This document shows, in pieces, positions 1-40,447 of a stretch of DNA of 40,447 nt. Position 1 is the first letter of the stretch. Each line of letters opens with the position of its first letter. Position numbers and translations under genes: made by a program. Origin of the DNA: a virus; the IMG/VR virus record IMGVR_UViG_3300040770_000214, positions 1 through 40,447 of that record, one strand, 5' to 3'. The notes beneath the pieces were generated by a model. That model saw nothing but the letters and a program-made list of their open reading frames with translations, had not been told where the DNA came from and made no database searches.

Positions 1-276
1 TATTTTCATACCTATTACAGGGCTTGTTAATTGACCATGTAGGAACCTAATGCTAATGCTTGCTCTTGTATATAGCGAAGTCTCATTAACTGTTGAGTTG
101 TGTGACATCAATCTAACATTCTTATATCTAGTATGCGATACATCTTCGAACTTAAATTTCAGTTCCTTAGTCTTACTCTCATAGATTTCAAGTTCTCCAA
201 ATGTAAATCCAAATGGCTGCAATCTTAAACGAATTGCATCAACCAATTTCTTTTTCTCGTATTTATTTATCGCCAT
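1..276 (-). CDS. Hypothetical protein, open at the window edge
   Basis: This leftward reading frame begins at ATG 276-274 (MAINKYEKKKLVDAIRLRLQ...) and stays open for 92 codons to base 1. Its start overlaps the stop of the next gene upstream by 10 bases, which suggests translational coupling in one leftward operon. The protein is mixed in charge, with no clear motif, signal peptide or membrane segment. I do not recognise it. If the window is circular, the next codon is TGA at 40445-40447 and the protein is complete at 92 residues. Otherwise it is truncated by the window. Confidence 0.6.
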   Translation of the reverse strand, partial: MAINKYEKKKLVDAIRLRLQPFGFTFGELEIYESKTKELKFKFEDVSHTRYKNVRLMSHNSTVNETSLYTRASISIRFLHGQLTSPVIGMKI

Positions 277-464
277 AACTTTCGTATTTGTATCAATAGT
301 GTTTGTAACATATCCAACCTCGCTAGTCTAAATGTAGCTAAAGTAAAGTCAAAAGTCTCAAAGTATTCATCCCCAATTTCATGGTGCTTAACAAGCATCT
401 TATTGACTTGCTGCTGTATTTCATGCTTATTCTCTAAGTACATGGCCTCGATTATCTGTTTCAT
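267..464 (-). CDS. Small helical hypothetical protein, paralogue A
   Basis: A 65-residue leftward protein predicted to be mostly helical, with no motif I can assign. Its C-terminal half (DEYFETFDF then FRLARLDMLQTLLIQI) resembles the same part of the gene just upstream (DEYILTQDY then FRIARVTWLKSLQDFI). The two therefore look like tandem duplicates of identical length. One base separates its ATG from the stop of the upstream gene, and its own end overlaps the next start by 10 bases, so all three leftward genes look co-translated. Function unknown. Confidence 0.6.
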   Translation of the reverse strand: MKQIIEAMYLENKHEIQQQVNKMLVKHHEIGDEYFETFDFTLATFRLARLDMLQTLLIQIRKLWR

Positions 465-465
465 A

Positions 466-663
466 TTAGTTCATGTGTATGTTAATGAAGTCTTGTAGTG
501 ATTTCAACCATGTAACCCTCGCTATTCTAAAGTCTATCACTCTCTTCACTCGATCATAGTCTTGTGTCAGTATGTACTCATCATCGGTTAGCTTAAGCAT
601 CATGTCTATTAGTACAAATGCCTGCTGTATAAGGCTCAATTCCTCTTGTATCAGTTTATCCAT
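466..663 (-). CDS. Small helical hypothetical protein, paralogue B
   Basis: A 65-residue leftward protein and the first gene of the 663-to-1 operon. It shares with its neighbour the pattern DEY..T.D followed by FR.AR...L..L, so it is a likely tandem paralogue. No membrane segment, metal-binding pair or enzyme motif is visible. The leftward strand has a box TATATTTA at 687-680, one base away from the Bacteroidota -7 consensus TAnnTTTG, which could serve as the operon promoter but lacks a clear -33 partner. Function unknown. Confidence 0.6.
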   Translation of the reverse strand: MDKLIQEELSLIQQAFVLIDMMLKLTDDEYILTQDYDRVKRVIDFRIARVTWLKSLQDFINIHMN

Positions 664-857
664 GGTAGTAATTTTAATGTAAATATAAGAGTAAAATGTG
701 TATAAAAAAACATAATTACAGCTTTTTTATTTTTACTCGCATGTAACCTCGGGTTCTCTTGCACTTCTATATTTTGTAAATTTCATTTTTGAAAATTTCA
801 AGATTGCTATTGCACATGTATGCAAGTATGAATTAGTGCGTCATAAATTTCACGAGT

Positions 858-1063
858 GTAAACAATGAGAAACAATGTAAACAATGTATTGTTTCTTTCT
901 GGTGTATTGGTTTTGTTGATTTTTTTAATGAATAAACAAAGTAAACAATAATATTATTAAATAATTAAAAAATAATAATAATATATATATATAATAGCAT
1001 AATATTCATATATTTCATAATTGGGATAGGGAGAATTATTGTTTATATTGTTTCTTTGTTTAC
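858..1063. repeat. Inverted-repeat element, copy 1
   Basis: A 206-bp non-coding element. The left arm (858-885) holds three AAACAAT units spaced 9-10 bp apart, starting GTAAACAAT. The right arm (1038-1063) is nearly its reverse complement and ends TTGTTTAC. Between the arms lie an inverted ATTGTTTCTT (886-897 region), a second forward pair (AATAAACAAAGTAAACAAT), about 70 bp of nearly pure A/T, and a G-rich stretch (GGGATAGGGAGAA). ACGAGT occurs immediately left of the element (852-857) and one base right of it (1065-1070), like a target duplication. A clear homologue with the same order of parts is at 28950-29139. The rest of 664-1229 holds no supported gene. Confidence 0.75.
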
Positions 1064-1229
1064 AACGAGTAAATTTAGTGGTACGATGTCAATGATACCA
1101 ACGGCTCAGGAATTTCATACTGAGAAACAAAGAGGATTTCAAAAGTGTAAAATAAACAATGCCACATTTTTAGCAGCTTGTAATACTTTTTTTAGTAATT
1201 TCGTATTTCAAATTTTAAATAATATTCTT

Positions 1230-1721
1230 ATGGAGAACAAAGGAAAATTCAAGAATGGTAATCAACTTTGGAAATTAGTCGAGTTTCCAGGTAGGCCTAA
1301 ACTTTATACTCCACAGTCATTGTGGGATAAGTTTATCGAGTACATGAATTACAATGATACTGTGTCTTGGGCAAAAGATGATTTTATAAAATCAGGCCCA
1401 GATGCTGGTAAAATTGTTTCATTAGAAGTGCCCAACCCCCCAAGTATTAGAGCATTCTGCGTTTATGCAGGTATTTCAGAAGACACATTCCGAAATTATG
1501 GCAAAAATGACGTCGATTACTTAGCAGTTTGGAACGCGTCAAGAGACATGATTCAAGAAATTCAGATTTCAGGAGCAGCGGCAAATACGTTCAATGCTAA
1601 TATTGTAGCGCGCTGGGCTGGTTTGATCGACAAGAAGGAAATTGATATTAAATCAGAGATGTCAGATGATGAGCGATCTGATACTATCAAAGCAATTCTT
1701 GAAAAAATCAAAAAAGAATAA
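1230..1721 (+). CDS. terS: Terminase small subunit (P22 gp3-like DNA-packaging protein)
   Basis: It should recognise phage DNA and hand it to the large terminase. The 163-residue length is close to that of P22 gp3-type small subunits. The pattern of an N-terminal GRPKLYTPQSLWDKFIEYM-like helix, PSIRAFCVYAGISEDTFRNY, and a C-terminal ANTFNANIVARWAGLIDKKE followed by an acidic-basic tail is that of the GP3_package family. I start at ATG 1230 (MENKGKFK) because the upstream in-frame stretch from the TTG at 1056 lies partly in the repeat element and does not look protein-like. It sits about 3.5 kb upstream of the large subunit with an accessory block between, an unusual separation. Family assignment by eye. 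Confidence 0.75.
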   Translation: MENKGKFKNGNQLWKLVEFPGRPKLYTPQSLWDKFIEYMNYNDTVSWAKDDFIKSGPDAGKIVSLEVPNPPSIRAFCVYAGISEDTFRNYGKNDVDYLAVWNASRDMIQEIQISGAAANTFNANIVARWAGLIDKKEIDIKSEMSDDERSDTIKAILEKIKKE

Positions 1722-1749
1722 TTCAGGTTTTTCGTTTTTGAGCATAAAA

Positions 1750-1776
1750 AAAGCTGCTAAGTTATTTAGCAGCTTT
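1750..1776. terminator. Two-way intrinsic terminator
   Basis: An 11-bp perfect stem (AAAGCTGCTAA pairing with TTAGCAGCTTT) with a 5-base loop lies between the end of the small terminase gene (rightward) and the end of the gene at 1784-2326 (leftward). The leftward side has a run of seven T. The convergent placement supports use in both directions. Confidence 0.85.
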
Positions 1777-1783
1777 ATTTGTT

Positions 1784-2326
1784 TTAGAACTCAAAGAAAA
1801 CTAAAGTTTCGTTATTTGAAGTACAACATCTAAGTAATGTTCCTGATTGAACATTATAATAGATAATTGTGTTGGTTTTATTCAAAGAAATACTTTTAAT
1901 AATACCTTTAACAGTTTCTTCTGATTTGTTTGGAATGTATTGAACTAACTTTCCAACATTAGCTTTTGCAGCAGCGTATTCAGCTGAAGCTTTTGCTACT
2001 TCGATATCAACCTTTTCGATTTTCTTACGAACAGTTTTTTCGATTTTTTCAACTTCAATTCCTCTAACTTTAAGGATTTCTCCTAAAATTGACTCTTGAA
2101 GTCCTTTCGAAACTTTGTAAGCTTCAGTAAGCATCTGATCGTCAAGTTTCTCTAAATTAGCTTGAGAAACTTCAACAATGTCAATAGCTTCGTCAAAGTC
2201 TTTCTCTAGTTCAAGGTTGACTCTTTTTAGGAATGCTTTTTTAGCTTCATTTTCAGTTGAAGAATAAGACTTGTTTGCAACTCTTACTTCCATTGCTGTT
2301 CCCTGTGTGTACAATTTTGCTTTCAT
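1784..2326 (-). CDS. Coiled-coil protein with C-terminal beta domain, unknown function
   Basis: A 180-residue leftward protein. Residues about 25-125 are rich in Glu, Lys, Ala and Leu with heptad-like spacing (VRGIEVEKIEKTVRKKIEKV), so a helical or coiled-coil segment is likely. Residues about 127-180 (GKLVQYIP...VKGIIKSISLNKTNTIIYYNV) alternate like a small SH3 or KOW-type barrel. There is no signal peptide and no membrane segment. It is a single-gene unit. A promoter-like module at 2418-2472 would give a leader of about 85 bases, and the stem at 1750-1776 would end transcription. I do not recognise the family. Confidence 0.7.
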   Translation of the reverse strand: MKAKLYTQGTAMEVRVANKSYSSTENEAKKAFLKRVNLELEKDFDEAIDIVEVSQANLEKLDDQMLTEAYKVSKGLQESILGEILKVRGIEVEKIEKTVRKKIEKVDIEVAKASAEYAAAKANVGKLVQYIPNKSEETVKGIIKSISLNKTNTIIYYNVQSGTLLRCCTSNNETLVFFEF

Positions 2327-2417
2327 GATAATGTAATTTAAAAATTTATATATTTATTTTTTGTTTGTTAATTTGTACGGTATTCTACGATATGTCAAAG
2401 AGCGAATTAATTATAAG

Positions 2418-2472
2418 CTAATGTACGAGATTAAATCTAATTAAAAAAGTTTATTTTTTAAAGTTACGAACA
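2418..2472 (-). promoter_or_regulatory. Promoter-like module, diverged copy C
   Basis: Read leftward, this has the box TGTTCGTAACTTT (2472-2460) and then TCTCGTACATTAG, whose TACATTAG (2425-2418) is one base off TAnnTTTG. The two boxes match those in the better-conserved copies at 2858-2919 and 3157-3218, though the spacer here is about 9 bases longer. It lies about 90 bases upstream of the gene at 1784-2326, so it may be that gene's promoter. Confidence 0.45.
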
Positions 2473-2551
2473 TTTTTGCAATAAATTAAAAGAACTGATA
2501 ATTATTATAAGGCTAAAGTAACTGAAACTTATATAACACGAAAATAAAATA

Positions 2552-2671
2552 TGTTAAAGTTTTGTTAAAATTACTAGCATTATATTAAGAACGTTTGATT
2601 GAATAATCATAAGCAAATATAAACGAATTTTGTATAAGATCAAAATTTTTTTTGTTAAAATTATGTTAAAA
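2552..2671 (+). repeat. Two pairs of 11-bp-phased TGTTAAA boxes
   Basis: TGTTAAA occurs at 2552 and 2563, and again at 2653 and 2664, each pair exactly 11 bp apart, so the boxes face the same side of the helix. The second pair reads TGTTAAAATTATGTTAAAA, identical to a site at 4308-4326. They appear to be outlying members of the large array at 4308-5020. The surrounding 2327-2857 has no supported gene. Confidence 0.55.
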
Positions 2672-2724
2672 TTTCAGCTAAAACCATATAATTATGCCAA
2701 ATTAGGTTTTATATACAAAGCATG

Positions 2725-2819
2725 TTTTAGGCTACATGGATGCCATTTTAGGACATTATAAACCCAATCCAATATATAATATTATAAATATATAAATAAT
2801 TCATCCAGATAGCCTAAAA
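2725..2819. repeat. Long-loop inverted repeat
   Basis: An 18-base arm at 2725-2742 (TTTTAGGCTACATGGATG) is matched in reverse complement by 2802-2819 (CATCCAGATAGCCTAAAA) at 16 of 18 positions, around a 59-bp very AT-rich loop. On the leftward strand it would lie inside a transcript starting at the promoter-like module at 2858-2919, so it could fold as an RNA hairpin. It could equally be a DNA-level binding site. Confidence 0.6.
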
Positions 2820-2822
2820 TCA
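2797..2822. repeat. Dispersed CCAGATAG motif, copy 1
   Basis: These 26 bases match the last 26 bases of the window (40422-40447) at 25 positions. The core is TTCATCCAGATAGCCTAAAAT. Looser copies lie at 8751-8773 and 28866-28887. Here the motif also forms the right arm of the inverted repeat at 2725-2819. Confidence 0.65.
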
Positions 2823-2857
2823 TTCTTTATTATCTAAAGTGATTATAAATAACCTAA

Positions 2858-2919
2858 CTGAGACGCATCAGGACAAATTTACGAGAAATTTTTGACATAA
2901 AAAAATAAAGTTACGAACA
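2858..2919 (-). promoter_or_regulatory. Promoter-like module, copy A
   Basis: A 62-bp sequence repeated at 3157-3218 with 57 of 62 identical bases. Read leftward it has TGTTCGTAACTTT (2919-2907), an AT-rich spacer and TCTCGTAAATTTG, whose TAAATTTG (2881-2874) is a perfect Bacteroidota -7 box. The -33 position holds only T residues. It would start an RNA near 2867 that reads through the inverted repeat at 2725-2819. Confidence 0.6.
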
Positions 2920-2946
2920 ATTTGTAATAAAATATCATGATGTCAT

Positions 2947-3166
2947 AAAAAAGGTCGCCAAATAGCGCACAAGAGCATCGAGGTTGATCGTAAAAATGTA
3001 GGCGATATAATATATGAAGAAAATTAGTTTGTAGCTTAGAGACCTCCTGGTGGAGATCGCTGAGAGCGTTTTAGGCACATTTTAACAGTTTCTGCCATAC
3101 TGTCATGTTTATTATATGATGCCCTAAAAGAGCCTATTTCGCATTGACTTCGTCAACTGAAACGCG
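2947..3166 (-). ncRNA. Candidate phage small RNA
   Basis: Leftward from a perfect -7 box (TAAATTTG at 3180-3173) lies about 220 bases with no reading frame but several helices. These are GUUGAC/GUCAAU (3157-3143, GAA loop), a stem of 3129-3120 with 3077-3069 (one bulge) enclosing ACAGU/ACUGU (3103-3099 with 3089-3085), and a 7-bp GAUCUCC/GGAGGUC hairpin (3058-3041, loop ACCA, one G-U pair). The last is a closing stem UCGCC/GGCGA (3005-3001 with 2959-2955) followed after two C by six U at 2952-2947. The stretch is visibly richer in G and C than its flanks. Promoter, folded body and terminator in order support a real RNA. Its target is unknown. Confidence 0.55.
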
Positions 3167-3218
3167 TCAATACAAATTTACGAGAAATTTTCGACATAAA
3201 AAAATAAAGTTACGAACA
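3157..3218 (-). promoter_or_regulatory. Promoter-like module, copy B
   Basis: The second copy of the 62-bp module, 57 of 62 bases identical to 2858-2919. It has a leftward TAAATTTG at 3180-3173 and TGTTCGTAACTTT at 3218-3206. It is placed to drive the small RNA candidate at 3166-2947. Confidence 0.6.
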
Positions 3219-3244
3219 TAAAAAACCATACTTTTCAGTATGGT
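3219..3244 (-). terminator. Terminator of the leftward small-gene operon
   Basis: Read leftward, an 8-bp stem (ACCATACT at 3225-3232 pairing with AGTATGGT at 3237-3244, 4-base loop) is followed by five or more T. It lies downstream of the operon 4245-3355 and just before the promoter-like module, so it separates the two units. Confidence 0.75.
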
Positions 3245-3354
3245 ATATTATAAATTTCACATTTTGCAATTTTCAAATTAATGAACAAATAATTCGGGTT
3301 AAGAAATAGGCTGCAATTAAGCAACCTATTCTGATTTGGGTCGAGAATTTCATA

Positions 3355-3450
3355 TTAAGAGAAATCAGCGCCTAGATGTTTCAAAACTACTAAAGTAGAT
3401 ATTACTAAAGCAAAGAAAATGGTAATTTTAAGGGTTTCAGATTTTGTCAT
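3355..3450 (-). CDS. 31-residue single-span membrane peptide
   Basis: A leftward frame of 31 codons from ATG 3450 encodes MTKSETLKITIFFALVISTL and then VVLKHLGADFS. That is a charged N-terminus, one hydrophobic span of about 16 residues, and a short polar tail. It begins 11 bases after the stop of the preceding leftward gene and ends before the terminator at 3219-3244, so it looks like the last gene of the operon. Small membrane peptides of this kind occur in many phages, but the role here is unknown. Short length limits certainty. Confidence 0.45.
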   Translation of the reverse strand: MTKSETLKITIFFALVISTLVVLKHLGADFS

Positions 3451-3461
3451 GATTTTTGGGT

Positions 3462-3677
3462 TTAAAGGATTATTATATGAAAGTTTTTGTTTATTAAAAT
3501 GTAGTCAATTTCGTCGATAATTTCATTATAATCAAAAAATACGTTTTCGCCATAATGGTCTTTCTTGAGCTGAATTTTCAACTCTTCGATAGCTAAATCC
3601 AAAGTTTTCGCTTTTGATGTAAATACGAATGGATTAATATTAAATTCATTCGAAACTAGGTAGGGAATTATATACAT
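3462..3677 (-). CDS. Hypothetical protein, 71 residues
   Basis: A leftward gene encoding MYIIPYLVSNEF..., with an acidic centre (FFDYNEIIDEIDYILI) and a likely alpha-beta fold, but no motif I can name. Its ATG overlaps the stop of the 49-residue gene upstream by 10 bases, which suggests translational coupling. It is the fourth of five genes in the leftward operon 4245-3355. Function unknown. Confidence 0.55.
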   Translation of the reverse strand: MYIIPYLVSNEFNINPFVFTSKAKTLDLAIEELKIQLKKDHYGENVFFDYNEIIDEIDYILINKNFHIIIL

Positions 3678-3817
3678 GATAAATAGTTATTAATTTCTTC
3701 TAAAAGAACTAAATCTGTAGCATTTAAGACTGTTTTAAGCAACAGTCTTAATTGAATTGCCACTATTTCTGTGTCTGTGTATAACAGCTCAACAGGCATT
3801 CCTAAAATGCTTTCCAT
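3668..3817 (-). CDS. Hypothetical protein, 49 residues
   Basis: A leftward frame from ATG 3817-3815 to TAA 3670-3668 encodes MESILGMPVELLYTDTEIVA and a Leu-rich helical tail. The start shares one base with the stop of the upstream zinc-binding-like gene (TAATG), and its end overlaps the next ATG by 10 bases. This tight packing is the main evidence that so short a frame is translated. No domain recognised. Confidence 0.5.
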   Translation of the reverse strand: MESILGMPVELLYTDTEIVAIQLRLLLKTVLNATDLVLLEEINNYLSCI

Positions 3818-3954
3818 TACAGTAATATTGTATCACCATTTGAAAATGTCACTATGTTTCCACTGATCTCAAAGTCGAATACTTGAGACCCATTTCTGTA
3901 AAATGTGACTTTATTTGTCTTGTTACATTTGTAACATTTTGTTGAATTTGCCAT
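3817..3954 (-). CDS. 45-residue protein with one CxxC pair
   Basis: A leftward frame from ATG 3954-3952 encodes MANSTKCYKCNKTNKVTFYR followed by a beta-rich tail ending in DTILL. The Cys7-x2-Cys10 pair could be half of a zinc site, completed in a dimer or by a partner, but no second pair is present. The stop is joined to the next start as TAATG, and the gene begins three bases after the upstream stop. Function unknown. Confidence 0.5.
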   Translation of the reverse strand: MANSTKCYKCNKTNKVTFYRNGSQVFDFEISGNIVTFSNGDTILL

Positions 3955-3957
3955 TTT

Positions 3958-4245
3958 TTAAAATTTTAAGTTAAATTGTGATTTTGAAACTAAAATATAA
4001 TTTTCAGAAATATTGAAATCTTCAATTATGAAATTTAAATCATAATTATCAATTATTGATTTATCAATAAATGAAATTTTAATATTTGTTTTTAATTTTT
4101 GAACATTTAAAATATAATCAATATTTTGATCTTTTACAAATTGTAAAAATTCGTTATAATTATTAATTTGATTATTTGAACAATTATAAATTGATTTTGT
4201 TTTTGAAAAGTTATTAATTTCAAAAAATGTAATTGAATTTTCCAT
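3958..4245 (-). CDS. Hypothetical protein, first gene of the leftward operon
   Basis: A 95-residue leftward protein extremely rich in Asn, Ile, Lys and Phe (MENSITFFEINNFSKTKSIY...), as expected from its very AT-rich codons. Alternating hydrophobic residues suggest beta strands. No motif is visible. Four further short genes follow with overlaps or gaps of 11 bases or less. The leftward upstream strand has TAAATTTA-like boxes but no perfect -7 match. The phased TGTTAA boxes beginning at 4308 lie just upstream and could be operators for this operon. Confidence 0.55.
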   Translation of the reverse strand: MENSITFFEINNFSKTKSIYNCSNNQINNYNEFLQFVKDQNIDYILNVQKLKTNIKISFIDKSIIDNYDLNFIIEDFNISENYILVSKSQFNLKF

Positions 4246-4307
4246 TTTGTTTGTTTTTTAATTATAAGTAAATTTAAACATTTTTTATAAATTTTAAAAG
4301 TTTTTTA

Positions 4308-4442
4308 TGTTAAAATTATGTTAAAAAAGTGTTAAAATTTAGATGTTATTATTTGTTTGTTTTTAATTATAGTGTAAATATAAGAGATATATGATGATAG
4401 AAAAAGTATTAAATGTTAAAATTATGTGAAAGAAATGTTAAA
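4308..4442 (+). repeat. Two triplets of 11-bp-phased TGTTAAA boxes
   Basis: TGTTAAA starts at 4308, 4319 and 4330. A second triplet starts at 4414, 4425 (TGTGAAA) and 4436. All steps are exactly 11 bp, one helical turn. These sit upstream of the leftward operon and run into the tandem array at 4581-5020. The surrounding 4246-4580 carries no supported gene. Confidence 0.65.
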
Positions 4443-4580
4443 GTTATTAGTTATATATTATATAAAAATATGGATATATTAATATAGAATGAAATAGGAT
4501 GATTTAGGATGATATTATATATTTATAATGTATTAATATGGTTGAATATAATATGATGATGTGGATGATGTATGATGATT

Positions 4581-5020
4581 AATATATGTATGATAATAAT
4601 AGTTGATATATAAAAGAAATATATGTTAATGTTATGTTAAATGTTATTATTATATATGTATGATAAAAAAGGTTGATATATAAAAGAATAATATGTTAAT
4701 ATTATGTTAAATGTTATTATTATATGTGAATGATAAAAAAGGTTGATATATAAAAGAATAATATGTTAATATTATGTTAAAGTTTGTGTATGATAAAAAA
4801 GGTTGATATATGAAAGAAATATATGTTAATGTTATGTTAAAATATATGTATGATAAAAATAGTTGAAATAATAAAGAATATTATGTTAATGTTATGTTAA
4901 AATATATGTATGATAAATTAGGTTGATATATGAAAGAAATATATGTTAATGTTATGTTAAATATGTATAATATATTTGTATGATAAAAATAGTTGATATA
5001 ATGTGTTAATATTATGTTAA
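4581..5020 (+). repeat. Seven tandem 60-70-bp units
   Basis: Units begin near 4581, 4651, 4721, 4781, 4841, 4901 and 4961. The first two are 70 bp and carry an extra ATGTTATTAT, and the rest are 60 bp. A typical unit reads TATGTATGATAAAAA, then GGTTGATATAT, AAAGAA and ATGTTAATATTATGTTAA. Most contain the TGTTAA pair at 11-bp spacing seen elsewhere in 2552-4442. The units drift by substitutions, there are no unique spacers, and no reading frame crosses them. Likely roles are a replication origin, an operator array or a packaging recognition region upstream of the large terminase. Confidence 0.8.
4971..4978 (+). promoter_or_regulatory. Possible -7 promoter box before the large terminase
   Basis: TATATTTG matches TAnnTTTG exactly. 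It lies inside the seventh tandem unit, where the other units read TATATGTATG, and about 270 bases upstream of the large terminase gene. No TTG-type -33 element is seen at the usual spacing. Confidence 0.4.
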
Positions 5021-5248
5021 AGTTGTATGGGGCCCCCTAAACACAAAACCCACAGGTTCATTCGCTGGTACACTATAAACTAAAAATGCTCTAACTATGC
5101 AAGCATAATAGGTTGAAACAAACATAAGCTCACACCTAAAAAATAAAACTAACACCGGGCTAAGCAAGCTCTTTCTATGTGGAAACAAAACATTGTACAA
5201 TCATATTATACAACTATTAAAATAAATAATTACTTTAGCTAAAAAAAT
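5021..5248. other. Non-coding stretch with GGGGCCCC palindrome
   Basis: Immediately after the tandem array, GGGGCCCC (5029-5036) plus one more C forms a perfect 8-bp palindrome, striking in so AT-rich a genome. The following 160 bases are visibly richer in G and C than the array, with CCGGGC near 5158. The only frame (leftward, 5200-5012) has an unlikely composition. The position between the terminase genes and next to an iteron-like array would suit a cos or pac cleavage region, but nothing in the sequence proves this. Confidence 0.35.
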
Positions 5249-6721
5249 ATGAATTTAGACCTATCGCTATATGATTTGAGTAAATTATCAGATGAGCAAC
5301 TGATGCTACTCAATACACTAATATCAGAGCAGACGCTAAAAGATAAGCATGACTCTATACGATATTTAGATGTGGACACACCTACAAATTATATAGCATT
5401 AAAAACCAACTACGATGATATAAAATATGATGGCGAAAAATTAGTTAGTGGTTGCAAGGGTGTAATATTAGAAGGTGGAGCTAGGTCTAGAAAAACATAC
5501 TCATTTATAGACTTTCTAATATATGTATGCCTATATTGTGTAAACAACAAAACTATAATTATAGTAAGAGATACATACAACTCGTTCCACACTACATTGT
5601 TCACAGATTTAGAAGTGTCTTTGGATGAATTTGGATTGCACAATCCATTTAAGACCAGCACACAAGTATCGCAGCTCAAATTAAGGAACAATCGTATTCA
5701 CTTTAAAGGTGCAGATAACGTTAATAATGCTCACGGTGCACCTTCGTATTTGCTGTACTTTAATGAGATGCTTACTATACCTAGGAAGATTTTTGATAAC
5801 TACGTTATGCGTTGTTCACACATGTGGGTAGGCGATTTTAACCCATCTGTTACAGAGCATTTTGTATTTGAGAATATTATACCAAGACCAGATGTATTAC
5901 ATGTAAGAACAACATTTCTTGATAATCCTATGTGCCCACCAGGGGTAATATCTGAGATTAAAGGTTATGAGCCATTTATGCCTGGTTCTTATAAGATAAT
6001 CAACGACCAAATCTGTTTTAACAACGATAGAGCTAATCCTGGTCAATGGGTTCCTATCAGTGAGACAAATATGCCGCCAGAGCATCCTAGCAATGTAATA
6101 AACGGAACTGCTTCTTTGTTTAACTGGAAAGTTTATGGTTTAGGACTAAGAGGTGCGATGCAAGGTGTTATCTTCGAGAATATAAATTATATTTCAGAGT
6201 TTCCAGAAGGGCAAGACTTTATATATGCAAATGACTTTGGATTTACAAACGACCCTAATGCAACAGTTAAATTTGGAGAGACTGATAGAGATATTTATAT
6301 TGAATTGATGTTATATCAATGTGTTGAGACTCCTGAAGCATTGGATGAGATACTTGGTGAATTTGGATTCAACCTCGATAGAAGTAAACCATTCCCTATG
6401 GACAGTTCAGATAAATTTACATCAGAGAATAAAGGTACTGTGGAAATGGTTAAAGGAATGAAAAAGAAAGGTTGGTTCGCATATAAGATTCGTAAAACCA
6501 ATTCAATTATGTTTTGGCTATTGAGTATGAAGTCTAAGAGGATAAATATAGTAATAAACAATAACATAAAGTTTGCTAAGAAAGAGGCTGAAAACTATAC
6601 ATTTAAAGAGATACAAGGTATATTAATAAATGTACCAAATGATAAGCACAACCACATGTGGGATGCTGCTAGGTATGCACACATGGCATGGAATACACCG
6701 GACTATAAAGTTGGTTGGTAA
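5249..6721 (+). CDS. terL: Terminase large subunit
   Basis: The ATPase-nuclease motor that packages DNA through the portal. It has 490 residues. The N-terminal ATPase carries a Walker A variant GGARSRKT (76-83, with Arg instead of the usual Gly or Ser before Lys) and a Walker B-like LLYFNE (168-173, Asn in place of Asp). The C-terminal nuclease has the metal-binding Asp329 in ANDFGFTNDP, acidic residues near 385-388, and Asp472 in HNHMWDAARYA. This is the Terminase_3 type layout. It begins the late operon and is followed by the portal gene 55 bases later. Assignment is secure, the exact subfamily less so. Confidence 0.92.
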   Translation: MNLDLSLYDLSKLSDEQLMLLNTLISEQTLKDKHDSIRYLDVDTPTNYIALKTNYDDIKYDGEKLVSGCKGVILEGGARSRKTYSFIDFLIYVCLYCVNNKTIIIVRDTYNSFHTTLFTDLEVSLDEFGLHNPFKTSTQVSQLKLRNNRIHFKGADNVNNAHGAPSYLLYFNEMLTIPRKIFDNYVMRCSHMWVGDFNPSVTEHFVFENIIPRPDVLHVRTTFLDNPMCPPGVISEIKGYEPFMPGSYKIINDQICFNNDRANPGQWVPISETNMPPEHPSNVINGTASLFNWKVYGLGLRGAMQGVIFENINYISEFPEGQDFIYANDFGFTNDPNATVKFGETDRDIYIELMLYQCVETPEALDEILGEFGFNLDRSKPFPMDSSDKFTSENKGTVEMVKGMKKKGWFAYKIRKTNSIMFWLLSMKSKRINIVINNNIKFAKKEAENYTFKEIQGILINVPNDKHNHMWDAARYAHMAWNTPDYKVGW

Positions 6722-6749
6722 TAAGTTTTTAAAAAACAATTTATAGTTA

Positions 6750-6757
6750 TATATTTG
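6750..6757 (+). promoter_or_regulatory. -7 promoter box before the portal gene
   Basis: TATATTTG matches the Bacteroidota -7 consensus exactly, 20 bases upstream of the portal ATG, in the short gap after the large terminase. No convincing -33 TTG lies 19 bases upstream. Confidence 0.5.
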
Positions 6758-6776
6758 TCAAACATAATTAACTACC

Positions 6777-8432
6777 ATGACTTTTACAGACCAAGAAGCT
6801 ATTGACAAAATAAAGGAACTATCTGAGATTGGAGTACCTGCATGGGTAGCAACTGCTAGGGATAATTCTAGGCTTTATAAAGCTTTAATAGATGGCGAAG
6901 GTTTTTCTGATGTGCTAATACAAGAGATTGAGCAGTTAGAAAGTAAAGCTAAAGCTAAAGCTAGAAAGAAATATTCTAAAGATATACGAGATGTATTTGA
7001 AAGGGTAATGAAACCTAGAGAGAATGTATTTCAAGCTAATGGTGGTTCTGAGAAATTAGTTGTTAGCAATGATAACATAAAGAATCTATTTGTAAAAGCA
7101 CAATCTAATTTCAAGTCAAATAAGTCAGTGTTTAAATATTTATCAGAAGAATATTTTAACTTATCAGACGTTGACCCAAATGGATTGCTATTTTTAGAAT
7201 ATAGATTAGCTGGTGAAAACAAATCAGTATATCCTACATACAAATCGATTGATGATGTATATTGCTACGAACCACAAGGTCAAAAAACTGAGTTCGTTGT
7301 ATTTAAACCAGTTGATAGAGTAATTGGTACAACATTACAAAAAACATGGAGAATTGTAGATGATGTGTATGATAGAGTAATATCTGAGATAGGAACTAGC
7401 TATGAGGTTGTTTCTAGTTTTACGCACCCATTTGGAGAAGTTCCTGCGTTAATATTATCGAATAAAGAAAAAATAGGTACAAACATAAGATTGTCATCTA
7501 TTGATAAGGTTACTGAAGTAGCTAAGGATTTAGCAAGAGACAAATCTATATTAACTATCTACAAATTCCAAAAAGGTTATCCAATACATTGGAGATTTGT
7601 AACTCAATGTAGAACATGTGTAGGTTCAGGTAGAAAAGAAAATAATACATGTACAAATTGTGAAGGTCACGGGTATATAAGAAATACTGATGTAACTGAC
7701 ATGGTAACACTACCAATACCTGAATCAGATCAACCAAATATAGCACCTAATATTGCCGGGTATATCTCACCTGATTTTGAAACTTGGAGACAATACAAAC
7801 AGGACATAAGTGACTTAGAAACCATAATGAAAGATACTGTTTGGGGTACTCACATTAGTGGTTCTGAAAATAAGAATTTGCAGGAAACTGAAACAGCTAC
7901 AGGAAGATATATTGATGTGCAACCAATTATAAACACATTGAATACTTATGCTGATGTTGTTGAATATATTGACAATACTGTTTGCAATTGGATTTTGAAT
8001 TTCTATGACCCAGTTAAAGATAAGAAAGAACAAGTATACATAAAGACTTATGGTAGAAGATATATAATTGAGAATCCTGATGTTATTTTAACTAAATACC
8101 AAGAAGCAAAGAAAACAAGTGATAGCTCAACTATTTTAGACAAGTTACTTGAAGAGTTTATATTGTCTAAGTATAAGAATGATCAGTCTATGCAGAATGT
8201 AATGCTCAAGAAAAAAGATATTGAGCCTTATGTACATATGACTTTTGAACAAGTTAATATGGCTTTTGGAATTAATGAAGCATACAAGAAAGAATTATTT
8301 AATAAGTTCTGGGCATCATGCGATGAATACGCTGCAAAAGAAAAACTTAAAATAGCATTTGACAAATATGTTATTGATAATAAAGCACCTATTATTGAAG
8401 TGCCAATTGAAAAAGTAAACACAAAAATTTAA
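6777..8432 (+). CDS. Portal protein with zinc-ribbon insertion
   Basis: Forms the dodecameric ring at the head vertex through which DNA passes. It is identified by size (551 residues), position directly after the large terminase, and a portal-like C-terminal half (ETATGRYIDVQPIINTLNTY). The unusual part is residues 278-300, where CRTC (278-281) and CTNC (292-295) each precede a Gly-x-Gly turn, as in the DnaJ zinc-finger repeat. That suggests one bound zinc in the middle of the protein. The N-terminal 110 residues are charged and helical. Function by context is fairly secure. The zinc site is inferred. Confidence 0.8.
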   Translation: MTFTDQEAIDKIKELSEIGVPAWVATARDNSRLYKALIDGEGFSDVLIQEIEQLESKAKAKARKKYSKDIRDVFERVMKPRENVFQANGGSEKLVVSNDNIKNLFVKAQSNFKSNKSVFKYLSEEYFNLSDVDPNGLLFLEYRLAGENKSVYPTYKSIDDVYCYEPQGQKTEFVVFKPVDRVIGTTLQKTWRIVDDVYDRVISEIGTSYEVVSSFTHPFGEVPALILSNKEKIGTNIRLSSIDKVTEVAKDLARDKSILTIYKFQKGYPIHWRFVTQCRTCVGSGRKENNTCTNCEGHGYIRNTDVTDMVTLPIPESDQPNIAPNIAGYISPDFETWRQYKQDISDLETIMKDTVWGTHISGSENKNLQETETATGRYIDVQPIINTLNTYADVVEYIDNTVCNWILNFYDPVKDKKEQVYIKTYGRRYIIENPDVILTKYQEAKKTSDSSTILDKLLEEFILSKYKNDQSMQNVMLKKKDIEPYVHMTFEQVNMAFGINEAYKKELFNKFWASCDEYAAKEKLKIAFDKYVIDNKAPIIEVPIEKVNTKI

Positions 8433-8436
8433 TATT

Positions 8437-8703
8437 ATGGGAATGAAAGTTTGTAAATTAGTTAGACTTACCAGCAAAGACTCTGAAGGGTTATATGTAA
8501 ATGGTAAAGAAGGTAAAGTTACTCTTAGAAACAGAGTTGTAGTTTCAGAAGATTCTGTAAAAGAATATGAAGATAACTACGGGACTTCAGGATTGCTATA
8601 CATCGTAGATGAAAAAGCGACTGCAAAAAGAGATGCTGAAGTAGAAGCAGAAGTAAAAGCTGCTAGAGGTATTGAAGAAGAGAAAGCCCCAGATACATTA
8701 TAG
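8437..8703 (+). CDS. Small hypothetical head-module protein
   Basis: An 88-residue protein with a beta-rich N-terminal half (MGMKVCKLVRLTSKDSEGLY) and an acidic, Ala- and Glu-rich C-terminal helix (about 60-85). It starts four bases after the portal stop and is followed by a strong terminator, so it is the last gene of the packaging unit. Its position between portal and scaffold suggests a head-assembly or head-decoration role, but no family is recognised. Confidence 0.7.
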   Translation: MGMKVCKLVRLTSKDSEGLYVNGKEGKVTLRNRVVVSEDSVKEYEDNYGTSGLLYIVDEKATAKRDAEVEAEVKAARGIEEEKAPDTL

Positions 8704-8710
8704 GGCATAT

Positions 8711-8747
8711 AAAAATCATACCATATATAATGTATGGTATGATTTTT
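8711..8747 (+). terminator. Strong two-way terminator
   Basis: A perfect 15-bp stem (8711-8725 pairing with 8733-8747) has a 7-base loop and T-runs on both strands. It ends the terminase-portal unit before the scaffold gene. Confidence 0.88.
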
Positions 8748-8750
8748 TAT

Positions 8751-8773
8751 TATCACCAGCTATCCTAAAAATA
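8751..8773. repeat. Dispersed CCAGATAG motif, diverged copy
   Basis: TATCACCAGCTATCCTAAAA resembles the 2797-2822 and 40422-40447 copies. Like the copies at 28866 and 40422, it lies just after the end of a rightward transcription unit, here directly behind its terminator. Confidence 0.4.
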
Positions 8774-8815
8774 TGCTGAAATCAACAATAAACATAACGA
8801 ACAAAAAAGAAAATT

Positions 8816-9622
8816 ATGAAATTTAAAGTAGGAACACTAGAATTTGAGATGGAAGATGCTTTGGTTACTAAAGCCATAACAGATAATGTTGGTTCGCTAG
8901 AATTAGCCCCTGATGTTATCGTTAGAACAAAAGTTGACGAAGAGAGATTCGTTGAGAACATGAAAAAAGATGCTAGAAAAGAAGGTGTTGAAATAGCAGT
9001 TAAAAAACAACGCGAGGCATTAGGTTTAACTTTCGAAGGTAAAACAGTTGACAATCTTGTAGCTGCACTTACAGACAAAGTTAAAGCTGAATCTGGAACT
9101 GGAGAATCTGAAAAGGTTACTAAGCTAGAAGCTAAGGCTAGAGAAAAAGAACAAGCATTAACTGCGGCATTAGCTAAGGTTGCTGAAGCTACTCAAGAAG
9201 TTAAGACTTTAAAATCATCATACAAAGTTAACAAGGCTTTAGAGTCTTATATCCCAAAAGATACTGTGTTACCAGTAGATGATGTAAAAACAATCCTTAA
9301 ATCTAAGTTGAAATTCATTGAGAATGAAACTGGAGTTATTGAGGTGTTTGATGTTGATGGTAACCAAATTACCAACCCAACTACGAGAGACCCACTGCCA
9401 GTAAAAGATGTGATTGAAGACTTCTTCAGAACAAACACACATTACATGAAAGATGTTCAAGGTGGAGGAGCTGGTGGAGACAGTGGTAAAGGTGGCTCTG
9501 GTAAATTAACTATTGAGAAATTCAATGAGGAAATGCAAGGTAAAGGTTTCCAAATAAACTCAAAAGAATATGATGCTGAACTAAATAAAGCTATTGCATC
9601 AAAAACTATTGATTTAGATTAG
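8816..9622 (+). CDS. Capsid scaffolding protein candidate
   Basis: A 268-residue protein placed between portal and major capsid, the usual place for the scaffold that guides procapsid assembly and is then removed. Residues about 60-150 are a charged, Ala- and Lys-rich helical region (AKAREKEQALTAALAKVAEA) likely to form a coiled coil. A Gly-Ser-rich linker (about 217-229, GGGAGGDSGKGGSG) then leads to a short C-terminal helical domain that may bind capsid subunits. No protease motif is seen. The function rests on position and composition, not on a recognised family. Confidence 0.65.
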   Translation: MKFKVGTLEFEMEDALVTKAITDNVGSLELAPDVIVRTKVDEERFVENMKKDARKEGVEIAVKKQREALGLTFEGKTVDNLVAALTDKVKAESGTGESEKVTKLEAKAREKEQALTAALAKVAEATQEVKTLKSSYKVNKALESYIPKDTVLPVDDVKTILKSKLKFIENETGVIEVFDVDGNQITNPTTRDPLPVKDVIEDFFRTNTHYMKDVQGGGAGGDSGKGGSGKLTIEKFNEEMQGKGFQINSKEYDAELNKAIASKTIDLD

Positions 9623-9623
9623 T

Positions 9624-10007
9624 ATGCTAGAAGTATTAAAAAAATATAAGCGAAAAACTCTAATACAACTGCACAAATTTGTATTTAGAAAAGATGTAAC
9701 AATTGGAGACATTAGAAGCTATGCAACTTTATTAAGCAAAGAACCAAAAAGAACTGATTTTATATCTTATGATGAAGATGGTAATTTTATACTAAATCAT
9801 AAGCCAGTATTTAGAGGTTGGTCAATGTGCGTTGATGCTTCTAGTGAAACTAAAAAAGTTGCTAAGATGCAAACCCAAGGTAATAGCTATAAGATTTATT
9901 TTGACACAGCATCAGGTACTACGATCATATCATTAGAGCATATGATTGACCATTGTACTTATAATGATTTAACTAATTTGTTTGAAGGAAATTTGGAGAT
10001 TATTTAA
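9624..10007 (+). CDS. Hypothetical protein upstream of the major capsid gene
   Basis: A 127-residue protein with a basic N-terminus (MLEVLKKYKRKTLIQLHKFV) and a beta-rich remainder containing two Cys and several His without a recognisable metal pattern. Its ATG lies one base after the scaffold stop, so the two are co-translated, and a strong terminator follows. It could be a head-maturation or capsid-accessory protein. There is no direct evidence for either. Confidence 0.65.
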   Translation: MLEVLKKYKRKTLIQLHKFVFRKDVTIGDIRSYATLLSKEPKRTDFISYDEDGNFILNHKPVFRGWSMCVDASSETKKVAKMQTQGNSYKIYFDTASGTTIISLEHMIDHCTYNDLTNLFEGNLEII

Positions 10008-10029
10008 TTGTTAGATTGTTCATAGGTTG

Positions 10030-10069
10030 ATAAGGTTAGCAATGTAAAAATTGTTAACCTTATTTTTTT
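10030..10069 (+). terminator. Terminator upstream of the capsid promoter
   Basis: A 14-bp stem (ATAAGGTTAGCAAT at 10030-10043 pairing with 10050-10063, one G-T pair) with a 6-base loop is followed by a run of T to 10069. It insulates the capsid gene from upstream transcription. Confidence 0.88.
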
Positions 10070-10088
10070 ATACATAACTTATTATTTA

Positions 10089-10096
10089 TACATTTG
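10089..10096 (+). promoter_or_regulatory. -7 promoter box of the major capsid gene
   Basis: TACATTTG matches TAnnTTTG exactly. It is placed just after the upstream terminator and about 95 bases before the capsid ATG, giving a leader with a hairpin. A strong dedicated promoter is expected for this gene. Confidence 0.6.
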
Positions 10097-10121
10097 TTTA
10101 ACATTACTTCAAAATGCAAAA

Positions 10122-10137
10122 AGAGTAGGACTACTCT
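10122..10137 (+). promoter_or_regulatory. 5' leader hairpin of the capsid mRNA
   Basis: AGAGTAG (10122-10128) and CTACTCT (10131-10137) can pair, effectively 6 bp with a GGAC loop. It begins about 20 bases downstream of the predicted transcription start. A hairpin at the 5' end can stabilise an mRNA. That role here is inference. Confidence 0.45.
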
Positions 10138-10190
10138 AGGAAATAGCGGGTTTGCTAAAAAAATCAATTTTTAACTTTAATATAAAGATT

Positions 10191-11222
10191 ATGGCTTATT
10201 ACACATTAGCAAATCTGGTTAAAGCTCAAATCCGCCTTGGTGGTGAATTTGCAGCTAATGACACGAGATATAGAACACCTGCCGTGTTTATGTATATCTT
10301 AAGTGGTTCAAAAGACTTCTTTCCTAGAATAGAAGAACTTAGAACTTCAGAGAAGAGAACAACTGAAGCTAATTACTTCAAACGTACTTCTCAAACGTTG
10401 ATTACAACAGGTAGATCACACAATCATACTGGTAATGCAGGTGACAGTGGAATCATGACTCTATCATGGACATCGTATTCTACGACATTTTCAACTACTT
10501 TGAAACAAGCTGATTCAAACACTTTTTCTTTTCAGGAACAGTTCAACAATGAGATCAGACAAAAAGTAATTGATTTTGCTGATGGTTTCGATAGTGTATC
10601 AAGTACTTTCCTTTTCAACAACAGATCTGGTGTAAACACTGCAGCTGTTAAAGGAGCATTCTTAAACACAGACGATGTTTACAGAATTACTGAGTCAACT
10701 TTTGGTCAGGATTCAATCATGATTACACGAGTAGTTATGGATGTGAACAAATACCAAAATATGAGATTAGCAATCATTTGCGATTCTTATGCATACACAA
10801 CATTCTTGAGACAGGCTGCACAAGGAGCATCTAATGCTACTAACCAGTCTTTCCAATTCCAAAATGTTTATTTCATTCACGATGCCTCTCTTACTGCTAA
10901 GGCTGTAGCATTAAATGTTTTATACAACAAAGGATTTTGGATGGCTGTCCCTGAAAATCATGTTGCGGTACTTGATTGGATTCCAAGACAAAACAGAAAT
11001 CCTGTTGAGACTTCAGTTAACATGTATTCTAACCTTAGAAACCCAGTTGACAAATTGATGTATGCTGCTCACTCATATGAGACAAGAGCTGATGGTACTT
11101 CAAGCAATGGTGAGAAACAAGACGTTGTTACGCAAATGGAGTTAAGCATTGACTTATCTTTCTCTGTAGCACCATCTAGTGTTGTTGATGAAACTCCAAT
11201 CATGGCATTTGCCTTAATTTAG
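10191..11222 (+). CDS. Major capsid protein
   Basis: The main head shell subunit, 343 residues from ATG 10191 (MAYYTLANLVKAQIRLGGEF). A TTG start at 10152 would add 13 residues of leader-like sequence and is less likely. Evidence is position after portal and scaffold, its own terminator-promoter pair, a soluble mixed alpha-beta composition with no signal, and more uniform codons than its neighbours. A repeated SSTF-type segment and long hydrophilic loops fit a HK97-type fold, but I cannot show the fold from sequence alone. Confidence 0.78.
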   Translation: MAYYTLANLVKAQIRLGGEFAANDTRYRTPAVFMYILSGSKDFFPRIEELRTSEKRTTEANYFKRTSQTLITTGRSHNHTGNAGDSGIMTLSWTSYSTTFSTTLKQADSNTFSFQEQFNNEIRQKVIDFADGFDSVSSTFLFNNRSGVNTAAVKGAFLNTDDVYRITESTFGQDSIMITRVVMDVNKYQNMRLAIICDSYAYTTFLRQAAQGASNATNQSFQFQNVYFIHDASLTAKAVALNVLYNKGFWMAVPENHVAVLDWIPRQNRNPVETSVNMYSNLRNPVDKLMYAAHSYETRADGTSSNGEKQDVVTQMELSIDLSFSVAPSSVVDETPIMAFALI

Positions 11223-11228
11223 TAGCTA

Positions 11229-12296
11229 ATGTTTGATGTAAATCTAATAAAGCAAGAGTTTAATGGATTAGTAGGTTTTAGACAACCTGCTAATCCAAAA
11301 TTCAGTATACTTGACACTGATAATCAAGTTAGTAAGTCAGGTCTATATGTTACTGATAATCCTTATGCTAAAATAGAATACATAGTTGCAAATGTTGATT
11401 ACGAAAGAGCTACTACTGCTCAAATTAATTTGATATTAAAAAGAATGTTAGAAACTTCGGCTGTGAATATTTGCAGCCAAGTTTTTATATCTGATGACTT
11501 CATAGATAGAAACCAGATTTATACTAATACACAAAACAAAGTAGAGCAATTAGAATTGCCACAAGGTTTTGTAGGTTACAGATTAAACATTAGTGAAGAT
11601 AAGAACATAGCAATAAGACTCAATAGAGTTATTTTTGAAATGGTTGATGCTGGTATTACAGATTTATTAGTATTTAATTCTAATAAAAAATTACCTTTAT
11701 ACACTATACCTGTAAATTACACAGATTTTTACTATGCACAAACATTAGATATAATACTAAATGATTTGGACTTTCACAAAGGTTCATTTTATATAGGCTT
11801 TATAAATAATGCAAATCTAAAAACATACAAGAAAAATTATAATGACTCATCAAGAGCAAATAATATACAGCATTTAAATATACAGAATACTGTAGTTGAA
11901 GGTTTTGTAGCCTCAACATTATTTGATTTGGATGATGCTAAAGATTTTTCTGAATATTGTGGATTTAACTTAGATATAACTGTTATAGAAGACTATACAG
12001 ATTTTATTGTTACTAATAAATTTTTGTTTGCAAGGGCTATATATTTAGATGCTATAATAGCATGCTTAAATATATGTACAGCCACATTAAGAAGTAATTC
12101 TGATGAGCGTAGTGCAAATGAACTTTATGGTAGAATAATCACAGAGATTGAAGGTACAAGACCAGATGATAATGTAATAACTATTAAAGGTTTAAGGCCG
12201 CAAATGGTTTATGAAATATCTCAGATTAAAGAGCAAATAGCTAAATTAAAAGGTGGATTTTTTGGGAGAGGATATTTTGTAGAAACACAGGACTAG
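11229..12296 (+). CDS. Head-tail region structural protein, unknown family
   Basis: A 355-residue protein encoded six bases after the capsid stop and three bases before the next gene, inside the capsid-to-tail unit. It has two alpha-beta halves (for example VDYERATTAQINLILKRMLE and KNIAIRLNRVIFEMVDAGIT), no signal peptide and no membrane segment. Many siphoviruses carry connector or neck genes here, and this length is larger than a typical adaptor. It could be a head-completion protein or a second shell protein. Not recognised. Confidence 0.6.
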   Translation: MFDVNLIKQEFNGLVGFRQPANPKFSILDTDNQVSKSGLYVTDNPYAKIEYIVANVDYERATTAQINLILKRMLETSAVNICSQVFISDDFIDRNQIYTNTQNKVEQLELPQGFVGYRLNISEDKNIAIRLNRVIFEMVDAGITDLLVFNSNKKLPLYTIPVNYTDFYYAQTLDIILNDLDFHKGSFYIGFINNANLKTYKKNYNDSSRANNIQHLNIQNTVVEGFVASTLFDLDDAKDFSEYCGFNLDITVIEDYTDFIVTNKFLFARAIYLDAIIACLNICTATLRSNSDERSANELYGRIITEIEGTRPDDNVITIKGLRPQMVYEISQIKEQIAKLKGGFFGRGYFVETQD

Positions 12297-12298
12297 CT

Positions 12299-12901
12299 AT
12301 GATAATTGAGAAATTAAATCCAGTAGGTGTAGATGTTGAGATATACAAAATACAGAAAGCTATACACGATGCTTTTAATCCAAAATGGGTTGCAAATCAA
12401 GGTGATGAAGGTATTATTTGCTATCCTAGATGCTACATAAACTTTAAGCGTAGAAATAAGAATAATATATACGCTGAAAGAATTATAGAGTATTTTGACC
12501 CATCCGAAGTAGTTGACTCACCTGATTATATTGATGTGAATGTTGATTATAAAGATATATTAGACGGAGAAGAGAATAGACTTATCATTATTGATAGTTA
12601 CGATTTTTTCCCCGTTGAGAGAACGCAAAATTTTGAATCAACGTTAATAGAGTGTATATTCATTGTTAATCTAAACAAGGCATATCCATTTATAAGACAC
12701 AGAGCTGATGAGGAGGCAAGAATAGATGTTAAGAAAGTTCTAGAAAAAATACCCAATGTTAGTATTAAGAGAATAGTAAGGTCGTTAAATAATGTGTTTG
12801 GAGATTTAAGGTATTCAACAACATTGGATATGCACCCACTACATTGTTTTAAAGTGATACTATCATTAGACAGATTTGGAAGTAATGGCAAAATTTGCTA
12901 A
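12299..12901 (+). CDS. Neck or tail-completion candidate
   Basis: A 200-residue protein starting two bases after the preceding stop and followed by the major tail protein gene. That position is often taken by the tail terminator or a head-tail joining protein. It has a helical N-terminus (EIYKIQKAIHDAFN), a central beta-rich part, and Arg-rich helices near 133-165. The size suits a tail-completion protein, but no motif confirms it. Codon use matches its neighbours. Confidence 0.55.
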   Translation: MIIEKLNPVGVDVEIYKIQKAIHDAFNPKWVANQGDEGIICYPRCYINFKRRNKNNIYAERIIEYFDPSEVVDSPDYIDVNVDYKDILDGEENRLIIIDSYDFFPVERTQNFESTLIECIFIVNLNKAYPFIRHRADEEARIDVKKVLEKIPNVSIKRIVRSLNNVFGDLRYSTTLDMHPLHCFKVILSLDRFGSNGKIC

Positions 12902-12923
12902 ATAATAATTAAAAATAGAAAAA

Positions 12924-13856
12924 ATGGGATTTAACGCTTCAGCAGGTTCTTGTACTATACAAAACCTAATCGGTACTGGTACTGATGATTGTGATTTAGG
13001 CACATTAGGTGACCTAGTAGGGGGAGCTATAACGTCGAAAGATGTTAAGTTCAACATAAAGAATGACGTTTTTCTTACAGCTTATAAAATGGCTATTCGT
13101 AAGAAAAAACTTTTTCCTTTAATTGGCTTGTATAACTTTGAACAATCGACTCCTGACAATGAAATGTCTACATCGTCTATTGGTATCAAGTTTGAAATTC
13201 GTGAAGGTAAAGTTGAGTTAGCAATGATTTTTAATAAATCACACTGCTTTCACAAAAGTGTTTTTACTAAAAAAGCATTTAAAAAATGGAACCTTATTTT
13301 GTTCTTCACTAACCACGTTGTTGGTGCAAAATCAATTGATGGTCTAAATTGGAAAGGTTTTGATTGTGGTATGTTTACTGTAAGTACTTTTAAAGTACAA
13401 CAAGGTACTGACCCACAAATGACTAAAGTTACATTGCAACTTACATCTGAAGGGACTAATGAGTGGAACACAAGAATGTCTGCAATTTCTAATGCTGATG
13501 TTAATGCTGAATTAAACTCTTTAGATGGTTCAATTGAGACTGACATTACATTCGTATCTGCTCCTGCAGCTGGTACTACTGTAGTAGTTGATGTAACATC
13601 TCAATGTAATGGAGCACCAAAAGCTGGACTAATAACTGCAGGACAATGGACTGTAGGTGGAGTTCAAGCTGCGGCAAAAACTGTTACAGCAGTTGCTGAA
13701 AATGCATCTATCCCAGGAAGATACACTTTAACACTAAGCTCTGCGTTAGTTGCTACTGATACCATATCTGTAAGATTAGGTACAGCACTTGAACCAGTTG
13801 TAGAAGATATTTTAGGAGTTATGTACTCCGGAACTTCTGCATTAGCAACTGTATAA
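12924..13856 (+). CDS. Major tail tube protein
   Basis: The subunit stacked to form the tail tube, 310 residues. Position upstream of the chaperone-like pair and the tape measure, and a strong terminator right behind it, are the main evidence. The first 205 residues should form the tube domain. Residues about 206-310 (ITFVSAPAAGTTVVVDVTSQ onward) are Thr-, Val- and Ala-rich and strand-like, as in an added Ig-like or surface beta domain common on phage tail tubes. Assignment by context. Confidence 0.72.
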   Translation: MGFNASAGSCTIQNLIGTGTDDCDLGTLGDLVGGAITSKDVKFNIKNDVFLTAYKMAIRKKKLFPLIGLYNFEQSTPDNEMSTSSIGIKFEIREGKVELAMIFNKSHCFHKSVFTKKAFKKWNLILFFTNHVVGAKSIDGLNWKGFDCGMFTVSTFKVQQGTDPQMTKVTLQLTSEGTNEWNTRMSAISNADVNAELNSLDGSIETDITFVSAPAAGTTVVVDVTSQCNGAPKAGLITAGQWTVGGVQAAAKTVTAVAENASIPGRYTLTLSSALVATDTISVRLGTALEPVVEDILGVMYSGTSALATV

Positions 13857-13896
13857 AAAAATACAAATTGTTCGTTTGTACTTTGCTTGATTGTAG

Positions 13897-13935
13897 TCCT
13901 CTCTGTTACTCTATTTGTAGTAGAGAGGATTTTTA
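13897..13935 (+). terminator. Terminator after the major tail gene
   Basis: A 13-bp stem (TCCTCTCTGTTAC at 13897-13909 pairing with 13917-13929, two G-T pairs) has a 7-base loop and then a T-run. With the terminator at 10030 it brackets the highly expressed capsid and tail-tube genes. Confidence 0.87.
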
Positions 13936-13947
13936 TTATTGGCTATT

Positions 13948-14391
13948 ATGGAATATATAGAATATGAATTACTAAGAGTACAAGAGCAAAAGAAAAATTT
14001 TGGTGATATTATTTTGTCTTGCATACAAGAATTAGAAAATGATATTAGAAAAGCTATAAAGAAAAGATGGTTAAAAGCTGAGAGTGTAAATGGTGGAAGT
14101 ATAACTAACCAATCAACTGGTAATAGTGGTTATGCTAGGTTATCATACAAAAAGCTTAAACTAGAAAAGAACCCAGCTTCTGGAGGTAAAATAGATTTAA
14201 CTTTTTCTGGTTCATTAGGTGATAAAATAGAGATTATTAAAAGTAACAATGGTAATTTTGAAATAATATCTACAGACCCTAAATATTACAAGATTGGTGA
14301 TATGTATGGCTTTGATGAGTTTGGGTTATCAGACGATGAAATGAGTTACTTCATGAAGTTACTAGAAGATAAAATTAACACTAAATTATAA
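13948..14391 (+). CDS. Tail-completion or minor tail protein candidate
   Basis: A 147-residue protein. I start at ATG 13948 (MEYIEYELLRVQ) rather than the in-frame TTG nine bases upstream, which falls closer to the terminator. A helical N-terminus leads to a central Ser/Gly-rich strand region (GYARLSYKKLKLEKNPASGG). The ending, FDEFGLSDDEMSYFMKLLED, resembles the GLSDE-type C-terminus of Mu gpG and other tail-completion proteins. Four bases separate it from the next gene. Moderately sure it is a tail gene, unsure of the exact role. Confidence 0.55.
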   Translation: MEYIEYELLRVQEQKKNFGDIILSCIQELENDIRKAIKKRWLKAESVNGGSITNQSTGNSGYARLSYKKLKLEKNPASGGKIDLTFSGSLGDKIEIIKSNNGNFEIISTDPKYYKIGDMYGFDEFGLSDDEMSYFMKLLEDKINTKL

Positions 14392-14395
14392 TATT

Positions 14396-14632
14396 ATGGC
14401 TTGTTTCTCATGTAGTGAAAATAAAAGTATAAATACAATATCTGTGCTACAGATGTATAAAGATGCCTATGAAAAAACTGGTAAAATTTACTGGTTCTTT
14501 ACTGTTGCTGATAATAATGAAATACAAATAATGAGACATGAAGATTTTGCAAAATTTAAAAAGGACAATAAGAAATTATTTTCAAGTGGGAAAATCGAGT
14601 TCGCTAGAATTAGTGAATTTAGGATTGCTTAA
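14396..14632 (+). CDS. Tail assembly chaperone candidate, first frame
   Basis: A 78-residue protein (MACFSCSENKSINTISVLQM...) placed between the tail-tube region and the tape measure, where tail assembly chaperones (lambda G and GT type) are encoded. It carries a CxxC near the N-terminus and an aromatic, basic second half. Its last 95 bases overlap the next frame, which lies at +1 relative to it (equivalent to -2). That arrangement could mean a programmed frameshift making a fused product. Position is the main evidence. Confidence 0.55.
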   Translation: MACFSCSENKSINTISVLQMYKDAYEKTGKIYWFFTVADNNEIQIMRHEDFAKFKKDNKKLFSSGKIEFARISEFRIA

Positions 14633-15227
14633 TATAACAACTTTTTGGCAAATTGTAGAAAAGAACGATATTGAGTATTTAAACCATAATCATAAAATAG
14701 GTTACAAATATTCTGATAAGCAGTTAGAAATATTATCAGAACATTGGAAGAAATTATATGATGAGTTTTATGAGCTTAGAAATAATAAAGCTGGTAAATA
14801 TACAATAGATAAAAATCTAGAATTAGCTAAAATATCATTAACACTTGATTTGCTTGGAGATATTGAGAACAGATTAATACTGTTAATAAATATGGAGAGT
14901 AAATCAACATTCACAAGATTTATCGTACAAAGAACAAGTGAAGCAGTAAATGATTTAAAAATTTTGTATCCCAAAATAAAAGTTGCTTTATTTAGTACAC
15001 CAATTGAAGTATTAACTATTCTGCAATCAGTTATAAAAGCTCAAATCAATATTTACGAAGAGAAAGTTGGAGTAAAAGATAAAGCAGTAGTTAAGCAAAG
15101 AGAAACTATATATGATGTCATATCAGTAATGTCAAAATATTTAGGTTATAGCTTAAACATAAATAACATGAGCTGCTTAGAATTTATTGGCCATGAGAAC
15201 ACTGTCAATTCAATGAATAAAAAATAA
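14538..15227 (+). CDS. Tail assembly chaperone candidate, second frame
   Basis: A 229-residue helical frame overlapping the preceding gene by 95 bases and ending seven bases before the tape measure start. The only ATG near the front is at 14538, inside the overlap. The first 30 residues (KILQNLKRTIRNYFQ) look less protein-like than the rest, so the true product may be a frameshift fusion with the 14396 gene or may start later. No obvious -1 slippery heptamer is in the first gene's frame. Candidates for a -2 or +1 shift lie near GGGAAAATC (around 14588). Confidence 0.5.
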   Translation: MKILQNLKRTIRNYFQVGKSSSLELVNLGLLNITTFWQIVEKNDIEYLNHNHKIGYKYSDKQLEILSEHWKKLYDEFYELRNNKAGKYTIDKNLELAKISLTLDLLGDIENRLILLINMESKSTFTRFIVQRTSEAVNDLKILYPKIKVALFSTPIEVLTILQSVIKAQINIYEEKVGVKDKAVVKQRETIYDVISVMSKYLGYSLNINNMSCLEFIGHENTVNSMNKK

Positions 15228-15233
15228 CCAAGT

Positions 15234-18200
15234 ATGTCAAGATTCCTAGAAACCTCGCAACACCTTAGAGACTTAAATGCTTTATGGGACCAGCATGCTA
15301 CACACATAGCAAAAGCTAATGTTAATTTAAAAGCTATGTTAACCACAGCTAATAAATTACCTAGCACATACATTTCCAACTTGTTAAAAATATCTGAAGC
15401 CCAAGATAAATTAGCAAGAAGTTCTAGCAATCTAACTAATGAAACTCGTAAACAGTCAAAAGAAATAACTAGTTTACTAGCTAAAAAGAATGCTTTACTA
15501 TCTAGTAATAAATCTTTAAGCAAGGCTGTTGATGATTTAGAAAATAAACTTAGAAAAGCTAATGCTCAATTAACAGCATTAAGAAATGCAACAACTGCTG
15601 CAGCAACAGCACAAGGTAATCTAAACAATAGAACTAGAGAATCTGAAAGAAATGTTGATAGGTTAAATATGAGGCTTGGACAAGCTAATACTGCTATGAT
15701 GAGGTTTGGCGCTGGTATGGGTTCTGTTACTAACCTTATGGGTGCATTTGGTATAAGTACTGGATTATACTTATTTGCTGGAATAGTTAAGAATATTTAT
15801 ACTACTACAAGACAACTTGAAAGCTTAGATTTAGCTTTAAAAATGGTCTCTGGTACTACTGATGAATATATTAAAAACCAATCATTTCTTGTAAATCTTG
15901 CAGAGCAATACGGTATTGAAATAAAAGGTTTAACTAAAAACTTTACTGAATTTTGGGTTGCATCTAAAGGTAAATTAGAAGCTGAACAAATTAAAGGTAT
16001 ATTTACTAGTATATCTAAATCAGTAGCTGTTATGGGGTTATCTGTTGAGCAACAAGATAGTGCTTTCCTTGCATTACAGCAAATGATGTCTAAAGGTACA
16101 GTACAAGCGGAAGAGCTAAAGAAACAATTAGGTAATGCCTTACCTGGTGCGATTAAAGCTGCTACAATGGCTTATCAAAAACTGCACCCTGAATTACAAG
16201 TTACAGAGAAGATGTTCTTTGAACAAATGAAGATGGGTAAAATTCTATCATCAGAATTACTACCTGAATTAGCTAAAGCATATGAAGTTCTTTATGGTAT
16301 TGAAAACATAAAAAGAGCTGAGACTTTACAAGCTGTACAAGCTAGACTTTCTAATACATGGGTTGATTTAGTTAGATCTATGAATGAGAGTGAAACTGGT
16401 GGAATTAGTAAATTCTTCTCACTAGTAGTAAATGGAGCTAACTTTGCATTAGAAGCTATTGTTAGATTAAACACGTCAAAAGAAAATCTTTTTAGACAAT
16501 CACGCGATAAAGGAAATTCTAGAGGTGAAGCCGCGTATAAATCACAGTTAGAAAATCTAGCTGGGGATAAAATGACACCTAAAGAAAGACAAAAAGTACA
16601 GGATGAGATAAGAAGCATAAAGGGCCAGATGGCTAATGGTTACGATATAGACCAAGAAGGTAATAGTAACAAAGATAAATTGGATAAGTTATATGAAAAA
16701 ATAGGTACTGGTAGTGTTGAAGATGTAAACATGTCTATTAGAAAGAACGCTTATAAAAACATTAAAATTCAGCAGCAGAAACTTAATAGACTTAAACAAG
16801 AAACTAATGATTATAGTACTTTACTTGGTGGAAAAGGTGGTAGAGGAATGTCATTTATTGAAAAAGATATAGAAGAAGCTAACGAAATGCTTGGGTACTA
16901 CGAAGCACTAGCTAAGTCTGCAATAAACTATAAAGAAGAGGTTAAAAAAATACCACCTGTAGCCACAGAAACTGATAAGGATAAAAAAGCTAGAGAAAAA
17001 TCTGCAAGAGATTTTGCTAAAGATTTAGAAGAAAGAAACAAAGAGATTTATGCCGCTGGGTTATCTCAACTAGAAATGGAGAAATTTCTACTTAACGAGA
17101 AATTATTACTTAAAGATAATAGTTACTCAGAAAATTTAAGAATTGCTACAGAGATAGCTATTAAAGAACAAGAAATAGCTAAGTATGTATATGATGAGGA
17201 AATACGATTAGCTAAAGGTAGTAAAGATAAAAAAATAGTAATAGATAATAAATACTACAAAGAAAAAGTAGCATTAGCAAAAGAAGCATTAGATAGAATA
17301 GATAAACTTGAGTATAAGCCACAGTATAAAGATAAAGGTAAAGTTGCTGATGAAGAAAAATATGGTTCAGGTGTATTTGAAACAAACCCTGATACATACA
17401 AGGATATGGTTGATCTTTGGGATAAACAGCAGACTAAGAAAGATGAGATTGCTGCTAAAGAAAAAGAAAGAATGCTAGCTATGCGCGATGTATTAAATGA
17501 TATATTTAAGGAATTTGGACAAGCTACTGGGTTTGAAAAAACAATGGATATGTTCAGTAAAGTTGGTAAAAATGGTAAAACATTTTGGGAGAACCTTACT
17601 GGAGGTAAAGATGGTGAAATAGAATTGAAAGATGGTCTAATAGCTGGATTAACTTTAACACAAGATATTGGTAATAAAATAGCTGATGACCAGCAGAAGA
17701 AGTTTGAAGATAGAAGAGAACAACTAGAAATACAAAAAGAAGAAGCACTTAAGAATGCTGGTGAAGGTGCTGCAGCTAAAGCTGCTATTGAAGAAGAGTA
17801 TTCTAGAAAAAGTAAAGAACTTAGTAGAAAAGAAGCTGTATCTAAAAAGAAACAAGCATTATTTAATATAGCATTAGATACTGCCCAAGCCATAATGGGA
17901 TTATGGGTTAAACCAGGGTTCCCTGCTGCAATACCAATGGCTATAGCTGTTGGTGCATTAGGTGCTGTTCAATTAGCCATGGCTTCTAGTAGACCCATAC
18001 CTTCATTTTATGTTGGTACAGATAATGCTCCTCAAGGATTAGCTAATACTGATGAGTTTGGCGCTGAGATGCATTTAGATAAATATGGTAATATAAAAGA
18101 CTTAGGTAGTAATAGCGGTCCAAGAATAAAATACTTAGAAAGTGGTGATAAGATAATACCAGCAGCTAAAACAGCTGAGATATTAAGAGCAAATGAATTC

Positions 18201-18437
18201 TCATCGCTGGACTCAATATTATCATTAAATAATATATTATATAATGATAATAAAAATAATCAGCTGGATACATCTGGAATAATATCCAGCATCAATTCTT
18301 TATCACAAACTATATCAAATAAGGAAACCAGTGAGGAACATTACGATGTAAGAGGTTGGACTAAATATACTAGAGCAAATGGTCAAATTACAGAGGATAA
18401 AAACAACCGTATAAGGTTTAAAAAATCAATACTATGA
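15234..18437 (+). CDS. Tape measure protein
   Basis: Sets tail length and passes with DNA into the host. Of its 1067 residues, the first 140 are coiled coil. About 150-390 (MGSVTNLMGAFG..., AEELKKQLGNALPGAIKAAT) match the tape-measure N-terminal domain found in siphoviruses. The centre is Lys- and Glu-rich helical, with a charged stretch near 590-700. A hydrophobic Ala/Gly/Ile-rich segment sits at about 885-915. At about 1.5 angstrom per helical residue the tail would be near 160 nm long (inference). The last four bases overlap the next start (ATGA). Confidence 0.88.
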   Translation: MSRFLETSQHLRDLNALWDQHATHIAKANVNLKAMLTTANKLPSTYISNLLKISEAQDKLARSSSNLTNETRKQSKEITSLLAKKNALLSSNKSLSKAVDDLENKLRKANAQLTALRNATTAAATAQGNLNNRTRESERNVDRLNMRLGQANTAMMRFGAGMGSVTNLMGAFGISTGLYLFAGIVKNIYTTTRQLESLDLALKMVSGTTDEYIKNQSFLVNLAEQYGIEIKGLTKNFTEFWVASKGKLEAEQIKGIFTSISKSVAVMGLSVEQQDSAFLALQQMMSKGTVQAEELKKQLGNALPGAIKAATMAYQKLHPELQVTEKMFFEQMKMGKILSSELLPELAKAYEVLYGIENIKRAETLQAVQARLSNTWVDLVRSMNESETGGISKFFSLVVNGANFALEAIVRLNTSKENLFRQSRDKGNSRGEAAYKSQLENLAGDKMTPKERQKVQDEIRSIKGQMANGYDIDQEGNSNKDKLDKLYEKIGTGSVEDVNMSIRKNAYKNIKIQQQKLNRLKQETNDYSTLLGGKGGRGMSFIEKDIEEANEMLGYYEALAKSAINYKEEVKKIPPVATETDKDKKAREKSARDFAKDLEERNKEIYAAGLSQLEMEKFLLNEKLLLKDNSYSENLRIATEIAIKEQEIAKYVYDEEIRLAKGSKDKKIVIDNKYYKEKVALAKEALDRIDKLEYKPQYKDKGKVADEEKYGSGVFETNPDTYKDMVDLWDKQQTKKDEIAAKEKERMLAMRDVLNDIFKEFGQATGFEKTMDMFSKVGKNGKTFWENLTGGKDGEIELKDGLIAGLTLTQDIGNKIADDQQKKFEDRREQLEIQKEEALKNAGEGAAAKAAIEEEYSRKSKELSRKEAVSKKKQALFNIALDTAQAIMGLWVKPGFPAAIPMAIAVGALGAVQLAMASSRPIPSFYVGTDNAPQGLANTDEFGAEMHLDKYGNIKDLGSNSGPRIKYLESGDKIIPAAKTAEILRANEFSSLDSILSLNNILYNDNKNNQLDTSGIISSINSLSQTISNKETSEEHYDVRGWTKYTRANGQITEDKNNRIRFKKSIL

Positions 18438-21124
18438 GCGAATATAAATTTTTTCTACATTTTAAGGTTGATGATGTTACTCTAGAAATCGAGGAACCAT
18501 TTATGTTTGATGCTTTCTCGCACACATTAGAACGCAAAAGAGGTGGATTCTCAGTTGATACAAAGTTGTTTGCTGAGAATACTGATTTGCTTTTTACAAA
18601 TAGCACATACTCACAAACAACTAAATATGAAGATATTGATGGTACCGTGCTATTTAATTTATCTCATGGATTAAAGAGGATAATTGATTCATACCAAGAA
18701 TATGGAGCTGATGGTGAAATAGAATTGACTGTTTATTATCTCGATACAAAGTTAAGTGTTTGTGATTTTGATTTAGAGAATATAGATACAGATTTGCTAT
18801 CTTACTTTAAATGTAGTTTTATAGAAAATAACACTAGGTCTAAGCATAAAATAAGAGAAGATGATATAATGATTGATGTTTACGCAGAGAAAGACTTAGA
18901 TGGTAGAGTAATACAAAAGCTGGTACCATTAAAAGTTTTACTACCCAGTAAATCAACATTTGCAAATAGCAAATGGGTTAAAGTTGACATACCATATTTT
19001 AATGCTGGTGCACCTAATGATGTTGCTACTAAGTTAGCTGCTGGTTCAGCATACAAATACTTTAATTTCTGTAAGACTCCAGTAGAATATGGCATAGAGG
19101 ACACTCTTTCACCAAGTGCTATAGAATTTGCAAATGAGTTTCTAGACACATATGATGGGACTATGAAAATGGTTGATTGTAAAACTAGTAAGAAAAATGC
19201 TAAATTTAAAATAACTTCTGATGTAAGTTTTAAACATATACAGAATGGTAGAACAGGTTTTCAAAATAGATCGAGTTTATCATTAATACTAAGAGTATCA
19301 TATGGAACAGGACCCAATGATAGTAACCAATATTTGTTATATAACCAAGAGTTTATAGGTACTGAACCAAGAACAGGTATTGTACCACCAGTTATTGATT
19401 TTGAATTGCCTACAAAACTAAATGAAGGTGAATTTATTACTATATACTGGGACTACAGCTGGGATTCAGGAACTATAGCGCTAACAACTGATTATGCTCA
19501 GGTAGAAAACTATTCTCATGTTGTTTTTAATGATTGTACAATAGAAATGACTGCGGTAGAGTCTTCTATAAATTCTGTTATTCAAGGTGTTAGATGGATA
19601 GATATATTAAAGAAGTCATCAGAAATAATAAGTGGCCTAGGTGTTGATGCACCAAGAATTGATGTTGGTGGAGAATATTATGACACATTAATATGTAATG
19701 GTGGTGGGTTAAGAAACATTAGTAACATACCTTTCAGTGTAAAAACTAAAGATGTATTTGAAATGGGTAAGATGGTAGCACAAGATTACCAAATAACTGA
19801 AGATAAAATATTAATTGGCGAGTACTCTGATTTCTTCTCTGATAAACTAATAAAAACATTTAATGTTAAACCAGATGAAAAATTCCAGTGGAACACAAAT
19901 AAAGAATATAGAATAAAGACTTTTGACTATAAATTTAAAAACTATGAGCAAGATAGGCAAGAGCAAAGAACTTTAGATGCTATTCATACAGAGCAACAAA
20001 TATTAATGCCTAATAAAAAGACTATTGATGTAAAGAAAGTTGAGGTAACACAAATATTAGATGCCTATAAAATTGATAGTTTAAAAAGACTTGGTATAGA
20101 CCCTGAAACAGTTGACTCATCTTTAGCTGATGATACTGATATAGCTATGATAAAAATAACACCATTAGCTAATAATTATGTAGAAAATTACATAGGGTTA
20201 TTAAATGCAGTGTCTTCTGTTGATGGTGTCAAATTATATTCAACGTTATTTAGATGGGATAAAATAGGTTTAGGTTTAAGTAGCTCTTTTTCTATACTAT
20301 CAGGATTAAATACTGGTACTTATATAATAGCTAAAATTGAGAGTACTATATTAACACTCAATAAAATTTCTCCAATTGTTAATACTTCAGAAAACACAAT
20401 AATAGAAATAGCTTATAGCTTAGAGGGTGTTAACTTCATAGCTGAAACTGATGAGAGATTTGCAGAAGTGCTTGGTGTAATATCTAAAGATACATACACT
20501 AATTTATTTTACTCTAAATCTAGAAACATATTGAAATGGATGCCTTATTTAGCTACATGCAGTATGAGATTTCAAAAGGCTAATTTAACCGTTAGCTTCT
20601 TAAAAAGTAATCAAGACTTATCTACTAGGTTACTTAGCGAGTCTGTAAATCTAGTTGAAAAAAATAGCATACCAGTTTTAAGTATAGCTGAGCTTAAGAG
20701 AGTAACTGATAGAGTGTTTAGCGTAAGTATTTATCTTAGTGACCCTTCAGATATTATCGATATATTTGAAAGCATGAATATTAGAAATGATGATGGCAGT
20801 ATTGGTGGTTACTACGGTTTCTTAGATAATAGTGGCAATGTTGTTTATGGTTATCCTGAGAAATTAGAATACATACCTGTAGAGAATAAGTTAGAAGCAA
20901 CATGCTTAGAAAAATATGAAAAATTTAACGGAGTTATAGACCTATTTGAAACTGATAAAGAATTGTATTCACAGTATACAGCGTTTGGCATATACATAAC
21001 AGTGTACAATGCTGATGGTTCTATATTTATTAAAGAGAAACGATTTAATAAGATAAGAATAAGTGGTATTTTGTATACTGACATAGCCTTATTCTTAAAT
21101 AACATAGAAATATATTTTAGTTAA
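18434..21124 (+). CDS. Large tail-tip or distal-tail protein
   Basis: An 896-residue protein that follows the tape measure with an ATGA overlap, the usual place of distal-tail or tail-tip genes. The N-terminus (EYKFFLHFKVDDVTLEIEEP and then FSHTLERKRGGFSVDT) looks like a distal-tail-type beta domain. The rest is beta-rich, with several strand-turn repeats and no catalytic motif that I can see. It could be a fused distal-tail and tail-associated baseplate hub protein. Function by position and composition. Confidence 0.65.
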   Translation: MSEYKFFLHFKVDDVTLEIEEPFMFDAFSHTLERKRGGFSVDTKLFAENTDLLFTNSTYSQTTKYEDIDGTVLFNLSHGLKRIIDSYQEYGADGEIELTVYYLDTKLSVCDFDLENIDTDLLSYFKCSFIENNTRSKHKIREDDIMIDVYAEKDLDGRVIQKLVPLKVLLPSKSTFANSKWVKVDIPYFNAGAPNDVATKLAAGSAYKYFNFCKTPVEYGIEDTLSPSAIEFANEFLDTYDGTMKMVDCKTSKKNAKFKITSDVSFKHIQNGRTGFQNRSSLSLILRVSYGTGPNDSNQYLLYNQEFIGTEPRTGIVPPVIDFELPTKLNEGEFITIYWDYSWDSGTIALTTDYAQVENYSHVVFNDCTIEMTAVESSINSVIQGVRWIDILKKSSEIISGLGVDAPRIDVGGEYYDTLICNGGGLRNISNIPFSVKTKDVFEMGKMVAQDYQITEDKILIGEYSDFFSDKLIKTFNVKPDEKFQWNTNKEYRIKTFDYKFKNYEQDRQEQRTLDAIHTEQQILMPNKKTIDVKKVEVTQILDAYKIDSLKRLGIDPETVDSSLADDTDIAMIKITPLANNYVENYIGLLNAVSSVDGVKLYSTLFRWDKIGLGLSSSFSILSGLNTGTYIIAKIESTILTLNKISPIVNTSENTIIEIAYSLEGVNFIAETDERFAEVLGVISKDTYTNLFYSKSRNILKWMPYLATCSMRFQKANLTVSFLKSNQDLSTRLLSESVNLVEKNSIPVLSIAELKRVTDRVFSVSIYLSDPSDIIDIFESMNIRNDDGSIGGYYGFLDNSGNVVYGYPEKLEYIPVENKLEATCLEKYEKFNGVIDLFETDKELYSQYTAFGIYITVYNADGSIFIKEKRFNKIRISGILYTDIALFLNNIEIYFS

Positions 21125-21155
21125 TTATAAATAAATTTTATCAATAAATTTTTTA

Positions 21156-21163
21156 TATTTTTG
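21156..21163 (+). promoter_or_regulatory. -7 box before the distal tail genes
   Basis: TATTTTTG fits TAnnTTTG and lies 33 bases upstream of the next ATG in the only gap of this part of the late region. There is no clear -33 element. Confidence 0.4.
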
Positions 21164-21195
21164 TACTTGATTCGTGTATATAACATAATTGTAAA

Positions 21196-22074
21196 ATGGA
21201 TAATAGCTTCTTTAGATTTACAGATAACTTTAATGATTCTAAAAATCTGGGAAATATAACTGTTTCTACTTACGACTATGACATGCAAATACACCTTAGT
21301 CCTAATGAAGCATATAGCTGTATAACTAACGTAAAAAATGGTATCAGTTTTGGAGGTTTATACAAATTGTATTTAGTAGATTGTGAAAATAATATACTAG
21401 CTGATATAACAGATAAAGTTTTTATTGAAGAGTTTACTGATGATAAAACAGCTAAGCAACAATTAAGATTCGAAGTAATAAATATTGAGCTTGATTTCTT
21501 CACAGATTTAGTACGTTTTAGATTAGACCACAATATAGTTAGTGGTAAAAAGTATTGGTCTAACCCATTCATATTATCAGAGTATGAATTAGATGAGACT
21601 GTTAGATTTAGGTTTAAGAACTACATAGACTTAGATGGTACTAACTACAGAATTGGTGGTATATTTCAATCAGTAAGATTAAAGTGTATAAAACAAAAAA
21701 ATAATTTTATTAGTTCTGGTCAAGCATATACAGCATTTCAAGGTAATAAATATTCTAGTAGGGTTATAAAAACCAAAATGTATGAGTATATACTAGATAT
21801 GGTGAATGATTTCATATATGATAGACTTCAATACCTCTTCACACATGATATTATATATGTTGAAACCATAAGGGTTACTGACAAACAAACCTTTGACAAC
21901 CCTGATAAACAGGGAGACTCAAATGTAGCACAAATAAAGATTAAACTTGCAATTGATGAAACAGATGTAGATAATGAAGCATTACAAGTCAAAGAAGTTC
22001 CTATACCAGCACCAGTCTTGAATGCAGATTATCTTATTGGTGATTACAATTCTAATGATTATAAAGCAACATAA
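21196..22074 (+). CDS. Tail-tip or baseplate protein, unknown family
   Basis: A 292-residue beta-rich protein with no signal peptide. It follows the large tail-tip gene after a 71-base gap that holds a promoter-like box, and precedes the collar-like gene by two bases. The N-terminal half is strand-like (NLGNITVSTYDYDMQIHLSP). The C-terminal 40 residues include a Pro-rich segment (VKEVPIPAPVLNADY). It could be a tail-tip adaptor joining the receptor-binding proteins. Not recognised. Confidence 0.6.
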   Translation: MDNSFFRFTDNFNDSKNLGNITVSTYDYDMQIHLSPNEAYSCITNVKNGISFGGLYKLYLVDCENNILADITDKVFIEEFTDDKTAKQQLRFEVINIELDFFTDLVRFRLDHNIVSGKKYWSNPFILSEYELDETVRFRFKNYIDLDGTNYRIGGIFQSVRLKCIKQKNNFISSGQAYTAFQGNKYSSRVIKTKMYEYILDMVNDFIYDRLQYLFTHDIIYVETIRVTDKQTFDNPDKQGDSNVAQIKIKLAIDETDVDNEALQVKEVPIPAPVLNADYLIGDYNSNDYKAT

Positions 22075-22076
22075 CT

Positions 22077-22577
22077 ATGACTATAGCAAACATAAAAAAT
22101 AAAATAACTGCTAGGCTAAACAATGGTAATAACCCAGTAGCTAAAGAAAGAGAGCTTTGGGAGATTATACTTAATGAAGCAGTTAAGCTATTTGAAGTAA
22201 AAGATATATTAGTAAATACAGAATTGTACCCAACTTACTTGGTTGATAATTTTGATAATACTGGTTTAGGTAAAAACGATATGTTAGGTTTTGCTATTTG
22301 TAATGGGAACAATGGAACATATCCAATGGATGGTAGAGTTACTGTTAGCTATGGTGAAGGTTATGCAACTATTGGAGCAATTGGTGGGTCAAAAAATGCT
22401 GTTGTCGTAGAACATACACACAGCATTAGGTCATCTGCTGGTTCTGGTGGATTTGTTGGTCCACAAAGGACTAATGGAACTGAAACCACTTCTGTAACTG
22501 CTTCAACTGGTGAATCAGGCGTTAATAAGAATATGCAACCATATATAGTAGTATTAAAAATCCAAAGAATAAACTAA
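22077..22577 (+). CDS. Tail collar-like receptor-binding protein
   Basis: A 166-residue protein. The helical N-terminus should attach it to the tail. From about residue 68 the sequence GFAICNGNNGTYPMDGRVTV, then a Gly-rich stretch with EHTHSIRS, and finally NMQPYIVVLKIQR follows the phage tail-collar pattern also seen in microcystin-dependent-type proteins. The conserved C-N-G and H-x-H are present. Its stop abuts the start of the next gene with no spacing, so the two are co-translated. Likely part of the adsorption apparatus. Confidence 0.65.
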   Translation: MTIANIKNKITARLNNGNNPVAKERELWEIILNEAVKLFEVKDILVNTELYPTYLVDNFDNTGLGKNDMLGFAICNGNNGTYPMDGRVTVSYGEGYATIGAIGGSKNAVVVEHTHSIRSSAGSGGFVGPQRTNGTETTSVTASTGESGVNKNMQPYIVVLKIQRIN

Positions 22578-23735
22578 ATGTATAGTTCATTAAAAATAGT
22601 TAGAAAATTAGGTTTTGCTTGGATGTACTATCCTAATGCATTGCTTACTGGTTTTGCGATAAGCAAAGGTTATATAACTTATGATGATATTACAGGGTTG
22701 GTACAAATAGTAGAACAAGGTAAGACAAAAAGACCTGAAGTTTTATTTACTAACATAACTGTTGTTGATGAATTTACTGGAGGGGTTGAAACATCATTTA
22801 ATACATTCGCAGAGTTATTGCAATATCTAGTTGTATTAAATAACTCATTGGTAGTTGATATTGCTGGTGGCGATTTTTATGAAAGTGTAGAAAGTAATAA
22901 GTTTATAATAAAACCAAATTTTACAATACTTAATAATGTTATAACTATAAACCCAAATGGTATTTGGAAGATACAAAATATTACTTACACTAATCCTGTA
23001 AGCGTTCCATTAACTATTGATTTGTGCCAGCCAGGTAAAACAAGATTAGATTATATAGTACCTAATACTTCTAATGGTTTTACAGTTATAAAGGGTCAAG
23101 AAGCTAATTCAACGCCTATAGCGCCTCAAATACCTTATGACAATCTATATGTTACTTTTTATTTAGTTAGTGACACAGCAATACAAAATCCCTCAGAGCC
23201 TATACCTGGTGAATTATATGTAGAAAAAGTTGAGACAAGCGATTTTACATTAAATTACTCAGGACAAGATTCTATTGTAGAGGTTAATTTAATTGATAAT
23301 AGAAGTTCTATAATAGTTAATGATGGTATACTAGAGATTCAATCTTTTAACGTTTTACCACAATATATAAGACCTGGTAAATCATTTTATATTAAAAACA
23401 ATACTACCGGGGTTTTAAAGCTTAAAAGCCAAAGTGGTTCAGGAGTCATAAAATTTTCTAGAGATATAATAATTGACCCTAGCTATATATCACATCTAAA
23501 ACTAAATTCTAATACAATGCTATTAGAATTAGTCGGCAGAGAAAGTGCTATTTTTCCAAAGATACAATTCATAGCTGATGGTATAACTTATGATTTTAAT
23601 TTGGGCACTGCAGTTAGAACTAAGGCAGTATTTTGGAACGGGGTATTATTAAACGATAATGATTTTTCACAATCAGGTACTACTTTAACATTAACATTTA
23701 CGCCTGTTAGTGGCGATATAATTAAACCAATTTAA
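22578..23735 (+). CDS. Tail fibre or adhesin protein
   Basis: A 385-residue protein, mostly beta, starting at the base after the preceding stop. The first 45 residues are helical and may anchor it. Residues about 60-130 and 175-385 consist of repeated Asn/Thr/Ile-rich strands, such as FWNGVLLNDNDFSQSGTTLT near the end, typical of fibres and appended carbohydrate-binding domains. There is no signal peptide. A three-base gap leads to the signal-peptide-bearing fibre gene. Host binding is inferred from position and fold type. Confidence 0.6.
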   Translation: MYSSLKIVRKLGFAWMYYPNALLTGFAISKGYITYDDITGLVQIVEQGKTKRPEVLFTNITVVDEFTGGVETSFNTFAELLQYLVVLNNSLVVDIAGGDFYESVESNKFIIKPNFTILNNVITINPNGIWKIQNITYTNPVSVPLTIDLCQPGKTRLDYIVPNTSNGFTVIKGQEANSTPIAPQIPYDNLYVTFYLVSDTAIQNPSEPIPGELYVEKVETSDFTLNYSGQDSIVEVNLIDNRSSIIVNDGILEIQSFNVLPQYIRPGKSFYIKNNTTGVLKLKSQSGSGVIKFSRDIIIDPSYISHLKLNSNTMLLELVGRESAIFPKIQFIADGITYDFNLGTAVRTKAVFWNGVLLNDNDFSQSGTTLTLTFTPVSGDIIKPI

Positions 23736-23737
23736 AC

Positions 23738-26092
23738 ATGAAAAAGATTATTTTTTTATTACTTGTGACTATATCAAGTTACAGTCAAACATTACAAAAC
23801 CCGACTTTTGGAAATGTAAAAATTAAGCAAAACGTAAATTCAACAACCTACACAAAGGTAAATGTACAAGAATCTGATGGTACTGTTAACACAATATCAA
23901 AATCAGATTTAATTGACGCTATATTTGTTGACAATGCCACGCAATTAACTACTTCAATAGGTAATATAAATAAGTTATATGTAACCAAAGATAATAACAT
24001 TATTTACAGATACAACGGTACAATATACGTTACATTAAGCGCGGACGTATCAGGTAAAGAAGATATTATAAATAAATCAAGTTCGTTCACGGCTTCAAGT
24101 ACTGTTACATACGCAAACACTAAAGCGTTGGTTGATGGTTTGGCGACGAAGGCGAATGATGCAGACGTTGTTAAGTTAACGGGTTCTCAAACGATATCAG
24201 GGCAAAAACAATTCAATAGCGCGGTAGGTATATCTTCAAATTCTTACTCTAGTTCTGGACTCTTAAATTTACAGGGCAATTCTACTTTTCCAGTGTTGCT
24301 TGCTGCTAACGGGGGGTCTGGTAAAACTATAACCACTTCGGTTACTAATGGAGTTGGGTTTAGTTCTAATGTTACATCAGGTAATAACGGTTTAAATTTT
24401 GAAGGTCAAAACAACAGCGTTAACACTTTTACAGTAAACAAAACAGGCGATATAGTAGGTAACACATATACAGGAGGTGCAACACTAACAGGAACACCCA
24501 CAGCACCTACACCAACAACAACAACGGGAATTGCGAATAAATCATATGTAGACGGCTTGGATGCTGGAAATGTGAAATTAAGTACCGTGCAAACTATATC
24601 TGGCGTAAAAACATTTTCTGGAGCTACTTTACAAGCTAATGCTATAACTGCAACTTCTTTTACGAGTTCAACAGCCCCAGCAGGTAACGTGCTATTAGCT
24701 GGGGGTGGAACTTTGGCAAATCCTATTACAGGAACAGGAATAACTAACTTCTTACCAAAATTCACTGGAACGGGAACGGTGGGGAATAGTATAATTTCAG
24801 ACGATGGTACTACTGTAATGATTAGTAAAACAGGAGCGACGACTTTAAACATACAGACTAATACAAGTGGAAATCCATCTTTAAATTTAATAGCAGGAGG
24901 GTCTGACGCATCGACTATTGTTTATGATAGAGCTACAAGTGAGTTAAGAATATCAAATAGTGGGGCTACAAACGCATTTAGGTTAAATAGTGCAGGAGCA
25001 GCTACATTCTCTTCTACTGTAACGGCAGGAGGAAATATTCTATCTGGAGTATCTTCTATATCAAATTGGAGTCAATCTGCAGCTATAGCTAGATTTGGGC
25101 ATCAAAATTTTAACACATTAGGAAATTACGGTTTTTTACAAGCGTCTGATGGTGTTGTTTTTTTAGCAGGACCAAGCGTAAATATTACAGGACCAACGGT
25201 GTTTTCTTCTACTGTAACGGCTTCGGCTTTAAACGTAAGCGATTCTAACAGTTATGCTTTTGGATCGGGTTCGGTTAAAGTGCTGGGAAATTCAGGTGCT
25301 AATGTTCTGGATATTCAAACAAGTAATACAAGTGCTTTGTTTATAAACGCTTTAAGACAAGCTACATTCTCTTCTACTGTAACGGCTTCAAACTTTAATT
25401 CAACGCTAGGGTCAAATTTTGCTACAACTTCTGGTAATGTAGGAATAGGGACTGCGACGCCAAATGCAAAAACACATATAAAAGGAGGATCTCAATCAAA
25501 TTCAATAACAGATGTATCTACAACTGGATCTCTTAGAATAGACACCGCAAATCCAGCTGTAACGGCTGTATTTGGATATGATGCTAGTGACAATGTATTT
25601 TTACAATCCGTAAATAGCTCTACAAATGTGAGTAAGCCTCTTTTAATTAACCCTTTTGGTGGAAACACCTTAATAGGCACTACAGCAGACAACGGTTCTA
25701 AGTTACAAGTCGCAGGCGCAGCCACATTCTCTTCTACTGTAACGGCTTCAAATGGTACGGCTTTAAATCATTTAATTACAAAGGCTCAGACGCTATACAA
25801 TTCACAGGCAATAACCGCAAATAAAACGGTTACAATATCAGAGTTTACAAACAATGAAGAATTGATAATTAGCGTAAATGCAACCGCTGGAAATGTAACG
25901 GTAACCTTACCCGCTTTTGCTAGTTTGCAAGGGTATAAAGTAACGGTTAAGAAAATGGATAGTTCAGCAAATAGCGTAATTATTACGGGTGTAAGTGCAA
26001 TAAATATCGATGGTGCATCTACATTAGTTGTATCGGGGCAATATGGTAAAGCAACAATTGGAGCAAATTCAACACAATATATAATTCTTTAA
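23738..26092 (+). CDS. Repeat-rich tail fibre with an N-terminal signal peptide
   Basis: A 784-residue protein. Residues 1-17 (MKKIIFLLLVTISSYSQ) are a typical flavobacterial Sec signal, unexpected for a virion part assembled in the cytoplasm. The body has fibre repeats VKLTGSQTISGQKQF and VKLSTVQTISGVKTF, the Bacteroidota fibre motif GNVGIGTATPNAKTHI, and four copies of a TFSSTVTA-type segment. The last 90 residues form a Thr/Val/Ala-rich beta domain. Codons such as GCG, ACG and TCG are common here and rare in the flanking genes, so recent acquisition is likely. It may be a fibre that kept a host gene's signal, or a secreted surface protein. Confidence 0.68.
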   Translation: MKKIIFLLLVTISSYSQTLQNPTFGNVKIKQNVNSTTYTKVNVQESDGTVNTISKSDLIDAIFVDNATQLTTSIGNINKLYVTKDNNIIYRYNGTIYVTLSADVSGKEDIINKSSSFTASSTVTYANTKALVDGLATKANDADVVKLTGSQTISGQKQFNSAVGISSNSYSSSGLLNLQGNSTFPVLLAANGGSGKTITTSVTNGVGFSSNVTSGNNGLNFEGQNNSVNTFTVNKTGDIVGNTYTGGATLTGTPTAPTPTTTTGIANKSYVDGLDAGNVKLSTVQTISGVKTFSGATLQANAITATSFTSSTAPAGNVLLAGGGTLANPITGTGITNFLPKFTGTGTVGNSIISDDGTTVMISKTGATTLNIQTNTSGNPSLNLIAGGSDASTIVYDRATSELRISNSGATNAFRLNSAGAATFSSTVTAGGNILSGVSSISNWSQSAAIARFGHQNFNTLGNYGFLQASDGVVFLAGPSVNITGPTVFSSTVTASALNVSDSNSYAFGSGSVKVLGNSGANVLDIQTSNTSALFINALRQATFSSTVTASNFNSTLGSNFATTSGNVGIGTATPNAKTHIKGGSQSNSITDVSTTGSLRIDTANPAVTAVFGYDASDNVFLQSVNSSTNVSKPLLINPFGGNTLIGTTADNGSKLQVAGAATFSSTVTASNGTALNHLITKAQTLYNSQAITANKTVTISEFTNNEELIISVNATAGNVTVTLPAFASLQGYKVTVKKMDSSANSVIITGVSAINIDGASTLVVSGQYGKATIGANSTQYIIL
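25001..25746 (+). repeat. Four near-identical 20-26-base repeats in the fibre gene
   Basis: A core ending TTCTTCTACTGTAACGG occurs four times at about 25001-25026, 25201-25221, 25361-25386 and 25721-25746. Three copies share the longer form that begins GCTACATTCTC or GCCACATTCTC. All encode TFSSTVTA or a close variant in the same frame. DNA identity between copies is higher than protein selection alone requires, which suggests recent duplication or recombination between fibre modules. Confidence 0.75.
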
Positions 26093-26095
26093 TCT

Positions 26096-26674
26096 ATGAA
26101 AAAGTACTTATTTTTATTTTTAGTTTCAGTTTATTCTTTTGGGCAATCGGTTGCAGACCCACGTTTAATTGTTTCACGTACCGCGCCAATAACCTTGACG
26201 ACAGCGTGGCAAGAAGTTTTTTATACAGGAGTCGAAGCAGGCAAAACATTAAATACATTTGGTAAAGACCCCGTTACAAATAAACTTGTATTCGATTATA
26301 ATTCAACTACAAATTTATTAACTTACAACGAATTTTACCCACATAATTTTAATCTGTTTTTTGAGTTCCGTACTACTTCAACTATTATAAGCACAAAAGC
26401 AACGCTACAATTAAGATTTGCAATACCAAACGGAATCAGCCCGGGTGTAGATTTAAATTTTCCTTTTGAAAATCAGGGCGGCTACATAGACGTTTATGAC
26501 GTGTCGCTTTTTAATTTTGCGGTTAATAACAAACCGTTTGTGTTACCTTTGTATATCGGAAATGCGTTGAAAGCAAATGGATTTAAAATATATGTAAAAC
26601 TATCTACTGCTACGGTAGGAGGCACCACAATAGATTATACATCTTTAAGTATTCAAGGAATAGCACGTAATTAA
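26096..26674 (+). CDS. Signal-peptide-bearing accessory fibre or surface protein
   Basis: A 192-residue protein starting three bases after the fibre gene. Residues 1-17 (MKKYLFLFLVSVYSFGQ) form a second flavobacterial-type signal peptide. The rest is beta-rich and has no Cys (VFYTGVEAGKTLNTFGKDPV and later strands). Codon use is like that of the fibre gene and unlike the genes after it, so the two probably arrived together. It could cap or chaperone the fibre, or be exported to the cell surface. No family recognised. Confidence 0.65.
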   Translation: MKKYLFLFLVSVYSFGQSVADPRLIVSRTAPITLTTAWQEVFYTGVEAGKTLNTFGKDPVTNKLVFDYNSTTNLLTYNEFYPHNFNLFFEFRTTSTIISTKATLQLRFAIPNGISPGVDLNFPFENQGGYIDVYDVSLFNFAVNNKPFVLPLYIGNALKANGFKIYVKLSTATVGGTTIDYTSLSIQGIARN

Positions 26675-26748
26675 TACGAAATCACTAATCACATTAGCAC
26701 TTAGTGCAATAGTAGTCTTAATAATAATTTTAATACATAGAAAGTAAC

Positions 26749-27084
26749 ATGCAAAAATTTTTAGAACAATTACTCGGAACAACAGATTTACCAACTTATG
26801 CAGCATGGTTTATTTTAGCTTTTATAGGGGCTTTTGCAGGAGTATTAGTAAGAGCGCAATTAAAGTACAAAAACAGCCAAGGAACACCAGACAAATGGTC
26901 TTTAAAGTTTTTACTTAATGACAACCTATTAGGTTTATTCATTGGTTTTTTTATCACCTTTATTTTCATACGCTTTTCAAAAGAAATGTTAAACATGGAA
27001 CCAACTGCTTTTGGAGCACTTATTATTGGTGTTACTAACAATGAATTAGCAACTTTATTTATTAGTTTTAAAGCAAGAAAGTAA
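26749..27084 (+). CDS. Holin candidate
   Basis: A 111-residue membrane protein with spans at about 17-36 (YAAWFILAFIGAFAGVLVRA) and 58-77 (LLGLFIGFFITFIFIRF), and perhaps a third weaker one at 86-104. A charged loop lies between them and a basic C-terminus (KARK) follows. Size, topology and position at the head of the lysis cassette, two genes before the endolysin, fit a holin that times lysis by opening the inner membrane. No sequence family was recognised, so this is by topology and context. Confidence 0.65.
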   Translation: MQKFLEQLLGTTDLPTYAAWFILAFIGAFAGVLVRAQLKYKNSQGTPDKWSLKFLLNDNLLGLFIGFFITFIFIRFSKEMLNMEPTAFGALIIGVTNNELATLFISFKARK

Positions 27085-27088
27085 ATTT

Positions 27089-27730
27089 ATGTTACAAATC
27101 ATAGAAAAGCTATTCCTACCGGTTTTACTAATGGCAACTTCAATAGGGTTGCCATTTTACCTAGAAAACCGAAAGCTTAAAAAAGAAAATTCCAAATTAA
27201 CTATTAAAGTTAAAGACCAATCAATATTTGTTCAATTTATATTTAAAACCTCGAATGAATCATTTGAAATTTGTAAGCAAATATTAAAAAATACAAAAGC
27301 ATCAAGGGTTCATTTGTTTACAGCTAGTAATGGTAAATCTGATTTAAAGTATTGCAATTCATTATTTGGATTTGAATTAGTCAATGATCGTATAGAAGTT
27401 TCGTGTGACACATACAAAGCTTTAGAGTTTGACAACGCTTATAACATAATGCTTAAAAATTCAGAAACTAGTAAAAAAGTAGTTTTAGATGTTGCTAAAA
27501 TGCAAGATTGCTTACTTAAAAATATTTATAATAGTATAAGAATAAAGCATTCTATTGTAGTATTTTCTTTTAGATGTTCTATAGACAACGAAAATGATAG
27601 GATATTTTACTTAAGCATAGCGACAAAATTAGATGAGCCATTTAGCAGTGATGAAGAAATTTACATAAAGCAAAAAACAGATGAATTAAAATATGTGCTT
27701 AAAAACATAATGAATTTAAATAACCAATAA
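27089..27730 (+). CDS. Membrane-anchored protein of unknown function in the lysis cassette
   Basis: A 213-residue protein with one N-terminal hydrophobic segment (about 6-25, EKLFLPVLLMATSIGLPFYL), a short basic coiled coil, and a soluble domain of about 165 residues. The segment ASRVHLFTASNGKSD followed by strands and helices is faintly reminiscent of GAF-type ligand-binding domains, which I cannot confirm. It is encoded four bases after the holin candidate and one base before the endolysin, so it is likely co-expressed with lysis. It could be a lysis regulator, an antiholin or a superinfection-exclusion protein. Confidence 0.55.
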   Translation: MLQIIEKLFLPVLLMATSIGLPFYLENRKLKKENSKLTIKVKDQSIFVQFIFKTSNESFEICKQILKNTKASRVHLFTASNGKSDLKYCNSLFGFELVNDRIEVSCDTYKALEFDNAYNIMLKNSETSKKVVLDVAKMQDCLLKNIYNSIRIKHSIVVFSFRCSIDNENDRIFYLSIATKLDEPFSSDEEIYIKQKTDELKYVLKNIMNLNNQ

Positions 27731-27731
27731 G

Positions 27732-28301
27732 ATGAGATCAGGTATCAGAGAAGAGAAGTTTAAAGAAGCAGCAAAAAGAATTGGTTGCGAAGTAGCAATG
27801 ATCAAAGCTGTAGACGCTAAAGAGAGTAGAGGTGGAGGCTACTTGTCAAACGGTGATGTAAAAATATTGTTCGAACCACATATATTCTGGAAGTATCTAA
27901 GGCTTGCTAAAATTAAACCTATCCTATCTGATATTTGTTATCCTACATGGGGAACTAAACCTTATGGCAAAGAAAGTGCTCAACATAGTAGATTACAACA
28001 AGCTGTAGCTATAAACAGAGATGTTGCATTAATGTCAGCATCATGGGGTAGGTTTCAAATAATGGGTTTTAACTTTAAAGCTTGTGGTTGTAAAAATATT
28101 CAAGAGTTTGTAAACAGAATGATAGAAAGCGAAGAAGCTCAGTTAGAACTTTTTGTAAACTACATTATAAATTCACATCTTGATGATGAACTAGAAAACA
28201 AAGACTTTAAAGGTTTTGGAAATGGTTACAATGGCCCTTTGTATTACAGAAATGCTTATGATACGAAATTAAAAGCATTATATTTAAAATTTAAAAACTA
28301 A
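27732..28301 (+). CDS. Endolysin, N-acetylmuramidase family (DUF3380 type)
   Basis: Cleaves the glycan backbone of peptidoglycan at the end of infection. Its 189 residues form one catalytic domain. Glu31 in AVDAKESRGGGYL is the probable catalytic acid. EPHIFW (48-53), SASWGRFQIMGFN (102-114) and GYNGPLYYRNAYD (165-177) are family signature segments. There is no signal peptide, so export depends on the holin. It lies between the membrane protein and the spanin candidate. Assignment is strong. Confidence 0.88.
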   Translation: MRSGIREEKFKEAAKRIGCEVAMIKAVDAKESRGGGYLSNGDVKILFEPHIFWKYLRLAKIKPILSDICYPTWGTKPYGKESAQHSRLQQAVAINRDVALMSASWGRFQIMGFNFKACGCKNIQEFVNRMIESEEAQLELFVNYIINSHLDDELENKDFKGFGNGYNGPLYYRNAYDTKLKALYLKFKN

Positions 28302-28305
28302 TAAC

Positions 28306-28833
28306 ATGAAAAAATTAATTATGATATTGATAGGATTATTTATTATATCCTGTGGAGCTAGAAAAGCAGAGAAGAAAACAGAACAGAGTACAACTAAAGA
28401 TAACACTGTTTCTACAGATAAATCAACTGTAAACACTTATACTAATGTTAAAGACTCAACAGTTATAGAAACCAACTTTTTAGATAGTACTAAAGTTGAG
28501 ACTATTGAATATACACCAATAGACCCAAGCAAAGAGTCTTCTATAACTGATAGCGATGGCAGAACCCATACTTTTAAGAATTTATCATACAAGAAAACCA
28601 AGAAGAATAAAAGCAAAATTAATTCCAGCAAAGTAACTAGCAACTCAAATTCTACAACTGAGGTTGAAGCTAAAAATAACAAAATAGTAAAAGCAGATAA
28701 AGTATCAAAAGTAATAAAAAATGATAAGCTTGTTGATAGAAAAAGCTGGAGTTTATTAAATCTGCTATGGCTTTTAATACCAATGGGTATAATACTTCTA
28801 ATACTAAATAAGGATAAAACATGGTGGATTTAA
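28306..28833 (+). CDS. Unimolecular spanin candidate (lipoprotein with C-terminal span)
   Basis: Disrupts the outer membrane in the last step of Gram-negative lysis. Its 175 residues start with a lipoprotein signal (MKKLIMILIGLFIISCG, modified Cys16). A long Ser/Thr/Lys-rich periplasmic stretch follows, and a transmembrane helix at about 149-167 (WSLLNLLWLLIPMGIILLIL) ends in a short basic tail. An outer-membrane lipid anchor and an inner-membrane helix on one chain is the layout of T1 gp11-type spanins. It starts four bases after the endolysin stop. No enzyme motif is present. Confidence 0.8.
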   Translation: MKKLIMILIGLFIISCGARKAEKKTEQSTTKDNTVSTDKSTVNTYTNVKDSTVIETNFLDSTKVETIEYTPIDPSKESSITDSDGRTHTFKNLSYKKTKKNKSKINSSKVTSNSNSTTEVEAKNNKIVKADKVSKVIKNDKLVDRKSWSLLNLLWLLIPMGIILLILNKDKTWWI

Positions 28834-28865
28834 TGTTGCTAAGCATTAAAATTTGATATCCCAGA

Positions 28866-28887
28866 TCATCACCAGATAGTTAAAATA
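28866..28887. repeat. Dispersed CCAGATAG motif, diverged copy
   Basis: TCATCACCAGATAGTTAAAA resembles the copies at 2797-2822 and 40422-40447. It lies shortly after the last lysis gene. The rest of 28834-29309 holds the second inverted-repeat element and a promoter-like box but no gene. Confidence 0.45.
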
Positions 28888-28949
28888 ATGTTTATGTATA
28901 ATCATATTAAAATGTTATTAATTTTCAACCAGCAATCCTATTTGAGATT

Positions 28950-29139
28950 GTAAACAATAAGAAACAATATAAACAATTCATTGTTTCTTCCTGAAGCATT
29001 GGTTTTATTGGCTTTTCAATAAAATAAACAATGTAAACAATAAAAATAATAAATAATTAGAATATATTAATATATTAGTAATAGGATATATAAATATATT
29101 AAAAAGGAAGTAGGGGGAAATATTGTTTACATTGTTTAC
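28950..29139. repeat. Inverted-repeat element, copy 2
   Basis: A 190-bp element homologous to 858-1063. The left arm (28950-28977) has three AAACAAT units starting GTAAACAATAAG. It is followed by an inverted ATTGTTTCTT, ATTGGTTTTATTGG, the pair AATAAACAATGTAAACAAT, an AT-rich block with ATATATT repeats, and a G-rich GGAAGTAGGGGGAAA. The right arm is ATTGTTTACATTGTTTAC (29122-29139). The order of parts is the same as in copy 1, but the right arm has two units where copy 1 has three. It sits between the late and early regions, just upstream of the helix-turn-helix gene. Confidence 0.75.
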
Positions 29140-29214
29140 ATATTTTTAAAAACTGATCTGAACCGTTGGAAACATTGGCCCGAAGTAAGAAACAATAAAT
29201 TTTAAAAGGTTTAA

Positions 29215-29222
29215 TATATTTG
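29215..29222 (+). promoter_or_regulatory. -7 promoter box of the early operon
   Basis: TATATTTG matches TAnnTTTG exactly, about 90 bases upstream of the first early gene and downstream of the inverted-repeat element. There is no clear -33 TTG at 19 bases. Probably the promoter for 29310 onward. Confidence 0.5.
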
Positions 29223-29309
29223 TAACAAAAAATAAATTTTTACAAAAAGACATAATTATTTTTTTTAACTGATTTTTATTATTAATTTAGCAGCATAAAT
29301 AAACACAAA

Positions 29310-29717
29310 ATGAATAATTTTAACCTGCAGACTATAATAACTAAATACAAGCTTGACGAAAGCAGCTTAGCAAAAGAATTGTTCCCTAAAAACAAATTTG
29401 CTAAAAATGCTCTTAGACGCGTATTATCAGGTATATCATATTTAGATACATGGCAATTATGTAAATTATCAGAAATTGCATGCATAGAAATATCAGAGCT
29501 TTTTACTGATAGCAACAGTTGGTACAGAGTATCATCAGACAATGTTATAAAATTCAATAGAAATAATTACAGAGTTGAATTAAACGTTGAAACTAAAATA
29601 ACTGAAATATTTGTATCAGATAAGTTAGTCGCTGTAGAGACATTAATATCTGATAAGAATATAAAGCTTAGTGAGTATTTAAAATTAGTAGACGAAACAA
29701 TAATTAATTTAATATAG
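29310..29717 (+). CDS. Helix-turn-helix DNA-binding protein
   Basis: A 135-residue protein, first gene of the early operon. Residues about 10-66 (KLDESSLAKELFP, ALRRVLSGISYLDTWQLCKL, ACIEISELF) have the spacing of a Cro/C1 (XRE) helix-turn-helix. The C-terminal half is strand-like (NVETKITEIFVSDKLVAVET) and may dimerise. It is a good candidate for the regulator that binds the repeats just upstream at 28950-29139 or the phased TGTTAA boxes, but that link is inference. Not obviously a lysogeny repressor, as no integrase is present. Confidence 0.65.
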   Translation: MNNFNLQTIITKYKLDESSLAKELFPKNKFAKNALRRVLSGISYLDTWQLCKLSEIACIEISELFTDSNSWYRVSSDNVIKFNRNNYRVELNVETKITEIFVSDKLVAVETLISDKNIKLSEYLKLVDETIINLI

Positions 29718-29723
29718 TAAACC

Positions 29724-30131
29724 ATGAATGTAATCAAAGTAAAGTTCAATATTGATATTGACAACGAACAACAATTAAAAAGCTTCAATAATTTTGTAGC
29801 ATCTTTAAAATCTAATGGTGGAACATCACCAGTAATTGAAGCTCCGGTTAAAGATATTAAAGCAAAACAAGAAGCAACAGTGCAGCAGCCAGCAACACAA
29901 CAAACTACAAAACCTGCTGCACAAGCTTCTACTCCTGAACCAGGTGCTAACGAAGGTGAGCATACAGCTGTTAAGAAATTAGATGCAATCAGAAAGTTAA
30001 TCGGCCTAAAAGCTGGTGAACACAGAGAAGCAATGAAATTAAAACTTAACGAGTATGGTGTATCAACGGCTACAGATTTGCCAGTTGATAAGTACGCTGA
30101 GTTCCATGAGTATTTAGAAAAGCTAGCTTAA
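29724..30131 (+). CDS. Hypothetical early protein with Pro/Gln/Thr-rich linker
   Basis: A 135-residue protein with a small strand-helix N-terminal part (1-31), a low-complexity linker (about 32-78, rich in Gln, Thr, Pro and Ala), and a helical C-terminal domain (about 82-135, KKLDAIRKLIGLKAGEHREA, then DKYAEFHEYLEKLA). It starts six bases after the regulator and ends one base before the nuclease gene. A tether between two partners in the recombination or replication complex is possible. No family recognised. Confidence 0.6.
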   Translation: MNVIKVKFNIDIDNEQQLKSFNNFVASLKSNGGTSPVIEAPVKDIKAKQEATVQQPATQQTTKPAAQASTPEPGANEGEHTAVKKLDAIRKLIGLKAGEHREAMKLKLNEYGVSTATDLPVDKYAEFHEYLEKLA

Positions 30132-30132
30132 T

Positions 30133-31341
30133 ATGAGTGATGCACAAAACCATGCAGAGAGAGCACACTCGCTACTCTCTGCTTCTGGTTCATCTAGGTG
30201 GATGAACTGTACTCCATCAGCTAGAAAGGAAGAACACATTCCTAATGTATCTAGTCCCTATGCTGAAGAAGGTACTCTAGCTCATGAGCTATCAGAAATT
30301 GAATTAAAAAAGTACTTCAAGATAATCAATATATTTGAATACAAAAATAGATTGCAAGTTATAGAAGATAATGATTTGTACTCTGATGACATGCCTGAGT
30401 TTGTTGATACTTATGTAACATACTGCATAGAACAAGTTAATTATTACAAATCAATATATAAATCTGTAGAAATATCTATAGAAGAGAAAATTGATTTAAC
30501 TGCATACATACCTGAGGGTTTTGGAGCAAATGACTTTGTTATAATAGCTGATGACTTGATTATAAAAGATAATTCTGTACCTAGCAGTATTATTGAAGTT
30601 ATTGATTTGAAGTATGGTAGAGGTGTAAGCGTATCAGCTATTGATAATTCACAACTAAAGCTTTATGGTTTAGGTTCTGTGTTTAAGCATAGACTTTCAT
30701 ATAATATGAAAGACATAAAACTTACTGTAGTTCAACCTAGAACTTATTCTATATCGTCATTTGTTATAGATGTGCATGAACTAGAAGAGTGGGCTAATAC
30801 AGAAGTTGTATCAAAAGCAAAAATAGCATTTGAAGGAGGTGGAGAATTAAATCCAGGAGAATGGTGTAAGTTCTGTAGGTTTAAACCTAAATGCAGAGCT
30901 GTTTATGATGATAATCAAAAGCTTATGGAGAAGGATTTCGCAGACCTAGATGAATTAACAGAAGAGGAAATAAAGTCAGTGTTTGAAAAAGCAGACCAAA
31001 TAACTTCATGGGTAAATTCTGTTAATGCATATATTCTCGATAAGTTACTGAAGAAAGAAAAATTCGAAGGTTATAAATTGGTTAAAGGTAGAAGTACACG
31101 TAAGTTTAAATCAGCAGCAGAAACAGCCGCAGCATTGAGTAAAGATGGATTTAAAACTGATGACTTCATGTCAGAACCTAAGTTGTTAGGTATAACTGCT
31201 ATTGAAAAACTAGTTGGTAAAAAAGTATTTGAAACCAAATACACTGATCTGATTTTTAAAACAGAGCCAAAGCCATCTATAGCACCAATCAGTGATGTAA
31301 GAGATAGTTTCTTTAGTTCTGCTGAAAATGACTTCCTATAA
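30133..31341 (+). CDS. Cas4/AddB-like PD-(D/E)XK nuclease (DUF2800 type)
   Basis: A 402-residue nuclease found in phage replication modules. An N-terminal LLSASGSSRWMNCTPSARKE carries Cys26, GTLAHELSE holds His51, Asp134 lies in GANDFVIIAD, and EVIDLKYG provides Asp158-x-Lys160 of the nuclease core. QLKLYGLG (174-181) matches the downstream Gln motif. Cys245, Cys248 and Cys254 (CKFCRFKPKC) together with Cys26 would hold an iron-sulphur cluster. It probably trims or resects DNA ends in recombination. It is encoded next to the single-strand-binding-like gene, the usual pairing for this family. Confidence 0.85.
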   Translation: MSDAQNHAERAHSLLSASGSSRWMNCTPSARKEEHIPNVSSPYAEEGTLAHELSEIELKKYFKIINIFEYKNRLQVIEDNDLYSDDMPEFVDTYVTYCIEQVNYYKSIYKSVEISIEEKIDLTAYIPEGFGANDFVIIADDLIIKDNSVPSSIIEVIDLKYGRGVSVSAIDNSQLKLYGLGSVFKHRLSYNMKDIKLTVVQPRTYSISSFVIDVHELEEWANTEVVSKAKIAFEGGGELNPGEWCKFCRFKPKCRAVYDDNQKLMEKDFADLDELTEEEIKSVFEKADQITSWVNSVNAYILDKLLKKEKFEGYKLVKGRSTRKFKSAAETAAALSKDGFKTDDFMSEPKLLGITAIEKLVGKKVFETKYTDLIFKTEPKPSIAPISDVRDSFFSSAENDFL

Positions 31342-31373
31342 AATTTTTATTAATAGTATAAAATAATTTTTTT
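31340..31373 (+). terminator. Weak AT-only terminator candidate
   Basis: AAAATTTTTAT (31340-31350) can pair imperfectly with ATAAAATAATTTT (31358-31370), followed by a T-run. A promoter box follows at 31391, so a transcription break here is sensible, but the stem has no G-C pairs. Confidence 0.3.
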
Positions 31374-31390
31374 CATAAGTATTTATAATT

Positions 31391-31398
31391 TATATTTG
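31391..31398 (+). promoter_or_regulatory. -7 promoter box of the DUF2815 gene
   Basis: TATATTTG matches TAnnTTTG exactly, 34 bases upstream of the ATG at 31433. The gene encodes an abundant-type DNA-binding protein, and its unit ends at the hairpin at 31974-32043. Confidence 0.5.
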
Positions 31399-31432
31399 CT
31401 TAACAATTTTAATTAATTAAATCCATAAAATC

Positions 31433-31966
31433 ATGGCAACAAAAGTTATTACAGGGAAAGTTCGCTTTTCATTTCCACACGTTTTCGAACCTTCAGGCAT
31501 GGAAGGTCAAAAAGAGAAATACAGTGTTTCATTAATCATCCCTAAAACTGATGAGAAAACATTAGCTGAAGTTAGAGCAGCTATTGATGAAGCATTAGAA
31601 GCAGGTAAAGCAGGTAAATTCGGTGGTAAACTACCTCCAGTTTTCAAGAACCCATTAAGAGATGGTGATGCTGAAAGACCAGATGATGAAGCATACAAGA
31701 ACTCATTTTTTGTTAATGCAAACTCTGACAACAAACCTGGTGTAGTTGATGCTTCAGTAAAACCAATTCTTGATAGAGACGAGTTCTATGCAGGTTGTTA
31801 TGGTAGAGCAGGTATAACATTCTATGCATTCAATTCTAATGGTAACAAAGGTGTTGCATGTGGATTACAGAATGTACAGAAACTAACTGATGGTGATAGG
31901 CTTTCAGGTGGTTCATCTGCTGCAGAGGACTTTGGTGCTCCAGTAGCCGGTGATGATTTAATGTAA
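31433..31966 (+). CDS. Single-strand DNA-binding-like protein (DUF2815 type)
   Basis: A 177-residue protein with the DUF2815 layout: ITGKVRFSFPHVFEPS at the N-terminus, an EKYSVSLIIPK strand, a DGDAERPDDEAYKNSFFVNA loop, DRDEFYAGCYGRAGITFYAF, and GVACGLQNVQKLTDG. It ends in an acidic tail (EDFGAPVAGDDLM) as in T7 gp2.5-type single-strand-binding proteins. It probably coats replication intermediates and recruits polymerase. It has its own promoter box and terminator, and its codons are more uniform than those of its neighbours, consistent with high expression. Confidence 0.82.
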   Translation: MATKVITGKVRFSFPHVFEPSGMEGQKEKYSVSLIIPKTDEKTLAEVRAAIDEALEAGKAGKFGGKLPPVFKNPLRDGDAERPDDEAYKNSFFVNANSDNKPGVVDASVKPILDRDEFYAGCYGRAGITFYAFNSNGNKGVACGLQNVQKLTDGDRLSGGSSAAEDFGAPVAGDDLM

Positions 31967-31973
31967 AATATTT

Positions 31974-32043
31974 ATGGTTTCAGCGTGTGTGTTTGAATTA
32001 AATGAGATTATAATGTAAGACGTCTCAGCCATATTATTTTTTT
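31974..32043 (+). terminator. Terminator after the DUF2815 gene
   Basis: An outer ATGGTT/AGCCAT stem (31974-31979 with 32027-32032) encloses TGAGA/TCTCA (32003-32007 with 32023-32027). A run of seven T at 32037-32043 follows. The two stems share one base, so only one extra pair is lost. Confidence 0.5.
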
Positions 32044-32052
32044 ATTTTATAA

Positions 32053-32165
32053 GGGGAAGTAGCTCAATTGGTAAGAGCCAAAAAATCTACTAGTAGTGCG
32101 CACTACATAATCTTAATTGATTTTGGTAGTAATAAGGGTTAGCGGTTCGAGTCCGCTCTTCTCCA
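32053..32165 (+). ncRNA. tRNA-like RNA with oversized anticodon domain
   Basis: The two ends fit a tRNA exactly. The acceptor is GGGGAAG (32053-32059) with CTTCTCC (32158-32164, one G-T pair), followed by T8 and A9. The D arm is GCTC/GAGC (32062-32065 with 32075-32078) with AATTGGTAA loop. The T arm is AGCGG/CCGCT (32141-32145 with 32153-32157) with loop TTCGAGT. Discriminator A is at 32165 and no CCA is encoded. But 62 bases lie between D and T arms instead of about 23. They form AAAATC/GATTTT (32082-32087 with 32119-32124) around a perfect palindrome GTAGTGCGCACTAC (32094-32107). No ordinary 7-base anticodon loop is evident. Confidence 0.6.
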
Positions 32166-32187
32166 CAACTAAAACCATTAGCCAACT

Positions 32188-34158
32188 ATGCAAAATAAGT
32201 TACACATAGATATAGAGACTTACAGTCCTATAGACTTAAAAACATCCGGTGTTTATAAATATGCTGAGTCACCAGAGTTTGAAATACTCACACTTAGTTA
32301 TGCATTAAATGATGGTCCTATAATTGATGTGCCTTTAGCTTTAGGTGCACAATTACCTTATGAATTTATAGACCATTGTGGTTCAGCTAATACACTTAAA
32401 TTAGCTCATAATGCTTTGTTCGAAAGAACTTGTTTAGCTGCAATAGATTTGATTATACCTCCTGAAGAGTGGGAGTGTACAGCTATTAAGGCTTCATATT
32501 GTGGTTTACCTGCTAGCTTAGAAGCTGTTTCTGAAGCATTGAAACTTGGAGACAAATCTAAATCTGCTTCAGGTAAAGCATTAATTAAATTCTTCTGCAT
32601 ACCTAAGTCAGATGGCACAAGAAATATGCCAGAAGATCACTTAGAAAAGTTTCAAGAATTGGTAGATTATTGTAATCAAGACGTTGTAGCTGAAATGGCT
32701 ATAGACGATAGATTATGTATGTATGATGTTTGTCAATTCGAAAGAGATAACTATTTTTTAGACCAACATATAAATGATAGAGGTATAAAAGTTGATTTAC
32801 AATTTGCTAAAGCTGCTTATGAATTAGATTTGGGATTCAAAGTTAAAGCCATAGATAGAATGAAGCAAATAACTGGCTTATCAAATCCAAACAGCCCTAA
32901 GCAACTTACAGACTGGTTGAATGCTGCTCAAAAAGACGTTACAGTTAAATCAATAGCAAAAGAAAATTTACAAGGTTTATTAAAAGTTGCTTCAGGGCCT
33001 GTTTTGGAAATATTAGAATTACGAGCTGCAACATCAAAAACATCTACTGCAAAGTATGTTGCTATGTTATCATCAGCATGTAAGGATGATAGTATTAGAG
33101 GTTGCTTCCAATTTTATGGGGCTAATAAGACTGGTAGATGGGCAGGGAGAATTGTACAATTACAAAATCTACCAACTAATAAATTTCTTGTTGATAATAG
33201 TGATGAGGACTCAATTGACATTGCTAGAAACATTGTTGCACAAAATGATTTAGAGCTAGCAGAAATGGTTTATGGTTTTAAAATACCACAAGTACTATCT
33301 GAATTAATTAGACCAGCATTTATAGCTAGAGATGGTTTAACCTTTGCTGTTTCAGATTTCTCTGCAATTGAAGCAAGGGTATTATCATGGTTAGCATCAG
33401 AAGCATGGCGTATGGAAGTATTTGCTACTCATGGTAAGATTTATGAAGCAGCTGCATCAGCAATGTTTAATGTACCTATTGAACAAGTTACTAAAAACTC
33501 TGAATATAGAATGAGAGCCAAAAATGCTGAGTTAGCCTTAGGTTATCAAGGTGCATTAGAAGCTATGAGAAGAATGGGTGGTGAGAAAATGGGTTTATCT
33601 GATTCAGAAATGAATGACCTAGTAAAATTATGGAGGAAAGTAAATCCTAAAGTAGTTAAACTATGGAATGAATTTAATGACTATGCTATTGAAGCTGTTA
33701 TGACTATAGGTACTAGAATAGAAACAGGTTACAGAAATGTTGCATTCTTATCAGATGGTTTAATACTAAAAATGATTTTACCTTCAGGTAGATGTATATC
33801 ATATTTTGAACCTCACTTAAAGACAAACCGTTTTGGCTCTGCATGTATAAAATACAAAAACATCGACCAGAAAACAAAGAAATGGTGGGACACAGAGACT
33901 TATGGTGGTAAACTAGTTGAGAATGCAGTACAAGCTATATCAAGAGATGTATTAGTACACTCAATGCAGAATTTGGCTAATAATGGTTTTGACATTAATA
34001 TGCATGTTCATGATGAGGTTATATGTGAAGTTCCAGAGAATGAAGGTGAAGAGCAATTAGTTATAATGGAGAATATAATGAAGCAAAATATACCTTGGGC
34101 TCCAGATCTAATTCTAGGTGCAGCAGGGTATGTAACCAAATACTACAAAAAAGATTAA
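32188..34158 (+). CDS. Family A DNA polymerase with 3'-5' exonuclease
   Basis: The phage replicative polymerase, 656 residues. Exonuclease motifs are DIET (8-11), HNALFE (74-79) and YCNQD (161-165). The polymerase has TGRWAGRIVQLQNLP (315-329), motif A SDFSAIEAR (389-397, Asp390), motif B RMRAKNAELALGYQG (441-455), where an Arg and a Lys would bind the nucleotide, and motif C HVHDE (606-610). There is no 5'-3' exonuclease domain. The motif A variant SAIEAR is typical of phage polymerases in this module. It is encoded just upstream of the primase-helicase. Confidence 0.92.
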   Translation: MQNKLHIDIETYSPIDLKTSGVYKYAESPEFEILTLSYALNDGPIIDVPLALGAQLPYEFIDHCGSANTLKLAHNALFERTCLAAIDLIIPPEEWECTAIKASYCGLPASLEAVSEALKLGDKSKSASGKALIKFFCIPKSDGTRNMPEDHLEKFQELVDYCNQDVVAEMAIDDRLCMYDVCQFERDNYFLDQHINDRGIKVDLQFAKAAYELDLGFKVKAIDRMKQITGLSNPNSPKQLTDWLNAAQKDVTVKSIAKENLQGLLKVASGPVLEILELRAATSKTSTAKYVAMLSSACKDDSIRGCFQFYGANKTGRWAGRIVQLQNLPTNKFLVDNSDEDSIDIARNIVAQNDLELAEMVYGFKIPQVLSELIRPAFIARDGLTFAVSDFSAIEARVLSWLASEAWRMEVFATHGKIYEAAASAMFNVPIEQVTKNSEYRMRAKNAELALGYQGALEAMRRMGGEKMGLSDSEMNDLVKLWRKVNPKVVKLWNEFNDYAIEAVMTIGTRIETGYRNVAFLSDGLILKMILPSGRCISYFEPHLKTNRFGSACIKYKNIDQKTKKWWDTETYGGKLVENAVQAISRDVLVHSMQNLANNGFDINMHVHDEVICEVPENEGEEQLVIMENIMKQNIPWAPDLILGAAGYVTKYYKKD

Positions 34159-34162
34159 TACT

Positions 34163-36574
34163 ATGCAGCACGATAATGTAATTTGCATTGCAACAGGTAT
34201 GAGCGCAAGGTCTCTTACCTGGAAGAATATAGATATAAGATGGTCTAAACTTGTAGAAAAGCTTTGTACTGAAAATAAAACTAATGAGACTTATAAAGAG
34301 TACATTGGAGCTAAAAAAGAAGAGCAAAGCAAAATAAAAGATGTAGGTGGTTTTGTTGGAGGTTACTTACAAGGTGGTAAAAGAAGTCCCAAAAATGTAG
34401 TATATAGGCAATTAATAACTTTAGATATTGATTTTGCTTATGGGGATTTTTGGGATGATTTTACCATGATTTTTAGTAATGCAGCTGTATTACATAGTAC
34501 ACATAAACATTGTGAAACAAGTCCAAGATATAGGTTGATTATGCCTATATCAAGAGAAGTAACATCAGATGAGTACGTTGCTATATCAAGAAAAATAGCT
34601 GGTACTCTGGGGATAGAAGTATTTGATAACACTACTTTTGAACCCAACAGATTAATGTTTTGGCCTTCAAATAGTATAGATACTAAATATTATGCTAAAG
34701 TACAAGATGGACCGTGGGTTGATGCTGATACTATTTTATCTTCATACCAGGATTGGAGAGATACAAGCTTATGGCCAACATCTAATGCTAGGATTAATGA
34801 GATAGGCACAAACATAGATAAGCAAGAAGACCCTGAAAATAAAAAAGGTATAGTAGGTTTTTTCTGTAAAACTTATTCTGTAAAACAAGCTATTGATAAG
34901 TTCATACCTGAAGTGTATGTACCTACAACTATTGATGATAGATACTCTTATGTTAAAGGTTCTACTTCTGCAGGTTTAATGATTTACAATGATAAATTTG
35001 CATTCTCCCACCATGGTACAGACCCATGCTCAAATAAATTATGCAATGCTTTTGACTTAATCCGTATACACTTATTCGGGCATTTAGATGATGGCACAGT
35101 TGATAACCAATCATATAAATCCAAAAGCTTTACCGCTATGGATGAGTTATCAAGAAATGATACTGGGGTTAAAAAGACTATAGCTTATGAAAATATAGTA
35201 TCAGCTAAATATGATTTCAATGAGGATTATGAAGGTGAAGCTAAGATAGAAGTAGAAACAGTTGAAGTAGATGATGACGATATTGATTGGATGACTAAAC
35301 TTGAAGCTAATACTAAAGGTGATTATTTATCAACTGCTTCTAATATAAGCATGGTTTTAGCAAATGACTCCAGATTAAAATCAGTATTTAAGCAAAACTT
35401 ATTTGATAATAAGAAGTATATATTTAAGAGTCTACCTTGGAGAAAAATAAATACTTTTGAACCTATTAAAGACGTTGACTACTCTGGTGTTAGAAACTAT
35501 GTAGAAAGCATATATGGTATATCAAGTGCACAAAAGATTGATGATGCATTAAAACTTGAATTTGAGCGTAATAGTTTTCATCCAATTAAGGACTACTTGA
35601 ATTATTTGCATTGGGATGGTTTAGATAGGATTGATAATTTACTTATCGATTTCTTTGGTGCTACTGACAACATATACACAAAGGAGGCTATACGTAAAAC
35701 ACTTGTTGGGGCAGTAGCTAGGGTATACAATCCAGGTTGTAAGTTTGATTCTGTTCTTGTTATTGTTGGGCAGCAAGGTACTATGAAAAGTACATTCTTT
35801 AAAAAGCTTGGTAGAGAATGGTTTTCTGATACATTCTTTACAGTACAGGGTAAAGATGCTTTAGAACAAATTCAAGGTGCTTGGATTATAGAAATGGCAG
35901 AATTATCAGGTATGAGAAAATCTGATATAGAAACTACAAAACATTTTATATCTAAGCAAGAAGATACATTTAGACCTGCTTATGCTAGGACAGCTGAAAC
36001 TTATAAAAGGCAATGTATAATTGTAGGTACTACTAATGAAGATGATTTCTTAAATGATTCATCTGGTAACAGACGTTTCAATCCTGTTAAGGTTGTTAAA
36101 GAAAGAGTGACTAAGAATATATTTGAAGAGTTGGACCCTATAGTAGACCAAATATGGGCAGAAGCTGTGCATTTATATAACAAAGGTGAGAAGCTTATAC
36201 TATCAGAAGATGCTGAGTTTATTGCTAAAGGCGAACAAATAAAACATAGCAAGATAGATGATAGAACAGGTATTATAGGGCAATTCTTAAATACTAGACT
36301 ACCAGATGATTGGGATGATAGAGACTTAACTGTTAGAAGGTTGTACTTAGAGAATGATTCATTAACTGCAACTGGTGAAGTTACTAGAGACTTTGTATGC
36401 ATGGCCGAAATATGGTGTGAATGTTTAGGTAAAGAAAAAGATAACATGAACAGGTATAACACTAGAGAAATTAATGAGATTCTTAAAAGCTTTCCTGATT
36501 GGGAATATGTACAGTCTACAAAGAACTTTAAGTTATATGGCAAGCAAAAATATTATCAACGTAAATTACTTTAA
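34163..36574 (+). CDS. Primase-helicase fusion (VirE/VapE type)
   Basis: An 803-residue replication protein. The N-terminal half looks like an archaeo-eukaryotic-type primase, with LDIDF (87-91) acidic pair, HSTHKHCETSPRYRLIMP (111-128) and a later Trp- and Cys-containing linker. The C-terminal half is a VirE-type ATPase, with Walker A VGQQGTMKS (535-543), Walker B WIIEMAE (574-580) and GTTNEDDFLNDSSGNRRF (622-639) holding the sensor Asn and Arg finger region. It would prime and unwind for the polymerase four bases upstream. No separate DnaB- or DnaG-like gene is present. Confidence 0.87.
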   Translation: MQHDNVICIATGMSARSLTWKNIDIRWSKLVEKLCTENKTNETYKEYIGAKKEEQSKIKDVGGFVGGYLQGGKRSPKNVVYRQLITLDIDFAYGDFWDDFTMIFSNAAVLHSTHKHCETSPRYRLIMPISREVTSDEYVAISRKIAGTLGIEVFDNTTFEPNRLMFWPSNSIDTKYYAKVQDGPWVDADTILSSYQDWRDTSLWPTSNARINEIGTNIDKQEDPENKKGIVGFFCKTYSVKQAIDKFIPEVYVPTTIDDRYSYVKGSTSAGLMIYNDKFAFSHHGTDPCSNKLCNAFDLIRIHLFGHLDDGTVDNQSYKSKSFTAMDELSRNDTGVKKTIAYENIVSAKYDFNEDYEGEAKIEVETVEVDDDDIDWMTKLEANTKGDYLSTASNISMVLANDSRLKSVFKQNLFDNKKYIFKSLPWRKINTFEPIKDVDYSGVRNYVESIYGISSAQKIDDALKLEFERNSFHPIKDYLNYLHWDGLDRIDNLLIDFFGATDNIYTKEAIRKTLVGAVARVYNPGCKFDSVLVIVGQQGTMKSTFFKKLGREWFSDTFFTVQGKDALEQIQGAWIIEMAELSGMRKSDIETTKHFISKQEDTFRPAYARTAETYKRQCIIVGTTNEDDFLNDSSGNRRFNPVKVVKERVTKNIFEELDPIVDQIWAEAVHLYNKGEKLILSEDAEFIAKGEQIKHSKIDDRTGIIGQFLNTRLPDDWDDRDLTVRRLYLENDSLTATGEVTRDFVCMAEIWCECLGKEKDNMNRYNTREINEILKSFPDWEYVQSTKNFKLYGKQKYYQRKLL

Positions 36575-36576
36575 TT

Positions 36577-36912
36577 ATGGATTTAAAAGTAGGACAAAAA
36601 GTATGGCTTAAACCTGAAGGTAATTATGCTAGGTATAACAAAGATATAATAGAAACCAGTGTAATTTCAATAGGTAGAAAGTATGGTAGATTAGGCATAG
36701 AAAACCAATTAAACCCATTATTTGACTTAGAAGATTACTATGAGAAAAATGATTGTACTCCAAATTACCAGGTTTATGACAATATTGAAGATGCTATTAA
36801 CCCTATGAGAAAGAGTAATAAATTATCTGATATACAATCTTTAATACATAGTATGACATATGCACAGCTTATTAAATTAGAAGGGTATTTACTAGCAAAG
36901 CCATTTTTATAG
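36577..36912 (+). CDS. Hypothetical protein in the replication operon
   Basis: A 111-residue protein whose N-terminal 60 residues look like a small barrel (MDLKVGQKVWLKPEGNYARY, then TSVISIGRKYGRLGI). A helical C-terminal part follows (DIQSLIHSMTYAQLIKLEGY). It begins two bases after the primase-helicase stop, and its own stop abuts the nuclease start, so it is co-translated with both. It may be a small nucleic-acid-binding adaptor, but I see no specific motif. Confidence 0.6.
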   Translation: MDLKVGQKVWLKPEGNYARYNKDIIETSVISIGRKYGRLGIENQLNPLFDLEDYYEKNDCTPNYQVYDNIEDAINPMRKSNKLSDIQSLIHSMTYAQLIKLEGYLLAKPFL

Positions 36913-37212
36913 ATGTTTCATAGTACATCAACTTCTGAAAAATACTTTGAGCGTAAATTAGTAGAAAGAATAAAAGCAAAAGGTGGTTTATGCTTAAAGC
37001 TTTTATCAAATCATTTTCTAGGTTTGCCTGATAGAATGTGCTTACTACCAGGTGGTATATTATTCTTTTGCGAAATTAAGACAACTGGATTTGTACGCTC
37101 TCCTAGGCAAGCTTTGGTTCATAGAAAACTCATCCAGTTAGGTTTTAAATCATACCTAGTGGATTCTATGGAAATTATAAATGAATTAACTGGAGACGAC
37201 CCCAGCATATAA
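36913..37212 (+). CDS. VRR-NUC nuclease
   Basis: A 99-residue minimal PD-(D/E)XK nuclease. Glu13 lies in SEKYFERKLVERI, GLPD (37-40) gives Asp40, FFCEIKTTG holds Glu54 and Lys56, and RSPRQ (62-66) gives the following Gln. This is the stand-alone VRR-NUC form common beside an SNF2-type helicase in phage replication modules. It probably cuts branched DNA intermediates during replication or packaging. The start immediately follows the previous stop, and the helicase gene begins five bases after its end. Confidence 0.88.
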   Translation: MFHSTSTSEKYFERKLVERIKAKGGLCLKLLSNHFLGLPDRMCLLPGGILFFCEIKTTGFVRSPRQALVHRKLIQLGFKSYLVDSMEIINELTGDDPSI

Positions 37213-37217
37213 ATATT

Positions 37218-38615
37218 ATGACTAAATTATTATCATTAGAGAATTTTCATGAATACCAATTTGCATCTGTAGACCATCTAAATAGAAACAAAAATTGTGG
37301 TTTATTTCTAGATATGGGCTTAGGTAAAACCATTATAACTCTTACATTCTTGAATAAGATATTATACGAAGAATTAGAAATAAACAGAGCTTTAATAGTT
37401 GGCCCTAAAAGAGTTGTAGAAAGTGTATGGACAAGTGAGGTTGAAAAATGGAGCCATCTTAAGAATATGAAACTTACTAAAATAGTAGGTTCTCCACAGC
37501 AGAGAGAGAAGGCTTTAATGGAGAAAACAGATGTGCACCTTATTTCAAGGGATAACATAGTATGGTTGTGTGGTAAATTTGGTGGTCACATGCCTTATGA
37601 TACATTGGTTATAGATGAGTCTAGTAGTTTTAAATCAGCAAAATCACAAAGGTTTAAAGCTTTAAGGTTAGTTATAGGGCAATTCAAGAGAGTTATTATT
37701 TTAACTGGTACTCCTGCACCAAATGGACTAATAGACTTGTGGCCACAAATATATTTACTTGATAGAGGTGATAGGTTAGGTAAAACTATAACATCATACC
37801 GTGAGCAATTTTTTAAACCTGATGCGAGAAATGGCCAAGTAATATTCAACTACAAGTTACAAGAATCTGGTGAAGAAAGAATACACTCAAGAATAAGTGA
37901 TATTTGTTTATCTATGAGAGCTAAGGATTACCTTAGCTTACCTGAAAGAATAGACAACTATATTGAATTGAAATTTGATGATGAGCTACAAAAGAAGTAT
38001 GATGATTTCGAACGCGATAAAGTAATGGAGTTCATTGAAAGTGGCGTTGAGCTTACTGCTGTTAATGCTGCTGGTATGGTTAATAAACTTTTACAGTTTG
38101 CTAATGGCGCAGTGTATGATGAAAACAGAGATTATCATGAAATACACTCTATGAAGTTAGATGCATTGGCTGATATTGTAGAAGAGAATGATGGTAAGCC
38201 AATTCTTGTTGCATACACATACAGGCATGATTTAGAACGTATACTAGCTAAATTCAGTAAACTCAAACCAAGGGTTTTAAAAGATAATAATGATATAGCT
38301 GATTGGAATGCTGGTAAAATACGAATGCTAATAATGCACCCAGCTTCTGGTGGACATGGTCTTAATTTACAGTATGGTGGTAACATAATTGTTTGGTTTG
38401 GTATTCCATGGTCATTAGAATTATACCAACAGTTTAATGCTAGATTAGATAGACAAGGTCAAACTGTATCAGTTATAATTAACCACTTGGTTTCATGCAA
38501 TACATATGATATGAATGTAATCAAGTCACTTGAAAACAAAGACAGAACTCAAGAAAGTTTAATGGATGCAGTAAAATACAAAATAGAAACCTATAGAAAA
38601 CTAATGCAAAAATGA
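37218..38615 (+). CDS. SNF2-type DNA helicase
   Basis: A 465-residue superfamily 2 ATPase. Motif I is DMGLGKT (32-38), motif II DESS (133-136, a variant of DEAH) and motif III LTGTPAPN (162-169). The second RecA-like domain has VAYTYRHDLERIL and a motif V-VI region with SGGHGLNLQYGG and FNARLDRQGQ. The length is that of the compact phage version. With VRR-NUC it likely remodels recombination or replication intermediates. Its stop overlaps the next start by four bases. Confidence 0.9.
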   Translation: MTKLLSLENFHEYQFASVDHLNRNKNCGLFLDMGLGKTIITLTFLNKILYEELEINRALIVGPKRVVESVWTSEVEKWSHLKNMKLTKIVGSPQQREKALMEKTDVHLISRDNIVWLCGKFGGHMPYDTLVIDESSSFKSAKSQRFKALRLVIGQFKRVIILTGTPAPNGLIDLWPQIYLLDRGDRLGKTITSYREQFFKPDARNGQVIFNYKLQESGEERIHSRISDICLSMRAKDYLSLPERIDNYIELKFDDELQKKYDDFERDKVMEFIESGVELTAVNAAGMVNKLLQFANGAVYDENRDYHEIHSMKLDALADIVEENDGKPILVAYTYRHDLERILAKFSKLKPRVLKDNNDIADWNAGKIRMLIMHPASGGHGLNLQYGGNIIVWFGIPWSLELYQQFNARLDRQGQTVSVIINHLVSCNTYDMNVIKSLENKDRTQESLMDAVKYKIETYRKLMQK

Positions 38616-39112
38616 AAAGAGATATAAATAAATTACAAGTTGAGAATGTTCATATAGAAGTATATCATACATGGTTAAACATATATGTTGGTGATACTGT
38701 TTATGATTGCCTATTTCATGCTGGCTTATTAAGAAATACTACTGAAAAAACATGGGCAACTACCGATGCATTATTTTGGGTTTGTAGTAAGAAAAATGCA
38801 TGGTTCATAGCATTTAACAAGGGTAAAATAAACCCTGGTACTATAGCACATGAATGCTTTCATGCAACTTGTAGAATACTAAAACAAAAAGGAATTTTAT
38901 ATACAGAAGATACAGAAGAGGCTTATGCATATTTATTAGATTATTTAGTAACAACAGTAACAGGATTAATATTAGCTGAGAATATAGTAAAAGAATCTAT
39001 AATACCTGATAGTTGTGAGTCATATGAAAACCATGAATTTGTAGCTGTTGGCAGTATTCCTAATGTTGGTGAACAACATGCTATTTGCCATAAATGCGGG
39101 TTTAAACCATAA
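38612..39112 (+). CDS. Putative zinc metallopeptidase with C-terminal CxxC
   Basis: A 166-residue protein overlapping the helicase stop (ATGA). Residues 78-84 (IAHECFH) form an HExxH motif with His80, Glu81 and His84. Glu102 or Glu103 in TEDTEEAYAY is in the right place for the third metal ligand of a gluzincin. The N-terminus is beta-rich. The last residues carry Cys159-x2-Cys162 (ICHKCG), perhaps a second zinc site. It lies in the early operon rather than the head or tail region, so it may act on a host protein. Similar stand-alone HExxH proteins are annotated in phages without known targets. Confidence 0.6.
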   Translation: MKRDINKLQVENVHIEVYHTWLNIYVGDTVYDCLFHAGLLRNTTEKTWATTDALFWVCSKKNAWFIAFNKGKINPGTIAHECFHATCRILKQKGILYTEDTEEAYAYLLDYLVTTVTGLILAENIVKESIIPDSCESYENHEFVAVGSIPNVGEQHAICHKCGFKP

Positions 39113-39144
39113 AATAATAATATGAAATAGATAAGAACACTCGA

Positions 39145-39202
39145 AGTAGTTTTAAAACAAAAAATATTTTAACGAAATTTTTGATTTATGGGGAAAACTA
39201 CT
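39145..39202 (+). promoter_or_regulatory. Leader stem upstream of thymidylate synthase
   Basis: AGTAGTTTT (39145-39153) is the exact reverse complement of AAAACTACT (39194-39202), around a 40-base AT-rich loop. A terminator hairpin follows directly at 39206-39243. The tandem order of a long-loop stem and a terminator in front of a biosynthetic gene recalls an attenuator, but no alternative pairing is obvious. Confidence 0.35.
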
Positions 39203-39205
39203 CAC

Positions 39206-39243
39206 ATATAACTAGCGAAGTATAGTAACTAGTTATATTTTTT
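39206..39243 (+). terminator. Terminator of the early operon
   Basis: A perfect 10-bp stem ATATAACTAG/CTAGTTATAT (39206-39215 with 39229-39238) is followed by TTTTTT to 39243. It ends 21 bases before the thymidylate synthase ATG. Confidence 0.75.
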
Positions 39244-39264
39244 AATTTAACAATATAAAAAATT

Positions 39265-40320
39265 ATGGCACATATAGATTTAGAATTTCAAAAATTGTGT
39301 AAAGCAATATTGAGTGAGGGTAGAGAGTATGAAAACAAAAACCGCGGTGTAAAGAGGCTACAAATACCTAGTTATACTTTTAGGCATGATCTTTCACAAG
39401 GTTTCCCAGCAATAACTAACAAGGAATTATATTGGAAAGGTATAGTTGGCGAACTAGTATGGTTCTTAAGAGGTGATACTGATATAAAATACCTCAATGA
39501 TAATGGTATTAAAATTTGGAATGATGATGCTTTTAATTGGTATGTTAAGAAGTACAGTAATAACGATGCTATTGATGGTCAAGAAGATTTCTATCATAAA
39601 AACGAAGATGGCAGCTATAGAATGTTTACATTTGCTGAATTTTCTGCAATAGGTGTAGGTTCTGTAGGACAAAACTACTCAGCCCAGTGGAGAAACTTTA
39701 ATGGTAATACAGATCAAATTGCTGATCTTATTTCTATGATGAAAAAAGATATTATGTCTAGCAGATTAAAGGTTAATGCTTGGAATCCTTCAGAAACTAA
39801 TTTAACAGCATTACCTCCGTGTCATTCAGAATTTCAAGTTATTGGAGTACCATTAACTCAAATTGAAATGATTGAATATGCCAGAAAATCTGGAGTAAAT
39901 GTTTCTAAAACTATTAAAGTAGAGGAACTTATTAAAATGGGTATACCAGAGTTTGGCTTTGAGTTACACTGGAACCAACGTTCAGTAGATACATTTCTTG
40001 GTTTACCATTTAATATAGCATCTTATGGATTGTTAGCTAATATACTTGAGTTGTTGACTGGGTATCCTGCATTAGCTATTGAAGGTACTCTTAAGTGTGT
40101 ACATTTCTATGATAATCAATATGATGCTGTGAGAAAGTTATTAGAAAGAGACCCTAATACACATGATAATTGCGAAGTAGCAATAGCTAAAATGCCTAAC
40201 ATACATATAGACAGTCTTGATTCAATATTTGGCTATATGCAAATTGAAGACTTTAAACTTGTTGGATATACTTCTGATGAGGCAATTAAAGTGAAGATGT
40301 TGGCTCCAAAAGAATTATAA
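39265..40320 (+). CDS. thyA: Thymidylate synthase with internal insertion
   Basis: Methylates dUMP to dTMP with methylene-tetrahydrofolate, helping supply dTMP for an AT-rich genome. Its 351 residues exceed the usual 264 or so. The active-site Cys186 lies in LPPCHSEFQV, and WNQRSVDTFLGLPFNIASY holds the phosphate-binding Arg239-Ser240 and Asn250. Asn at that place favours dUMP, whereas dCMP hydroxymethylases carry Asp. Between Cys186 and Arg239 there are 53 residues instead of about 20, due to an insert at about 195-231 (QIEMIEYARKSGVNV). A second expansion lies near 97-125. The active-site residues seem intact. Confidence 0.9.
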   Translation: MAHIDLEFQKLCKAILSEGREYENKNRGVKRLQIPSYTFRHDLSQGFPAITNKELYWKGIVGELVWFLRGDTDIKYLNDNGIKIWNDDAFNWYVKKYSNNDAIDGQEDFYHKNEDGSYRMFTFAEFSAIGVGSVGQNYSAQWRNFNGNTDQIADLISMMKKDIMSSRLKVNAWNPSETNLTALPPCHSEFQVIGVPLTQIEMIEYARKSGVNVSKTIKVEELIKMGIPEFGFELHWNQRSVDTFLGLPFNIASYGLLANILELLTGYPALAIEGTLKCVHFYDNQYDAVRKLLERDPNTHDNCEVAIAKMPNIHIDSLDSIFGYMQIEDFKLVGYTSDEAIKVKMLAPKEL

Positions 40321-40321
40321 T

Positions 40322-40337
40322 GAAGACTAAAGTCTTC
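40322..40337 (+). other. Short perfect hairpin after thymidylate synthase
   Basis: GAAGACT (40322-40328) and AGTCTTC (40331-40337) can pair right behind the stop codon, with the terminal pair opened to give a workable loop. It may protect the mRNA 3' end. The main terminator follows. Confidence 0.45.
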
Positions 40338-40344
40338 AAAATAA

Positions 40345-40382
40345 AAACTACTGGATATGGTTTTAATCATCTCCAGTAGTTT
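40345..40382. terminator. Two-way terminator at the right end
   Basis: AAACTACTGGA (40345-40355) pairs with TCCAGTAGTTT (40372-40382), and ATG/CAT continues the stem after one mismatch. T-rich sequence follows on the right, and five T follow on the leftward strand. A terminator facing both ways makes sense if a leftward gene ends at 40445 on a circular map. Confidence 0.78.
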
Positions 40383-40421
40383 ATTTTATTATATTAATAT
40401 GATTATATGGATTTATTATTT

Positions 40422-40447
40422 TAATTCATCCAGATAGCTTAAAATCA
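40422..40447. repeat. Dispersed CCAGATAG motif at the window end
   Basis: Matches 2797-2822 at 25 of 26 bases. It reaches the final base of the window, so it may continue beyond it. The last three bases, read leftward, are the TGA that would close the 1-276 gene if the map is circular. Confidence 0.65.

What the first reader, a model, noticed from the sequence alone, without database searches (positions are those of the whole stretch)
32053..32165. tRNA-like gene with an extra 39 bases in the anticodon domain
Acceptor, D and T arms are canonical, so the gene arose from or mimics a real tRNA. The anticodon region is replaced by a longer stem holding a perfect 14-base palindrome. No ordinary anticodon is visible. 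Possibilities are an inactive tRNA with an insertion, an intron needing removal, or a tRNA mimic that acts on host RNases, synthetases or tRNA-targeting defences.
Basis: partly seen in the sequence, partly recalled or inferred. Interest (0 to 1): 0.72.

Follow-up and report, generated by a model that had tools for sequence, protein, structure and literature searches.

The report
Phage tRNA-like RNA lacking an anticodon
A bacterial virus carries, just before its DNA polymerase gene, an RNA shaped like a transfer RNA but with the codon-reading arm replaced by unrelated sequence, and many other viruses carry similar "tRNAs without an anticodon", so this looks like a widespread, little-noticed class of viral RNA rather than a broken gene.

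Summary
Window 32053-32165 (+) has a perfect acceptor stem (G3:U70, A73), D arm and T arm (Rfam tRNA, 42.3 bits). A 62-nt domain replaces the anticodon arm, and plain ARAGORN finds no tRNA. The record is a virus resembling Bacteroidota phages. The element lies between the ssDNA-binding-protein and DNA polymerase A genes, 22 nt before the polymerase ATG.

It is not a lone oddity. In homologous phages the same intergenic region carries tRNA-like elements in 13 of 96 testable regions (shuffles: 0.08); most lack a canonical anticodon arm. Pattern scans of viral contigs found many tRNA-likes with that arm deleted or replaced. In the arm-deleted set, selected only on D- and T-loop sequence, 37 of 45 keep a paired acceptor stem (3.1 expected), with 34 different sequences. 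Only 2 of 396 genomes of one Flavobacteriaceae-centred order match that pattern.

Best reading: a non-decoding tRNA-like RNA cut out of the phage transcript by host RNase P and RNase Z (as human mascRNA is), also separating two messages. Processing and function are inferred. An intron, simple decay and a palindrome-based function are poorly supported.

The parts
32053..32165 (+). whole tRNA-like element, 113 nt
   Evidence: Rfam RF00005, 42.3 bits, complete model
32053..32059 (+). acceptor stem, 5' strand GGGGAAG
   Evidence: 7/7 pairs with 32158-32164
32062..32078 (+). D arm: stem GCTC/GAGC, loop AATTGGTAA
   Evidence: 4/4 pairs
32079..32140 (+). 62-nt domain in place of tRNA positions 26-48; no anticodon arm
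   Evidence: best anticodon arm 1 of 5 pairs; ARAGORN plain mode none
32087..32129 (+). predicted 6-bp helix (32087-32092/32124-32129) closing two hairpins
   Evidence: constrained fold; not more stable than shuffles
32093..32106 (+). 14-base perfect palindrome GTAGTGCGCACTAC
   Evidence: sequence; single copy in window
32141..32157 (+). T arm: AGCGG TTCGAGT CCGCT
   Evidence: 5/5 pairs
32158..32165 (+). acceptor stem, 3' strand CTTCTCC, then discriminator A; G3:U70; no CCA encoded (next bases CAA)
31433..31966 (+). upstream gene: ssDNA-binding protein (Enc34_ssDNA-bd)
   Evidence: PF10991, E 1.2e-72
32188..34158 (+). downstream gene: family A DNA polymerase; ATG 22 nt after the element
   Evidence: PF00476

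Best explanation
The element is a non-decoding tRNA-like RNA of tRNA-Ala ancestry, transcribed as part of the message that runs from the ssDNA-binding-protein gene into the DNA polymerase gene. Host RNase P cuts at 32052/32053 and RNase Z after 32165; both need mainly the acceptor stem, T arm and D/T elbow, which are intact. Excision releases a 113-nt RNA (probably CCA-tailed by the host enzyme) and splits the transcript into an ssDNA-binding-protein message and a polymerase message that starts about 22 nt before its ATG. Because nothing reads the anticodon, that domain is free to be deleted or replaced. Shown: the pairing potential, its maintenance across many phages, and the recurrent position. 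Inferred: transcription, the cleavages, CCA addition, and that excision is what selection maintains.
For: Acceptor, D and T arms perfect while the anticodon domain is gone. The same SSB-pol interval carries tRNA-like elements of differing type in 13 of 96 testable homologous regions against 0.08 in shuffles, on the coding strand, several ending 11-39 nt before the polymerase start (window, L379, L387, L438, L012, last element of L383). L379 there has no anticodon arm at all. In viral contigs, 37 of 45 arm-less elements keep acceptor pairing (3.1 expected), with 34 different acceptor strands; discriminators vary and G3:U70 is rare, which fits an enzyme that reads shape rather than a synthetase. 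CCA is encoded in 2 of 37 arm-less elements against 17 of 48 normal-length ones, as expected for RNase Z substrates. mascRNA is a known case: elbow mimicry suffices for RNase P and RNase Z, and it is not charged (PMC11693755).
Against: No transcript or end data. Other phages of the group have no tRNA-like there, so the cut is not essential. Some phages carry two or three elements in one noncoding stretch (L382, L383, L386, L541), and L011 and L250 have about 560 nt between element and polymerase; neither is needed for simple message cutting. In the broad set, gene starts are not enriched just downstream. The free minimum-energy fold does not form the D arm.
Confidence: 0.45

Rival explanations
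1. A trans-acting tRNA mimic: the excised RNA occupies a host tRNA-handling factor (for instance alanyl-tRNA synthetase, EF-Tu, CCA-adding or tRNA-modifying enzymes, or a tRNA-sensing defence), and the phage keeps it for that purpose; the variable domain may tune the target.
For: G3:U70 and A73 kept in window, L222, L282, L343, Danklef, L011 and L250; AlaRS needs no anticodon (established knowledge). Arrays of elements without genes between them. Gain and loss between sister phages Danklef and Freya, as for accessory or anti-defence genes. Concentrated in viruses (against 65).
Against: No partner known; acceptor identities differ between phages in the same gene position; only 3 of 37 arm-less elements have G3:U70.
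Confidence: 0.28
2. A relic: phage tRNA genes that lost decoding and are drifting, kept for a while because acceptor and T arms still fold.
For: Mixed clusters with ordinary-looking tRNAs (L384, L541); element absent in many relatives and in Freya.
Against: Decay should hit all arms; instead acceptor stems stay paired through many compensatory differences in 37 of 45 arm-less elements, and the tRNA body is almost identical in window, L282, L343 and L222 while the insert is not. 26 of 37 arm-less loci have no ordinary tRNA nearby.
Confidence: 0.15
3. A translational tRNA whose insert is spliced out, or which decodes with an unusual anticodon domain.
For: Intron-mode ARAGORN returns tRNA-Asn(ATT) with a 30-nt intron; L011 and L250 keep TTGCAA, as in a tRNA-Ala(UGC) loop.
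Against: Intron mode also calls a tRNA in 198 of 200 shuffled inserts; no Rfam intron match; close relatives have inserts of other lengths and sequences, and one has no arm.
Confidence: 0.07
4. The palindrome is the working part: an operator in DNA or a homodimerising RNA loop, with the tRNA body as scaffold.
For: Perfect 14-base palindrome (p about 0.008 in shuffles); L381 carries a 20-base one at the equivalent place.
Against: No second copy in the window even with 3 mismatches; without window and L381 the other polymerase-linked elements show no significant excess of palindromes (Fisher p 0.17); the arm-less members have none.
Confidence: 0.05

Closest known systems
tRNA-OTHER of Polaribacter phage Danklef (annotated, undetermined anticodon)
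   Same: identical acceptor GGGGAAG/CTTCTCC and nearly identical D and T loops; a gene starts 14 nt downstream
   Different: 58 nt with no anticodon arm; follows an intrinsic terminator and lies upstream of the terminase genes, not of the polymerase
mascRNA / menRNA (MALAT1 and MEN-beta 3' tRNA-likes)
   Same: tRNA-shaped, no usable anticodon, acceptor and T arm kept; works as an RNase P/RNase Z site (PMC11693755)
   Different: human nuclear long noncoding RNAs; D arm reduced there, intact here; processing shown there, only inferred here; no common descent claimed
tmRNA (tRNA-like domain)
   Same: G3:U70 alanine acceptor, anticodon arm replaced
   Different: no tag frame, true D stem here; permuted-tmRNA model only 15.3 bits against a cut-off of 47
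tRNA-Other of Bacillus cereus
   Same: pseudo-tRNA acting outside translation, next to a mobile island (PMC3399842)
   Different: keeps a Trp anticodon and is chromosomal
ROOL and GOLLD RNAs
   Same: phage noncoding RNAs often near tRNA islands (PMC12286853)
   Different: far larger; no Rfam match in the window or in the noncoding stretch beside L011 and L250

Membership tests
tRNA (decoding) | acceptor, D and T arms | tested here: met
   all pairs formed
tRNA (decoding) | 5-bp/7-nt anticodon arm with U33 | tested here: not met
   best candidate 1 of 5 pairs; ARAGORN none
intron-containing tRNA | a removable insert that restores a canonical arm better than chance | tested here: not met
   198 of 200 shuffles also give an intron-mode call
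tmRNA | match to a tmRNA model | tested here: not met
   15.3 bits, cut-off 47
tmRNA | tag reading frame | not tested
   no start or tag-like frame sought systematically; Danklef relative has no room for one
RNase P/RNase Z-processed tRNA-like (mascRNA type) | acceptor/T helix and D-T elbow kept, anticodon arm dispensable | tested here: met
RNase P/RNase Z-processed tRNA-like (mascRNA type) | cleavage at both ends and CCA addition | not testable with these tools
   needs RNA end mapping or in vitro cleavage
alanine-accepting tRNA mimic | G3:U70 and A73 | tested here: met
   sequence; same in L222, L282, L343, Danklef, L011, L250
alanine-accepting tRNA mimic | actual alanylation | not testable with these tools
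   needs an in vitro charging assay

The most novel reading that the evidence does not exclude
Phages encode a large, undescribed class of non-coding RNAs built on a tRNA body with the anticodon arm deleted or replaced. These act in trans on host tRNA-handling enzymes or tRNA-sensing defences, with the variable domain setting the target.
Probability: 0.2. Interest if true: 0.85.

Novelty: new variant of a known kind. Interest (0 to 1): 0.62.

Why it matters
Annotation leaves these elements out or mislabels them ('none', 'tRNA-OTHER'), and the searches of the paper library made here found no description of them as a class (most subscription journals and all preprints not covered). If phages routinely keep tRNA bodies without an anticodon, then some phage tRNA genes have nothing to do with codon usage. 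End-mapping of infected-cell RNA would directly show whether host tRNA-maturation enzymes cut phage messages or release tRNA-shaped effectors.

Tried and rejected
Intron reading: intron-mode ARAGORN calls are uninformative (198 of 200 shuffles). tmRNA: below cut-off. Palindrome as a general feature: only window and L381 are clearly significant; the rest Fisher p 0.17, and the palindrome is not repeated in the genome. Selected insert fold: z -0.3. A first constrained fold placed the T stem one base off; one search replaces it. Terminator directly upstream of the window element: a U-run is present but the scan found none and the fold is not exceptional, although L222, L282 and Danklef do have one. 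Gene-start excess downstream in the broad set: not found. Attachment-site origin: not favoured, since a complete paired 5' half is kept and no integrase was recognised by eye in the window's ORF list. Rfam match for the conserved noncoding stretch after the tRNA-like in L011 and L250: none.

Full report
1. Observation. Window 32053-32165 (+) matches the Rfam tRNA model over its full length at 42.3 bits. Acceptor GGGGAAG/CTTCTCC, D arm GCTC/GAGC and T arm AGCGG/CCGCT all pair completely. Positions 26-48 of a tRNA are replaced by 62 nt without an anticodon arm, and plain ARAGORN reports nothing. The acceptor carries G3:U70 and A73, the alanine identity elements (established knowledge). CCA is not encoded. 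With the three arms forced, the insert folds as a 6-bp helix closing two hairpins, the first being the 14-base palindrome. This is 2.1 kcal/mol above the free minimum, which does not form the D arm.

2. Setting. The window is a 40,447-base virus record. Its polymerase is closest to those of Bacteroides and Croceibacter phages (49% and 48%). The element lies between an Enc34-type ssDNA-binding protein (PF10991) and a family A DNA polymerase (PF00476). It is on the same strand as both and ends 22 nt before the polymerase ATG.

3. Same place in relatives. Homologues of the polymerase were fetched from viral contigs, phage records and genomes. A search of the region between the preceding gene and the polymerase for a T arm plus a pairing acceptor gave hits in 13 of 96 testable regions, with 0.08 expected from dinucleotide shuffles. 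Two more (L375, L377) were seen by eye. The elements include Croceibacter phage P2559Y (L011), L250, Bacteroides phage BF503P2 (L012), and L379, which is 57 nt with no anticodon arm. Of 17 elements examined in detail, only four have an anticodon arm with at least four of five pairs. Their acceptors and tRNA types differ, so the position and the tRNA shape persist while the identity turns over. Other phages of the group have only a hairpin there, so the element is optional.

4. A class. Selection did not use the acceptor, yet 37 of 45 distinct arm-less elements have at least six of seven acceptor pairs (3.1 expected when partners are dealt anew), with 34 different 5' strands and all four Watson-Crick pairs at nearly every position: covariation on a large scale. 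Discriminators vary, G3:U70 is rare, and CCA is encoded in 2 of 37 (17 of 48 for normal-length tRNAs). 26 of 37 loci have no ordinary tRNA nearby. In 396 genomes of the order centred on a Flavobacteriaceae genome the arm-less pattern occurs twice, and only one of those keeps acceptor pairing, so the class is concentrated in viruses. The two samples are not matched in size or host, so this is qualitative. Lactococcal P335-type phages carry a 61-nt arm-less element that is unannotated in most of the records listed.

5. Closest relatives by sequence. L222, L282, L343 and Polaribacter phage Danklef share the tRNA body almost letter for letter with the window, while the middle is unrelated or, in Danklef, absent. 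In these phages the element follows a small, apparently secreted protein gene and a terminator-like hairpin and lies upstream of the terminase genes (genes of the contigs judged by eye). In the sister phage Freya the block of gene plus terminator plus tRNA-like is replaced, with the right boundary within a few bases of the tRNA-like 3' end. L540 and L541 carry further tRNA-likes in the same noncoding island.

6. Mechanism. RNase P and RNase Z recognise the elbow and measure along the acceptor/T helix; mascRNA shows that a tRNA-like without a usable anticodon is processed and not charged (PMC11693755). The window element has what these enzymes need and lacks what the ribosome needs. I therefore favour excision from the message, giving a discrete RNA and separating the ssDNA-binding-protein and polymerase messages (0.45). 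Arrays of elements and gain and loss between sister phages leave a trans-acting tRNA mimic as a serious rival (0.28). Decay (0.15), splicing or decoding (0.07) and a palindrome-based role (0.05) are less likely, for the reasons given under the rivals.

7. Novelty. tRNA-like RNAs outside translation are known: mascRNA, tmRNA, and Bacillus cereus tRNA-Other, which keeps an anticodon (PMC3399842). A phage class lacking the anticodon arm, with a preferred place in front of DNA polymerase in one phage group, was not found described in the library searched. The paper on Danklef and Freya counts one tRNA for Danklef and none for Freya; the passages read say no more about it (PMC8776804). I rate the finding a new variant of a known kind.

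Noticed in passing
L377, just upstream of the polymerase start at 3001: A tRNA-like with a 5-bp anticodon stem and an 8-nt loop TTTTCAGG, which might read a UGA or a four-base codon.
   Followed up: no
L011 2444-3000 and L250 9485-10050: About 560 nt of noncoding DNA between tRNA-like and polymerase with conserved blocks (94% over the first 103 nt) and no Rfam match; possibly a new structured RNA.
   Followed up: partly
L148, L192, L253, L294, L308, L349, L357: Recurrent long-insert tRNA-like family with GAGCA.GTAAA, a hairpin and ACAGCAA in place of the anticodon arm.
   Followed up: no
L189, L202, L218, L224, L227, L236, L244, L248: Second recurrent family with TCATGGTGAAGGACCAAA...GGGTAAACC in place of the anticodon arm.
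   Followed up: no
L265, L278, L296, L333: tRNAs with a second T-arm-like hairpin, closed by a short stem, nested in the anticodon loop; perhaps an insert that is itself a tRNA-enzyme substrate.
   Followed up: no
L010 2601-3070 against Freya L534 652-1020: A block of small secreted-protein gene, terminator and tRNA-like in Danklef is replaced by another gene in Freya; the junction falls at the tRNA-like 3' end.
   Followed up: partly
L098 and L124: An arm-less tRNA-like directly after a hairpin that follows a capsid-like gene, 25 nt before the next gene in L098.
   Followed up: no
Lactococcus phages TP712, bIL309, P335, D2544: Unannotated 61-nt arm-less tRNA-like; downstream of the lysin gene in bIL309 and D2544.
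   Followed up: partly
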